This document shows positions 1 through 64,000 of a stretch of 64,000 nt of DNA, piece by piece. A program made the translations under genes and the position numbers. Position 1 is the stretch's first letter; each line of letters begins with the position of its first letter. This DNA is from Chrysoporthe austroafricana (lineage: Eukaryota > Ascomycota > Sordariomycetes > Diaporthales > Cryphonectriaceae): positions 186,001 through 250,000 of the forward strand of contig JYIP02000009.1 in the NCBI GenBank assembly GCA_001051155.2. The letters are read 5' to 3'. Below the pieces are notes generated by a model. It searched no databases and was not told where the DNA came from. It saw only the letters and a program-made list of their open reading frames with translations.

Positions 1-711
1 CGCCAGTGACCACCATCGAGGCCGATTAAACTTCAGCCCATTCCCTCACCTCAGCAGCTCGTCTCACCGACTGTGGCATCTTTGTGTATCATGGCCGAAC
101 GCGGGTTAACCTCTGTAAGTTGCACGATCCCTCTTGTCCATCTCGAAAAAAATTGCCCACGGCCTTCTAACGGACCCAATCTTGGCCAACCACTAACGCA
201 TTGTCTAAGCTCACAATAGCTATATTCGATATAGTTGTACACGTTAGATCAGATCGATTGTGTTTCATCACTCGACACAGTCGCCTCGGTTGACACCGCC
301 GTCATCAAAGTGGCGGTGGTGGAGAGATTACTAAGTACCACACCGGTTCTTGATGACTTCTACTCATGTTCTTGACCTTTGGTCTTATCGCCTGGAACGC
401 CATCCTGTTGGTGGCCAAGCTTCGGCAGGCCCGCGAGCATGTGTATGACCGAAGATAGTGATGACCCTGGTTTGATTCTTGTCATGATATATAGGCCAGG
501 TGACTCTAGTCCCAGCTACTGGTTTCCTCCACCCTCATCCACAACCTCATCATTTATTGCATCCTTAACGGGCGTGCCCACGTTCAATTTTTGACAATTT
601 GTTGTAGAACCCCACTACGCTGGTCGTGCCTCTTTATACTGTCGTCGTTTTCACAAACATTCTTACCGGTTCCCCTCCAGAATTTGAGCCTCGACCTGCT
701 TCCTGTTCACC
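1..711. other. Intergenic, no gene recognised
   Basis: I see no supportable gene here. The short open frames lack splice continuity or recognisable motifs. The last 100-200 bases are C/T-rich and probably hold the promoter and leader of the ribonuclease gene starting at 712. Confidence 0.5.
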
Positions 712-1459
712 ATGAAGCTTTTCGCTCTTTCGGTCCTTCTTCTTGCCGGTACCGGGTGTGCCGTACCTCATGCAGCCCATGTGCCTCGAACCAATGTAGA
801 CGCTACCACTGGATATGACTGCGATGGTAAATCACCTTCTGACACCAATATGTCTCAATATGAACTCTGAGCTGACTCACGATTTCACTCCACAGGTACT
901 TCTTTTACAGCGAGCTACATAAATCAAGCTATCTCACACGCTACCACTCAGAAGGATGCACAGGATGCCATGAAAAAGGCTGCTCTTGATGAAAACGATG
1001 CATACCACGCGTTTACAGAGCTTCCCGGATGTATGCTCACTGATATAAACCCACCCCATGGCAAGGCCAAACTCAAAGGCTGTAAGTAGTCTCCACTTCA
1101 TAACCACCCAAATACTCTATATACATAGACTTCTCTTCTCTAAAGCGTCAGCATCTGATTATTCTCCAGTCGGGTTCTGCCATCCCAAAGAATTTAAAAA
1201 CCTCAAGGATCCGGCGACGGGCGGCGTCTTGTCATTTCCGAATTGTCCAACTGGCCCGTGGATCGAGTTTCCGCTCATGGCTGATGGCCATACCCTCTTC
1301 TCAGTCAACGTCGCGACAAACACATTTATGCCGGGAACGGCCAATCCCGCGCGTGTTATCTATCAAACCTCCGGATCGACGACCAAGTTTTGTGGCGCTA
1401 TCACGCATTCAAGCAAGACCAAGAAGGGCCAGTTCTTAGAATGCACACCAACTCCCTAG
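712..1459 (+). CDS. Secreted guanyl-specific ribonuclease, T1/F1 (N1) family
   Basis: Predicted exons are 712-826, 896-1081 and 1146-1459, giving about 204 aa. The first 20 or so residues are a classic signal peptide (MKLFALSVLLLAG...). The C-terminal half follows the microbial T1/F1 RNase fold: a His in FCHPKEFKN, a Glu in WIEFPL, an Arg in ARVIYQ and a His in GAITHSS sit in the order of the T1 catalytic residues His40, Glu58, Arg77 and His92. Those residues are seen; the mapping to T1 is family knowledge. Such enzymes cut single-stranded RNA after G in the extracellular space. The region before the core (about residues 40-105) is longer than in classical F1 enzymes of roughly 105 residues, so this may be a secreted effector-type relative. 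The start is the first ATG and directly yields the signal peptide. Both introns have good GT-AG borders, and the exon frames join only in this way. Confidence 0.8.
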
Positions 1460-2089
1460 GCATGTTATTAAAGGGAGAGGCAGGCTTGAAGGTTAGGGCA
1501 ATAGGCGCGGGCGTCTGAAGAGGCAGTCGTATAATCAAGACATAGCCTGGCATAGTAGTTAGGCAAACAGCAGAGTAATGCATTTTGCAAAATTACTACT
1601 TTAGTTTTCAGGAAATGGAGGTACTTTATACGTATTATTCTATATTTGAGGACTTTTACATGTGATTTGCTCATGACGGTTGCAACGATATGGAACAGTT
1701 GCCTGAAGGGCTAAGGTAACCTTCGAGACCACGAATCCAATACTTTCCAATAAACTTGAAAATATTAGTCCATCACCCAAGAGTCCGCCCCCATGGGGCT
1801 ACCATTTCGTTAACCTCTCGCTCGCCCAACCAATATGCTGATCTGCTACAAGCTCGTACTGTCGTATTCCCTCATTTCTCCCCCGAGCCCTTTTGCTCCA
1901 GAGCTTCCGAAAGACCTCTAGTGAAGGCAAATCCATCGTGCTGAGCTTCAAGGTCGACGATAATTGGCCATGCTACAAATACGGAGGACAAAAAGCGACA
2001 ACACGGTAATTAGCAGTACGTCGAATGATTTGCCAGCACATCAGCCGGTCGGGGAGTCTAGCAGACTTGTACAGTTGAATTAGGATACC
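1460..2089. other. Intergenic, no gene recognised
   Basis: This stretch holds the 3' flank of the ribonuclease gene and about 500 bases without a convincing reading frame or repeat. Confidence 0.5.
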
Positions 2090-2284
2090 ATGAAGAGTAT
2101 TAAGAATGTAAACAAAGGCTTTCGTGAATTGGTGAATTGTATGAGCCGCATCGAGCAGCGCTTGACGGACCTAGAAGCTCGAATTCACAGCGGCTTCGAA
2201 AGGCAGCGGCAATTGCAGGAAGAGCTGCAGGGTGAATTCGATCGAAACGTCGAGAATGCGTCGAACAGGAGGTTACCGACATGA
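2090..2284 (+). CDS. Small hypothetical coiled-coil protein, possibly broken
   Basis: A 64-aa open frame rich in Glu, Arg, Gln and Leu (SRIEQRLTDLEARI and what follows) is consistent with an amphipathic helix or coiled coil. It ends at 2284. A second frame starts with ATG at 2281 and continues to 2445 with about 54 aa of acidic, aromatic sequence (FYGAKPQLWDEMQEIW). The two frames overlap by four bases, which suggests one longer gene split by a frameshift. I do not recognise the family. The Fot1-like transposon lies only 120 bases downstream, so this may be a relic in decaying DNA. No intron signals were found. Confidence 0.25.
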   Translation: MKSIKNVNKGFRELVNCMSRIEQRLTDLEARIHSGFERQRQLQEELQGEFDRNVENASNRRLPT

Positions 2285-2564
2285 TTGTTCTCCGCTTTGT
2301 CGACGAATTTTATGGCGCGAAGCCGCAGTTGTGGGACGAAATGCAGGAAATATGGCAAGGGCTTTCTGACAAGATCGAATCCAGGCTCCTGGAGCGTATT
2401 AGCAGCACGACTGTAGAGGGCCATATATTCATGCCTGACGACTAGGTTGTGTAGCGTAGTTGATGGACTCAAGAAAACGATAGTTTTTGCAATATGCTTT
2501 TCATTATTGCCGGTGCCCGCTTTTACATGGCGAAAGGGGCGATCTAGACTGCCCTACCACAGTA

Positions 2565-2602
2565 AGTCAAAGCACCCCCTTTCGGCGCACCCTGGTCAGC
2601 CA
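2565..2602 (+). repeat. Left terminal inverted repeat of the Fot1-like element
   Basis: The sequence begins AGTCAAAGCACCCCCTTTCG and ends in GGTCAGCCA. It is matched, inverted, at 4344-4432, where the CGGCGCACC core is present four times instead of once. Confidence 0.88.
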
Positions 2603-2649
2603 TACCAATATAGATATATATATATATATATACATTCTCAACTTTTCTA

Positions 2650-4247
2650 CTCTATATAGCTACCACAATGCAATCCTTTTCAGAACTAGATAATTCGACG
2701 TCTCTCTCTCTATCAGAAGTATCCGTTTCTCGATTAACTGCATTTTGAGTTTTCTGTATAGCTTCGATACTAGCAAACTTGGAATTCGGGCTGATATCGA
2801 CCTTCCTTCTTTTTGTTGGCCGAGAAGTTTCAACTTGTGCTTTTAAAGCTCGGTTCTCTTCTAGGGCTTTAGCTAGCTCGAAATCCCTCTCGTCCTAAGC
2901 TTTTTTTTATTTTTCTGAATAATATCCGTTATGCTGGTATAGTTGAAAGTTGATGCTGGTTTTTCTGGAGCTGATAGTATAGCTCTCTAGCCTTCCGAGG
3001 AGTCGAATATATATCCGGCTGGCTCGAAAAGGACCTAGGGATAGAGTTGAATGCTATTGATTGTTCTGAGCTCGAATGTAACTGGGCTTGCCAGCATTAT
3101 TGGCTATTCTCGAGAAGAAGAGGGCTGAAAAGCGGTTTGGCTAGTCGGATAGGTCAAAGACCCGTTGCTTGCTAACCAGATTTAATATTCTGGCTAGATA
3201 GACCTTCTATCCGTACTAAGCAATAGTTTTCGAGAAATAAATACTTGCCGCGGATAGTTGTCTCTCCTTATTGGCCCAGAAGGCTGACCTTTTTTCGATA
3301 ATCTCTCTTGAAAAAGGACAAGATGCCCAGATCGAGAGGTTAAAGTACGTGAGATATATGAGGAGGCAAATAGATCAATAGAATATTGTTCTGGAAGCAT
3401 TCTTATATAAATTCGTCTGCTATATGGCTGCCGTGGCCATTTAGGACTAATAGCCTGGCTTCCGAGGGGTCCTCTGGCTGGCTGCTAGGAATGAAAATCT
3501 TCTTGAGCCATTCGAGAGCGGCTTCGTTATTAGTCCAGCCATTATTAGTAGCAAAGAATTGCCAGCCTTTAAAAGGTTCGAAGAAGGTAGGAAACCATTA
3601 TTGCTATACAGTTTTGCCCTTAAAGATAACCAGAGGAAGGAGGTAAGTACCCGTAGCTGAAATGCATTCAAAGAACGATATCTAGGACCTCGACCCAGGG
3701 TCTTTTTTCTGGATTAAACGAGAAGAAGAGCTCCTGAGAACTAATCCGTTCTCTCCTTGGCCCTCTATTATCCTAGCTTCGTCCATATTCCATCTATTAG
3801 CCGGCTTGATAGCCTGGATAGAAGGAAAGTCGAATAGACGGAACCAAGACCGTATTACCTCTATTATTATTCCGTTAGTTCGATCCGAAGCTATTTTTCG
3901 AGGCTTCCGGACCTGGATTTCCGGGTTTCTTTTTAAAAAAGCCTCAGTCCATCTCTTTCCTAGCAGTCGAGAGTCTCCTTGAATAAGGGGGATCTTCTGG
4001 GCAAATAGCTTAAGCGTCGAATGGCTTGGAAGGAACCCTAGGCTTTCTTGAATTCGAATCCATTCAACTAGTTTTTTTTTCCTGGCTAATAGAGAGCCTT
4101 TGCTAAGCTTCAGCCCCTCGTCGATAGTCTTGTACGCCTGATAAACGGCATCGGATAGTAGTGCTCGATCGAGGCTTTACGGATAGATAGGCCTGCCTTA
4201 ACGGCTTCGATAGTCTGAAAAATATCAGATTCAGTATATGGCTTCAT
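2650..4247 (-). pseudogene. Decayed pogo/Fot1 transposase (DDE_1)
   Basis: Reading starts at the ATG ending at 4247 (MKPYTESDIFQTIEAVKAG), a typical psq/CENP-B-like helix-turn-helix opening of pogo transposases. Downstream on the minus strand, pieces in shifting frames match the family layout. They include a CENP-B box region (LLARKKKLVEWI), the stretch preceding the catalytic core (RWNMDEARI), a DDE stretch (PWVEVL... then LLVLNGHGSH) and a cysteine-rich or proline region towards 3.2 kb. At least six frameshifts or stops interrupt it, so no active transposase can be made. The A/T bias and C-to-T type changes are compatible with repeat-induced point mutation; that is an inference. Confidence 0.8.
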
Positions 4248-4343
4248 TGTATATGGTTTAATATATGTACAGGTTTTGAAGCAATTCGGAAAAGAATTGA
4301 TAGAATAAAATAAAAATATATAAAGGGGGTTGAACTGGCGGTG

Positions 4344-4432
4344 TGGCTGACCAGGGTGCGCCGAAAGGGGGGGTGCGCCGAAAGGGGGGGTGCGCCGAAA
4401 GGGGGGGTGCGCCGAAAGGGGGTGCTTTGACT
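4344..4432 (-). repeat. Right terminal inverted repeat with four 17-bp subterminal repeats
   Basis: Read on the minus strand it begins AGTCAAAGCACCCCC. It then has four tandem copies of a roughly 17-bp unit with core CTTTCGGCGCACC before reaching the same CTGGTCAGCCA that closes the left repeat. The expansion is confined to this end. Confidence 0.88.
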
Positions 4433-4921
4433 TAGCCAACAGAATTAGGTGCGGAGAATAAATACCATGCTCAAGAGACTGCTGTTGATGCTAGGGCAGT
4501 AGATCGTCAGCCTCTTACTTCCATTTTCTGAGCGCGGAAGCGAGGCAGAGGATTTGAACACCATCCAGGTATTTGTGACGTGGTTTGAGAGGCCCGTGTA
4601 TCTCAGCGAACTGACAGTGGCACCTCAGCTGGAGAGCTTATAACACCATGATGCCGATGTATTTACCAGTCTGGACAACGAATTGACCATATCATATGGC
4701 CCTTGGTTCAAGCTCCAGCGTGATGATGGGCTCACAGCAGGAAGCCTTCACCGCTTGCCGGCTACCTTAGATCTGTCTTGGATCGACAAGTCCAGCGCAC
4801 TTCTTTAGACAGAAAGTGGAATACGCCGCGAAGGCAACTTATATGTTCCTAAGCAAAATTAATGGTAAATGAGACAACCAAGTCGCAGTCAATGCCAAAG
4901 AAGCCTCATTGCGTACCTAGA

Positions 4922-4939
4922 TACCTACCTAGGTAGGTA
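4922..4939. repeat. Perfect 18-bp palindrome TACCTACCTAGGTAGGTA
   Basis: The 18 bases are their own reverse complement. AGGTA-type palindromes recur in this window (for example GTACCTAGGTAC near 46.74 kb) and are common in related genomes, so no function is claimed. Confidence 0.6.
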
Positions 4940-6530
4940 ACCAACTGGACATGCTTACTGGCCCAGCCAGCTTCAGCTACTCATTTCCTTCCTCTTTCTT
5001 CAGAAAATAACACCCACAACTGACTTGACTGAGTTCTCATTCCACACCAGACTTGTTTTTTTAAGTTTTCACTCCTTGCTTCAAAACCAGACACCGCCAT
5101 TACTTCCTTTGACTACCCCGCCTTTCATGGATTTTCAGAAGTGTGATCGGGGTTGGAGCTGGTAATGTGATCCTGGACAAGAATCCAGATATTCCATATG
5201 ATTCAACCATTATCAGCAAAGCTTCGCCTATAGTGAGCTTAGTACTAATGATTCGCTCGTTCGCTTCGAAACGAATCAACTTAAGAGAGATCCCCCAGGA
5301 CTTTAGGCACATGCCTGGTCCGAACCGATGTACCCATTTGATAATTGGTCCGGACTATTCGTTCCGGGGAAGGGTTAGGGTCCTGCGGGGGTCCAGGGGT
5401 TTTGGGGGGGGTCCAGGGGGTCTCCCCCTGGGAATTCGCTATAGACCTTCTGAAATTCGATTTCTATACCAAAATACCAAAATACCAAAACGCTTCTGTA
5501 CTAACTATCGCCATTTTCCTTCTGTACCAATTATCGCTATCCTTTTCTATCGCTATCAATATTTCAAGGAAGCGAATTAGGTATAGTATAGCATAAAATG
5601 CTATTTACGATTAAAAGCTAACGTTCCCAGGTTATCGCGATATCTGCAGCGCCTCGCCGTGGCAGAGGACGGGGTATTCAGCTACTTATCCTTCTATAGC
5701 TTCTCGACCAGAGCCTACGATAGTACCGCCGCTATTCGTCTTGGAAGGCTTCTGTCGACTGGGCTTCTCTTGCTGCTGATCGTTATCGCGGCTGCGCGCA
5801 AGCCTATCGCGAGGCTGTACGACAAGCTTGCCGATCAAGCTAGCTATTATCAAGCCAGCTATCGTCAAGCCAGCTATCGTTAATCTAGCAACCCCCTTAG
5901 CTTACGCTCTTTGCGATACTGGATCCTGCTTTCGGTATTCCCATTCGCCCTGCTTTTTCGGTATTGCAAAACTAGCAAGAGCAGCCCTTGCCTTTTCCCC
6001 TTCCTGAAATATAGCTAGGCATGCCCATCTCGAGCCAAAATATACCTCATACCCCCTTTCCTGCCCTTACTATTCCTAATATTCCTCCTTATTATCGCAG
6101 CTAGTAAGAAGAAAATAAGTATAATCGTTTCTTTCAGCAAGGCATTAATCCTGAGAATACGCTTAATACAGCTGCTGCCAGGTACGAGCTTGCCGTAATT
6201 CAGTAATACTATCGTATTCAAGCCCGCTATAGCGAAACTTACTCTCAAGCCCTTACCGTCGAAAAGCTACGGCTTCAGATACGATAACGCAAAACCCATA
6301 TCCCTCTTTTGCAAGAGGAACTTAACAATAGCAATACTGCTTTCCCTAATAGTAAAAACGATTCGCAATATCCTAACCCTTTTTCAGCCCAAGCTTAACC
6401 TGCTTATTTCGATAACAGATACTAACAATAAATTCTGTTTTCTCTAGCCGGCTTATATTAATAGCCGTAAACGAACTGGGTTTATATATTTCTGCTAAGG
6501 ATTCTGGCTAATATTTTCTTTGGCAAGTTC

Positions 6531-6581
6531 TTCCAGAGCGACAAGCCTTCCAGACCGACAAGCCCTCTAGACCGACAAGCC
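6531..6581 (+). repeat. Three tandem copies of a 17-bp unit
   Basis: Three units of the form TTCCAGACCGACAAGCC lie head to tail with two or three substitutions between copies. The period is the same as in the array at 6684-6768 and in the transposon end at 4344-4432, although the sequences differ. Confidence 0.6.
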
Positions 6582-6683
6582 TTTTATCCGTACGCTCGGC
6601 ACAGAAGAATCCTCTGTCTAGGCACTATCTGCGGATGAATGCTAGAGGTTAAGCCGTTTAGAAAAGGCCTCTACCGGCCAGAC

Positions 6684-6768
6684 CAGCCAGCCCTCCAGCC
6701 CAGCCAGCCCTCCAGCCCAGCCAGCCCTCCAGCCCAGCCAGCCCTCCAGCCCAGCCAGCCCTCCAGCC
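6684..6768 (+). repeat. Minisatellite, five perfect 17-bp units
   Basis: The unit CAGCCAGCCCTCCAGCC is repeated five times without a mismatch. Perfect identity suggests a recent expansion. It is GC-rich inside an AT-rich neighbourhood. Confidence 0.85.
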
Positions 6769-6803
6769 TCCACGCCGGCCAGACCAGAGGTGTATATAGC
6801 GAG

Positions 6804-6912
6804 AGAACCAGAATGGCGCCTGCGAACGCGGGCCGGCGAAAACCGCGGGACGCCGTAGGCCGCGCGTGGTTTCGGCCCGCGTTATTTGGCAGGCCAGGCG
6901 CCATTCGGTTCT
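6804..6912. repeat. 109-bp imperfect palindrome (long hairpin)
   Basis: The outer arms pair AGAACC(A)GAATGGCGCCTG with CAGGCGCCATTCGGTTCT, the middle arms AACGCGGGCCG with CGGCCCGCGTT, and the inner arms GGCGAAAACCGCG with the CGCG-GGTTTCGGC side, around a short loop near 6857. A second perfect 16-bp palindrome (TTTAGCGAGCGCTAAA) follows at 6927-6942. The arrangement resembles a fold-back or MITE-like element. It lies about 120 bases before the start codon of the microexon gene. Confidence 0.75.
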
Positions 6913-7035
6913 TGAGCTTGAGCTCGTTTAGCGAGCGCTAAAAGCGATATAGCCGTCACGGGACCGTTAGACTCGGGAGCTTCGAAACGGATCCCGACCG
7001 TTGGAACGCAACCGAGTAGGAATATCACCCGAGAA

Positions 7036-9032
7036 ATGTCAGATATACCCAAAGAATTCTTCCCCTTCTTCTCTAAACCATTTGAGCAGCCTGTATGTAT
7101 CCTGCAATACCCTCACACACCTTGCCTCCTACCTCCCTTTACAAAAACATTAGCTAATATTACATTGTTGTTCAAGTGACTATAATCTCTCTTGTGTAAG
7201 TTTGGCATATCTAGTAAAAGCTAAGTACTATGATCGCTAATGATGTTGTTTTCCTGGTATATTAGGACTACCAAACAATTCACAATGTGAGTAGCCTTAT
7301 CTTAAATACTAGCATTTGGTACAAGTAAAATGCTTGAGCCCATTTGCTAACTTGATTACAGCACACAATAAGAAGCCAGTGGGTTATAATCACATCTTGA
7401 AAAACGGCCTATATTGCTAATGTTTTCTACCCCTTGAAGTGGCTCCCACTCATCCTGGTAAGCCTTCAAGTTTCCACTTCCTACACTGTCAGGTATAAAG
7501 TGACTGACTATAGCACAGAGAAGAAGAACGGTTCGTCGACTTCACTCATTTCGCACATTATTGGCTTTGATTGACATCAGCTGGCATATTATTTAGCTGG
7601 GTCAGGTAAGCCAACCTCCTTTGACAACAATAGATCTAGGTAGACTGACTGCATTATAGCGAATCCCAAGACCAATAGTGAGTTTGCAAGGAACCTTTCA
7701 TTAACAACACCAAGGCTGATCTTCATTTTTTTCCCAGGGCAAAACCGGGTCAACAAGCGTAAGCATTTCTGAGAACTAACCCTCATGTGAATATAGCTGA
7801 CTTGTTTATAGCCAAAGTCTCCAAAGTCAGGAATCATGGGTTGTCAACGGAAGGAAGATATGCTGACTGTGATAAGTGTGAGCATTGTGGCCTGGCTGGC
7901 TATAAACCAGCCAACTGCTGGAGCCGCCCGGAGGTATATAGTTCCCCAGCCCTCTTTTTCTTTTCCTAGCTTGTTTGCTCAGGCTGCTGATCGCTGCAAT
8001 AGCATGATGGAAGCGTGAGTCAACCCAGGGGTTTGATTGCCCTGAATCTATCCCATCTTCTTTTTTTTCAGCCCAAGATATTGCTGACTTCTTGCATCAC
8101 CATTCAGAGCCTAGTTGCCGAGGTAAGTCCTCTGATGTACTTATCTCAGCAAAGCACTCTGCTAACCTGAAGTTTCATATAGAATTCTCCCGCGGTAAGT
8201 ATTCCGTTGCATTCCATTAGGAATCATGAAGGCTTTGCTCATAATCATGTTTTAGTTTTGGCGAAACAAATGGGACGTCAGTGTTAAGTCTCATTTGTTA
8301 ATTTGTACCTTATGATAAAAACATTAACACATGAAGATCAGAACTACATGCAAGCCGCTCAGGTATGTTGATATTCTGTCTCTTTTCACAATCATATGTT
8401 TATTGAACTATGAAGATTAACATCTCATTTTAATTATTAGCGAAAGGAGCAAGAGCTACAAGTAAGATATACAGGCATAAAGGTTCCTTGGTATGAAATA
8501 GGCTAACTGTCCACCAGGCTCTTCGAGCAGAGCACGAGGTTAGCCTTGAGCCTTGGCTGACCGTCATTATATATTAACATCGGGAGAATCCAGCGCTTAT
8601 GCAAGGAAGCTGCAGTAAATTGAAATCTCCATATCTCTCTGCTAGAGAAGTCTACCCAAACTAATAGTTACCAAATAAAGGAGGCGGAGAAGAAGGCCCA
8701 AGTATGTTGCCCATTAAGTTATTGGTATGGTATTGAATGCTGATCCAGAGAAATACAGGAGGCCGAGAAGAACAACATTGTAATGTCATGCCATCTTTAT
8801 AGGATCTCGATAGCCACTAACTTTTGTAAAATTCAAGTCTAACAAGTCCGCAACCTCGGTAGGTTAAATTACAACAACAAAAGGTCTTTAGTCTAAACAA
8901 GTTCTAACACTAGCTCTAGGCCCTGTACGAGAAGTTTGTAAGTGTCTCTTATAAGCTGGTATGATATCATTGGTATTGTGCTAATGTATTACCTGCATTT
9001 AGTTGGCTCAGGATGAGGAGAACAAAGAGTAG
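7036..9032 (+). CDS. Microexon gene: zinc-knuckle protein with heptad-repeat tail, about 22 exons
   Basis: The family is not recognised. Predicted exons: 7036-7092, 7266-7286, 7362-7382, 7440-7457, 7519-7530, 7581-7605, 7660-7677, 7738-7758, 7812-7933, 7983-8014, 8072-8122, 8183-8194, 8256-8276, 8342-8362, 8441-8461, 8518-8538, 8594-8614, 8681-8701, 8759-8779, 8838-8858, 8920-8937, 9003-9032. About 19 of 21 introns carry a CTAAC/CTGAC-like branch site. From MSDIPKEFFPFF the frame stays open through exon 9, which encodes a CX2CX4YX4C knuckle (CEHCGLAGYKPANC; usual His is Tyr). The tail reads FWRNKWD, NYMQAAQ, RKEQELQ, ALRAEHE, RLCKEAA, EAEKKAQ, EAEKNNI, one heptad per exon, then a stop at 9030-9032. 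The exon 10 to 11 junction is out of frame by one base with GT donors; a GC donor after 8012 would restore it and give about 207 aa. The knuckle suggests nucleic-acid binding, as in gag-like proteins; this is inference. Confidence 0.6.
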
Positions 9033-9280
9033 CAAGAGAACGAGTGAGGCCTTTCTGGACTCTCAGCCTCCATCGCGCGGCGTTATCAGGGTCCATCGCT
9101 CTCTTCGGCCCGAGTACTTTCTCGTCGAACTTACAGACGAGATCACGCTAATATGAAAGTACCGTAATAGCAGAGTTTACAGTGCGCTTCGTCTCGTATT
9201 CTTCCGGGCCGAGCGTGACCCGGCTTTGTTTGGTGCGCGTCACGTAGACAAATATAAATTTTTGACAGTCGTACGGCGCG

Positions 9281-9601
9281 CTATTGCTTCTTACCGACCT
9301 CGCAAAGATCTATCCAAATTTGATCGGGATTTTGGTCTGTAAGGCTCCAGAATCTGGCAAAGGGCTGTGAGATTCTTTGCCTTAAGTCCCTTGACATGCC
9401 AAGGTCTCTATGCAAGAGTTGAGTGTACAGAACCAATGCATACCTATACCATAGTCGTCCCATGCGAGACCTGCGCGACTTCGAGGATTCGGACAGACGC
9501 GGGCTCTCGTCAATGTCCTCGAATTCGCTGTCACCATCTCCCAACAGATTGTTGATCCCGTCTGGGTTAATATCGAGGAAGGAGTAGGATTTCATAGCCA
9601 T
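9281..9601 (-). CDS. Hypothetical protein, 106 aa
   Basis: A single open frame starts at ATG 9601. The N-terminal half is acidic and serine-rich (DGDSEFEDIDESPRLSESSKS), followed by an Arg-rich turn and a more hydrophobic aromatic segment (RLWYRYALVLYTQLL). No signal peptide, known motif or intron signal is visible. It lies convergent to the microexon gene, with 250 bases between their ends. It could be an orphan gene or a chance frame; codon use and conservation would decide. Confidence 0.35.
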   Translation of the reverse strand: MAMKSYSFLDINPDGINNLLGDGDSEFEDIDESPRLSESSKSRRSRMGRLWYRYALVLYTQLLHRDLGMSRDLRQRISQPFARFWSLTDQNPDQIWIDLCEVGKKQ

Positions 9602-9984
9602 CTTAAGAAAGCCAAAAGAGTAATACGTGCAGAGAGGATACAGTAGAAGGGTTAAAGCAGAGCAGCCTAGGAAAAGTCAGATCACAACAAGTCTGGCGAC
9701 AAGCTTATCCCCTAATATGACCGGGTTCTCGCTGGCCGACGGGACAGGCGCCTCTTCTTCCAGTCAATCATTTCGCGTTCCAAGTTGTTGGAACTCCGTC
9801 CGCATCATACCGCACCGCACGATGTAGCTAGAGGCTATATAAGCTGGTAGCTAGGTTGGTTTTTCAAGATACTTAAGAGTGATAGGACAGAAGTTAAGAT
9901 TAATAAAAATATAGAAGGCAAGTCCCAAGGAAAAAGGCAGGAAGCAGGAAGAAGAAAACGAGAACGGGGGAAAGGGCGGCAAAA
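9602..9984. other. Intergenic between hypothetical gene and tRNA-Leu
   Basis: No gene is seen. The last 100 bases before the tRNA 3' end are purine-rich (AAAAGG/GAAG runs). Confidence 0.5.
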
Positions 9985-10086
9985 TGACAAGAGTGAGATT
10001 CGAACTCACGCCTCTTTCGAGACCACGAAGAAGTATTCAGGTTGAGGACCTGAACGTGGCGCCTTGGACCGCTCGGCCATCTTGCC
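9985..10086 (-). tRNA. tRNA-Leu (anticodon CAG) with a 20-nt intron
   Basis: On the minus strand the 5' end GGCAAGA pairs with TCTTGTC at the 3' end (one G-T pair), followed by discriminator A. Box A (TGGCCGAGCGG) and box B (GAGTTCGAATC) are both present. The long variable arm is the class II feature expected for Leu. The anticodon arm is CCACG-TTCAGGT-CGTGG once an intron at 10029-10048 is removed. The intron holds CCTGAA, which can pair with TTCAGG of the anticodon loop, the usual arrangement in eukaryotic pre-tRNAs. Confidence 0.92.
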
Positions 10087-10547
10087 CAACTACTGCTTAC
10101 TCGAGATCGGTAGGCTAGCTCATATCCTCCGTTGGATCTAGCTAGTAAGAATCAAGCCGAGGCCGGGCCGGAAGTCTCTGGCACAGCGCGGCGCCGAAAC
10201 CGGACCGGGCTCCCTTTGCGCAGTGCGCAAACGGGCACTACACATCGCTTACTTCGTAATATTTCCTCATACTTGCTTGTACTCCCCGCGCGCATGCGAT
10301 TCCTTTTCAAGGCCTCCAGTCCTCATCTAATCGGTCTTCGTTGCGCCGAACAGATCTTCGCGTAGGTTCACACCGCATTTGCTGGGGTCTAACCAAGATT
10401 CGTGTGAGAAATGCAATCCGTTCACATTTCTTCCGTCATGCGCAGTTGAGGGCCAGTCAAACTGATAGCAAAACAGGCAGTCTGACGAGAGGTAGAGGCA
10501 GGACCAGCCGTATCGCTCAGGGGAGTGATCACCACCTGTTGTTCAAA
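10087..10547. other. Upstream region of the Spt10-like gene
   Basis: Open frames run through this GC-richer stretch but carry no recognisable domain and lack a common start with the gene. I read it as promoter and leader. Confidence 0.45.
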
Positions 10548-12336
10548 ATGCCAGCCATGATGGACGACCCGTCCGCTGCGACCATGTACAGGGTCTCGGG
10601 CGACGCTCCCTTTCCGGGCCCCAACTCATCTCTCCCGGCGAACATCGCCCCACGGCGAGTGACGCTCCGCGATAGACAGACCGTCGCGACTATCGTACCC
10701 TTTGCCTCCAAGAATCAGGTGTCCCAGTCACTACTGCTCTATCTCAGCGACCAATTCGCCAAGGAGATCGAGAAGGGCGATACCTATCCCATGATAGAGA
10801 CGATGCCCTCCGACAAGTTCGCATCGTATTGGTTCCAGAACTTTGGGGCCGTCATGCTCCTCGGCAGCATCGAGAAGCCAGAGGATGTCGTGGAGGGCAA
10901 GGATTGGTCTAAGGAGTGTCTCGGCAGCTTCTACATTAAACCGAACTATCCGGGCCGGTCCAGTCATGGTAGGCCTTATTTTTCCTACGGCTGCTTCGGG
11001 GGCCGTCTCTCTTGTCCTGAGCAGCCCTCGCGCCCCTCACCCTCTGACTTCTTGAGTGAAGAAGTAATTGGTTCTCTGACCGTCGCTAGTCTGCAACGCC
11101 GGATTTCTAGTCACGGACGCCTCGCGGAACCGCGGCGTGGGCCGACTCATGGGCGAGGCATACCTCAACTACGCGCCCAGGCTTGGCTACACCTACTCGG
11201 TGTTCAACCTTGTCTACGAGACAAACGTGGCCTCCTGCAAGATCTGGGACGCCCTAGGCTTCAAGCGCATCGGCCGCGTGCCGGGGTGCGGCAACCTCAA
11301 GTCCTATCCGGGCCGGCTCGTCGACGCCATCATCTACGGGCGCGGCCTGACCGTAGGCGAGGGGGACTCGGACGAGTTACTCGTGAGTGAAGAGCGTTTC
11401 GAGAAGATCAAGTTCTACCTTAAGCACGGACGGTATCCTGACGGGGCGGACCGCGCTGAAAAATCCAGGCTCCGGAGCGCGGTGACGCACTATAAACTCC
11501 TTGAAGGCCAGAGCCCCGACGGAGCCGACGACGTCCTCATGCTCAAGGATAAGGAGGTCATCTCCGACCCGGCCCGGCAGTACGAGATAGCGAGACACTC
11601 CCATGCCGGCCAGATGCACGCGGGCATCAACAAGACAACGGCGATGATCGCGGAGAGGTACCACTGGGGAAGGATCAAGGATACGGTGTCGGATGTGATC
11701 AGGGCGTGCGCGGAGTGCGAGGATGGGGCGAAGGCAGGGAGCGGATTGGGAAAGCCTTCGACACCGAATCAGATTTCAGTTGCTACTGCTCTATCACCTC
11801 CTTCACCGCCAGCAGCTGGTATCCCGTTCGCGCCTCTCGTCTCAGACCCCACGAGTACTGACACGCCTGCCTCTCGATGCCGTGAAGGCGTGTCTGCCCA
11901 ACATCTCCCACATCATGCTCCAGAATGTACACCATCTATGCCACTGCACACAGCGCAGACGGCTGAGCAACCACAGTCACCATCTCGCAGCCCGGACTCA
12001 CCTTCACAATACCTCTGTTTCTCCGAAGCCAATGCCTATCAGCCAATAGACCCGCAGATACTGAATTCGCCGCAACCAGACCAGACTTCCCCGTTTCCCA
12101 ATGCCCACCTTGCAGCAGTTTACAGCCGGTACGGGCAAGACCCATATGTTACTTCACCGTTTGATCCACACGACAAGTCTTACGCAGAGATGGATGTGGA
12201 CGAAAATGCCGTCCGCCAACTGCTTACCGCCAGCACCCAAGATTCTCAACATGATGAAGACGGTGAGATATCTGACAGGGAATTAGAATTGATGATTATG
12301 CAGCAATTGCAGGATGGAAGCCGACCGTCTGGATGA
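10548..12336 (+). CDS. SPT10-like: Spt10-like GNAT acetyltransferase with HHCC integrase-type zinc finger
   Basis: Exons are 10548-10968 and 11090-12336, giving about 555 aa. The first ~265 residues form a GNAT fold: the acetyl-CoA loop reads RNRGVGRLMGEAY at residues ~153-165, after FLVTDAS, followed by NVASCKIWDALGFKRIGR. Residues ~310-350 form an HHCC finger (His in ARHSHAGQ and HAGINKT, then CAEC), the type found in retroviral integrases. Yeast Spt10 has this same pair of domains and uses the finger to bind histone-gene upstream elements; that role is known for the yeast protein and inferred here. The C-terminal ~200 residues are Pro/Ser/Gln-rich and look disordered. The intron was placed because G|TC joins SSH to VCNAGFLV in frame. 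A second Met nine bases downstream (10557) is also possible as start. Confidence 0.85.
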
Positions 12337-13126
12337 TCATGTGCCCCCTCCCCCAGTCCGCCTCGGCTTCTACTTTGTAAGAGGGGAAAGATAAAGCAAG
12401 ATGGGGGGGGGGGAGACATGATTTTAAAAATAAGAGAAGGCGAAGAAAGGGCAAATGTAGAGAAAGAAGAGAATCCTCGCCGGAGCAACATCCAAATGTT
12501 CGAAACTCGTGAAGGAGGGGAAGCGGTACCTGATCTACGCCGTCCCGCATGCCGTGAAAGGGAGTACGTGAGGGGCTAGATCACGACGTCCTCGCTTCTG
12601 ACCGCGGTCAAAAGAAAAGCTGGAGGGCACGCCTCTACAATATAGATCCAGATAAGCTCTTATTGATACCCAATTCCGCCCCTACCCATGACTTCGAGCA
12701 ACAAAGAGGTTGCGGACCGATCTCGAGTCGATCCCGGGGTTGGGGTTTGAGGCGTTCCGAGGCCCCTGGTCCTAACTAAGTACGTCCGTACGTGGTACAT
12801 GTACCTCAGCTATAGATTCGCGTCAGGGGTGGGTGGCCCGAGCGCTTAGAACAGCTTGGCCTGCAGCCGAACGTTGTGCCCCTCGAAGGCCGGCGACATT
12901 ATTCTGAAGACCAATTTCAACATCAGCCCCCCGAGAGGCGACGTCCCCAGAGCCACAACAAACCCCTTCTTCTCTCTATCGACCTTATCCCACCGGATGC
13001 TGTGATAAGAGACTGCTCCGTACCTCTTCCTCGCCCCATTGACCCGACGGCTGCAGAGCCTCGGAGTGCCTACGAACCCGCCGCCCTCATAGACGTGCGA
13101 CTGCTTACGGACGGGGCCCCCTCACG
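12337..13126. other. Intergenic: 3' flank of the Spt10-like gene and promoter of the beta-adaptin gene
   Basis: It contains a run of G (12404-12414), purine-rich sequence after the stop codon and, from about 12880, a C-rich leader-like stretch before the adaptin start. No gene is supported. Confidence 0.5.
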
Positions 13127-15641
13127 ATGGCGGTGAACCGGATAAAGGGCGCGTTCGCCGCCCCTCGCAAGGGCGAGACCTTTGAGCTGCGGGCTGGGCT
13201 GGTGTCGCAGTATGCCTACGAGCGGAAAGAGGCGATCCAGAAGACCATCATGGCCATGACGCTGGGCAAGGACGTGTCTGCGCTGTTCCCGGATGTCCTC
13301 AAGAACATTGCCACGTCGGACCTGGATCAGAAGAAGCTGGTGTACCTATACCTGATGTGAGTCCAATGACTGCCGTCACTCTGCGGGTTCTATCCTGGCA
13401 GGCGCCCTCCCCTTGCGGAGCTACTTACTGAGCGACCGGCTTCGTGAACAGGAACTATGCGAAGACTCATCCAGACCTCTGTATCCTCGCAGTCAACACC
13501 TTTGTACAAGACTCCGAAGACCCGAATCCGCTCATAAGAGCACTCGCGATACGAACGATGGGCTGTATCCGGGTAGACAAGATGATAGACTACATGGAGG
13601 AGCCCCTGCGGAAGACCCTGCGCGACGAGTCGCCCTACGTGCGCAAGACGGCCGCCATCTGCGTGGCCAAGCTCTTCGACCTTAACCCGAGCATGTGCAT
13701 CGAGAACGGCTTCATCGAGACGCTGCAGGAGATGATCGGCGACCCAAACCCCGCCGTCGTCGCGAACTCGGTCCAGGCCCTTTCCGAGATCAGCGAGACC
13801 GCGCCCGAGACCAAGGCCCTGATCGTCACGCCCGCGATGCTAAAGAAGCTGCTCATGGCGCTGAACGAGTGTACCGAGTGGGGGAGGGTGACTCTCCTGT
13901 CGACCCTGGCTGACTACCCACCGGTGGATGTCAAGGAGTCGGAACACATCTGCGAGAGGATTGCGCCACAGTTTCAACATAACAATCCCAGCGTAGTGCT
14001 CGCTGCGGTCAAAGTCGTGTTCACGCACATGAAGGCCATCAGTCCCGAGCTGGTGCGCACGTATCTTAAGAAGATGGCTCCGCCATTGGGTGCGTAGTCT
14101 CGATGCTGGTACTATGTTGAGATCCTTGAGGTATGCTGACCATGCGCGTACAGTGACTCTTGTCGCCTCTGCTCCCGAAGTCCAGTATGTCGCCTTGAAG
14201 AATATCGACCTCCTCTTGCAGGCCAAGCCAGACATTCTGAGCAAGGAGATGCGGGTCTTCTTCTGTAAATACAACGACCCGCCGTACCTCAAGCTCCAGA
14301 AGCTCGAGATCATGGTGCGGATATCAAACGACAAAAACTACGAACAACTGCTCGCCGAATTGAAGGAGTATGCTCTCGAGGTCGATATGGACTTTGTGCG
14401 GCGAGCGATCAAGGCCATTGGCCAGGTGGCGATCAAGATTGAGAGTGCGAGCGAGAAGTGCGTGAATGCGTTGCTGGATCTGATAGCGACCAAGGTCAAC
14501 TACGTCGTGCAGGAAGTCATCGTGGTCATCAAGGACATTTTACGGAAATACCCTGGCTATGAAGGTGTTATTCCCACCCTCTGTGAACATATTGACGAGC
14601 TGGACGAGCCACATGCAAGAGGATCGTTGATATGGATCGTGGGAGAGTACGCCGAGAAGATCAACAACGCGGACGAGATACTAGAAAGCTTCGTGGACGG
14701 TTTCATGGAGGAGTTCACACAGGTACGCTGGTTACTGGCCTGCGAGACAGGGACTTGACTGACGAACGCTGGACAGACACAACTGCAGATTCTTACCGCG
14801 GTGGTTAAGCTTTTCCTCAAGAAGCCGAATAGCGCCCAGGGCCTTGTCCAGAAAGTTCTGCAACAAGCAACAGCAGACAACGACAACCCAGATATCCGAG
14901 ACAGAGCTTACGTCTACTGGCGTCTACTGTCAGGAGATCTCGAAGTCGCAAAGGTGAGCGAAATGCGCAGAGTGACGCCATGTGTGAGATGCTTCGGTAC
15001 TAAATATCTGTCAGAGCATCATTCTCTCCCAGAAGCCCGCCATCACCACCACCATTTCCAGTCTCCCTCCCGCACTCCTGGAACAGCTCCTCGGCGAGCT
15101 CTCCACACTCGCGTCCGTCTACCACAAGCCACCAGAGTCTTTTATGGGCAAGGGCCGCTTCGGCGCCGACGAAATCCAGCGCGCCGCCATCCAGGAGCAA
15201 CGCCGCGAGGCGGCTGAGAACCCTATCGCGGCCTCCGTTGCTGCGGCGGCTGCGAACGGATCAGGCCAATCCCAGAGCAACATCGAGAATCTCCTCGACA
15301 TCGACTTCGACGGTGGCGCGCCTGCCTCACTGGAGCAATCCGGAAGTGTCCCGGCGACTCCCGATAGGACCGACAGTCCTGCCGTGGGCGCGCCCAGTGC
15401 GAGTGGAGCCTCAGGCGGTATGGCGGACATTATGGGCCTGTTCGATGTGAGCAGCCCAGCCACATCCTCATCCCAACAGCCGCCGATGGGCTCTGGAATG
15501 GGTGACCTCATGAACGGCTTTGCGGGCATGGATCTGAGCGGGACGAGCGCGCCGCCACCGCCGGGCCAGCAGTTGCATCCCCAGCAGCAGCAAGGACAGA
15601 GCAGTGGTGGAGCAGGAAATGACCTGCTGGATTTGATTTAG
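13127..15641 (+). CDS. APL2: AP-1 complex subunit beta-1 (beta adaptin)
   Basis: Five exons are inferred: 13127-13356, 13452-14089, 14154-14722, 14777-14953 and 15033-15641, giving about 740 aa. The N-terminal trunk is an armadillo-like solenoid with signature stretches of beta adaptins, such as [33 protein letters not shown] and [15 protein letters not shown]. The hinge after residue ~600 is Ala/Gly/Ser/Pro-rich and carries clathrin-box-like motifs LLDIDF and, at the extreme C terminus, LLDLI. There is no appendage (ear) domain, as in yeast Apl2. It works with gamma, mu and sigma subunits in clathrin coats at the trans-Golgi network and endosomes. Every junction preserves the family sequence, for example [13 protein letters not shown] and MAPPL-VTLVAS. 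Most of the gene is unremarkable and should be a good anchor for placing the organism. Confidence 0.97.
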
Positions 15642-16149
15642 GCAGGTTCCGTGGGAGGAAGGCAGTGACGTTATGGAGGACGGCGCAAAATAGATTAGAT
15701 GAGCGAACGGCGTCCGTACCCAATGCAAAATTATTGTCTACCAGGCGTTCCGCGCATTCATGGGTTTCCAGACCTCCATGACAGCTCCCTCGCGTATCGT
15801 ACCACAAACGGCGAGGCATGTCACAAGGATGGAAATGCTGACTCTTTGGGCAAGGCAAAAACACTAGTGGATCAGACGTCGGCTCGGGGGAAAAGGTTGT
15901 GAAAAGACATCTTACAGATTCCTCTTGGAGGGCTCGCGCTTGATAACGTTCACCTGACATAGCCGACGCGTTCTACCCGAAGTTGCGTCAAACCTACTGG
16001 GGGCAAGGCTGACGAACCGTCACAGACCACTACCCCGGATTCACAACGCCGCTTCCTGTGACTTGGGATGCGTCAACGTCCGCCAGGTCATGTTCCCCGA
16101 AAATGGTAAACATCACAGCACTAGACCTTGGTAGTGAGACTGCCTAAGT
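15642..16149. other. Intergenic after the beta-adaptin gene
   Basis: The 3' flank of the adaptin gene and unremarkable sequence up to the antiporter remnant. No gene is seen. Confidence 0.5.
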
Positions 16150-16749
16150 GTCGGCTAGAGCCTCCACGCTACAATCAACAGCCTCCCATTTTGGGGCTAC
16201 AACAGCTGGGCAGCGACGACTTCCTGTTGGTCTTCGGGACCGGCACTGGGTTCGCCCACGACGGCTGTTTCGGCGCCCGGCCGTCTTCGAGTACCTCGGC
16301 TCCGTGGTCCCCTGGTCGAGCTTTGCCCCGCCCTCGCGGCTGTAGCCCCTGCACGGCTACATCGGCCCCCCGGGGAGTGCGGCTCTCCCTGTTCCTCGTG
16401 CCAGTGCTGCTCTGCTCCTCCGGCGCATCCCACTGTCCCAGCCATCCAGACCAGCGGCCCCATTCCGAACGTTCCGGACGCCTGCCAGGGCGTTGTTTAT
16501 GAAGCACTTTGGCCCCGTGTGCGTTGGTGTGCCCCTGTCGGTGGGCCGCCGTACAATGACAAGACGGTCGCCGTCGCGCTCGTCTGGCCCGTCATTTGTT
16601 TTGTGGTGCTGGGGAGTACGATCGTGTACGGACTCAGCGAGCTGGCGATGGGTCTGATGAGTCACTTTAGGAGAAAGGACGAGGAGAGGGTGCCACTTTT
16701 GAGAGGGGAGGGAAAGATTTGGGTGGAATGGCTCATGACGAAGACGTGA
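16150..16749 (+). pseudogene. Remnant of an NHA/CPA-type Na+/H+ antiporter
   Basis: Three pieces in different frames follow the order of the C-terminal half of fungal plasma-membrane Na+/H+ antiporters. They are a membrane segment DDFLLVFGTGTGFAHDGCF near 16220-16275, then LLRRIPLSQPSRPAAPFRT and ALFMKHFGPVCVGV near 16410-16530, and finally ALVWPVICFVVLGSTIVYGL near 16575-16640 with a short cytosolic tail to a stop at 16747-16749. In intact proteins these correspond to F-x-W-D-x-W-F, the loop before A-L-F-x-x-H-F-G-P, and the last membrane segment ending in S-x-x-V-H-G. At least two frameshifts separate the pieces, and no N-terminal half is present. The aspartate-rich core is altered (AHDGCF). 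This is a truncated relic, not a functional transporter. Confidence 0.65.
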
Positions 16750-17049
16750 GGACGAGAGGGTGGCGACGTTGTTAGAAATGATGGTGTTTTAGGACGGGTT
16801 GTCTTGAATTTCATAGAATTTTGCAAGTTCACCGGCTCTCTTGCTGGAGGGTGAAAGGTATTATTGCGGCAAGGTATTCATGTTCCAAGCATAGACAGTG
16901 CCTATAGCAAAGAAAACAGCATGACTGTGGCTCAAAATCTATGTATGCGGCTGAAGGAGGAACTCAACGCCTGCTCAAGGGATATCTGTCTCTAATCCAT
17001 TCTTCCTATTATCATCACGTGTAAAACGTCATGCAATGACTGCCACCAT
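16750..17049. other. Short intergenic stretch
   Basis: It lies between the antiporter remnant and the 3' end of the CBS/PB1 gene, and probably carries the latter's 3' untranslated region. Nothing else is seen. Confidence 0.45.
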
Positions 17050-19298
17050 CTATCGGCTTGTCATCCTTCCGATAGTAAACGTCGCGATAATGACCACCGC
17101 CAGCGTGGCAATCGCACCAGGCAAGAGCAGCTCATTGGGCACACCGGCGATGACCTGTTCCGGCTGAGCATGTCTGCTGCGTTGGCGACGACCGCGGCGG
17201 GGTGAGTAGTCCGCGTCTTCCTCATCCTCGCTGTCTTCGTCGTCATCATACTTCTTTCTACGCTCTCGCAGAACCGAAGAAGCGGGAGGCGTGGGGGCGA
17301 CGGGCTCGGGGGGTAGCGTGAGTGCCTGGGCGACGGGAGGCTTCTCGGGATCGTGCACAAACAAGTCCACCTTGTCACGGTGATTCTGGCGCGCAAGCAG
17401 GATGGCGTCCAACAGATCCTGGTCGGTCGTGATGGAGACGGAGTCACCCTCATCATCTAGATAGCTCAGGGCGAATCCTGTGCCGGACAGTTTGCCGTCA
17501 TCCACTGTAGGGGCACCGCCAATTGCATCAATCTCGGACCCAAGCTTCGAGATGACGTTGACAACGAAGGTGTCCATGCCCTGCGCAGCAGTGACCAGCA
17601 GGCGGTGAACGCGACCGCTGGGAGCCTTGAACTTGAAGGGAAAAGGGACCTCAGCGGGCGGCAAAAGCTCAGGACCGTTATCCACAGTACTATGCGGAGG
17701 TGATTCCACGCCGGCATGCGAGGCCGAGTCACCCGGCGCGACGCTATCCACAATACGCTCTCTAGGAATATCGGGAGACATCAGCGATCGACTGCCGAGT
17801 TGGCTGTGGCCGTGGTGATTGCCGTCGCCCGAGACCATGGACTCGGTCTCGTGGTCGAGAGACAGCCAGAACTTATTCCACGCTGGACCTTCGCTGTCGG
17901 TGGTGGACATGCCATTTATCTGCTCCAGGGTCGCGTAGGTCAGCTTGAGCACGTCGACCATGCCCACGATCTCGCCACCGTCGTTCATGACAGGAAGATT
18001 GAGGTAGTGGCCATCTATAGCCTGCTGTCAGCACAGAATGTAGCCAAGATCCAGTCTGAGAGGACATACCGTGCATCTTTCGGAGAGCGGCCTGGATGCT
18101 CATATCGATGGGAGCAAAGTCGGGATGAGGCGTCATGACCCGTACGACACTGCAAGTTGCTGGGTCGAGCCCGGGAGCGATAACACGGAGGACAACATCC
18201 TTGCTCGTGAAGATACCGGTGATGGAGCCGTTGTCCTGGACCAGAAGGGCAGTCGTGTGGTTCTCCTTCATCAGGTAGGCTGCTTCCTTGACAGAAGTCC
18301 GGACGCTGACCGTGACAGGAGGCTCGCCGTTGAGGACCGACTCCAGGGTCGGGCCCGACATCTTGACACGCAGGGCCTCGACGTACGAGATGATCTGTTG
18401 GGGCTGGCTGGCGCCCAGCTCGGACTGGACGCCCTCCAGCGCATCGTACAGCTTCCTCGAGGAAGAATAAGCCCTCTCCAGCTTCTCCATGGCGTCGTAG
18501 AAACACTTCGTGATATCGAGAATACCCGAGATGTCCTGGTTTTCGTCCATGACGGGCAGGTGGCGGAAGCCCTTCCGCACCATGAGGTCGAGCGCATCGG
18601 TGGCACTGGTGTCGGTCCGGGCGCACAGGGGGTTCTTGGTCATGATCTCGGCGATTGTGACATTGGCGGACTTCAGCCCCTGGCCGACGACGCGGAAGGC
18701 CAGATCCTTGGCCGTAAAGATACCGGCGATCCTGTCATCGTCGTCGGTGACCAGCACGCAGTCCTCCCTCTTGGCGGCCATCAACTGTGCGGCCTCGGCG
18801 ACGGTGGTCTGGGGCTTGATCTGCAGGGCCTGGCTGGGCTTGAGGGCGAGGACGGTGCCGGGAGGGGCTTTGCGCGTGTGCCGGGCCCGGCCGGTGAGGT
18901 GCTTCTTCTTGGAGAGATCGCTCTCCATCTTGCGACGGATGGCCTGCGCGGTAGCATGCGTCAGCGAACATGTCTCCCCCGTGGGCAGGCGGTGGGCCTT
19001 GAGTGGTTCTGCAGAGACAGGTGCGGGGTGCGCGAGGCATCTCGAGCGCACGCCGCCGCAACAGCATGAGGGCACGGCAGGAAGGTGGGCTCACCTCATC
19101 TCTCTTTGACTGCTTTTGTCGGCTTGCGCTGACGGTGGAGGAGCCGCCTACTTCGCTATTAGTAGCGTGGCTTTCTCTGGGCGTGTCAAGCACAGGCCGG
19201 GGAATGGAAGACCCAGACGCCGGGGAGTGAGTGAACACAGGGATGCGACCACGATCGGGCCCGCGGTTTGGCGTGGGCGTACCTCGAATGGTAGACAT
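17050..19298 (-). CDS. CBS and PB1 domain-containing tail-anchored protein (Mug70-like)
   Basis: Minus-strand exons are 19298-19095, 18943-18070 and 18014-17050, giving about 680 aa. After a low-complexity start come four CBS-type repeats (residues ~95-390), recognisable from EDCVLVTDDDDRIAGIFTAKDLAFR, HLPVMDENQDISGILDITK, TALLVQDNGSITGIFTSKDVVLR and NLPVMNDGGEIVGMVDVL. A PB1 domain follows at ~484-581 (PFPFKFKAPSGRVHRLL ... SVSITTDQDLLDAI). An acidic/basic stretch comes next, and a single hydrophobic segment at the end (LLLPGAIATLAVVIIATFTI) should act as a C-terminal membrane anchor. The layout matches the fungal family represented by S. pombe Mug70. CBS pairs bind adenine nucleotides in related proteins; PB1 mediates protein pairing. 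The cellular role is not established. Confidence 0.92.
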
Positions 19299-20319
19299 CT
19301 TGGACAGATCGTGATGGTGCTCGACAGAGCGCAGAGGAGACCTGAGGTGGACAGAGACTACAAGCAGGACCGGAGGCGGAATCAGACTCGGGGTCTAGGT
19401 CAGGGGCAAAGCTTATAGCCGCGTTGCCGTGTTGACCGGGACCAAGCCGTCTCTGCTAGCTAGAGCCGATAAGAGATGGTGGCCGGCCTAGTGTTGCCTG
19501 AATTGCTCCTAGGAAGAAGACAGCAGGGCGCCCAGATACCAGCTAGGATTGTCGAACGTGGAGTGATCCGTGATCCGTGATGGATGCTTGTCGGTCGGGA
19601 AGGATGGGGGGTTGACGCCGACTTTTTTTCTTGTTATTGTTAGCTTATGACCGCCCGGCTGGCTGGCTGGCTGACTGTTTCGCTGCGTGGGCTACAGGGT
19701 ACCACGGCACGGGTCCTCACTGGGCTGTGGTACCGTACCCCAGTAAACAACGCGCTAAGCGCACCCAATTCCGCCTCGCAGGGGAGTCATCATACCGCCT
19801 CCCTCACTTACATAAGTCGGCTCCACTCTATCAAACTTCACGCGCCAGACTCTCGAGGCCTACCTTCATCCAATGTTGTAAGCTAACAACCTACTACCAT
19901 GTACGGCGCCCGCTGGCCTGACGGTCCTACAGTCAAGGAGCTCATTTCGGATATGTCAGGCAGGGCTGGAGGCAGAGCGACAACGTTTTGGCCAGGCCTC
20001 GAATCAGGAGCCAAGAGGCAAACGCTGTTGGAGAAGCATCATGGGACAGCTGGGCATATGCCTCTGCCGAGACGCAACTGTCGCAAATTGTCAGCCACGA
20101 GCTTGTTGACGCAAGCATGAAAACATGTGATCAATTCCAAGGTTTGCGTTGAAACATCCCCAAGCACTGCAGAGCGCAGGATATTCTCCAGTCTTCCTTC
20201 AGATCAGTACCCTGCATCCCTTGCTGCTCCGTTGCCATAACATTGGCCCTCCCTCCTGACCAGGCCGAAAGTGTGCACGTGAGAAATCCACGTGTTCCGA
20301 CCGCATATCAAATATCCGG
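19299..20319. other. Intergenic, promoter side of the CBS/PB1 gene
   Basis: About 1 kb without a supportable gene. A CTGG-type short repeat is seen near 19655-19675. Confidence 0.5.
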
Positions 20320-21468
20320 CTACTTGAGGAGAGACGTTATGCCATCAGCTGCCGCCTCCTTGTCTGCACCCTCAACACATTTGACCACTTCGATCTCTGT
20401 GGTCAGCACTACAGTATTCTTCCTGCGCGTCGCATCAACCTGTGGCGCGGGCCCTCCACGATTCTGCCTCACAGCCAGCTGTGCCCCGGCGCGATCCGAT
20501 CTCCCCTGGCTACTTCTGGTGCGTTCATGTAGCCAAGACCTGCATGGCACAAATACGTCTTCAAACACGCGCTTCAATGCCGTTTCCAGTATCATCTTCT
20601 CCCCGGGACGATGACTCATATAACTCAAGCGAACTGGATGGATCCCATTCACCATCCATATCCTGTGCGACTGCAGCTGTATCAACTTTGCGCCGCCCCT
20701 CTTCATCATAGCTTGGCTTGAACAGAGGGCTCTCGCGAATTCGTGTTGCGCCGGCTTCCACCTGTTGTACTCCGGTTTTTGATACCAATCGCGGCGGCCG
20801 ATGGTGGCACATTGGCATGAGATGACAACATTTGGTCGGAGAGAATCGATGACACGTTCCATCACATTGTACGACTCCTCGACCACGGCCCATCTCTGCG
20901 TGCCGTAGCGGGCAAGGTCATTCTTACTCAACAAGATACAAGTATCTATAATGGGTACATCTTCAAGCTTCAGTCCGATCTTTGCTAGAACTTCGGATAT
21001 CCAGACGAGCGTGGGACACTTGACCATCTCCTCATATTCCAAGTCATGGGCATTGGTGGGGTTCTGCAAGATTATGAACGGCATGTCCCGGTAGCCGCAG
21101 AGCAGCCGCACGAAGTTGTCCCAGGGGGTTTCGGGGATCTCGTGCCTTCGGCGGAATTCTTGGAGTATTGGAAGTTGAAAACAATCGTGGTTTTCGTCAA
21201 TCTTTCTGAGGACTTGCTGGTCATCAAGCCCGGGCTGGAGGATCTTATTGACCACGTATGTGCGGGTGTATGGGCCATCGATGGGGATCGAAACATCGTG
21301 AGAATTGATTGTAAGTTGACCGAGGCCCTCCACTAGACTCTGAAAGTCTTTTATAGAATACGTGTCAGCTGTTCTGGATTTCGGGGCGATGCGGCGGATG
21401 ACGGCAGGTGAACACGTACCACGTATCTCACCATTTCTTAGTTCCACTCCACGCTGACTTCCGCTCAT
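20320..21468 (-). CDS. Conserved hypothetical protein, 382 aa
   Basis: A single uninterrupted frame starts at ATG 21468. It has mixed composition with well-formed hydrophobic strands and no membrane segment or signal peptide. Landmarks are DNFVRLLCGYRDMPFIIL (~120-135), VPIIDTCILLSKNDLARYG (~168-186), SLRPNVVISCQCAT (~210-223) and GIHPVRLSYMSHRPG (~274-288). The C-terminal 80 residues are basic and likely disordered. The order of an 'asparagine/threonine loop', a 'P-x-V-V-I-x' strand and a late 'H-P-x-x-x-x' loop recalls the uracil-DNA glycosylase fold, but the core catalytic motif is not clear. I offer this only as a direction for structure prediction. No function is assigned. Confidence 0.65.
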   Translation of the reverse strand: MSGSQRGVELRNGEIRGTCSPAVIRRIAPKSRTADTYSIKDFQSLVEGLGQLTINSHDVSIPIDGPYTRTYVVNKILQPGLDDQQVLRKIDENHDCFQLPILQEFRRRHEIPETPWDNFVRLLCGYRDMPFIILQNPTNAHDLEYEEMVKCPTLVWISEVLAKIGLKLEDVPIIDTCILLSKNDLARYGTQRWAVVEESYNVMERVIDSLRPNVVISCQCATIGRRDWYQKPEYNRWKPAQHEFARALCSSQAMMKRGGAKLIQLQSHRIWMVNGIHPVRLSYMSHRPGEKMILETALKRVFEDVFVPCRSWLHERTRSSQGRSDRAGAQLAVRQNRGGPAPQVDATRRKNTVVLTTEIEVVKCVEGADKEAAADGITSLLK

Positions 21469-22370
21469 GATGTCTTTTAGATAGTCTCGTGAGTTTTAAT
21501 GACCTATGACTTAAAGCTGAGCAGTCCAGAACTGGATGACGGCAAACTAGGTTTCAGGTAGCACGGGGATGGGCACGATTTTATGTATGGCGAAGCCCAC
21601 GGCAACGATTGGCAGCCCATTTTCTGGCCCCTCCATCGAAACATGTGCGCGTCTTTCAGGTAAGGAAGATGCGCCGTGGCTTGAGGGGTTGAAGCTAAAA
21701 TCGCACCAACATTCATATTTGTACCAATGAGACCCGAGGGTAACACTCCCCCGGTTCTAATATTAGAATGCGGCTGCGAGAGGCCTGCCAACCAACTAGT
21801 GCGTTGTGCATTGCATGCTGGCAAGCCAACAGGGCTTTCGCCCCGCAGATCTATCCGTACTGTGCGTAGCCTTATTTTCAGGGAACATGTGACACAGAAA
21901 ATAGCATTTTCACTGGCTCTCCCCTAGATATGACTGACCTCCTGCGATACTTGTCATGCAATTTTTCGCTGGAGTGTAGCGTTCGAAGAGCAGGGGATGG
22001 TTTTTACACATTTGGGGCGCCATGCAAGAAGCATACGGCTGCGGAGGCCTCAAGCCCGATATGGATAAGCCATTTCTGTCAACTCAATAGTATAGTTCTC
22101 CCCATATAAACGGAAAAGCTTCAGTTCCAGCTCCAGTAATGATCAACAAGCATTCAGCCGCAGCCGCTGGCAACAGCCACACTGAGGTAGCGCATCTCTC
22201 GCGAATGGAGAGCCAGAAGCTAAAAAGCCCAATGCTAATAGCAAGTCGAATATTGCACGAGAGCCTTCTAGGATCCCTATCATCAGACAGCAGACTTCTT
22301 CCTTCCGCCGCTCGCCGGTTCTCAAGTTTTCACCGAATCCGTGCTGCAAAACCTGCCAGTGCTGACCTGA
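21469..22370. other. Intergenic, no gene recognised
   Basis: About 900 bases between the hypothetical gene and the squalene-epoxidase-like pseudogene. Frames here lack motifs. Confidence 0.5.
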
Positions 22371-23589
22371 TTAGTTAGTTGAGAGTGATTCGGTGAGAGA
22401 TGCAGGAAGGGTACGACAGGAAGCGTCGGCGAGCAAACCCTCGGCGTTGACTATCAGATGCATGGCTTGAGCAAGGATATTGAGTGGAAGGCTATGCTTC
22501 CTTCGTCGGCGCCTAGACTCTTTCAAACAAGCCTCCACAGCGCTTATCTCGCTAAATGAAGGGATAGCATCCGGCTGGAGAAGCCGACTCAACAGCAACA
22601 CATCTTTCGCCGCCATGGTCATACCGGATCTCGATATGGGGTGTCGCATATTCCATGCGTCGCCGAGCATCATCACTCCTCCCACGGCCTTCACACCAAC
22701 GGCCGGAAGCCAACGATTCTCCATTGAACGCAATCTTTCCTCTTCCAGAACCTCCTCTGCGGCTATCTGTAGGCCCCGGGGCAGGGCGGGGACCATCTCT
22801 GCGCGTAAGAACTGCTTGGTGTTATCGTCGTCTTGGAGGTATTCTGACTTATCGCAGGGTAGATCAAGCAAGACGCGGGTCTCTCTGTGCCCAGTTTAGT
22901 AGATGCCAGCCGTGACTACATCCTTGATGACACCGACGCTGTACCGGTGTAGGTCACACGCCTCGGCATTGTGAAGCTCTAGGCCCCAGAACCGCGAGAT
23001 GGCCACAGGCGTGCGGTCGGTAAGTTGAGACCGCAGGTTAGACCCGATGCCGTCCGCGACGATGGTGAGAGGCGTTTATTGGCACGAACCTCTACCTTTT
23101 GACTGTGCTCGTACCCCAACGACCCTCCTCCCGTCGTCCGACCAGAGGATCTGCGTAACGGTCGACCCGACGACTGACATTTTGCTCCCGTGCAGCAGCC
23201 TACCTTAGCTTCGTGACAAACCGACTGTGGTGGAATCTACATCCTTCTCTGCGCTCGCCTCCTGTTCCTCCAGGCAGGGAAGAACTTCTTGGGTACGGCA
23301 ACATGAGCTCCTCTCCGTAGCGGCGTGGTCAGTAGCCCACAAGAGGCACGGTGTCGATGCTATCAAAGCACGTGCCCAGGCCAAGCGCCTCAAGTGCCGC
23401 GACGCCACCTGCCTGCATCTGCTCGCCCGCTATGCGGACCGGGCTGCGCAGGCTACGCTCAAGCAGCACGTGGCGACCCTGACGTGCTAGTATCACCGCC
23501 GTGATGCTGCCAGTGACACCAGCCCCGACGATAATAGCATCCCGGTCGGCTTTGTCGTTGTCAGCCTCAGTAGCGTCGAGGAAACCCAT
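22371..23589 (-). pseudogene. Squalene monooxygenase (ERG1)-like pseudogene
   Basis: The minus strand keeps nearly the whole family layout. It has an FAD-binding start DAIIVGAGVTGSITAVILAR, the GEQMQAGGVAALEALGLG stretch (family: GELLQPGG), RFHHSRFVTKLR (family: SFHHGRFV), TIVADGIGSNLR, then LGDAWNMRHPISRSGMTMA (family: LGDALNMRHPLTGGGMTVA) and the C-terminal helix LPLNILAQAMHLI. It is broken by an in-frame TGA at 23329-23331, a TAG at 23200-23202, a one-base shift shortly after, a TAA just before TPLTIVADG and a TAG before the TGHRETRVLLDLP stretch. Intact enzymes epoxidise squalene in sterol synthesis at the ER. This copy cannot make a full protein. The functional gene is presumably elsewhere in the genome. 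Confidence 0.82.
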
Positions 23590-24118
23590 CGTGCCTCTGA
23601 CCTATAGACCATTCGCGAGCGAGAATTCAGAAGGACACAAGACTCGATACGTGATACAATTGGGCGCCGTGAAAGACGGCAGAGGGGAAAGGGAATGAAG
23701 CTCCCGCTCCGGGGCTTATTAATAACAGAAATACGTACACAGTTACACCTGCACATGCACATGGCTCCTTCGGAGCGCACACTAACGAGTAGACCCATTG
23801 AGAATGACGATCACCCCCGCCTCATGCTATGTAATACGACGCTGTCTATTTCAGATGTCTCCAGCTTGGATAAAATTCAACCGGTTATTTCAGCAGGAGG
23901 TGGTCAGATGGGGGCCGTCAATTATCAGCCTCTCTTTTCGCGGAAGTGAGCGGGAAATCAAAAAGGGTTTAAGCCTATCTCTGTTTGCAAGACGCCCATT
24001 GAAAATTCCTCGGTCACAGGTACGATATTGTTTATCATTACATCCTAGTCATCTGCCTAGTCTATGATTTAGTTTCGCATTCGCATTTAAACCATTCGCC
24101 CGTCGATGAATAATAATT
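23590..24118. other. Intergenic, promoter of the membrane-protein gene
   Basis: The pseudogene upstream side and the promoter of the next gene face each other here. No gene is seen. Confidence 0.45.
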
Positions 24119-25564
24119 ATGCTCATTCCAAATTCCACCAATTACACCATTTCAACTTTGACTGGGACAACTATACAAGTATCCCAAACTCCCAACACCT
24201 TCCCTGATCAGAGACAAGGCTGGACCTGGTCTCCTAACCAGCGAGGATCGATTGATATTATCTGGACATGTTTGCTGGTTCTCGTCATCGCCGTGTGGAC
24301 CGTTCTACATCCCAACGTCCCCGCTCAATCAGATGGCTTTAGGAGGGTTGCTCGATCTAAGGCCATCTGGGCCTTTCTGGGAATCACATCGCCTGAGGTG
24401 CTGACACTGTATGCGGCAACGCAATGGGCCAGCGCCAGAGTTTCGGTGGCGGAAATGAAGCAGTTGAAAGAGGATTGGTCCATGGTCCAGTAAGCACTGA
24501 CCCCCTTTGTTCGATCCGTGAAGGCACTTTCCATCTTCACATCACTTGAAAAAACCACATGCGCCATGTCTCTTAGCTGAAGTTTTTGCAGCGCCTTCTA
24601 TGCAAATGCAGGCGGTTTCCTCCTCGACGCACCCGACTACCCGTCCTTTCCGATTAATTCCAAATCGGTCCACTATCTCTGCTCAAACGGCTTCATCTGT
24701 TGCCCTAATTTATCGCGACATGACATCTGGGACCGGAGTAAGTCCGACACATTCGCAAAGGTCTGCTCGCTCGTACAGGCCGGGTGGTTGCTCGTAGGCA
24801 CGATAGCACGCGTCGTGCAGGGGCTCGCGGTGACGTCGCTCGAGCTCTTCACGGTTGCGTTCGTCGTTCCAACCATAGCGACGGGATTGTTCTGGGCCTC
24901 GAAGCCACAAAATGTCGAGCAACCAACCGTCATCCAAACCGAAACGCCGATCGCCGAGATCCTTCGCGACGCAGGCACGAAGTCGGCTTCATACAACGAC
25001 GTGACGACGCTGCCGTGGAGGGACACGCCCATGGACTTTGTGGAGAAGCCGCCCCTCGAGGGCTGGGAACGCAAGCGGCGGTGGCAGCATTTTGGCAGCA
25101 TGAGCCGACGGCCGATCGAGCGCATTCCAGACGACTTAATCGCATGCTCACCGTCCGTAGGGACGTCAATGGTCGTCTGGGCGGTGTCGATGATCCATGT
25201 CGCGGTGCATGTTGCTGCATGGAACATGTCGCTGCCCTCGTACACGGAAACCATCATATGGCGTTCGTGCAGCCTGGTCTTGTTGGCTTTCATAGTTACG
25301 GGCGGGATGATCCCGGCCATCTCAACGAGGCCATGGTTCAAGTGGCAGATCTCACTGTTGTACATTTGGAGGCGTCACAGCAACGTAGACAATCCAACGT
25401 GGGCGCAGCAACACCTACTGGATACCATCACAGACGTTGCATGTACGGTGGTCATGGTCGTCCGAATCCTCATTCTAGTGGAAATTTGCATCTCCTTCAG
25501 GTCTCTCCCTGAGAGTGCTTATTGCACAGTCAACTGGCTGGCATTCGTGCCACACATCACATAG
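24119..25564 (+). CDS. Polytopic membrane protein, fungal hypothetical
   Basis: Exons are 24119-24489 and 24592-25564, giving about 447 aa. The junction restores QHAFYANAGGFLLDAPDYP in frame. Hydrophobic segments include IIWTCLLVLVIAVWTVL (~50-66), the long stretch WLLVGTIARVVQGL... to ATGLFWAS (~200-240, two helices), VVWAVSMIHVAVHVAAW (~325-341), LVLLAFIVTGGMIPA (~358-372) and TVVMVVRILILVEICISF (~415-432). The sequence WDGRSKSD..FAK..SLVQAGW and the extracellular-type N terminus with several N-x-T/S sites fit a large family of fungus-specific integral membrane proteins often found in accessory regions. The biochemical role is unknown to me. The start is the first ATG in the frame, after a stop-rich AT leader. 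Confidence 0.75.
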
Positions 25565-26920
25565 CACAGTTAGTTAATAAACGTTAGTGTCAAAATGAGT
25601 AATTTTTGGGGTCACATCGAGGTCGACCAAGTATGAGCGTGGAAACTTTGTTCGGCAGAAACAGCTCCAGGTTGACCAAATAGTACAAGTCTCCTCCAGA
25701 AGCCCCGGGAAATTCCCAAGGTAATTAACTCCGCTTCTCCGGTGTGAAAGGCTTCTTAGATGAATGACTGAGCTGGCACATGCCTACAATTGGTGCATCT
25801 TTGAGTTCCATGGGAACCCATGCCATCCGTTATTGATCGCTGGTAGGGTCCGCCGCCTGCTTCTATTGATGTCGGTGATTGTCGTCGCAGCGTGGATTCG
25901 GCTGATATAGTTGCAGCCAAGGCTAACCAGCGCCCTTCGTAGCAATGTCTCCCTAACCCACCAGCCGATCTCAATGATATACCATCATACTATTACGATA
26001 CGTCGTGGCCAGATGACCTCAGTCCTTGGATGGTATGGCCAAGGTATCTTAAACTTTACCGGCAGTAGGACCATCCACATTACTTTTGTCTGACTTATAA
26101 GATTGATGCTCAAATTGAGCGATTGCCATATCTTCCTTATCTTTATACGTTGTCGAGATAGGGTGCTGTCTCATGTAGAGCTCACGGGCCGATCGACCTT
26201 TTCCTATTTTCCTTCGAGATAGTAGGTAGCATATCTCGATTTTTCTTTATATATGATTGTACTCTTCTGTTGTCTCAGTACAGCGCAACTTGGGGCCTAG
26301 GACGACTCGTGAGTTGAAGGCTAAGCTGTTGAGATGAAGTTCTGGTAATTTAAACCACGCCAGAATGAGTGCCAAACGTCTCTGTTCGCCCGAGGCCACT
26401 TAATACTGGCATACCTACAACGCAACATCCCAGATTTGTTCCTTGAAATGATTGTATGTAAGGTGACATCAAGCTCGTGATCTCCAGGGTTCCATGGGTC
26501 TACCTACTAGGCTCACTATCTGGGGTAAAAAGCTTGGCCGGAGAGCCTCAAATCTTGGCTTGGAACCAGACTAGTGGGCAGCTTATCCTGTGGAGGTGTC
26601 TCGTCTGCTTCCCTAGTGGTGAGAGATAAGCCACATTGCTTTTAAGACATGCACCTCGCCAACTATCCATTGCTCGTACTTCTTCAGTCATTGGGGAACA
26701 CCTTACAGCCGAGAAGTCTCGCTTAAACTATGTCGTGATCAGTATGACGGCACTTCCGCACCACCATACAGTTCTTTGTGTTGCGTCGCATCGGGCGATG
26801 AGCATGAATTCCTCTTCCAGTCAGGAGCCAGATGCTGGGCCAAGGTCACGATTTATGCACTTCTCAATGCCAGGGCTGAGTACACCATGATGTCATATAC
26901 TCTACTAAGCTATCTTCAAG
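25565..26920. other. Intergenic, no gene recognised
   Basis: About 1.35 kb of AT-leaning sequence. Frames are short and unstructured. Confidence 0.5.
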
Positions 26921-26927
26921 TATAAAA
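26921..26927 (+). promoter_or_regulatory. TATA box (TATAAAA) of the small acidic protein gene
   Basis: TATAAAA lies 124 bases before the predicted ATG at 27045 and is followed by a C/T-rich leader, the usual layout of a strongly expressed fungal gene. Confidence 0.55.
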
Positions 26928-27044
26928 GTTTTGCGCGGTCCCCCCTTTCCCAACGACCGTGTTGTCTCCTTCAGTTCCAGCTTCATCTCCATCACGAACA
27001 TAATTCACATCCTCTGCCTTTTTCACGAAGTTGATCCGTCTAAA

Positions 27045-27469
27045 ATGGGTCTCGAGGACGAGTTTAAGAAGGTCGAGGGCGCCGTTGACGGCCAAGAGTG
27101 AACCCTTTTCCCTCCTACTTATCAGTGTTTACCATCGTAGTAGTCGACGAACTACCTACGCTTTCCCCCTTGGGCGCGGGTGCTTTTCGAACCTTTGTAG
27201 AGGGTTGCTAACACCTACTCTCAGCTCTGCTCAGCAGCAGGTCTCCAACCAGTCCGACTCTAAGTGGGACACCGTGGCCGACTCTGGTAAGACGTCCCTT
27301 TGCTTGGGTGGGCCTTTGCAGCAGCCTTATTTTATACTATATTAGGAGGAAGTGCCTTAGCTGACCATGCTAAACAGCTGTCGACGAATTCGCCTCTAAG
27401 GAGGGCTTGCCCGCCGCAGCAGATCCCGAGCTCAACAATGTCGTCAACGATGAGATTAACAAGCTTTGA
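27045..27469 (+). CDS. Small acidic hydrophilic protein, 68 aa
   Basis: Exons are 27045-27097, 27225-27286 and 27378-27469. The two introns have GTGAAC and GTAAGA donors and CTAAC-like branch sites before the acceptors. The joined frame is 69 codons. It begins MGLEDEFKKVEGAVDGQ and ends VVNDEINKL, with no hydrophobic segment, no cysteine and many Asp, Glu, Ser and Gln. A TATA box and pyrimidine-rich leader precede it. Similar tiny hydrophilic fungal proteins are stress- or conidiation-induced; that is only a resemblance of type, not homology I can demonstrate. Three coding exons for 68 residues argue that it is a real gene and not a chance frame. Confidence 0.7.
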
Positions 27470-28618
27470 ATTTCGTCGCATGAGACAGTAACAGGACGGT
27501 GGCTTACACTGTGGTACACGCACAAGTGACTAGCTTAATTGAACACTTTGATGAGTCTCGATCACATACCTGCGTTCTAAACAGTAGTTCCGTGATCAGT
27601 GTTATGTGTTGTGGATTATGACCGTACAGCCTGTGATCCAAACCTAAAGTCTAATTAATAGTGACATTTCAAAAAATTGCATCATTGAATATTATCATTG
27701 TCAAAAATGGCAACCTACCATCTCATCAGCTCGATCGCTAAAAAATATTGCCCCAAAGACGGTGAACGTTTGGACCATGCAAATACACGAGATTGTCTCA
27801 CCTTAATCGTTTTAGCTGGAAATACGGCAATAAGCTCGCATTCGCTGTCTTCGATATCTCTCACCGACGTTTGAGGAGGTCCGGGTCTGCAAGGAGTTAT
27901 CGGCATTTGCCAAACGTCACGGCTGTTGACCGACAGGCAAATCAATCTATGGAACAAAAATCCTACCGCAGTGGGTGAAACGTAGGCGGAACTTTGAAAG
28001 CGTTGGGCTGCAAACTCGGCGATGATGTGCTGTCAGGCTTGTCGATGAGATAGATCGCTGAGAAAAATGCGTATGCCAAGAATAACGTTGAGTCGTGATA
28101 CACGCATCGGTCTCAGTGACCCAGAGTAACAATTTGGCAAGCTACGCTGCCTTATGGTGTTTAGCATTCCTCGTTAGTCGGCTGGGGATGAAATTCACCT
28201 GCTTATACGATGATTCAACCACACGTTTTCGCCCCAGTCCCTTCTACCAATCTAGATTGATTCATTAGCGTCAGAGCCTCACAAGTCTCCAGTAACACAA
28301 TGTGTAGAATCAGTCCACTAAGGATATAATGGGATATATGAATCACTTCTCTCGGGACCACTCTTATATTATGTTGGCCTTCTCCGAAGCTGCTCTCGGT
28401 TTTCTTCTCCGCCAGTGCATCGAAGCGAACATCCCACACACGCTATCTTCACGAAGACAACCCCACTGAAACAAAGACAGCCATAATCCAGACCGGCCAA
28501 CACATCACACCCCACCGATCAGCAAGACAGTCAAGGCAGAACAAAGACAGCCAAACCAGAAGCAGAATCTGCAGAAATATCACACTCACAAACCACCAAA
28601 ACCATCAACACCAGCAAA
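27470..28618. other. Intergenic; A/C-rich leader at the right end
   Basis: No gene is seen up to about 28440. From 28445 to 28618 the + strand is strikingly rich in A and C with almost no T, as in 5' untranslated leaders, and leads directly into the small frame at 28619. Confidence 0.5.
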
Positions 28619-28708
28619 ATGCCTGGAAAGTGTCCAAAGCACGGTTCTTACTCTGGCAACAGCTGCACATTCTGCTGGAAGGCCCGGATGCCCTGGAACC
28701 GCAAATGA
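28619..28708 (+). CDS. 29-aa Cys-rich micropeptide with a CxxH...CxxC motif
   Basis: The frame runs from ATG 28619 to TGA 28706-28708. It contains CPKHGSYSGNSCTFC, that is C-x2-H-x7-C-x2-C, which could bind a single zinc ion, followed by a basic aromatic tail (WKARMPWNRK). The context CAAAATGCC is a near-ideal fungal start site, and a 170-base A/C-rich leader precedes it. It is too short for routine annotation. No signal peptide is present. It may be a free-standing mini zinc-binding peptide, or the first exon of a longer gene, although the TGA falls before the next good donor site. Confidence 0.4.
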   Translation: MPGKCPKHGSYSGNSCTFCWKARMPWNRK

Positions 28709-31700
28709 GGGTAGGTCCAATCCGAATAGATGCTTGCGTTTCGTGATCCAGCACCTAACAATCGAGCCTCAAAGAACTTATCAGTCTGCCATGCAATCTA
28801 GCATCGGTGGGTATACAAGGCAGGACTTGAAGGCACCCTAATTTTGGAAGAGCATGGAGTGCCTTAGGGTATTTAAGTATGCATAGTATTTGACAATCGG
28901 AAGTCATTGTGATTGCCACTCCGAATACTGTGAATCTTGTAATGATGATGATATTGATCAATAGTATTATTATGATGAAACTCGTATTTTCCAGATAGTG
29001 AGTCCTGAATAGTGACCTAGACCCACAATTGCTGTTTCCATATTAATGGTCTGTCCGTATAGTCGTTTGGAACCAATCCTCCTCCTTTTTTCCCTTTTCT
29101 TCTCTCCTCCACCCCCCTTCTTCTTTCTCTATCCCTCTCACGCACACGCATACCTTCCCACACGGTCTACAAAGACTTCAGAGTTGTCTATGGGCGACCA
29201 GCATGCTTCAATCTTCCATAGCCTTTCTGTATGTTCATATCTCATTTCTATTCGCGTATCTATGCTCAAGTATTCAAGTACGTAACCCAAAAGGCTCTCA
29301 CCGCCCTCACCAGTCCAGCATTTACCCAGATTCCCGCAAAGTTCCTCCCCCCTCAGCAGCAGAACACTTTTCCACCACATCCCTCTCACGGGCCTGTCGT
29401 ACCACCGTCCTAGGCTCCCGTCCGCCTTCTTCCTGTGTCCCATCATCGTGCTCTTCGCTATGGGCAGCTCAATCACTGATTCATACAAGGCCGCTCGGCA
29501 GGCGGGCCTGCTGTCTAGCTCGGGCGTTGTTGTTGCTGTCTGAGCGCGAGGGAGCTCTGGTCGGGAGCGGGGTGACCTCGGTAGAGAAGGTGGAGGGCTT
29601 GGTTTGGGATCACGGATGCCCTTCGAAGAGGGGCATGCCGACTCGCGACTCGTACCTGTAAACCACACGTCGGGGGATGTACTGGAAGAGATAGCGCGAG
29701 ACGAAGAATGCATTGACTACGCAAAATCGCCGTACAGGCCTACAACACGGGTTGGTACGCCAGGCCAAGGTTCCGCGCGACATGACATGCTAGTATCAGT
29801 TGCGAGAAGGGCTCAGGTATTAGGAGAGGCTTTCGCAGAGAACGCATCCATAGCCGGGTGCGGCGGAAGGGGGAGGAACATCAGGGTTAGATAGTAGATC
29901 AATGGCGGACATATCACGGCCTCGATCGAAGGTGGTGCTGTTCCTAGGATAGGTGTAGTCCCGGCATGGGCGTTACGTTCATGAAGCTCGATAGCATGTC
30001 CTATGGCTGCGAGAGCAAGACAGATGAACTCTGCCGTCGGGTAGAGGGAGCCTCTGCACGACATCGTGAAGGGTTGCGACGCGTGCGCCAGGAGGTCTCT
30101 GACAGACCATCCACGCAGACACGACCATTCCTGGTGATGTCAGAGAACTGTTTACTAGTTACCAGATCAACGCTTGACTAGTAGAGGCCGCGTGGGCCGC
30201 TACTCCACAAGCGTCGTCGACGGCCCCGGCCGCTGTAACCCGCCCGCTACGGGAGGACGGGTGGACGGCTCCCAGTCACGCCAGTCAAACCCATTGACCG
30301 CCCGCGTTTCCGCTCTCTAGCTTATCTTGCTTGTACCTGATCGTTTCCAGGGCGAGACGACATGCATGGGAAATATCTGCCCACGTAGTTGAAAATGTTG
30401 GGCTGAATGGCCGCGGCGGGGTCCTGCGGCCCCCGTCCGGGAAAACTTTTCCTGGGCGGACTAGCTGGGTTCGGCGGACTCATGCGAGCACTGTAGCTCG
30501 GCCATGTCCTCATTTCCCTTCTCCGGAGTTTCGTCATTTGCGATGGGCCCGCAAACCTTGGTATCGGAGCCCCCGACAGCGCCAGCGGAATGACTCTGAG
30601 GCCATGACGTCCTCGGAGGCATGTGCGTCCTGATCGAGATCTCATTCTGAAGTATGCCTTCGTGGCCAGAGAAGTGGGAGGAGCCGGGGGTCTTAGACCT
30701 ACAAGTTAAAGTCATTTACAGGGGTGTATGAGCCAGGCACCGTATGCGGCTCGAGCATGGTGGTATATATATCATACTATAGTATTTGTTTTTATCGAGC
30801 CAGGGAAATATGACTCGTTACGCTGTGCGGAACGCCTAAATATTCCTCCAGATTGATGGGCTATGGTCTGCGCATGTTTCACGGATAAGCGTCTTGGCCG
30901 GCTCAAGATCACCGATGTGGACAAGGAGATCCACTAGATAGATACTGTTTCTTCTCCAGCAATATAGCAGACCTTTATTATCGCAGTCTCCATACTAGAT
31001 GCAGGCAACAAGGTCCATATACTTTTCAAGCATAGTCTTGCAGGACCCAGCTGGTCCATCGCGCCGGAGTTCTCTGACCGAGCTGGGCTGCGGAACCAAC
31101 GAAGAGAAGAAGACTCTCCAAGCCATAATATTCTCAGGAAAATACCGCACTGAGGGATATCGCGCCTTCTCACCCGCGCGCTCTTTCTGGCGGCCACGTT
31201 CGCTTCTCGGCGTATCGGCCAAGGATTCGGTAACGATATGGGGAAAGTATGCTGGGGCGGTCAGGGTCAGCCTGCAGGCCGCGGCCGTCGCATCCGGCCT
31301 CGCGTCTCCTCGCCCGGCAGCCCGGCAGCAGAAACACCTGCGTCATCGCGGTCGGCGGCGGCGGCAGTGATTGGTGCTTGCGCTCCGTCCTGGCGTTTGT
31401 GGGCGACGGACGTGAGACGAACTCGGCGGCGGCGGCGAGCTGCGACATCCGGAGGAACGTTAGCCAGATGGTCTGCAGGACCGCCCACCTGCCTGGCGCT
31501 TCGATGCGCGGCGCTGCGCTACGCTACCCTGCGAGGGGGGAACTCTGTCGCAGGCCCGTGAAAGAGAGAGAGACACGCTGGCTCTGGCGACGCAGCAGTT
31601 CCAGGTCTTCGGCCGGATCACGATGGGCCGGTCCAGACGATACTCTGTTTTGTGAGGAGCGGGCGGTGAGGACCAAGCGGCCGGTGGGCAGCCGTAGCAG

Positions 31701-33302
31701 TAGTATGACCTCGCCGAGGTGACCTCACGGGCAGGGTTGTCACGTCGCGTGCGGTGGAGACGCGGCGAACGCGACCGGGGTGGGGCAGCGCCGAATGGGT
31801 GGGATGCAGAGGCCGCCGGGTTGGGCCCCACCTGTAGGAGCCTGTAGCAGGCACGACGGTCTCATTGGGCCTGGGGCTCTCGGGCAGCTGGAGGTACCAC
31901 AGCCTACTGGCTAGCATGATCGAGGGCGAGCCCTTCCCGCCGGCGGGCGACAAGCGAAGTGCGAGTGTGCAGCAGCCTGACCCCGGCAGGCACTGGCCTC
32001 CGAGATGGGGCGCCGCAGCTCCATTGCTGTGGAATCCTGACGGTTGTCGATTGCCATCAAAGGACAAGATCGGTGATCGATGGATCGATGAGAGATGATA
32101 CAATGTGGATGCGGCCGGCCGGCCCCCGGCGCGCTCGTTCGCAGCGTGCTGGGCGCGACTTGGGGGGGCCGCTCTGCTAGCTGTTAGCGCTGGGAGGTGC
32201 CCCAGGGCGCCAAGGGCCACAGCTGTGGGCTGCCCTGTACCACTGGGCTACCGCTGGGCCGCTGGGCTGCCGCTGGGCTGCCGCTGGGCTACCGCTGGGC
32301 TGCGACCACTATAGTAGCGTGAGTAGCCAAGCACACGCACGCACGCCACGGCAGGGTGTGGACCAACCAGTGGGCGGCCAGGCGGCGTAGCGTGAGTCGA
32401 GCTAAGACTGCCAGACGATCCGGGACCATGCCGCAAATAGCACCTCGCAGGGATATCCAGGCGGCCACACGGCTTAGACGCGCGAGTTGCCGCAACAACC
32501 GGATAGGAATGTTTACGCAAATGGGAAACGAATGGAGACGGACGGAGGCTGCTGAGACGAGATTTGGGGGAGGGGGGAAACACACTGGGGGGGATGGCCC
32601 TGCTGGCCCTGGCGTCCTTGGCCCAGCTCCACCTCCTGCAGGAACCTTGTCTGGGAGCAGGCCCGGGCAGAGCCAGAGCTGAACGAGCCGGTCTGGGCCC
32701 GTGGGCCTGGGAGAGGAGCAGAGGGAGACGGCACGGCAGAGGCATGGGGCATGGCATGGCATGGCATGACATGGGGGGACAACACATGCAAGGCAGAAGT
32801 TGACATGGCCAGCTAAGCCCATCCTCGCCCCGAGACTTCCTGGCTGCCCATCCCATCCCATCGCATCCCATCCAGCCCGCCCCGTCCAATCAGGCGCCGG
32901 CCTGACCATGTTTTCCCCCCCCCCCTGTTGACTGACGACCGCCGACGCCTGTCGTGACACCCATTGTCCTTCTTCCTTGGCCGCACTCTTCCTCCCGGCC
33001 CCATCTGGAATTGTTTATTCTGCTGCGACTGCACCTGCTCGCTGCTGCCACCTCCTCTCGCGCGAGCTCCACCGCAGCGCTACATTTGCCGTTCCTCTCT
33101 AATTTGACCATCCCACACTGTCCCCGGCCTGTTCTATTCTTGACCTGCTGCTACCTACAGTACGGACTACTCACGCAGTACCCTCCCGCGCCTGCATTAC
33201 CATTCCCCCCGACTGGACGTATCCCCAGCGGCCAGGGCGATCCGAGCCAAGGCAACACGAGCCAGGGCAGGCCAAGGCAGGGCAAGGGCCGGCCAAGGCA
33301 AG
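28709..33302. other. 4.6-kb region without a supported gene; promoter domain of the Ace2-like gene
   Basis: From about 31.1 to 33.3 kb the DNA is GC-rich and many frames are open by composition alone, on both strands. From about 32180 short direct repeats occur (CGCTGGGCTGC/ACCGCTGGGC near 32248-32310, GGCATGGCAT near 32745-32770 and CATCCCATCCCAT near 32846-32872). A pyrimidine-rich leader with CCAAGGCAGGG repeats precedes 33303. I interpret this as a long promoter and 5' leader. A 191-aa frame at 29138-29713 on the minus strand has no recognisable motif. Confidence 0.4.
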
Positions 33303-35290
33303 ATGTGGTCTTCGCACCTTAAATTCGAACACGCCCAGCAGCAGCAGCAGCGGGAGCAGCAACAGCAGCAGCAGCCGCCGCCGCCGCCGCCGCAGGGCCC
33401 CCAGGAGAACAATGATTTCAGCAGCCCGTCCTTCCACCAGATCCAGCAGCAGGCTATGCCCTCGACGCCCACACACCACCGCCGAGGCCAGAGTATCACC
33501 ACCAGCAACGCACCTCGCACCCCCAACAGCCACCGCCCTTCGCTGCGCCCGCCGGTCTTCCTCCAGAGCCCCATGGGCAACCACACGCCGGGCCTGATGG
33601 GCGTGGGAGACGTCTTCAGCCCGCCGAGCGGAGGGTTCCAGGAGAACATGGGTAGGTCGGAAGCAGGTGCCAGCAGATGCGCCCGATCCCCAGAGATGCT
33701 GACCTCAGGCCAGGCTACTACTCACCCGTCATGTCCTCGCCCGGCACCGCCCTCGAGGGCCTCAACGAGGAGATAGCAAACTTCGACCTGGGCGGCTTCG
33801 GGGGCCCGCTCCCGGGGGAGGGCCTCTTCGAGTCCCCGATGCCCTCGCCAGGCCAGGCACCGCCGGTGCTCTTCAACAACCACAACCCCTTCACATCGCC
33901 ACCCGAGTCCTTCATCCCACCGCGAACCGCATCGCCCATGACCCACGGGTTACCAGGCCCCCATCACAACAACAACGGCGTCCCCATTAACTCCTACATC
34001 CGGACGCCCCAGGCCTCCCCAACGCGCCAGCCCTTCCGGGACTCCATCATCTCGACGCCGGACCCGTCGCCGACGCACCACAGCCACAACCCCCTGAAGG
34101 ACTCGCTGCTGCAGGCGCGCCAGCCGAGCCCGACACGCGACTCCTTCTGCATGGAGTCGATCATCCGCACCCCCGACCCCTCGCCCACCCGCCACAGCTT
34201 CTCCCACCCGAGCTCGCAGCACCACCCGAACCTGAACCCGCTCCACACCGCCCCCGACCTGCGCCCGACCATTACGCCGCGGGGCTCCTCCCGCTCGCCG
34301 AACCGCAGCCGCCAGTCGCCGAGCCCCAGCCGGCGTATGCGTGCGCACCAGCGGACGCAGAGCCTGGCCAGCATCAATAGCGTTATGAGTCTAGCGGACG
34401 GAGACATGGAGCAGTACCGCGTGGAGTCCAACGTAAAGCCGGAGCAGATCTCGGAACTCATTGGCGAGATAGATGGCGCACCTACATCCACTCCGGCCGC
34501 AGACAGCTCATCGTCCAGCGGCAACACCACCGCACCGGCCACCTCAGACAGCAACAAGAAGTTCATCTGCAAGTGGACCGAGCCCTCCAAGGAGACGGGC
34601 GAAGAGAAGGCGTGCGGCCAGTTCTTCGAGCGCAAGGAGAACTGTAAGGCGCATATCCAGACACACTTGGACGACCGGCAGTACAAGTGCCCCTACAACT
34701 TCTGCGGCAAGCTCTTCGTGCGCTCGCACGACCTGCGCCGCCACCTTAGGACCCACGACGTCCACAAGAAGTGGGTGTGCCCGTGCGGCCGCGACTTCAG
34801 CCGCGCGGACGCGCTCCACCGGCACCAGGGCCGTGGGAACTGCATCGGCGCGCCGCCGGGCACGAAGCGCAAGGAGCCGGCGAAGCGGGGCAGGCCGCCG
34901 AAGAAGAAGGACCTCGTGTCCGGTGGTGACAGCGCCGTCACGGCGCCGAATGAGATCAACCAGCCGCCGCAGCCACAGGCCGACGGCGAGGGCGGCGGGA
35001 ACAGCGCGAGCTTCGCGCCCATGGGCGGCGCCGAAGTTGAAGGGGGTGACTCCCGGGACAGCGGGTTCGACGAGGACATGACGGGCATGGGCTGCATGCC
35101 GGACTTCGCCACGGACCCTTCGCCGTCGCCGAACTCGGGAGGGTTGGCGCCGAGCCCGCTGGAGGACGAGCTGTCGTCGTCGCCGATGCCGCCGAACGAA
35201 GATCCCATCTTCGAACCGACGGGCGACGAGTGGCTGGAAGACTTGATATTCATCAACGACGACAAGTTTGTCGATAGCGAGGCGGTTTGA
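33303..35290 (+). CDS. ACE2-like: C2H2 transcription factor, Ace2/Swi5-like
   Basis: Exons are 33303-33651 and 33714-35290, giving about 641 aa. A Gln- and Pro-rich start is followed by a long Ser/Pro region with many SP and TP sites. Three zinc fingers lie at residues ~402-434, ~442-464 and ~472-493. The first has an unusually long Cys-Cys loop. The second reads CPYNFCGKLFVRSHDLRRHLRTH, and the third is the compact CPCGRDFSRADALHRHQGRGNC type with a terminal Cys. That pattern is the signature of the Swi5/Ace2 family. A basic AT-hook-like patch (KRGRPPKKKD) comes next. In yeasts these factors act at the M/G1 transition and drive cell-separation genes, and CDK sites control nuclear entry; the SP/TP array fits, but the role here is inferred. 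The acceptor at 33713 was chosen because it joins QENMG to YYSPVMSSPG. Confidence 0.9.
33336..33396 (+). repeat. CAG/CCG trinucleotide-rich tract encoding poly-Gln and poly-Pro
   Basis: Interrupted CAG repeats followed by CCG repeats lie inside the first exon of the Ace2-like gene and encode Q5, Q6 and P6 runs. Length variation between strains is likely. Confidence 0.85.
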
Positions 35291-36435
35291 CGTCAGAAAT
35301 GCGGAAATATACCGGGGCAACACGGCGGCGAGATGTATTGCGGTAATCTAAGTTGTCAGCTGCCGCCCGGATATGGGCCGTTTTGTACGATGGGAGACTC
35401 AGGTCGGCTTTGCAGGTTCTTTAACATTTGCCGTGCTTCTTCACTTCTTGTAACTTCGTTCTCTCTCCTATGTCGTTCTGAGCCTTGATCGTCGGATCCG
35501 GTTCCGCGCTGGTCCTGGGATAAAAGATGGGATATGGGTTGGGCGTTCCTTCTCTTTTTACTTATTCTTTATATCTTTGTCCTTTTCTTGTTCTTCGTCG
35601 GGATCTTAAGTTGCAAATCTCTGAACCGTCCAGCGCCGCCTGCTATGGCGGGTGTGTTTTTTTTGCTTGATTTCGAGTTTTCGGTGCGAATGAAGTAGGC
35701 AAGCGGAATGGAACGAGCGAGAAATTTCCCACGAGCCAAGTCGTAGACGAACACCCGTGAAGTTGGCCGTCGAACCGTATAGCTTGCCTGCGAGGCGAGG
35801 TCAGCCAGCTGAGAAACCAAACATGGCGGCGTTCCGGCGGTAGCGACCTGAGCTGAAATACCAGCCCCCCGCGCCGCCCCCCCCCCTTTCGAAACCGGCA
35901 CTCGCACCCACGACATACCCATCCCATAAGGCTGCAGCTGCTGCTGCTGGAGAATGTTACCTGCCCACCTCCAGCACCTGGAAGGATCATTTGTGTCGCA
36001 GCGTCACAGCGGGCCGTGGGGTCGTAGCCGACCGTCGTGGCTGCTGACGAGAGCATCCTGGAGGCACGCTGGGTAGGTAAGTAGCTAGGTAGATAGATAG
36101 ACAGGTGCTGTGGGCGGTGGGAACGTTGCTCTGGGGACATCAAGAACTTGGTTCAATGCCTCGCCATGGCTGGGACGACCAAGTGGGGCTGGCTAGCATG
36201 TCCGGGAGCTCGAAGCGCCGTTCCTACCGATGTGATAAGTCGTCAAGAGTTGTCCTGTGTGCATAAAAGTATGCGGAAAGGTGGTGGTGGCGGCGGTGGA
36301 CTGCTGTTCAACCACATCTCCATTTTGCCTGTCTATAGACGCCGATCTAGGTATCATAGCATGTACAGAAATGCGGCCCGCAACGCGATCAGATCCCGCA
36401 ACGTCTCTTCCTTCCTGCCTCGCTGGCTTCCATGT
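35291..36435. other. Convergent 3' flanks of the Ace2-like and CCT7 genes
   Basis: No gene is supported. It holds the 3' untranslated region of the Ace2-like gene, a run of C (35878-35886) and short GTAG/GATA repeats near 36070-36100. Confidence 0.5.
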
Positions 36436-38250
36436 TTACCGCCTCGGCATGCCCCGCCCTCTTCCCCTCAGCGCCCTCTGTGCCGCACCAGGAGGCAACG
36501 GCTTCCCGGGCGCCTGCGGCTGCTGGCTCTCCTCGTTCCGGATGGTCTCGTCCACGCCCAGAATCAGACAGCTAGCCTCCGTTGCCGCCTGGAGCGCGTT
36601 GATTTTGACCAGTGCGGGCTCCCACACGAACCGCTCCATCATGTCGGCAACGCCCTCGTTGACAAAGTCGACGCCCGCCCACGTGTTGCCCTTGCGGTGC
36701 TCCACGCGCAGCTTGTTGAGGATGTCGGTCGCGTCGAAGCCGGCGTTGTCGCACAGCTGCCGCGGGATGATCTCGAGCGCCTTGGCGAAGGACTTGATGA
36801 TGCCCTGCTGCTTGTTGCGGATGTTGTTGTCCGCGAAGCGGTGCAGTGAGGCGGACACTTCCATCTCGCATGCGCCGCCGCCGCCAACAATTGTGCGGTT
36901 GCGGATCGCACGCTTGACGATCATGATGGCGTCGTGAAGCGATCGTTCTACCTCTGCGATGAACTGCTCCGCGCCGCCGCGCAGCACAAGTGTGCAGGTC
37001 TTGGCCTCTGGGCAGTCCTCGAAGAAGTTGAAACGCTCACCACCAAGCTGTCGCTCCTCGAAGATACCGCAGGTACCGAGATGCTCGGCATGGATGTCGG
37101 AGCAGGTGGACTGGATGCTCGCACCTGTGGCCTGGACAACACGCTCCATATCCTCTGACGAGACACGGCCTGCGCAGAAGACGTCGCGGTCGGCAAAGTA
37201 CTGTGTGGCTAAGTCGCCGATGGGCAGCTTGGACAGCACAACCTTGGCACCGGTCATGTAGATGGCCTCCAGCTTCTTGAAGATGATCTGCCACTCTGCA
37301 TCGACGATGGCCTGATATTCTGACACCTGTTCGACCCGCACCTCCGCATTGTCCTTCTCGGCTTTGAGCTCCAGCTCGACATTGAGACAGACGATCTTTG
37401 GCTTTGTAAACTTCTTGGGCTGCTGCTCGAAGCCGGCGTAGGAGAAGGTCTTCTTGAAGGCGACACCGTTGACGAAGAGGGACTCGGTGAGAGAACCACC
37501 GGGGATCTTCTTAACGCCTATTAACTTCTCGTTGAGATCGTCTTGGTCGAGAGTGAGGACGGCATCGACAACCACTAAGACCTTGTCAGCATTTATGCCT
37601 AGCCAGCGTTGCCCACCAACTCCAGCTTACTCTTGGTAAAGAAGTCCGTATTCCGCTTGATCAGCTTGCTCGTCATGGCCGTCGCCGCAAGCTTGCCCAG
37701 CGTCTCCCTGTGGTTGGCCTCATCCGTGCTCACGGCAATCTCCTTGATCTTGTTCACCGCCATGGCTGAGGCTTTTCGCAGGCCCTTGACGATAATCTGT
37801 GAACTGACACCCTGCTCCACGTGCTCCTTGATCTCCTTCAGGATCTCACCCGCCAGCACGACGACGGACGTTGTGCCGTCGCCCACCTCTGCATCTTGTG
37901 ACCTTGCGATGTCGACAAGGATCCGCGCCGCGGGATGGACAATGTCCAGAAGCTTCATGACGGTCGCGCCATCGTTGGTGATAGTCTGCTTGCCGTTCTC
38001 GTCCACCATCAACAGATCGCCGCCGTAGGGTCCGAGGGTCGACTTAATCGTATTCTGGACGGCCAGGCAGGCATTTATGTTGGAGACTATCTGGCCCTTG
38101 CCCTGAGAGGTGTCGGTGCCTGTGTCGCGAGCCGGTCAGCAAGGGTCTTTCATATGATGCCTGGGGATAGCTTCAATGGAGGGGCGGATGGAGGGGCAAC
38201 AGACCCTCTTTCAGGACGATGATGGTGGGAGTCTGCCCGCCGAATGACAT
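36436..38250 (-). CDS. CCT7: Chaperonin-containing TCP-1, subunit eta (CCT7)
   Basis: Minus-strand exons are 38250-38205, 38119-37631 and 37574-36436, giving about 557 aa. The start [23 protein letters not shown] is characteristic of the eta subunit. Group II chaperonin signatures are present: [12 protein letters not shown] near the nucleotide site, [14 protein letters not shown] (ATPase aspartate), and the C-terminal [16 protein letters not shown] region, ending in a Gly/Arg tail [13 protein letters not shown] is the cytosolic hetero-oligomeric ring that folds actin, tubulin and WD-repeat proteins with ATP. All three junctions rebuild conserved sequence (KEG-TDTS, FFTK-MVVDAVL). It is a normal-looking essential gene and marks this part of the window as core genome. 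Confidence 0.97.
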
Positions 38251-39540
38251 CTTGAATATGCTCGAGGGACCGAAATAGATGCGGAGGGCCTAAAGGGATG
38301 AGGGCACCCAGAGGTAATTGTTGTCCTCAAGCAATAGGAGCAGTTCTTGGGACGTGGGCGGTGGACGACGCGTGGGGTCAGTCTAGAGCTCCGTCTCTTC
38401 TCGAAAAATTGTTGATGCCGCCTAGCAGCAGCTTTGTAGGTACCGATGTACCGGCAGAATTACGTAAGCGGGGCGGGAAGTAGACGGCCCACTCCTGACC
38501 TTCACGTTCTTTCTTTTTTGGCGGTCATAGCGAAAGAAGACTCTTATGTGATATATCTTCCATGCATCGGACATATCCTCTTCAACCGAATTCTAAGAAG
38601 ATTACTTGGATGATTGAGTGAGTATTACTGAGGTGTTGTCATGGTTGTGGGCCCGGTACTGTAATGGTCCATAAATGTGCTGGACATTGGATCAACTTTG
38701 AATAAGATAGCCGATAGAGATAAGGCCGGAGGTCGGCCTGATCATGTGGTGAACCGTTTGGCTAAGCTTAGGAAGGTCCATGCTAAGGTGATATGGGTAG
38801 GATATCTTTTCATCTTGTCGGGTTGGTTCCGTATATGAACAGCCCAAGTCCATCACCGGCTCTTAGGAACAAATATGACAGCGTATTGCTCAGCTGCCGT
38901 GCCAAACTTCCTTCCACTTGTGCATTACCAAAGTTGCTTTGGCTTCAGGTTGTTCGAAAGGCGTGTTGTAAGAGAACTTGTTACAGTCCCCCCTTCCCCG
39001 AAAACTTTGTTCCCTTTTTTTTTTCTTTAACCCCCCCACCCCGGACTACGATGATGCGCCATACTAGGGTTATCTCGTAATCCGAAAAGTATATCGTGGA
39101 CTATCCATAATTGTAGGGGAGGGGGTTGGCGGCGACTATAATACTTACACAAGAAATGGACTTAATTGTACGGCTGCCTCCGATAATACTCCTTTCCGGT
39201 ACATCCGCCGTGATTATCTCTGGATTTTCTTCTCTGTACCTCGATTTCGCTGAGCTGTTTTGCTAGGCTAGAGTAGTACGCTAGATCTCGCCAGATGAGC
39301 TCTCAAGGCTGGTCATTGAGGCGTTCACCTTTATTTAGCCGGTATCTGATAGGATTCTCGCACGAAGTCCTGATGAGCGAAGGCAGAAAGGCTGTCGAGG
39401 CTGACACTTCGACGTGATAGAATGTATCAGGCACTCTTCTCAGCCCTGTAGATTCATTCCGCAGGCACGACGACAACGATTTCACAACATAGCCAACTAC
39501 TTTGTCGTCAGTGGCATATGTATGACAGGATGCAAGATGG
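38251..39540. other. Intergenic, upstream of CCT7
   Basis: About 1.3 kb including the CCT7 promoter. A T-run and C-run (39008-39040) and AT-rich sequence are seen. No gene is supported. Confidence 0.5.
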
Positions 39541-39832
39541 ATAGCGAGACAGAGGTGAGTCGATGCAAGTGACAGATGTCAAGATTGACGAAATGGCTCT
39601 TGACTGGGACCATATCATCCCTGAAGACCAGCTTGCCGTCGTCAAGGCCGAGGAAGAGGAAAAACAACATGATGCATTCCTCGCCAAAGCCAGAGAGGAG
39701 AATGCTCCTCGGAAGGCTGTACCGAGAGTTCTATTCAACCCCTCAGCAGAAGACGAGCTCTTGATACGACACTGCTTAATATCAGACTTTGTTGATTCTG
39801 AATCTGACTTTTCTAGGTACTCTACACAATGA
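39541..39832 (+). pseudogene. Fragment resembling the C-terminal part of a CHD1-type chromatin remodeler
   Basis: The frame from 39563 encodes VKIDEMALDWDHIIPEDQL followed by a charged helix (EEEEKQHDAFLAKAREENAPRKA). CHD1-type remodelers carry a comparable 'D-W-x-x-I-I-P-E-x-x' linker and charged helix between the ATPase lobes and the DNA-binding domain. There is no helicase domain upstream, and the frame ends 60 residues later in unrelated sequence. I read it as a stray gene fragment. The family link rests on a short motif and is tentative. It overlaps the last 11 bases of the convergent oxidase gene. Confidence 0.35.
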
Positions 39833-41337
39833 TCCTCGGCGCTGCATGCTTGATTACGTTCTGTGGATCATACTTCTTCTTCAACGAGATGAGGGTCTCG
39901 AGATGCTTGCCGTAGACCTTCTTCAGATCCGTATCATCATAATCAAGCAGAGAGATATACGAGCTGTCGAGAACATTGCCCGCATCCTGCTCCTTCAGTT
40001 CCTTTAACAGTCCCTGGCCCCAAGTGGACGCCTCCTCCTTGAGCGCCGGATCGGCCGTCATGGAGACGATCTCGACCATGTGGTGGTTCTCACGTGCCCC
40101 GAAGACCGAGTGCTCATTGGGCGGAGGAGAGCGGAGACTGTGTATCGATATCATCGTGTTGCCGCCCGGGACGTTAGCGCTATACTTCGCCAGAATGCTC
40201 ACGGAGGCGGGGGTCCACTCCTTGAGGTTCACGACGTAGGAACGTCCGTGGACGCCGTAGGTCACCAGCTTCTCGTTGTCCTCGCCGTACTTCGCCGCGG
40301 TCTTGGCCTCCGTGGCATTGACGATGCAGTTGCCAAAGGCGGCGATCTTGTCGACGAACTTACGGCCCTCCTCGTGGTTATCATCGACCCAGGTGACGAT
40401 GGCGCCGAGCACCTTGCCGAGGCCTGGGAAGTCCATAGCAAACAGCTGGACCTTCAGAGCCGGCGGCAGGTCCAGACCTCCGATACCTCCCGTCAGGGAG
40501 GTCCAGACGGACTGCATATCGCTCGACTCGAAGACGAGAGTACTGACCAGCATCTGCGAGAAAGGCCCATAAGTCCAAGCTGCCCGCGCACACTCCCACC
40601 TAGTAGATGGGCCTTCCCCAGCGGATTCTAACTCACCTCCTTCAGCGGATAGACCTTGATAGTCAGCTCAACGATGACACCGAAGATTGAACCTGCGCCG
40701 CGGATCCCCGTGAGCAACTCCTCGCTGGCATCTACAAGCTCGCCCTTAGGGTTGACTAGCTTCGCCGCGACGATCTGGTCAACACCTGGGCCGTAGAGGC
40801 TCGAGAACGGGCCGTAGCCACCGGCGGTGCTCCATCCGACGTATCCGACCGACCCGGTGGAACCACTGCATGAACAGGAATCAGTCTCAAGTGTCAAGGC
40901 ACTCTAGTAGCAGTCTGGATGTAGAGATGGGCGTGTGCGAACCAGGGCGTGATTAGACCATGCTGTCCCAGCGCCTTCAGCAGGCCCCCAGCTAGGACGC
41001 CGCCGCCGACCTTCGCTGTCTTCTTGTCCTCGCTGACGTTGACGTAGGCGATGTCGCGCATGTCGATCAGGAGGGCGCCGTCGACCAGCGTGCGTCCCAC
41101 GCAGTTGTGGCCGCCGGTCCGGACGTTGAAGTCGATACCCTTGTCGACGCAGGCCCGGACCAGCGCCTGAACATCCTCGGCAGTCTGGGGCCGGGCGATG
41201 GCGGCGGGCTTGGCCGTGCTGATGATGTACGTCTTCCTCAGAGCCTCATAGTCAGGCGAGTCGGGGGTGTGGAGCTTGATGTGCGGGTGCTGCGTATGCA
41301 GGGAGGAGAGCTCTGCCTGGAAGCCGCCTTGCGCCAT
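39822..41337 (-). CDS. FAD-linked oxidase, BBE-like (cytosolic type)
   Basis: Minus-strand exons are 41337-40943, 40865-40637 and 40553-39822, giving about 451 aa. The FAD-binding domain (PCMH type) is clear: ARPQTAEDVQALVRACVDKG, then the flavin-binding loop VRTGGHNCVGRTLVDGALLID with the His that usually links to the 8-alpha position of FAD, then GSVGYVGWSTAGGYGPFSSLYG. The C terminus YDPQNVIKHAAPRI corresponds to the BBE tail, in which most family members have Y/F-x-x-x-N-x-F. There is no signal peptide. The ATG at 41337 was chosen over 41424 because a TATAAA box overlaps the latter. The first intron uses a GTTCGC donor. Such enzymes oxidise alcohols, sugars or specialised metabolites; the substrate is unknown. 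Confidence 0.85.
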
Positions 41338-41423
41338 CTTGGAGACCTTCGCCGCTCGTGGAGATGTGTTTTGTGTGAGGACGGGCTGGCTGGTTCCCAC
41401 GTCAGCGCGAGCCAGAGAGACCA

Positions 41424-41429
41424 TTTATA
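41424..41429 (-). promoter_or_regulatory. TATA box of the BBE-like oxidase gene
   Basis: TATAAA on the minus strand lies 87-92 bases upstream of the chosen start codon (41337). Because it abuts the alternative ATG at 41424, it argues that translation starts at the downstream Met. Confidence 0.5.
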
Positions 41430-43059
41430 GCGTTCGTCGTCCGACTCCCAACACGCACCTCCTGTACCGCCTAAGTATCTCGCAAGTCCCTGCCACCAAC
41501 GTACAGCACTCGCAGCATGCAACCTGCCGACAGTCAGCCAATAATAAAAAGTCCTGACTACTGGTACACGCGTTGTCGTCGGTCCACACCCGCAGGTTTG
41601 AGTGTCACTGTTACCACTATAGTATGTACCCAAGCTCCCTAGTACGGATTATACGCGCGCGTTTCATCTATCGCCAAGAGCAAAGCGCCTAACCGTGAGC
41701 CCAAGCCCAACGTGGGATAACTCGTATCACATGTTGACTCTCGGTGCCTACCCGCCTCTCTACGACCACCCTCACTTCGACGCTTATTGCCCTCCCCATC
41801 CTTCTTCCTGTTCGTAGACCCAAATGCTGCAATTTGGCGTAGTACTAGGCACCGAGTGAACTTGAGGGGGAAGGTGGCAGTGAGCCCCACAGGTGAGTGC
41901 ATACTTAGTAAGTACCATGGCGCCTCGGTGGGGGCGAGACACACGCCAGGATCCTCCGGCAACAGGCCAACCGAGCAGGAGCTTAATGTGGTAGAGATGG
42001 ATCAACATATGCGTGTTCCTCACACAGTACATACTGTGGCGGAGATGGATCAATAAGCGTGCCTCGTACCTCGCAGGCAACGGCGACAGTGGTAAGCGGA
42101 GGCAGCGATATGCGGACAGTACATAGTATGGAGTGCCGTGAGAATCAATAGTAGGAATCCTTGTGGGCACCAGATCGTGTTGTGCTTTACTGGATACTAT
42201 GTTGTAAATTATTTCCCGAAAACCCCACCGCGCGCCCAGCTCAGAAGTAATATGCGGCCTCGTACCTGGTTTGCACAACCTGCGGTCGACGTGATGCCAT
42301 CAAACATTGGCGCCCAGAAAAGCCAGGCCGAGCCTCAGTGGATCCAGGAGTATGGTGTCTCGTCGAGGTCGTTCTTCCGACCCCCAGCAGCTACTATGGT
42401 AGCATCGCCTGTGCAGTCTAATCTTCGTTCGGAGATCATCCGCGCGCTACACCATGCCTCATGGTGACTTGTCACCTCTATCCAGGACGGTCCGGTGGGC
42501 GTGGTCTGCTGTCGTACCAGTGGTGTGGTCTCCACCCGACCCCAGACCCACACGAGTCTCGTGAGGGTGTGCACCGAGGGTGTGCACCCCAGGTGTGCGC
42601 TCTTTTTGGTCCCAGCTGTAAGGAATCAACTCGTCGATGGCAACAGCGTCCTTGTTGTCGGTAAGCTCAGACTTACATGGGTCGGCCGCAGCAGTTGATC
42701 TCACGTGCGTCGTCATCGGCATCCTGATTTGGCCCTCAGACCGGGTCACTTATCTCGAAGTCGTGTTCTTCTGCCCCAGATAGCCCACAGACACCAGTAT
42801 CGGTAGTCTAACAAAGCTATCTCACCGCTTTGGCAGGTCTGAGGGTGGAGGTCGGTCGGTCCCTTAGACACATTATAGTAATATAATTGTTACTCGGTCG
42901 CGCGAAGATCGTCAATGCGCAGCTCGAAATCCACTTCCACCTTTGATCGGAGTGTCAAGACTGAAGCGCGCGACAACGTATTTCAGATCCGAGTCACTGT
43001 CAAGACAAAAGAAAAAAGAAAAACCACATTGCTCGAAGAAGATTAGTCCTCAATTCCTA
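41430..43059. other. Shared divergent promoter region between oxidase and prenyltransferase genes
   Basis: About 1.6 kb. Frames of up to 164 aa on the minus strand near 41784-42278 have no recognisable features. A 17-base motif (GGAGATGGATCAA and neighbours) is repeated near 41993 and 42041. The two flanking genes are divergently oriented, so co-regulation from this stretch is possible. Confidence 0.45.
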
Positions 43060-44527
43060 ATGGCGTTGAGCACGTTCCGGGCGGCCATGCGTCCCTTAGC
43101 AAGCTGTACCCGTCTACGAACAAAGCCTGGCGCAAAGATTACGACATCAACCTTCCGCTCGTGTCTTGTACTCCGAAGGCTGCCCTTAGGAATCGCCTGC
43201 AAGAACCAGGAGAGGCCTCAGAGCACCGCCATCCCCAGAGCTCCTTCTGTTCAACAGCCTGACCAACAGCCAGTTTATACGACCCCGACCAGCGGCATTT
43301 TGTCGAGACTCCCCCCGTCATGGGTCCCCTTCGCCGAGCTCTCGCGCATCGAGAAGCCGGGCGGCCTGTACGGTTTCTACATGGCCTACGTGATCGGGCT
43401 CGGCTACGGTGCCTGCTTGGTCTCGCCGGCGGTCTCGCCGGCGAGCTTGGCGTCGACGGCCGCCGTACTCCTCATCTACAACGTCTTCCTCCGGGGCGCA
43501 GCCTGTACCGTGAACGACATCCTCGACCGCGACTTTGACAGGCGGGTGGCCCGGTGCCGGAACAGGCCCATCGCGCGGCGCGCCGTGACGCCAGCCCAGG
43601 GCTACGTGTGGTACGCGGCGCAGACGGTCGGTGCCGGCGCGGCGATCGCTTTTCTTCCGAGCCCGCTGCTCGCTCTTAGTTACGCAGGTAGGAGTTGGCG
43701 GTGGCCCTGAGTCTTGACGAAAGTCTTCTCCCCTGGTGGCTCTATCATGCTAAGAATGTGTGGCTTTACAGTTCCAATACAGCTGATTGTGAGCTTATAT
43801 CCGCTGTGCAAGCGTTTCACCGAGTAAGTCTACTGCATCCATCCAGTATTATACCCTTAAAAAAAAAGATTGCATAGCCACCAGGGGGAGAGACTTCATG
43901 CTGACCCTCCACCCCCTGGTAGTTTCCCCCAGCTCGTTCTGAGCGCCCCCATCGCCGGCGGTGTTCTCATGGCCGCAGCCTCCGTGGGCCTGGATCCTTT
44001 CGATTTGTCCTCGCTGGCCATCGCCGGTGCCACGGCGTCGCTGACACTGTCGCACTACATCTGGACAACCATCTTTGACTATGTAAACGCCTGCCAGGAC
44101 ACGCCTGACGACATCAAGGCCGGCGTCCGGAGCATGGCCGTCCGCTACCAGGACACGGCGGCCTTCATCTCCACCCTAGGGGCTGCCCAGGTTGGATGCC
44201 TGGCTGTAACGGGCATCCTGGCAAGCTTCTCGCCAATTTATTGGATCGGCGCCGTCGGCGGAAATGCCGTGTGGCTCGTGAGTCTTTCCTTTCCTATTGT
44301 GGCGCGCAGACTTCTTCCCAAGCGCACATTATTTTGATTTGTCTTGAAGACTCTGGCTGATTGAATATCTCCAGACTATCATGACAAGAACAGTGAAACG
44401 CTCGAGGCCGGATATATGTGGATGGTGGTTTGCTTGGGGTGGCCTCATTGTTAGCGGCACCACGGGTGTGGCGCTGTTTGCGGAATACTGGGGCCGAGTA
44501 CGCAGTGTGGAAGACACAGGGCTCTGA
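43060..44527 (+). CDS. UbiA-type aromatic prenyltransferase
   Basis: Exons are 43060-43687, 43772-43823, 43923-44277 and 44375-44527, giving about 395 aa. After an Arg/Ser-rich start of about 50 residues, which could be a mitochondrial targeting sequence, the UbiA core begins (PFAELSRIEKPGGLYGFYMAY). The first Asp-rich motif is VNDILDRDFDRRVARCRNRPIARR. The second is DYVNACQDTPDDIKAGVRSMAVR. These bind the prenyl diphosphate through magnesium ions. Several helices follow, ending with WWFAWGGLIVSGTTGVALF. The family includes COQ2 (ubiquinone) and meroterpenoid enzymes. Wording such as RGAACTVND and the N-A-C-Q-D motif leans toward the meroterpenoid branch, but this needs a tree. It stands divergent from a BBE-like oxidase and near other flavoenzymes. 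Confidence 0.85.
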
Positions 44528-44926
44528 CGAGGCGCAATAATTCGCATAACCCACGAGGGTTCCTCTTACTTTGCATTCTAGTCTAATTGTGACCTTGGTG
44601 ATACATAGGCCTCGGCCAACTCCTGAGTCCTGAAGGTGTACACAAATTCTCTTTCCTAGCCAACTGTTCCGGTGGAATTCTTATGATATTAGACCCGTTG
44701 TTTTCACATAGCTCGAACCTGAGAGGAACAAAAAGTAAGGGGGGGGGTGGAGAAAATCCAGTTTGTGCGCATCTCACGTTAATTAATCGCATCAGCAAAG
44801 CCTCCTTATCTTAAGGACTTTCGTATTGATACAAGATAATATTTACGTCCCGCGCTAGCATAGCAATTACCTGGCATGGCCGCGCCGAAACAGAATACCT
44901 AGGTAGTCATACACATAAATACCCCA
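44528..44926. other. Convergent 3' flanks
   Basis: About 400 bases between the convergent prenyltransferase and rhodopsin-like genes, with a G run near 44739-44748. No gene is seen. Confidence 0.5.
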
Positions 44927-46190
44927 TCAAACCATTGAAGTTTCGGCTTGGAACTCCCTGCGAACCATAATCTTATTTTTGGGCAGGTTTTCCAGCGAGT
45001 ATTCCTCCAGCCCTGGCGCGGCCACATTCGTCGTTGCCGGTGACTTGCCCTCTGTCCCGTGTGCCAGCGGCCACTCGTCGTCGTGCTGCTTGCGATAGGA
45101 GGCCCGAGCATGATACTTGGCCTTCCCGGTAGAGTCCGGCGCCGATGTGTCGTACGACTGGCCGCGGGTGCTCATCTTCAGCTTTGGCAGGAACTTCTTG
45201 ACCAGGGGCCGGTATGTCGGCAAGCAGCAGCCCAATAGGCCGACAACGTTCTCTGTAATGTGCCAGAAGAGCACGCCCGAGGAGTACCAGGTAGTGTCCA
45301 TGACCCAGGCCATCGGATCGGCAGTCATGAAGGCGATCACCCAGTCGAAGATGATGACGCGGGTGATACCACAGGCGACGACGCTATCATCCGTCAGTTG
45401 TCGGGTCATCCTGCGGGATTTGTATGGGAATGAATGGACTCACATTGATCCGAGCAGAAAGATCCCGCTGACGGCAAGCTTCCGGTTCAGTGGCATCTTC
45501 AACGAATACAGATGAGGCACGGGCAGGAGGAAGATCAGGATGTCGAGGACCATGTCGGAGATGGCAACAGCGAGGTAGAGAGCTGTCACCTCAACGCAGT
45601 GTTCGGGGTACTCGCTCTCAAACAGGTCCCAGAAATAGTGCACCGGATAGCACTGGAAGGCGAGTGCGAACGTGATCGCCGTGGTCCAGGCGACTGTGAT
45701 GCCGATAAAGACATTGTTGATAATACGAAAGGCGCGGACCGCGAATATCCTCCGGTAGAAGAACAGGACCGAGAGCTTGATCACCCCGAGGCCGATTGTC
45801 CCGAGTACGTGGAATGTATATTTTGTCTGCTCGTATACCAATAGCTGGTGTGTATGTGCGAGCTGGCCATCGACGAGTATCTGGTGGGTCCCCAGTCCTC
45901 CGGCTGTAGTTGCTGTGGTTCCGGGGCGAATGCGTCAGTCCTGTGCTGCCATTACGAGCCCACACAGAACGCTACTTACCGATGAGTTGATTGACTGCCA
46001 GCCCGACGCAGATCACCATCGCCGGGATGGTGATCCAGTCATCGATGGCCAAGTTCGCAGCGACAAGAGACCTTGAATAGAACCTGAGGCCAACGGCGAC
46101 GATAGGGGTAATGATAAATAATATAGACGTTCCAATGAGAACAGACCGTGGGTACGGCTGGTAGTCGGGACTGAAGTAAGGGTTCTCCAT
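44927..46190 (-). CDS. Seven-TM fungal rhodopsin-domain (PTH11-like/SAT4) membrane protein
   Basis: Minus-strand exons are 46190-45980, 45912-45444 and 45383-44927, giving about 378 aa. Seven hydrophobic segments are visible, among them VLIGTSILFIITPIVAVGLRFYSR, IPAMVICVGLAVNQLIG, VLGTIGLGVIKLSVLFFYRRIF, IGITVAWTTAITFALAFQCYP and VLFWHITENVVGLLGCCLPTYRPL. The motifs L-R-F-Y-x-R after the first helix, DDW before the second, GLGTH in the first outer loop, L-S-V-L-F-F-Y-R-R-I-F and ENVVGLLGCCLPTYRPL near the end define the fungal rhodopsin-domain family. Members lack the retinal lysine of true rhodopsins. Some act as surface receptors. The cytosolic tail is polar. The alternative upstream Met at 46304 would add residues without known features, so 46190 is preferred. 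Confidence 0.88.
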
Positions 46191-47423
46191 GATTGAGTTT
46201 TGACCGGCACTTTGTCTGCAGATCGAGAGAGATGGGCCCAATAAGGTTGTGGGTGCCACGGTCTGTATGTACTCGGGCAGGGTGGGATGTCGATGGTTGC
46301 ACAACAGAACAACTGCGGGCCGGGAGGGAGGGCATGCATGCTTATAGATCTTGGCTCTACTTTATCTGACGGCGGATCCCCTCTTCGAGCCACATTTGTT
46401 CCCCCTCCAGAGGGATTCTAACTAAGCCGTGGATGCGGTACAGTAATACGACGCCATGCAGTGCAACCAGGCCTTCTCCCACCCACATGGGAAAAGGTGA
46501 ACCGGCCAATACGTACTACGGGTACAAGTGGATGATGCGACGGGCTAATCAGCCGTCCTGTCACGTACAACACGTGGGATGTCGGAGACTGTCCTCGATA
46601 CAAGTGGCCGCCATCATCATGCCGAGGCCGTTGTGACTATCAGCGGACTTGTTCGTCGTACGCAGTCGCTTCACCGAAGAGGCTCTGAACCTAAAGCCAT
46701 TCTGTAACCATCGAGGCAGTGTACCAGGGTACTTGAATCTCCGTACCTAGGTACGTACACTGCAGGCTCGTGGATTCCCAGTATGTACTGGATAAAACCC
46801 TCACCAAGATCGTCTTGTGCACGTGGCATGGCTTGGGTGGGCCGCATAGACTTAGTCACTTTGTGACACTTTGCGGGCAAATCAGGATTGACCAGGGCTA
46901 TAGTTGGTTTTTTTTGGAGGATCCTGCAGGAGTGTAGCAATACCGCAGGAATGCCGCCACCTCGCATAGTGGGTGAGTGGGCACCACTCACCCATGGCTG
47001 GTTGGTCCATCGAAGAGCTGACAACACTGTACGGTGCTCCACTGCACCCGGCATCTGCGTCTGATCCAGCTCGTACTTTGTAGCTCGTCACGCTCTTTCT
47101 ACCCAAGACCATGCCTCTTCGGCTTTCGGGCTGACAGACTGGGCCTGTATTCCGCTGTGTTGTGCCAATGGTCAAGGTATCTAGTGCATACTGGGTAGCC
47201 GGATTCCAAATTGGACTCGCGTGGTGAGCGACCCTGCCCGACCCTTCCAAATCTCCGCACAGTCGGGCCCGAGGCTGGTTGAAAACCTTATTGATGCCTT
47301 CCAGAGTACTAAGCAAGGGCGCCACGCCTAGGTTGGCAATGGGCGGGCGAAAAAACAATGTCATGGTGGGCCTGGAAGGCTCAGCAGGTAAGATTGCCTT
47401 CATGCAACCCGGTTGAGCAGAAG
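46191..47423. other. Divergent promoter region
   Basis: Lies between the divergent rhodopsin-like and secreted oxidase genes. A GTACCTAGGTAC palindrome is near 46744. No gene is supported. Confidence 0.5.
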
Positions 47424-47429
47424 TATAAA
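47424..47429 (+). promoter_or_regulatory. TATA box of the secreted oxidase gene
   Basis: TATAAA 80 bases before the ATG at 47509. It supports this Met over the upstream in-frame start at 47413, which would lie before the TATA box. Confidence 0.55.
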
Positions 47430-47508
47430 AGCTTGTATTCGTGACCCTTCATGTAGCACTGTAGCCTCAACCGGGCACCCCTCCCTTACGTACCGCGCGA
47501 CATCCACC

Positions 47509-48978
47509 ATGCATTCCCGTCGCTTCTGCATGATTGCCAGCTTTCTGAGCCTTGGCCTTGCCTGTAAGGGTAGCAACGCCACGGCTTTCTGTAACGACGT
47601 CGCCAAGTATCAGACTCTCCTGTCCTCGAACTCCACAGTCCAGTGCGGAGTGAAGGACGTGCGATGGAGTGACTACGGGGCACCCCAGCCCGGTGCTATC
47701 ATCACCGTGGGCACCGAGGACGATGTCGCCGCGATTGTAACTATCGCCAACGAGCTGGATGTCCCCTTCCTCCTTCAGTCCGGTGGCAACGGCTGGGCAG
47801 ACACCTTTTCCCTCGGATCGAATGGCATAGTCATCGATGTGTCCCAGCTCAAGGATATCAGCTTCAACGAGGACAGGACCGAGGTCACATTCCAGACTGG
47901 TGTCCTCATCGAGGATATTGTGGCTGCCGCATGGGACAATAATGCTCGTGTCGCAACTGGCACATGCAACTGTGTCAGTGTGCTCGGGGCTGGCCTAGGG
48001 GGGGGTCTGGGCAGGGGTACAGGCTTGTATGGCCTGGGGCTTGACCAGCTCATATCGATCAACTATGTCGACGCTGATGGCAACAAGTCGACTGTCACCA
48101 ATACCAGCGACCCTGATCTCTGGTGGGCCATGAAGGGTGCAGGCGCGAACTTCGGCATTGTCACGTCCGTTGTCTACCAGAGCTACCCAGTCGCGCAGGC
48201 CGACAACACTGCCTGGACGGGACTCCTTTATTTCAACGACAGCGCGATCGAGGATATCGTCTCTGCGATCAACAACCTCACCCTCGAGGCAGAGATGCAG
48301 CTCGACTTCTACTTCACCCAGGGCGTGGTCGCCGTGCTGCCTTTCTACCTTGGCGATGAGGAGACGGGCAGGGAGAAGTTCGCCACGATTCTCGACATAG
48401 GTCCGGAGGTGGATGCCACCGAAGTCATCTCCTACAACACCTGGAATGCCGCAGGGGACTCGTTCTGTGTCGACGGCGGCCGGAAGCCCTCTTACGAGAC
48501 TAACCTCAAGACGATGGACCCCACGGCGTGGCGCGAGGTCTGGAACACTTACATCGCCTTCTACGACACGTACGCAGAGGCAAACTTGACTACCCTCCTG
48601 ACTGAGTGCTACTCGACAGCCAAGATGTTGGAGATCGGCAGCTCGGAGGCGGCGTACCCGTGGCGCGATATCAAGTGCTACTCGATAGTGATTCCCTGGT
48701 ATACGTCTGCGAGCCTTGATACAGCAGCCAACGACTTCGCTCAGAATGTGCGAAGCATCCTGTCCGCCTCGTCGGGGACAGAAACGTTCAGCGCGTAAGT
48801 CCACAACATGTAAAGCGGGTCAGGCCTATCTGCTAACCAGGGTCTTAGTTACATCAATTTTGCGCATGGTGACGAGGTTTTGGCTAATATCTACGGCGAC
48901 AGCTTGTCCAGGCTGCAGACTCTGAAACAGGAGTACGACCCAGAGGGGCGCTTCAACCAGTGGTTCCCTCTTTCATAA
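47509..48978 (+). CDS. Secreted FAD-linked oxidase, BBE-like
   Basis: Exons are 47509-48794 and 48849-48978, giving about 471 aa. The N terminus MHSRRFCMIASFLSLGLA is a signal peptide, and several N-x-S/T sites follow. The PCMH-type FAD domain has FLLQSGGNGWADTF where most relatives have G-G-H, so the flavin-linking His is Asn here; I recall other fungal members with Asn at this site. The second covalent site, a Cys before the conserved Gly-rich run, is plausible in GTCNCVSVLGAGLGGGLGR. A region of DPDLWWAMKGAGANFGIVT is the standard BBE hallmark, and the last exon has the C-terminal YDPEGRFNQWF motif. The enzyme would act outside the cell on an unknown alcohol, sugar or metabolite. It is the second BBE-type gene within 8 kb and belongs to a different subfamily from that at 39822-41337. 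Confidence 0.9.
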
Positions 48979-49127
48979 CACGAGGGTTTAATGTCTACTT
49001 CTACAAGTACAAACTTAATAGATCATAGTGCATATAGTATTATAATATCACTGGAGCAGTGGAAGACGTTACCGAAGTAAACATATGCTTTTTCTCTCTC
49101 CATAAAAGTCCCCACTTCAAACGTCGT

Positions 49128-50587
49128 CTATTGACTTGAAAGCCGTCCATACAGCTCCCAGGCCCCGTCGGCTGTCTTAGGAGCATCAAATCCCCACAAC
49201 CAAGCCTGAAAGAAAGGGTCCGCCAAGAGGTTGGGATAGCCAGCGGTGGGAGTCTCGCAAAGGAACACTCTGTCTCGCTCTTCCTTCAAAGGCCCGTTGG
49301 GTAACTGCCAGATCGCGCCATTCTTCAGGCCTGCTCTGTTCACGTGGCCAGTCCTCTCCTTCCGCAGACGCTGATAGATATCGAGGCAGACCTTCACTTG
49401 CTTTCGGCTCTGCGCTTTGGCCAGGAGATGTGCAAGGACGTAGATTGACTCGAGGCCCATGGCGGCGCCCTGGGCTCTATTTGAGGTGAGGTGGGTCAAT
49501 CTTAACATTCCTCTCCAATGTTTATAAGGAGGATGGGCAACGGTATCTAGACTTACAAGTAGGGCAGGGTCTGATGCGCGGCGTCACCAACGATGCAGAA
49601 CCTTGCTTCGTCGTCAACCCACGGCGACTTCTCATCATCGACCGGGGGCTGGAAGAACATCCACCGCTTGCAGTCTTCTGCGAGGCCGATAAGTTCGCGA
49701 ACCTCAGAGTCCCAGCCCTCGGCAGCAAGCTCGGCCTGAAACCCCACCAGATCCACAGGCTGCGGCTTGAAGAATGCGTCCGAAGGATTCAGCGAGCCAG
49801 GCCGGGTGAAAGCAATATTGAAGAACCCCGCCAGGCTGTAGGTGACCGCCTGGGACTCAGGGCCGAGCCATACGACAATATTGGGCTCCACCACGAGATG
49901 CCGTAGACCCTGTCGCTCTTTGATGAGCTTTTCGTCGACCACGATCCGATGGACCACTTTCCCGTGCGGGATCGCCTCAGGCTTGCGCCCGGTCAGGGTC
50001 TCCCGCAGGGCCGAGTTGGCTCCATCTGCACCCACGAAGAGATCCGCAGAGATCGATCTAGATGGACCGCCATCGGCTGCGCACAGGCAGACGGTGCCCC
50101 TTGCAAGGTCGGTCCCAGATACCCCGGCAATGAAGCCGAATACGAACTGGACACCTGCGGCGAGGGCCCCTTCGTACAGGGCCTGCCGCAGATGTGCCCG
50201 GTGCACCGTCAAGACAGGTGCTCCGTACTTCTCGACGGCCTCGTGAAGGTTCTGCGTGTGAAGGGTCTTGCCCGTAGCGTAGTCCTTCAGTATGATGGCC
50301 GGCGTAACGACAGACTTGGCCATGAGACTGTCATAGACACCGAGATCCTGCAGCACGCGCAGGGCATTTGGATGGAGCTGTATGCCGGCACCGATCTTGA
50401 TGGACCCGATCAGCCGGGACACCTTGACACTTCACCAGACTGTTTGGTCACTCACAGCCTGTAGCCCAGAGTCCTTCTCGATAATCGTGACTTTGAAGCC
50501 ATGACGGCTGAAAAGGATGCCGCCAGCAAGGCCCACAATACCGGCCCCGATGATGCAGATGTGAAAGCCCGACTGGAAAGATTCCAT
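49128..50587 (-). CDS. Group A FAD-dependent monooxygenase (salicylate hydroxylase-like)
   Basis: Minus-strand exons are 50587-50456, 50395-49557 and 49476-49128, giving about 439 aa. The three family fingerprints are present: HICIIGAGIVGLAGGILFSRHG (dinucleotide fold), LFVGADGANSALRE (DG motif) and FCIVGDAAHQTLPY (GD motif, ribityl contact). The first intron was set to 60 nt because CTGAT lies 18 nt before the acceptor and the joined sequence reads LQAIGAGIQLHPNALRVL, as in the family. A 33-nt alternative is too short. The third exon begins AQGAAMGLE. Such enzymes hydroxylate or epoxidise aromatic or isoprenoid compounds with NAD(P)H and O2. No membrane anchor is seen at the C terminus. It lies 150 bases from the convergent secreted oxidase. 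The Met at 50638 is an alternative start. Confidence 0.9.
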
Positions 50588-52063
50588 GGCTGCTCGGTGT
50601 GTATTGTTGAAGCCCAGGTTCCAAATTCCGTCTATCACAAGCCTAAGGAGACTGATCGAATCTTAGGAGATGTGTCGCCTAGGGAGTTTGAGCCAGATTA
50701 CTCCTGTAGGTATCACTCTTTCCAAAAACCCTCTGATCAAATATGATGACAGCTGCGTGATTATCTAAAGAGTTGCTTGCTGCCCGCATGAAGGTCCGTA
50801 CAGGTGACTATCTAGAGGAGAGCACTGCCCACCTTAGCGGATTACCATCGTAAGTTCAAGACCCGCTTCGCCCACCGCCACCACCGCCTTTGCCTTTTCT
50901 TTTCCTCTTTTTCCTTTTTTCGTTTTTAAAAAAGGAAAAGAAAAGAGAAATGAAAGTGACCGAACGGAAATGTCAAAAACAAACAGATTGTTTTGCAACC
51001 TCCTAGCGGCAAACACCGTGGTCCTAGAAGAAGTGGTTTAGTCGGGCAGTGCGCCAAATGACTGCCTGTCCCCTCATCCCGCCAGGTTGACAAAGAGGGG
51101 CGCGAGCGGCAACGAGACGAGACGAGAAGATAGATAACGGGGTGGCAAGGGGAGCTCATGTCTCCTCACTCCCTGCCCCGTCGACCATATCTTGAGGCGA
51201 GGAGGCAGAGGGCCAGAGTGGAAGGTGGAAAACGACTCAACCGTTGACTACATCCTCCACGTCGCTGACGCTCTGCCCCAGAGGCCTGCTAGGCCCCCTT
51301 GACACAGTGTGATCTGGCATGGCGAAAGTCAGAAGCTTTCTGAACCCCTCGTGTTCAACCACCCGTGTTTGATCCCCAGGCAGGAAACGTGCCCCCCTTG
51401 CTGCTACGGCGTCACGCGGCCTGGCGACATTGCAACCTCCAGATGTTGCGACTCGAGCGACCCGAACCGAGACGGCGCGGACGGGACAGGGCCTGAGCTT
51501 AGCAGGGTCCAGCACGTGCCGGGTGCTGTAACCGCGACGGGAAGGTGTCCTGGGACCCTGGCAAAGCCTACTTCTTAGGGCGCGGCCCCCCTGTGAAACC
51601 TTAAACCCAAACAACGACGATACTGGGGCACGAAGGGGATACCAACAATAGTAGGGAGTTCGCTACCGAAACACTACGGCTCCCAGATGCTACCACGGTA
51701 GTACCTCGGCCGTCCTTAACCCCCCCTGGGGATGTGACCCGCACGCCATATCGAAGGCATGCGCGGCAGCGACATCCTTTTGGACGTCACGACCGGCTGC
51801 GGGGTATAGATGTAGCGAACGCCGCGGGGGTTGCAGGCGCCCTGGAGCGTCTCCATAGCCGGCATCCGGTTATCGAGCGTTCGCGTGTGGGGCCAGCCCC
51901 AGTCGGATGCGGGACCGGCCCGGCTGCCTTCCTTTTTTTTTTTTTTTTTTTTTTTTTCCCCTAACTCTCTTTTCCGTTTTTCTCCTTTTGTTACCCGGGA
52001 CTTGACAGACCGGGGGGTACCTGGCATATAGATTTCAAACGCACAAGGAGTTTTTAATAAGGC
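50588..52063. other. Intergenic, no gene recognised
   Basis: About 1.5 kb with T/C-rich and poly-purine tracts around 50890-50960 and poly-T at 51933-51957. Open frames have no motifs. Confidence 0.5.
51933..51957 (+). repeat. Poly-T run of about 25 bases
   Basis: Uninterrupted T tract, read directly. It lies 107 bases upstream of the tRNA-Gln gene, in the same strand sense. Its length could be uncertain in an assembly. Confidence 0.9.
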
Positions 52064-52152
52064 GGTTGCGTAGTGTAATGGTTATCACTTTGGATTCTGA
52101 TGGCATTATCTCGTCTCTTCCAGCAATCTGAGTTCGATTCTCAGCGCGACCT
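52064..52152 (+). tRNA. tRNA-Gln (anticodon CTG) with a 17-nt intron
   Basis: The acceptor stem pairs GGTTGCG with CGCGACC (one T-G pair), followed by discriminator T. Box A (TAGTGTAATGG) and box B (GAGTTCGATTC) are present. Removing 52101-52117 restores the anticodon arm TTGGA-TTCTGAT-TCCAG with anticodon CTG. A T run follows the gene (TTCCTTTTGCCCTTTTTG), fitting RNA polymerase III termination. Confidence 0.92.
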
Positions 52153-52727
52153 TCCTTTTGCCCTTTTTGCTTCTATCTCTCCTTTTGATGGCCATCCCTC
52201 GTGGTGGGGTCATCTTCTCCAGCACCATTGTCTTTGGACCGTTCTTGCCCGCTTTTGGCAGGGGCGGGATGGCCGTCGCGCTCTCGCCAGCGCTCTCGGT
52301 CCTCCTTTGTCTGATGACCACCTGAATAGTCTCGGATGCTGACGACTGGATGTTATCATTGAGCAGTAATCAGAATGGGTCATGCCTGGAGGGCAGAGCC
52401 CAAGGTTGTTTGTGCTAAGAACTGATGCAGTGGCTCCACCCCTATAGAACAATCGGCACCAAAAGAACATACTGTTTCTCATCCATATTCCACATGTGGT
52501 TTCTTATACTGGCTGCGCGATCCCTTGAAAGAATCGTTAGGTAGATCACAACCAATCTGATCAACAGAAAAAGATCGGTATAAACAATAAACGGTTATCC
52601 GCTTTTTTTCGATCCTTCTCATTCAATATAGTCCGAGTGTTTGTAAGTGCTAAGCACATTAAATGGTTTAAAACAATCTCCTTTTTGTTACTGCTGTGGG
52701 CCGTTGAGTCTCCATGTAGAGCCGGGC
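52153..52727. other. Intergenic after tRNA-Gln
   Basis: No gene is supported; the last 200 bases probably form the 3' flank of the next minus-strand gene. Confidence 0.5.
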
Positions 52728-54215
52728 TTATGGAGATGGAGTCCTTATCGAAGAGTCAGAGGCCACCACCGTCTGTTCCGACGGCGCAGACTGACCGACC
52801 TTGACTGAATGTCGCTGTCGACTGCGAGGGGTACCGCGCCACTTCGCCGCTTCCCTAGCATTATCATATATGTCCCTCTGACCGTTCCACCACAATTTCT
52901 CAGATTCCCGAAGTTTCCCGGGGAAGAACTCTTCCCTGAGAGACTCAGCCCCTCCGTACGCAATCTCGAAGTCCATAAACACGTCCATGACTTTCTTCGA
53001 CTTGATAACCTCGACAGGCGCGAGTGGAAGGTTCCTCTGCTTGGTGGGCCGTTGCATGCCGGCGAGATATCCGTTCTGAAACATGCCAAAGGCCCCAATA
53101 GCAATCATCACCCACTCGCTACTCCTCGAGCATGCGAGGTTGACGAGGAGGAGCAGCCAGAGGACGGATTGGGCCACGACAACGACCCTGGTGAGCCAGA
53201 AGCCGAGCGGTAACCCGTTGATGGTGCGGGCCTGCCTTTGCTGTCGTTCCGACTTTGGTAGGTGAGGATTCCCGTGATCTTTGATAGGTTTTGAGAAGAG
53301 ATCCCATGATCCAGTGAACTTCTCCCATGGTCGGCTGCTTCGAGGGCTTCCTGAGGCAGACATTTCTTCGATATCCAAGCACTTCCCATTGCCAATGATG
53401 ACCACGACCTCGCGAGATCCGTTCCCTTGAGTGAGAGCGAATGTTGCATCTTTGGCCTGGCGATTCGGGAGTTTTTCTGCTCGCCACTGTGGAAGACAGC
53501 CGGCCAGCTGCACGAGGATTGTACCTGCCGCAGTGATCATCATGATATCCCATTCCCCCGACGTCACGATCGGGATCGCGGCCAGAGCAAGCTGTACCAG
53601 GATACACACAAGGCCCCAGAGGTGAATCCAGCCCAATGAGAACTCTGTTAACCCATTTCGATTAGCCTCCGCTTCCAGGACGGAGATTCGGAGGCCCTCG
53701 TCAGCCAGAGGCTGTCGACTAGAGAGGCCTGTCTCAATGTCACGCAGCAGACGGCCAACGACCCAGTTCTTGTTTTCTCTGACGTATCCTGAACCTAGGT
53801 TGAAGACTTTGACGGGGTAATCAGGCTCAGGAAGAAGGCGGCCGTCTCCGATGATCTCGATCAGCGCCATGAATGCGTAAGAGACCCACCCGAAGGAGAA
53901 ACAAACCGGTGTGAAGTACCAGGTCCCTGTCCCTTGGGCTAGAGCTTTCTGCACAACATCCCCGCCGATGACCATAAGAATAGTGGAAACATCTGAGGGG
54001 TTTGACCATTGGTTTCTGAGTGCGGACACAGTGAAAGTGCCCATTGCTGCTGTCGGGGACGTATGGCCTGGGTTTGAGTTGAATGGGGCGGGCTTCCCGA
54101 GCGGGTGTTGGGCTGGCCACCCTAGTGATGAAAATTCGTCCCCCGGAGAGCGGTGAGCCTCGCTGTGGGACGACATCAATCTTACCTTTTTAGAGTATGG
54201 GCCTAGCAATGCCAC
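52728..54215 (-). CDS. Polytopic membrane protein, fungal hypothetical, 495 aa
   Basis: A single uninterrupted frame. Hydrophobic segments include the stretch WYFTPVCFSFGWVSYAFMAL, then IHLWGLVCILVQLALAAIPIV, WDIMMITAAGTILVQLAGCL, VVVVAQSVLWLLLLVNLA and WVMIAIGAFGMFQNGYLAG, with a long cytosolic loop between the third and fourth that carries Arg/Lys/Ser-rich sequence. The last ~120 residues are hydrophilic. The layout resembles a fungus-specific family of unknown function that I know only as hypothetical proteins of accessory regions. Two Met codons (54215 and 54176) precede the polar N terminus, and a third, MGTFTVSALRN, lies just before the membrane part. The HET gene starts 300 bases away in the opposite direction, so the two share a promoter region. 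Confidence 0.75.
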   Translation of the reverse strand: MALLGPYSKKVRLMSSHSEAHRSPGDEFSSLGWPAQHPLGKPAPFNSNPGHTSPTAAMGTFTVSALRNQWSNPSDVSTILMVIGGDVVQKALAQGTGTWYFTPVCFSFGWVSYAFMALIEIIGDGRLLPEPDYPVKVFNLGSGYVRENKNWVVGRLLRDIETGLSSRQPLADEGLRISVLEAEANRNGLTEFSLGWIHLWGLVCILVQLALAAIPIVTSGEWDIMMITAAGTILVQLAGCLPQWRAEKLPNRQAKDATFALTQGNGSREVVVIIGNGKCLDIEEMSASGSPRSSRPWEKFTGSWDLFSKPIKDHGNPHLPKSERQQRQARTINGLPLGFWLTRVVVVAQSVLWLLLLVNLACSRSSEWVMIAIGAFGMFQNGYLAGMQRPTKQRNLPLAPVEVIKSKKVMDVFMDFEIAYGGAESLREEFFPGKLRESEKLWWNGQRDIYDNAREAAKWRGTPRSRQRHSVKVGQSAPSEQTVVASDSSIRTPSP

Positions 54216-54518
54216 AGCAGGCTGCTATCGTTGTAGGGCTGAGAGTGAGAGCACAGCCTGCCCGACGTAAGCGCCACCGCCCTGCTCATGGGCCGCAAAA
54301 AGGGCCGCCTTTCAAGAAGCCTAAACGCTGGTCCATGGGGCTAATGGTGAGATGTCCATGCTATGAAACTCTGATTGGAAGAGAATATGCAGCTAAATAT
54401 TGTGCATCGGAAAGAGCGGGGCCGAAGCCATGCCGTAGGGGTCCTCAAAAATCCACCTGCCAACGAATGCTAAATTTTCCTGCATCACTTGAATCCTTAA
54501 CCATCTGACACGGTTGCC
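54216..54518. other. Shared promoter of divergent membrane-protein and HET genes
   Basis: 303 bases between two start codons facing away from each other. No TATA box is obvious. Co-expression of the pair is possible. Confidence 0.4.
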
Positions 54519-56765
54519 ATGAAGACTCGAGTTGTTAACTTTGCTTACTGCTGTCACGAGAGCTGTTCCTTCTGGGACACCCCGGAAAGCGGCCGCCATC
54601 TGGTTGTACGTGACACGTTAATTGACGTACAGGAAGGTAATGCTTTCGCTGTTTCGTACACCTGGGGCGAATTCGACCGGGTTCCGAGAGCATTGGGCCA
54701 TTATGAAGACGGGACACCAGCATTGATGACACTGGGGACTGAGTGGGAGCTTCCTGACCTCATGAGGTGCCTCCAGAAAATTTGTTCCGAGATCAATGAG
54801 TTCTGCTGGATCGACCAGTTGTCTATCAACCAGGAGAGCAGCGAAGCAGTGAAGGCTACCCTGGCAAAGATTCCCGACATTTACCGCAGTTTCGAAGTCG
54901 TGGTGCTCCTCCCCGGGGCTTTGTGCGGGTGCCTAAAAGGAGCCTGGGACAAAATGCAGGAGAAGATCGCTATGAGGCAACCTTGTCTGCTGCCTGAAGA
55001 CCCCTGGACCAGATGCTGGAACAACATTGCTTATTGCATATGGTTCGGTCGTTTATGGCCCCGACAGGAACTCTTCTACGCTAGAAAGATAAGAGCTAGG
55101 TGGACTCACGCTGAGGAAGCAGGGCACTACTCAGGTCCGAGTTGGATACAAGGCGAGGTCGACGAAATCGCTTTGGGGAACCTCAATCTCGCGGCGAGAC
55201 TCAAGTTCGATGCCACCAGGGCGCAGTGGGATTCATTTGGACCCAAGGCGCGGCGGTGGGAGTTTTTAAGACAGGTGAGAGATCAGGTTGACAAGGCAGA
55301 GTTGGAGATGATAGAATGGCATAGTATGCACCGCGCTGAGTGGCTCCCGAGCAAGGCACACCCTCTTCTCGAGTTTCTGACCGGCAACGTACTGCGCGCC
55401 AGCACAGAGCGACGTCGCGAGCTGCATCATCGGCAGTGGCATGACGCCTCTGAAGACCCTGGATGTCGCGTGCGTCCCGATCTACAGCACGAATGGGCCC
55501 TGGTGAACAGGTTCATGCGGTCTCTACAAGCGACGGCAAGGTGCAAACGGTTGACAACACAGGAGCGCGATGTAGTCCTTGCCGTCTGGGTGGATTGCCC
55601 CAGATACACCATTCCCACGGCATACAAGAAGATGACCTTGGGGGAGCTGTTAGAGGACGCCGTGATTCAACTAGAAAAGAATTGGGGCCTTTCCGTCTCG
55701 ACGCTGATACCCGCGGGGCTTTTCGGGACGGCAACCGGGCATGATGTGCTCTGGCGACCTTCGGCATACGTGGATCGCATGAGGCACGAGAAGAAAATAT
55801 CCGTTACCACTATTTACAGCGTTTTGACGGATCTTGACCAGAGACAATATGACATCCGCAACAATGGAAAGCCGTCACTTATTATCCCGCTGCATACACC
55901 GCCAGAGACACCAGCTCACAACGTGCAGGACTTCCAGACCGTACTGGAGGACATTGTAGATGCTGGTGACCTGATCGGCATGATTTGTAGCTACTGGACG
56001 GAGAGCAATGTGAATTCAGCGACGTCAGGGCGTGTAACCCTCAAAGACGCTAAATCGGAACACAGTTGGGAATCGTTGCAACTGCTGCAAGGCCAAGGCC
56101 TCCATGACGCCTTGGAGATCATGCTCTTCAGGGTACTCCAAAGAATCTCTCCCAACCTGGCAACTCCTCCAGCATGTTACGCTCCGGACACGCCACCGCT
56201 GACCAGAGAGGCTGAGTACAAGGTAGTCTTCTGCTTTGTATGCTGGGCTTTAGGCGTGGATGTTGACGTTGCTTGGGATCAAAGCCTGCGCCTCATGGTG
56301 GACTTGGGTGCGGCTGACGATCTACCCCCTCGGATAGGCCTCTCCAAGGTCAATTTCGAGGCTCTCAACTCGGAAGGCCGAAGAACATTTACCATCTGCG
56401 CAGCAAGGCCTGATCGACCCCATCTTATCAACGGCGCAGTCCTCGAGGTGCTAGTCCAAGAAGACTTGACCAGCCACGAAAAGCGTTTGCATGCTCCTCT
56501 CGAGACAACGAACTATGAGGTCGTTGGAAGCTGGGTGCCTCTGGAAGAAGAGGCTGATCCTCACACTACCAAGCCGAATCCGACGATACCAAAGGGGATC
56601 CGTGGATTCTTAAGTATGTGCCACCAGCATTGTTGGTGTGATAAGTGCGCTCAGTATATCCACTTCGATCGTGGAGCGCACCTTCTTGAGACCTCTTATG
56701 TATACACGGAGACAGGGCGAAAGTCTGTTGCGGGGTTGTGGACCCTTGTGCCGCCGGATAAGTAG
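54519..56765 (+). CDS. HET (heterokaryon incompatibility) domain protein, 748 aa
   Basis: A single-exon frame. The HET domain lies in the first ~190 residues: AVSYTWG at 44-50, FCWIDQLSINQ at 95-105, KIPDIYRSFEVVVLLPG, and the aromatic block WFGRLWPRQEL at 175-185. Those are the three conserved blocks of the family. The remaining ~550 residues contain no recognised repeat, nucleotide-binding motif or membrane segment. HET-domain proteins trigger cell death when unlike strains fuse; the domain is distantly related to TIR domains. Whether this one is an active incompatibility determinant is not known from sequence. The frame is intact throughout. It is the first of two HET genes within 6 kb. 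Confidence 0.9.
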   Translation: MKTRVVNFAYCCHESCSFWDTPESGRHLVVRDTLIDVQEGNAFAVSYTWGEFDRVPRALGHYEDGTPALMTLGTEWELPDLMRCLQKICSEINEFCWIDQLSINQESSEAVKATLAKIPDIYRSFEVVVLLPGALCGCLKGAWDKMQEKIAMRQPCLLPEDPWTRCWNNIAYCIWFGRLWPRQELFYARKIRARWTHAEEAGHYSGPSWIQGEVDEIALGNLNLAARLKFDATRAQWDSFGPKARRWEFLRQVRDQVDKAELEMIEWHSMHRAEWLPSKAHPLLEFLTGNVLRASTERRRELHHRQWHDASEDPGCRVRPDLQHEWALVNRFMRSLQATARCKRLTTQERDVVLAVWVDCPRYTIPTAYKKMTLGELLEDAVIQLEKNWGLSVSTLIPAGLFGTATGHDVLWRPSAYVDRMRHEKKISVTTIYSVLTDLDQRQYDIRNNGKPSLIIPLHTPPETPAHNVQDFQTVLEDIVDAGDLIGMICSYWTESNVNSATSGRVTLKDAKSEHSWESLQLLQGQGLHDALEIMLFRVLQRISPNLATPPACYAPDTPPLTREAEYKVVFCFVCWALGVDVDVAWDQSLRLMVDLGAADDLPPRIGLSKVNFEALNSEGRRTFTICAARPDRPHLINGAVLEVLVQEDLTSHEKRLHAPLETTNYEVVGSWVPLEEEADPHTTKPNPTIPKGIRGFLSMCHQHCWCDKCAQYIHFDRGAHLLETSYVYTETGRKSVAGLWTLVPPDK

Positions 56766-57099
56766 TAGATGTACTAGTGTTGAGATATAAATTAGCAGTA
56801 TAGCTGCTAGACCATGTCGCCATAGTTTCCATAATTTTCGATGCATCATCCCAACAATGTAATGCAGGAACGTCGCCGCTTATAATCGCAATATTCTACT
56901 TACCGAGAAAATCGGAAACATATTACCTCAATCTAAAGAACCATAATACGTAGAAAATCATACAGTACATATGGACTCTCGGGAAATAGCCTCGAGAGAG
57001 AGAGTCGTGTTTATATATACCAAAGTAGGTATTCAGTGCAAGTTGACTATATGCTGATCATGCGAGTCTGGCTCGGGCCTAGATCAATTAGCTAGCTAC
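56766..57099. other. Short intergenic stretch between convergent HET genes
   Basis: AT-rich 3' flanks with GAGAGAGAG near 56992-57003. No gene is seen. Confidence 0.5.
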
Positions 57100-59980
57100 C
57101 TAGCTAACATACCATGGCTGACTTTTGTCGATCCACTCGCCAGAGCCGTAAATATCTTCACCGGATGCCTGGATATTTGGGGCAGGATACAGTATCCTTT
57201 CATATCTGACAGCATAGACATCGTCCTCGTCAACACTGCGCATAGAGACCAGAGCCGCGAATTCTCTAGAATGGTTCGTCTGCACCAGTTCATCCGAATC
57301 CTCTTTGATTTGAGACCAGGTTTCGAACTCTCGAGGGTCCAAGGGGAACATGACCATGAGCGGGAGGTCCTGGTAGTCATCCCAGTGGTGGCTGCCTATC
57401 GACTCGGCCCTGGATACCAAGTCGAGCCTCCATTCTTGGACACCGACCATGACAAACATGCAGTCTTTATGCGGGAGCTTGCGGTCCAGTTGCAGACGAA
57501 GTCCAGCACATCTTGCGGTGAGCCCATGCTCGTCGACGCTCGCATCGCTGGGTCCATTCATGAACACTGTCTCCTGGTCGATAAAGCTCGTGGGGGCCCA
57601 GCGGAAGCCTTCAAAAGTCAGGTGTGCCTGGCTCGAGAGCATGATGGACGATGGCACACGGCCCACAGAGCACAGAAAGGCCTTCATGCGGTCGGCCGCC
57701 AAAGAGGCCGCGAGGATCGTTGTGAGATCCGGCCCCAGCAGGTGCGATAAACAGATGGTCTCGTCCTCTTTTCGGCTCGTAGTGCGCCCTCGCAAGGCCT
57801 CCAATATTTTTCTTGGTTCTACTCTTGGCGCTCCTGGGCTTGGCCGGCTTATCCGAATTTCGCTCAAGCCCGCCACAGAGTTGTGGAAACCCGGGTCAAA
57901 GTTGAAGAATTTGTGCATCCATTCCGACAGACGCCCGAGAATGTTGTTTTTGGAACCAATGGCGTCCTCGTCTTCGAAGTCCTCCACGCAAAATTTCTCG
58001 AAGAGCCGGTGACCTTCCCTTTGAAGACCATCCTGATCGATGCTATCTATATATCGATGGCTTTGCACATGGAACAGGAGCTCGAGAAGCGTCAGGATTA
58101 GCCAGGCGCCAAGCCATTGATACTTTCTGTCATCCGACTCCAGGTCGTCTTCGTAGGTGACGGCTGGAATTTAGCCAAGCATCTGCAAGCTTACTTTCCA
58201 AGGTGCGTGGTCATCTACGAAGCATTCCTCGATCATCTCAATGTCTCGATTTGTCATATCCTCGAAATCGAACCATATCTCCGGCGCCAGCCAGGCTTCC
58301 TCGAATGTCCAGAGTCTCGTGGTCCACGGACATATTCGGGTATAGAAAATGCGTTCCTGCGGGGGTGAGTTTGTTGATGAAAGTTCTTGGAGGGAATGGT
58401 CCATCACGAGAACCCGCTCTGCTTCACTGTACACGCGAGCAAGGCCTCTCAAAGCTTTCTTGCGCAGTCGTGCTTCAAGGGGCACGCATATTGTGTCGAT
58501 CCAAAATGCCACAGGTTGCGTTTCTTCCTCGTATAGTCTCTGGACTCTGTCTTGGAGCCAGCATAGACTGCATTCAGGGAGTGTGTTTGCTGAAGGATTA
58601 CCTAGACCATCAGACCATACATGCGAGATGGCGACGTATCTCTGTGAGCATAGAATATGGTAAGCTTTATTGTCGATCTTTAGGTGACTTGGAGAGTCGT
58701 TGGACTCACAGAAACATCCTTGGTGTCGCAAACTTCGAGTTTGATACAGCTGTCCACCTCGCCCACGTTTCCGTCGTAGACATTCTGTACGAGGCAGACC
58801 TATATAGACCATACATCATTCCTAGTCAGCTGCGGGTAGTCCAACTTCTCGGAACTGTCATACCTTCAAGCATGGAATTTTGTCTCCGTCGAGAAGATTG
58901 GCAATTTCGGCCTCTACTGCTTCAGAGTAGAAATGGTCACACAGGCATTCCTGCATCACATGTTTGGTCTTGTACCGTTCTTCGTCCAGCTGGAAAGCCT
59001 GGCATTTTGCCTTAGAACACTTGCTATGGTCCTTCCCATCTGGTCTTTTTGCGGTTGACGCAAGGAGATAGTACGATGATGCACCTAAAATTTGATCTAG
59101 AAACCCAAGCTGTCCCGGGCACCATCCGGCCTCCACGGACTTGCTTTTGAGGGCTTGAGCAACAACCGGTAGATTGGGCAATGTCACGCCAAGCAAAAAT
59201 GAGGCAGTTAATCTCAATGTCTCCAGAAGCACCGTAAGAGGAATCATAACTATATGGCCGGGGCCACCAGACTCAGATTCGATGATGTCCAGCTGGAGCA
59301 AGACCATTTGAGCCATTTGTAGAAGGAATTCGATTTCCAACGCCTTGTCTGAGTCTCTCATACCGCGATTGTGTCGTCGTTGCTCCACGGTGGGAAGCGT
59401 CTGTGCTTGTCCGCGACGCAGGCTCTCCGCAGCACTGCTCTTGCGAATCAGGTTCTTGAGGAGGTGGCGACATGTTCGCTCCTTCTGCATCTGTATCTTT
59501 AGCCTCTTTCTTCTCCGGATTGAGATTCAACGAGGATGGTGGCGCAGCCTTGTCCTCCACACTTTCTTCCTGCCTCATCAGAGCAACAGAAGCTGCCCAG
59601 TACCAAAAGTACAAAGGCAATTTCCTGGTGGTGATGGTTTCGTAACCAGCTTCGTCCTTGGATACGAAATCGTCTTGGTTGAATGGTACCTGGAGAGTTA
59701 CGCAGAACTGGTGAAGCAGGTCGAAGAATAACCATGCCTGAAGGACGTCAGTATGGTCGGTGAGACTCCGGGGCTTGAAAATGTCGTAGATACTAAGGTT
59801 ACAGCGATCGAGAAAATGTGAAAAGCCGAGCATGTCATACTCAACTCGGTGTGAGTATACTCGTGGTATCTCAATAGGCCGTTGAGTCGCACCCCGCAAG
59901 TGGGAAAGGTGATCCATGGCGGGTGTTGTGGAGCTGCGAGCTGGGGGGAGAGTGCTCTGAGAGCTGAACTCGTGCTGCAC
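57100..59980 (-). CDS. Second HET-domain protein, multi-exon, with unresolved frame junctions
   Basis: Minus-strand coding blocks are 59980 to about 59500, about 59500-58864, 58799-58710, 58641-58195 and about 58163-57100. The middle exons join cleanly (PCLK-VCLVQNVYDGNVGEVDSC and CDTKDVS-RYVAISHVWSDG). The HET domain is spelled by VAISHVWSDGLGN, FWIDTICVP, RVYSEAERVLVMD and CPWTTRLWTFEEAWLA. The N-terminal ~370 residues are unrelated and include a hydrophobic helix (IVMIPLTVLLETLRLTASFLL). Two junctions fail. Near 59,490-59,510 the reading changes frame without a good intron. At 58195/58163 the donor GTAAGC is fine, but the acceptor CCAG leaves the wrong phase; a later acceptor at CTGGAG would restore it. 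The gene may therefore be damaged, as HET genes often are in some strains. Confidence 0.7.
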
Positions 59981-60433
59981 TTCTTAATAAGGCGGGATTT
60001 TAATGGACCTTTATACCGCTTACGCCCACCCATTTCTGCTTAGAGGTGGGTCTGATGCATGTCAGCCCAACGGCAGGGCTGTCCAGTAAATTTAAGCCAC
60101 AAGGTGTCCCTGCCCTGTCCCCCTTTCTAGAAAAACAATGATGATGTCGTCCAGACTTCAGTATCCCCAAAGTTTCAGAGCTGGCCCTATGTGTATGCTC
60201 GGTGCAGACCTCGAGGGGGTCGGGAACTCTAAGAGATTTCGTACACTCGGTCACAACTGACTAATAATTGTGCTAATCGCCGTATAATTATGCGACAGCC
60301 TGCTCGTGGGCTTGTTACATTATTTGGCCGCTACCCCACATGAGTTTGTGCAGTTTTACGGTGACCGAGATACTGAGATAACATCGACTTGCTTTTATGC
60401 CTCCGGACACCTGCCTTTTGTCAACCCGACATG
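59981..60433. other. Intergenic between HET gene and dioxygenase-like pseudogene
   Basis: It holds the promoter side of the HET gene. No gene is seen. Confidence 0.5.
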
Positions 60434-62897
60434 TTATCTCGACACTTTTGTCTTCTTTCTCTTGGTATGAACACTACCATCCATCTCACTCTGCTCACCC
60501 GAAGCGTCAGACGAGCTATTAGTCCTCTCTGCCAGCCTCTTGGACCTTCTCTTTGGCAGTACCAAAACCTCGGGCTCATCATCAGACTCGTATTCACGAC
60601 TCTCATCAGATTCAGGCTGCCAAGCCTCTGGAAACTTCTCCCTCTCAGATAAAACCCTGTGTTCCTCCGGGATCAGATCCTCGGGCTCCACATCGAGACA
60701 GTCGTCAGTAGTCGGTAGACTGGAGGGCTGCGATCCGACGTCTCTACCAAGCTGGCGGTAGACCGAGTTCCGAACAGCCTGGTGGGTTAAATTGACGACG
60801 ACGAAGCGCCTGCCCGTGTACTTCGTGATGGAGTGCCGGAGCTCGTGCCCACGGAACAGCTGTACGCACCCGGACTTGCACTCGATACGCAACCCCAGCT
60901 CGCGCAGGAGAAGGTCTCCACCCTGGAAATCACTGACAGCGACCACACCAGCGAAGCCCCGGCACCAGTCGGACTTGTCTTTGTGGTCGTGAGTCATAGC
61001 GTTAATTAGGAGGGCCCGCAAGGCAAATGGGTCGTTCTTGCGTCGTGTCTCGAATTGCAACCACGGGTTTTTCTTGAGCTCATCAGTCACTTGTCGATAC
61101 TGAGCGAGGAGGTGGGGATCGAGTATGCCAAAGAAAAAAGCGGCGAGTTCCGTACATGCGCCAAGGGCACTGTGTCTGAGCTTCTGGTATTGCATAGTCA
61201 CATCGCCCGGCATGTCATCGGATTCCAGTCACTGCCGCAAGTCCTTGCTATTTCGGACGCCTCTGTTGCCGTTGTTGTCGCCAATTTGGCAACGTGCCCC
61301 AAAATGATACACGCCAGATTTGGCTGTGCGGGCGTCGTTCTCGGGATTTCGAAAGTCAAGCTCGGGTCGCTCAGCCAGCCAGTCTATATAGTGTAAGCCG
61401 TGTCGCGTCATGTCAGGGAATGGAACGGGATGGATGGTGCTGTATGTCTCGAAAGAGTCAATGACGAGCTTCTCGATACGCTTACTGAGAAGCTTGCGGA
61501 AGCTATCAGAGCACTGGAAAGCTATGATAGCGCCATTTGAATCAAGAATCATGGTGATGTCCACGTCCTTGATGTGATAGAAAATCCCTTTCTCGACTGC
61601 GCACGCATCTCGCTGGGACTGGAAGTAAGGGCTGGCTTTCCTCCGCGGAATGGCCTCTTTGACCATCTGGAGCATTTCTGTAAATGCAGAGTCGCCGTCA
61701 TGGCCCAGCTTCATCTGGGCTCAAATGCTGTGCTCGAGACCTGGGCTGACGTAAAGCTGTTGCTGAGCGAGATCTCGAGCCCTGCTCCAATAATCCACAG
61801 TCCTGCCCCCAATTTCGCCACCTCGAGCCAGCAGCAGCTGGGCTGCTGACCACTGTTCGATCACCAACGCTGGTCCGTGACCGAGGATCTTCGTGACCTT
61901 CTTCTCAAGATCCTTTGCCCTTGACGTAGACTTGGCCAGACCTTGTGAGAGCATCGATGTCATTGAAGGTGACTTTTGTGACTCTCAGACCCTTGACGAC
62001 GAACTCCTCCACCGTCCGACTGAGGTGCACAAGTCGACGTACCTCAGCACCGTCAGCGATGGATTCGGCAACACATGTCTTGACTTTGCGAATGGTGTCA
62101 GTGAACTCAACAATGTTCGGCAGCGTCGTATCGATGATCGTGTCCTCCTCGAATTCCACCACCTGCAGGGATTTGTCCATTGGGAATCCAATTCCGCTCC
62201 AAGAGAAGTGTCTAGCACCCGGTTCATGGTCCTCCCTCTTTGGCCACTCACCACTGCCGTCGTACATAGACTTGAGCGGCAGTCTTAGACCTTGGTAAGA
62301 TGCATCTAGAGGAGGCTCGAGAAGCTCAAGATTGAACTCCTCGTCTGCCTTGGAAGCCAGGCTTGGACCTCTATGCTCCTTCGACTGCCCAGAGCCCTTC
62401 TGAGTCTGAGCAGTTCCGGCTTCGATATCACAGTCTGCCTGCACACCTGCTCCCTCATGCGCCCACTCATCCTCAACTGTACAATTGTCCTCTGGATCCC
62501 TTTCACCCTGGAATTTCTTGTCTTCTCCACGTCGATCGTTCAGCACTTTTAGTGCAAGGCGCGCAAGCTTTAATGCGTGATTGTCGTTTGTGGTTGTCCT
62601 AGCCTGGAGTGGTTACTCACTGGAGTAACGAGGCAGTCGTCTCTTCGCGTCTGAAGCATCCGACATCTTGCTCCGGCTCAGCGCCGCTGACATGTTGAGG
62701 ATTGAGTTGTCGGTGACCGAAAGCTTTCGCGGACGTTGCGGAACAGACTTTGAAGAAGTAAAGTCAGTGCCGTAGATGCGCAAGAGAATCCTCCGCAGTC
62801 TGAAATTATCTAACAGCTGTTCGGCATCATGCGTATGATGTTTGGGAACTTGCGTTTGCAACAGCTGCCTGCAGAATCGCCGAGACATGCAGCGCAC
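60434..62897 (-). pseudogene. Broken 2-oxoglutarate/Fe(II) dioxygenase-like gene (possibly TET/JBP-like)
   Basis: The minus strand keeps one long protein in pieces: a basic start at 62897 (MRCMSRRFCRQLLQ), an acidic and variable region (62546-61905), ALVIEQWSAAQLLLARG, the block HYIDWLAERPELDFRNPENDARTAKSGVYHFGARC, and the catalytic-looking block. The last reads LINAMTHDHKDKSDWCRGFAGVVAV (H-x-D), GGDLLLRELGLRIECKSGCVQLFRG, then HELRHSITKYTGRRFVVVN with a distal His and an Arg. This order fits a double-stranded beta-helix dioxygenase of the kind I know from fungal TET/JBP-like proteins; that placement is inference. The gene is disrupted by TGA at 61229-61231, TGA at 61721-61723 and a frame change near 61.91-61.96 kb. 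Both TGAs could come from CGA or TGG by C-to-T change, as in repeat-induced mutation. The tail is basic and acidic. Confidence 0.65.
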
Positions 62898-64000
62898 ACA
62901 CTTACCTAGATTGGAACCTTACACAGAACCCTGGTCGCTTTGTGAAGCAGTTCTGGTGAAGCTTTTAAGCCATTGCTTAGCATGATATGAGGTGAAGGTG
63001 ATGATGAGCAAGTATAACAATGAGGATCAAGACGATAGCAGTATTGTTGTCAGGCATCTTTACCTATTGGTTCTGCATGACGCATTTCTGTTTTGAATGT
63101 CTCCAGCCCGTCACAGGCTCGACAGGATTAACAGATTTTCCGTATCTCAGTGAAACTTCACCTGGACAATGGATTCGGGTGTTTTTGAAGTTGTGCTACA
63201 AGCGAACCCCGGCTCTCCGTGCCCTGCAGAGAAACAAGGAGCATCCAATTGGTTGGCTTGCAGCTTAGACGAGGCTAAAAGTGGGACATTATTTCGAAGA
63301 TCTGATCTCGAACTGCTCCTCAGGACCCTCGTGGACAGTGAAGTCACGGAATGGCCCTCACCTTCTAAATTGCCAATAAAGGCCTATATTTCAGTTGATT
63401 ATTTTTCTCTATGCAGTGACTTGCATTAAACCTAAGGACTTCTCATTTGCCTGAAGTTAAAAAATACGTTAAGGATTACCTCAGTCAACAAGGCTGTCAC
63501 ACTAACACCGCGATTCGTTAGTTCATAACAGTCAACCAGATAACTTAGACTCTTGCATCCCAAGCACTGTGTCGCTTTCACTAGATCTCTAGTGGAATTT
63601 GATTAATTCCATTCACCTCGATTTGATTGCCAACGGCGTTTGTAATTTCCATCCCCTTCATTGGTGCTTGTCACTGCTGTGGTATTACTCCAACCGAAAG
63701 TATTTATACAACTTTGGAACTCTTTGGCTCCCTGATCTGGACCACCACTTCAGACTTCTGGGATTACTCCCATCTCTTCAACCTACGCGCTTGCATTCTT
63801 TCTAGGCAAACCTTTGTCTCCAAGTTGTGCAGCAACTTGAACCATAACTTTGGGCGACTAAGAACAGAGAACAAGCTCAGCTGTGCTTCTGTCATCATAA
63901 CCGACAAGACATCCTCAAGGCACAAGTCTCTTGGAATAATTACAGATGGATCAAGGCAAGAATATCCAGGTCTCTGACCAGGCCCCTTGCATCAGTCCTG
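62898..64000. other. Right end of the window, no gene recognised
   Basis: AT-leaning sequence. Frames such as 63169-63429 have no motif. A gene may begin beyond the window edge. Confidence 0.45.

Follow-up and report, generated by a model that had tools for sequence, protein, structure and literature searches.

Predicted intron-packed genes of Chrysoporthe austroafricana in which many exons match single coiled-coil heptads

The truffle Tuber melanosporum carries a family of genes, nank (NACHT-ANK), with tens of codon-sized (3-bp) microexons that are alternatively spliced (Iotti et al. 2012, as cited in PMC3689799, PMC4986451 and PMC10197012). Schistosome micro-exon genes (MEGs) have a coding region made mostly of very small symmetrical exons and yield protein variants (DeMarco et al. 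2010, as cited in PMC4350168); they are described as apparently confined to platyhelminths (PMC4350168). Xlr2 of Trichoderma virens has one microexon with switch-like use, and according to the authors of that study functional microexons were previously undescribed in filamentous fungi (PMC11121469, 2024), a statement that is too wide because of the truffle nank microexons. Scattered exons of 2-10 residues occur in Phanerochaete P450 genes (PMC1184071). These accounts draw on excerpts of the sources named. In animals, the 54-bp exons of fibrillar collagen genes are matched to the Gly-X-Y triple helix, and these genes have grown by exon-unit duplication.

Here we describe a gene and two diverged paralogues, on C12 and C21, that probably form a real, translated family with phase-symmetric microexons, encoding a knuckle and a coil of heptad-sized exons, with unit duplication in the C12 member. 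Like nank, this is an ascomycete gene family rich in microexons. The nank microexons, as excerpted, are 3 bp long and belong to the sensor region of a receptor of NLR-like type, whereas the window gene has 9-30-nt exons nearly throughout, a comparison of size in which 9 nt is the smallest exon modelled and the lower limits of our scans exclude 3-nt exons. The family further differs from nank in its many one-heptad exons and its combination of knuckle and coiled coil, with no NACHT or ankyrin match by Pfam. With the MEGs, on the excerpted description, it shares a predicted majority of tiny symmetrical exons, a layout that permits in-frame skipping; unlike the MEGs it is fungal, encodes a knuckle and a coiled coil, and has exons quantised as heptads. 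In the excerpts on Xlr2 and the Phanerochaete P450 genes, one or few microexons sit in otherwise ordinary genes, whereas the window gene consists nearly entirely of them. Collagen genes resemble the family in having exon length quantised to a repeat of the protein fold and in growth by unit duplication, and differ in the repeat, the exon length and the organism, since here we deal with a coiled-coil heptad, 21-nt exons and a fungus.

Given the truffle nank genes and the other fungal precedents, as far as the excerpts describe them, a microexon-rich gene is not new to fungi. Heptad-sized exons are new as far as our searches show, within the literature searched: no report of such exons in fungi was found among the literature matches listed, in which subscription journals are thinly covered. 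The initial annotation had suggested a new class of intron-packed gene; an intron-packed family does emerge, from the paralogues and from selection between C12 and C21, but the microexon-rich nank genes, in their excerpted description, precede it. The novelty lies in exons whose length follows a structural repeat, together with a unit duplication that can still be read in the C12 sequence. This opens a direct test of the view that exons are protein modules, and it raises the question of how runs of exons 9-21 nt long are spliced in a fungus.

The genome analysed comprises 48.15 Mb in 22 contigs, and the window, the whole stretch of 64,000 nt under study, is C22 positions 186001-250000. A scan for chains of GT...branch...AG introns (45-90 nt, spaced by 9-130 nt), with scoring weights that follow an ascomycete consensus and are not trained, gives the stretch 7036-9035 a score of 74.5 with 17 introns. 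In dinucleotide-preserving shuffles of this stretch (n=200) the score averages 3.8 (sd 2.8) and reaches 17.7 at most. Outside the gene, the highest score among 126 stretches of 2 kb in the window, both strands included, is 12.0; a further 218 kb from elsewhere in the genome (392 stretches) peak at 13.0, at a fragment copy of the window gene. The microexon ladder at 7036-9032 is real, not chance, as the initial annotation had judged. A frame-aware chain of 24 exons (score 157.8) starts with the ATG at 7036, ends with the stop at 9032 and meets no in-frame stop in between. The features of the window gene are these:

7036..7092, + strand: candidate first exon (MSDIPKEFFPFFSKPFEQP), donor GTATGT; start codon and next junction uncertain
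7154..7195, + strand: stretch probably with one more exon; 42 nt in the frame-aware chain
7178-7194, + strand: alternative 17-nt exon within 7154..7195, resembling a 17-nt exon of the C12 chain
7266..7286, + strand: 21-nt exon LPNNSQ, phase 1
7362..7382, + strand: 21-nt exon HNKKPV, phase 1; HNKK also in C12; 7362-7378 in the frame-aware chain
7440..7457, + strand: 18-nt exon APTHP
7519..7530, + strand: 12-nt exon KKN; 7514-7530 in the frame-aware chain
7597..7605, + strand: 9-nt exon GS
7660..7677, + strand: 18-nt exon NPKTN; same-phase counterpart in C12, QPRRN
7738..7758, + strand: 21-nt exon QNRVNK; C12 counterpart NYHVTK
7812..7933, + strand: 122-nt exon with zinc-knuckle-like CEHCGLAGYKPANCW, phase 1 to 0; intron 7826-7876 in the frame-aware chain
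8003..8014, + strand: 12-nt exon HDGS
8108..8122, + strand: 15-nt exon SLVAE; 15 nt at the equivalent place in C21, possible in C12
8183..8194, + strand: 12-nt exon NSPA; 12 nt at the equivalent place in C12 and C21
8256..8276, + strand: 21-nt exon FWRNKWD
8342..8362, + strand: 21-nt heptad exon NYMQAAQ; C12, YYMNKRD
8441..8461, + strand: 21-nt heptad exon RKEQELQ
8518..8538, + strand: 21-nt heptad exon ALRAEHE
8594..8614, + strand: 21-nt heptad exon RLCKEAA
8681..8701, + strand: 21-nt heptad exon EAEKKAQ
8759..8779, + strand: 21-nt heptad exon EAEKNNI
8838..8858, + strand: 21-nt heptad exon SNKSATS
8920..8937, + strand: 18-nt exon ALYEKF; C12 GLYEEK and C21 EEFEEM, each 18 nt
9003..9032, + strand: 30-nt last exon LAQDEENKE and stop; 30 nt in C12, 33 nt in C21

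From 7266 onward the preferred model has 21 exons and 20 introns of 53-93 nt. Exon lengths run 21, 21, 18, 12, 9, 18, 21, 122, 12, 15, 12, eight times 21, 18 and 30 nt; 20/21 are divisible by three, the exception being the 122-nt exon, 11 of the 21 are exactly 21 nt long, and 20 measure 30 nt or less, the smallest having 9 nt. Introns are in phase 1 as far as the 122-nt exon and in phase 0 beyond it. A branch-like site ([CT]T[AG]A[CT], 8-34 nt before the intron end) is found in 19/20 introns, the one without such a site in range being 8195-8255. The initial annotation had described about 22 tiny exons in 2 kb with a branch site in nearly every intron, a 122-nt exon and a terminal exon 9003-9032 with a stop, and all of these recur here; it gave no inner exon borders, and the agreement is limited to sizes, number, and the 122-nt and last exons. 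Its ATG exon, 7036-7092, stands as a candidate from which the stop-free chain starts, but no consistent-frame join links it to the downstream exons, and the first exons of the window gene and C12 are not reconcilable. C12 likewise has, by eye, an ATG stretch followed by GTATGT, the automatic C12 chain taking a different donor. The stretch 7093-7265, upstream of the 21-exon model, probably contains another exon rather than being one single intron.

The model is part automatic and part judgement, several borders having been set by eye and by comparison of the three genes. The second-best frame-aware chain is identical to it from 8003 on and deviates upstream (7362-7378, 7514-7530 and the intron at 7826-7876). 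For the last exon, the alternative 9012-9032 scores slightly above 9003-9032. Our first models were dropped for a frame clash at 7983-8122, and the readings AADRCNSMMEA, QDIADFLHHHSEPSCREFSRVLAKQMGR and VLAKQMGR (from 8256) gave way to 8003-8014, 8108-8122 and 8256-8276, chosen because the branch site, the phase and the C12 and C21 exons fit. Phase 0 upstream of the knuckle, which fits synonymous changes in one exon of the fragment copy L007 (two changes in exon 7597-7605, synonymous in frame 0 and not in the chosen frame), was rejected because the counterpart exons of C12 are in phase 1.

The predicted product from 7266 has 164 residues and consists of a basic Asn/Lys/Pro-rich stretch, the knuckle-like CEHCGLAGYKPANCW and a charged, coiled-coil-like tail, in that order. 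CX2CX4HX4C is the zf-CCHC zinc-knuckle pattern. It is retained in the C12 and C21 knuckles, whereas the window motif reads CX2CX4YX4C, which has zinc-knuckle spacing with Tyr in place of His and may be unable to bind zinc. C12 and C21 resemble zf-CCHC proteins in this motif; differences are the window Tyr, the tail, the gene layout and the Pfam result, in which the modelled pieces have no match above cut-off, with no zf-CCHC, gag, NACHT or ankyrin. The tail, cut at the exon borders, yields the heptads NYMQAAQ RKEQELQ ALRAEHE RLCKEAA EAEKKAQ EAEKNNI SNKSATS, in which positions 2 and 6 are mostly hydrophobic (3-4 spacing). These positions are the best register in each of the three genes. In a register test on 25 heptads, which omitted FWRNKWD and GRTKTVR, 0/20000 permutations place hydrophobic residues at positions 2 and 6 as well, and with these two restored (27 heptads) 1/20000; within single genes the signal is weak (window 158/5000, C21 189/5000 permutations). 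These data suggest that the tail is a coiled coil with one 21-nt exon per heptad in constant register; that many exons are whole heptads is a point that the initial annotation missed. The knuckle likely binds RNA or single-stranded DNA, and the coil likely mediates oligomerisation.

A translated search with the window knuckle region gave a second match on C21 (E 0.003), and the C21 knuckle, CPHCGKMGHQPSRCW, used as query led to a third member on C12, CPYCGGRGHRPGRCW (70%, E 3.6e-6). A knuckle match on C18 is without an intron ladder and was not counted as a member. The C21 locus has its own ladder with a score of 44.9, or 34.9 in the shuffle comparison, where the shuffle maximum is 19.3, and C12 scores 32.6 against a shuffle maximum of 14.6 (100 shuffles each). 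Between knuckle and heptads all three models place a 15-nt and then a 12-nt exon, a pair that in the window gene is preceded by an extra 12-nt exon and followed by an extra 21-nt exon. Runs of 21-nt or 42-nt exons are common to the three models, with single 18- or 27-nt exons in C12 and C21; the last exon but one is always 18 nt long, and the last measures 30 (window), 30 (C12) and 33 nt (C21). The window gene and C12 both have an 18-nt and then a 21-nt phase-1 exon ahead of the knuckle (NPKTN, QNRVNK; QPRRN, NYHVTK), and both pass from phase 1 before to phase 0 after the knuckle region, C12 having an intron at the place where the window 122-nt exon continues. This exon plan, largely common, supports the view that the two diverged paralogues and the window gene belong to one predicted family. 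Three is a lower bound for its size, because the ladder survey covered 218 kb and the window and because protein searches reach only similar knuckles.

The paralogues have irregularities of their own. Multiples of three make up 19/20 modelled C12 exons, the smallest exon has 12 nt in both C12 and C21, and 3/19 introns of C12 are without a branch-like site in range. C21 shows two non-GT donors, GCATGT and AGTCAC, and may be decaying. Automatic chains of C12 and C21 agree with the models on the 12-nt exon, on the majority of the heptads and on the final two exons; the C12 chain deviates in having a 30-nt exon instead of 15 and differs at NLIDSAE and GINAKIT, and the C21 chain puts the knuckle in a different frame from the model. 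The C21 model has 13 exons and is without a firm version upstream of the knuckle. At L011, on C21, a CCT/CCA-type microsatellite lies at the place of the C12 exon preceding the knuckle.

C12 and C21 were compared over ten equal-length exon pairs (264 nt), matched by eye and taking in 10/13 modelled C21 exons. In the predicted frame dN is 0.36 and dS 1.24, whereas frames shifted by one or two bases give dN 0.54 and dS 0.33 and 0.24. A Fisher test on the rounded counts of the first version (267 nt), which used one 18-nt pair whose final exon is 15 nt, as in the 264-nt version, gave 7.5e-6. The exons omitted are EEEKISI, KHEEEKDER and the last exon of C21, which have no equal-length partner, and on the C12 side GIKNKMA, NMKEMMV, AEGNMM, EKKIEEEKEDNGGG, the last exon and five pre-knuckle exons. 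Given that dN is below dS only in the predicted frame, the comparison indicates that translation of the spliced reading was maintained over much of the period since C12 and C21 split; the window gene is not part of this comparison. Raw exon identity between the two is 174/267, not above that of their introns, which in gapped alignment share 44/54, 76/104, 40/54, 43/54, 47/65 and 54/72 bases (72-81%).

Within C12 the units GINAKIT and GIKNKMA, exon and intron together, are identical at 88/116 aligned bases (z 12.3), the best of 21 C12 unit pairs; weaker scores are found for NLI-GIK (5.1), GIK-NMK (4.3) and GIN-NMK (4.0). Judging from these alignments, neighbouring exon-intron units in C12 are tandem copies, and the coiled-coil tail would thus have grown heptad by heptad. 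The tail units of the window gene are no longer alike: their intron pairs score like shuffled ones, and only one pair of 21-nt exons in the tail, EAEKKAQ and EAEKNNI, has over half of its bases in common (14/21). Introner-type intron gain was rejected, as the introns are no more similar than shuffled ones: among 22 window introns compared in all pairs, scores average 5.10 and peak at 11.0, against an average of 4.64 and a peak of 13.0 after shuffling.

We propose that exons joined across about 20 short introns encode a basic region at the N terminus, followed by a knuckle of CCHC type and a coiled coil, the coiled-coil exons being mostly one heptad (21 nt) or two (42 nt). Copying one exon-intron unit adds one heptad with the frame intact, and the C12 array has lengthened through tandem duplication of such units. 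Under intron definition exons can in principle be very small, and the short introns seen here would suit this mode of splicing. From the DNA we infer that the genes are transcribed and spliced; their product would bind nucleic acid through the knuckle and oligomerise through the coil. Because most coiled-coil exons are whole heptads, their duplication, loss or skipping would alter the coil by whole heptads with frame and register kept. Nearly all exons are symmetric and many are whole heptads, so that skipping would be harmless, and isoforms produced in this way could be tuned in coil length. More tentatively, and with considerable doubt, these may be fungal micro-exon genes in which each exon is a structural unit, copying lengthens the coil, and skipping sets its length and choice of partner. 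On this exon-as-heptad reading the family would have been overlooked so far because gene finders cannot model such genes.

Among 5.8 billion predicted proteins, the window query returned 389 candidates with none at E 1 or less, and the C12 query 1147 with none at E 10 or less; the former carried the superseded readings AADRCNSMMEA, QDIADFLHHHSEPSCREFSRVLAKQMGR and VLAKQMGR, and the latter had IQQAVLV where the final C12 model has QAVLV. Such an outcome would be expected if gene finders overlook genes of this kind, or if the family occurs in few species, and it serves as a warning that protein databases can miss them.

DNA searches of the genome find the full window gene once, and fragments of it on C20, at L006, L007 and L008 (near 3.07, 3.70 and 3.80 Mb). 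Compared with the window, L006 has 1 substitution in 84 exon sites and 0 indels, and 23 substitutions in 269 intron sites with 5 indels (Fisher on exon versus intron substitutions, 0.010). L007 and L008, which cover part of 7550-7757, have no exon-intron contrast (Fisher 0.41 for L007; 0.52 and 0.73 for L008). Transitions from G/C in the window to A/T in the copy account for 11/15 changes in L007, 10/14 and 6/12 in the L008 pieces, and 12/24 in L006. Given these shares, repeat-induced point mutation (RIP) likely hit L007 and part of L008. Exon 7660-7677 is followed by the donor GTGAGT in the window, GTAAGT in L007 and GTACGT in L008, altered yet canonical. In L007 and L008, short gene-like pieces recur in altered order and form mosaics: 4000-6300 of L008 holds 5 direct-repeat families of 46-90 nt, and 2000-4200 of L007 holds 7 of 49-79 nt. 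Pieces of the window gene, introns included, lie near or among these mosaic repeats, and another piece lies in L006.

Is the window gene itself still functional? A real family whose window copy (C22) is decaying, with only C12 and perhaps C21 still at work, is in our judgement rather unlikely. Decay would fit the Tyr in place of the knuckle His where C12 and C21 keep CX2CX4HX4C, the first exons that cannot be reconciled in frame, and the position in an AT-richer stretch beside a dispersed repeat, with a TpA/ApT ratio of 0.98 against a mean of 0.70 for window 16001-64000; the selection test, moreover, covers C12 and C21 only. Against it, the 21-exon model is stop-free with 20/21 exons symmetric, a stop-free ATG-to-stop chain also exists, and L006 and window exons agree at 83/84 sites. 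RIP-mutated DNA usually has a positive composite RIP index, whereas that of the gene is -0.36 (mean of window 16001-64000, -0.54). Opinion can be evenly divided on whether these real genes are spliced constitutively, the heptad exons being a by-product of coil growth and the choice of exons without function. Symmetric whole-heptad exons make skipping harmless, hence possible, and the truffle nank genes, as excerpted, use alternative microexons; yet unit duplication by itself can account for equal exon lengths and phases, and exon skipping is uncommon in fungi.

Gag proteins often unite a basic stretch, a coiled coil and a CCHC knuckle, and the genes might therefore descend from a domesticated retrotransposon gag that acquired its introns later. 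We regard such an origin as improbable, given that Pfam finds no gag domain, that the knuckle precedes the coiled coil, and that two or more units of C12 duplicated as exon plus intron instead of acquiring introns singly. A chance pattern in AT-rich intergenic DNA could draw on the untrained weights of the intron model, but the shuffle and genome controls, the paralogues and the in-frame selection make it extremely improbable, and they argue instead for the real, translated microexon family preferred here.

The neighbouring gene in the window, at about 10.5-12.3 kb, is an SPT10-like acetyltransferase, for which the top two of the 120 best matches listed are from Cryphonectria parasitica (70% identity) and Coniella lustricola (65%). 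The dispersed repeat beside the AT-richer stretch in which the window gene sits occupies window 5212-6924. A second copy, whose main pieces show 81-97% identity, is found at L007 6439-7422; it lies some 2 kb away from the gene fragment there and is arranged differently than in the window. The tandem-repeat search called none across the window gene itself; upstream of it, at window 6678-6768, lies a 17-bp tandem repeat (CCAGCCCAGCCAGCCCT, 5.4 copies). For tRNAs, Rfam gives two matches, at window 9985-10086 (-), 102 nt, and 52064-52152 (+), 89 nt; none was reported by ARAGORN under the bacterial code.
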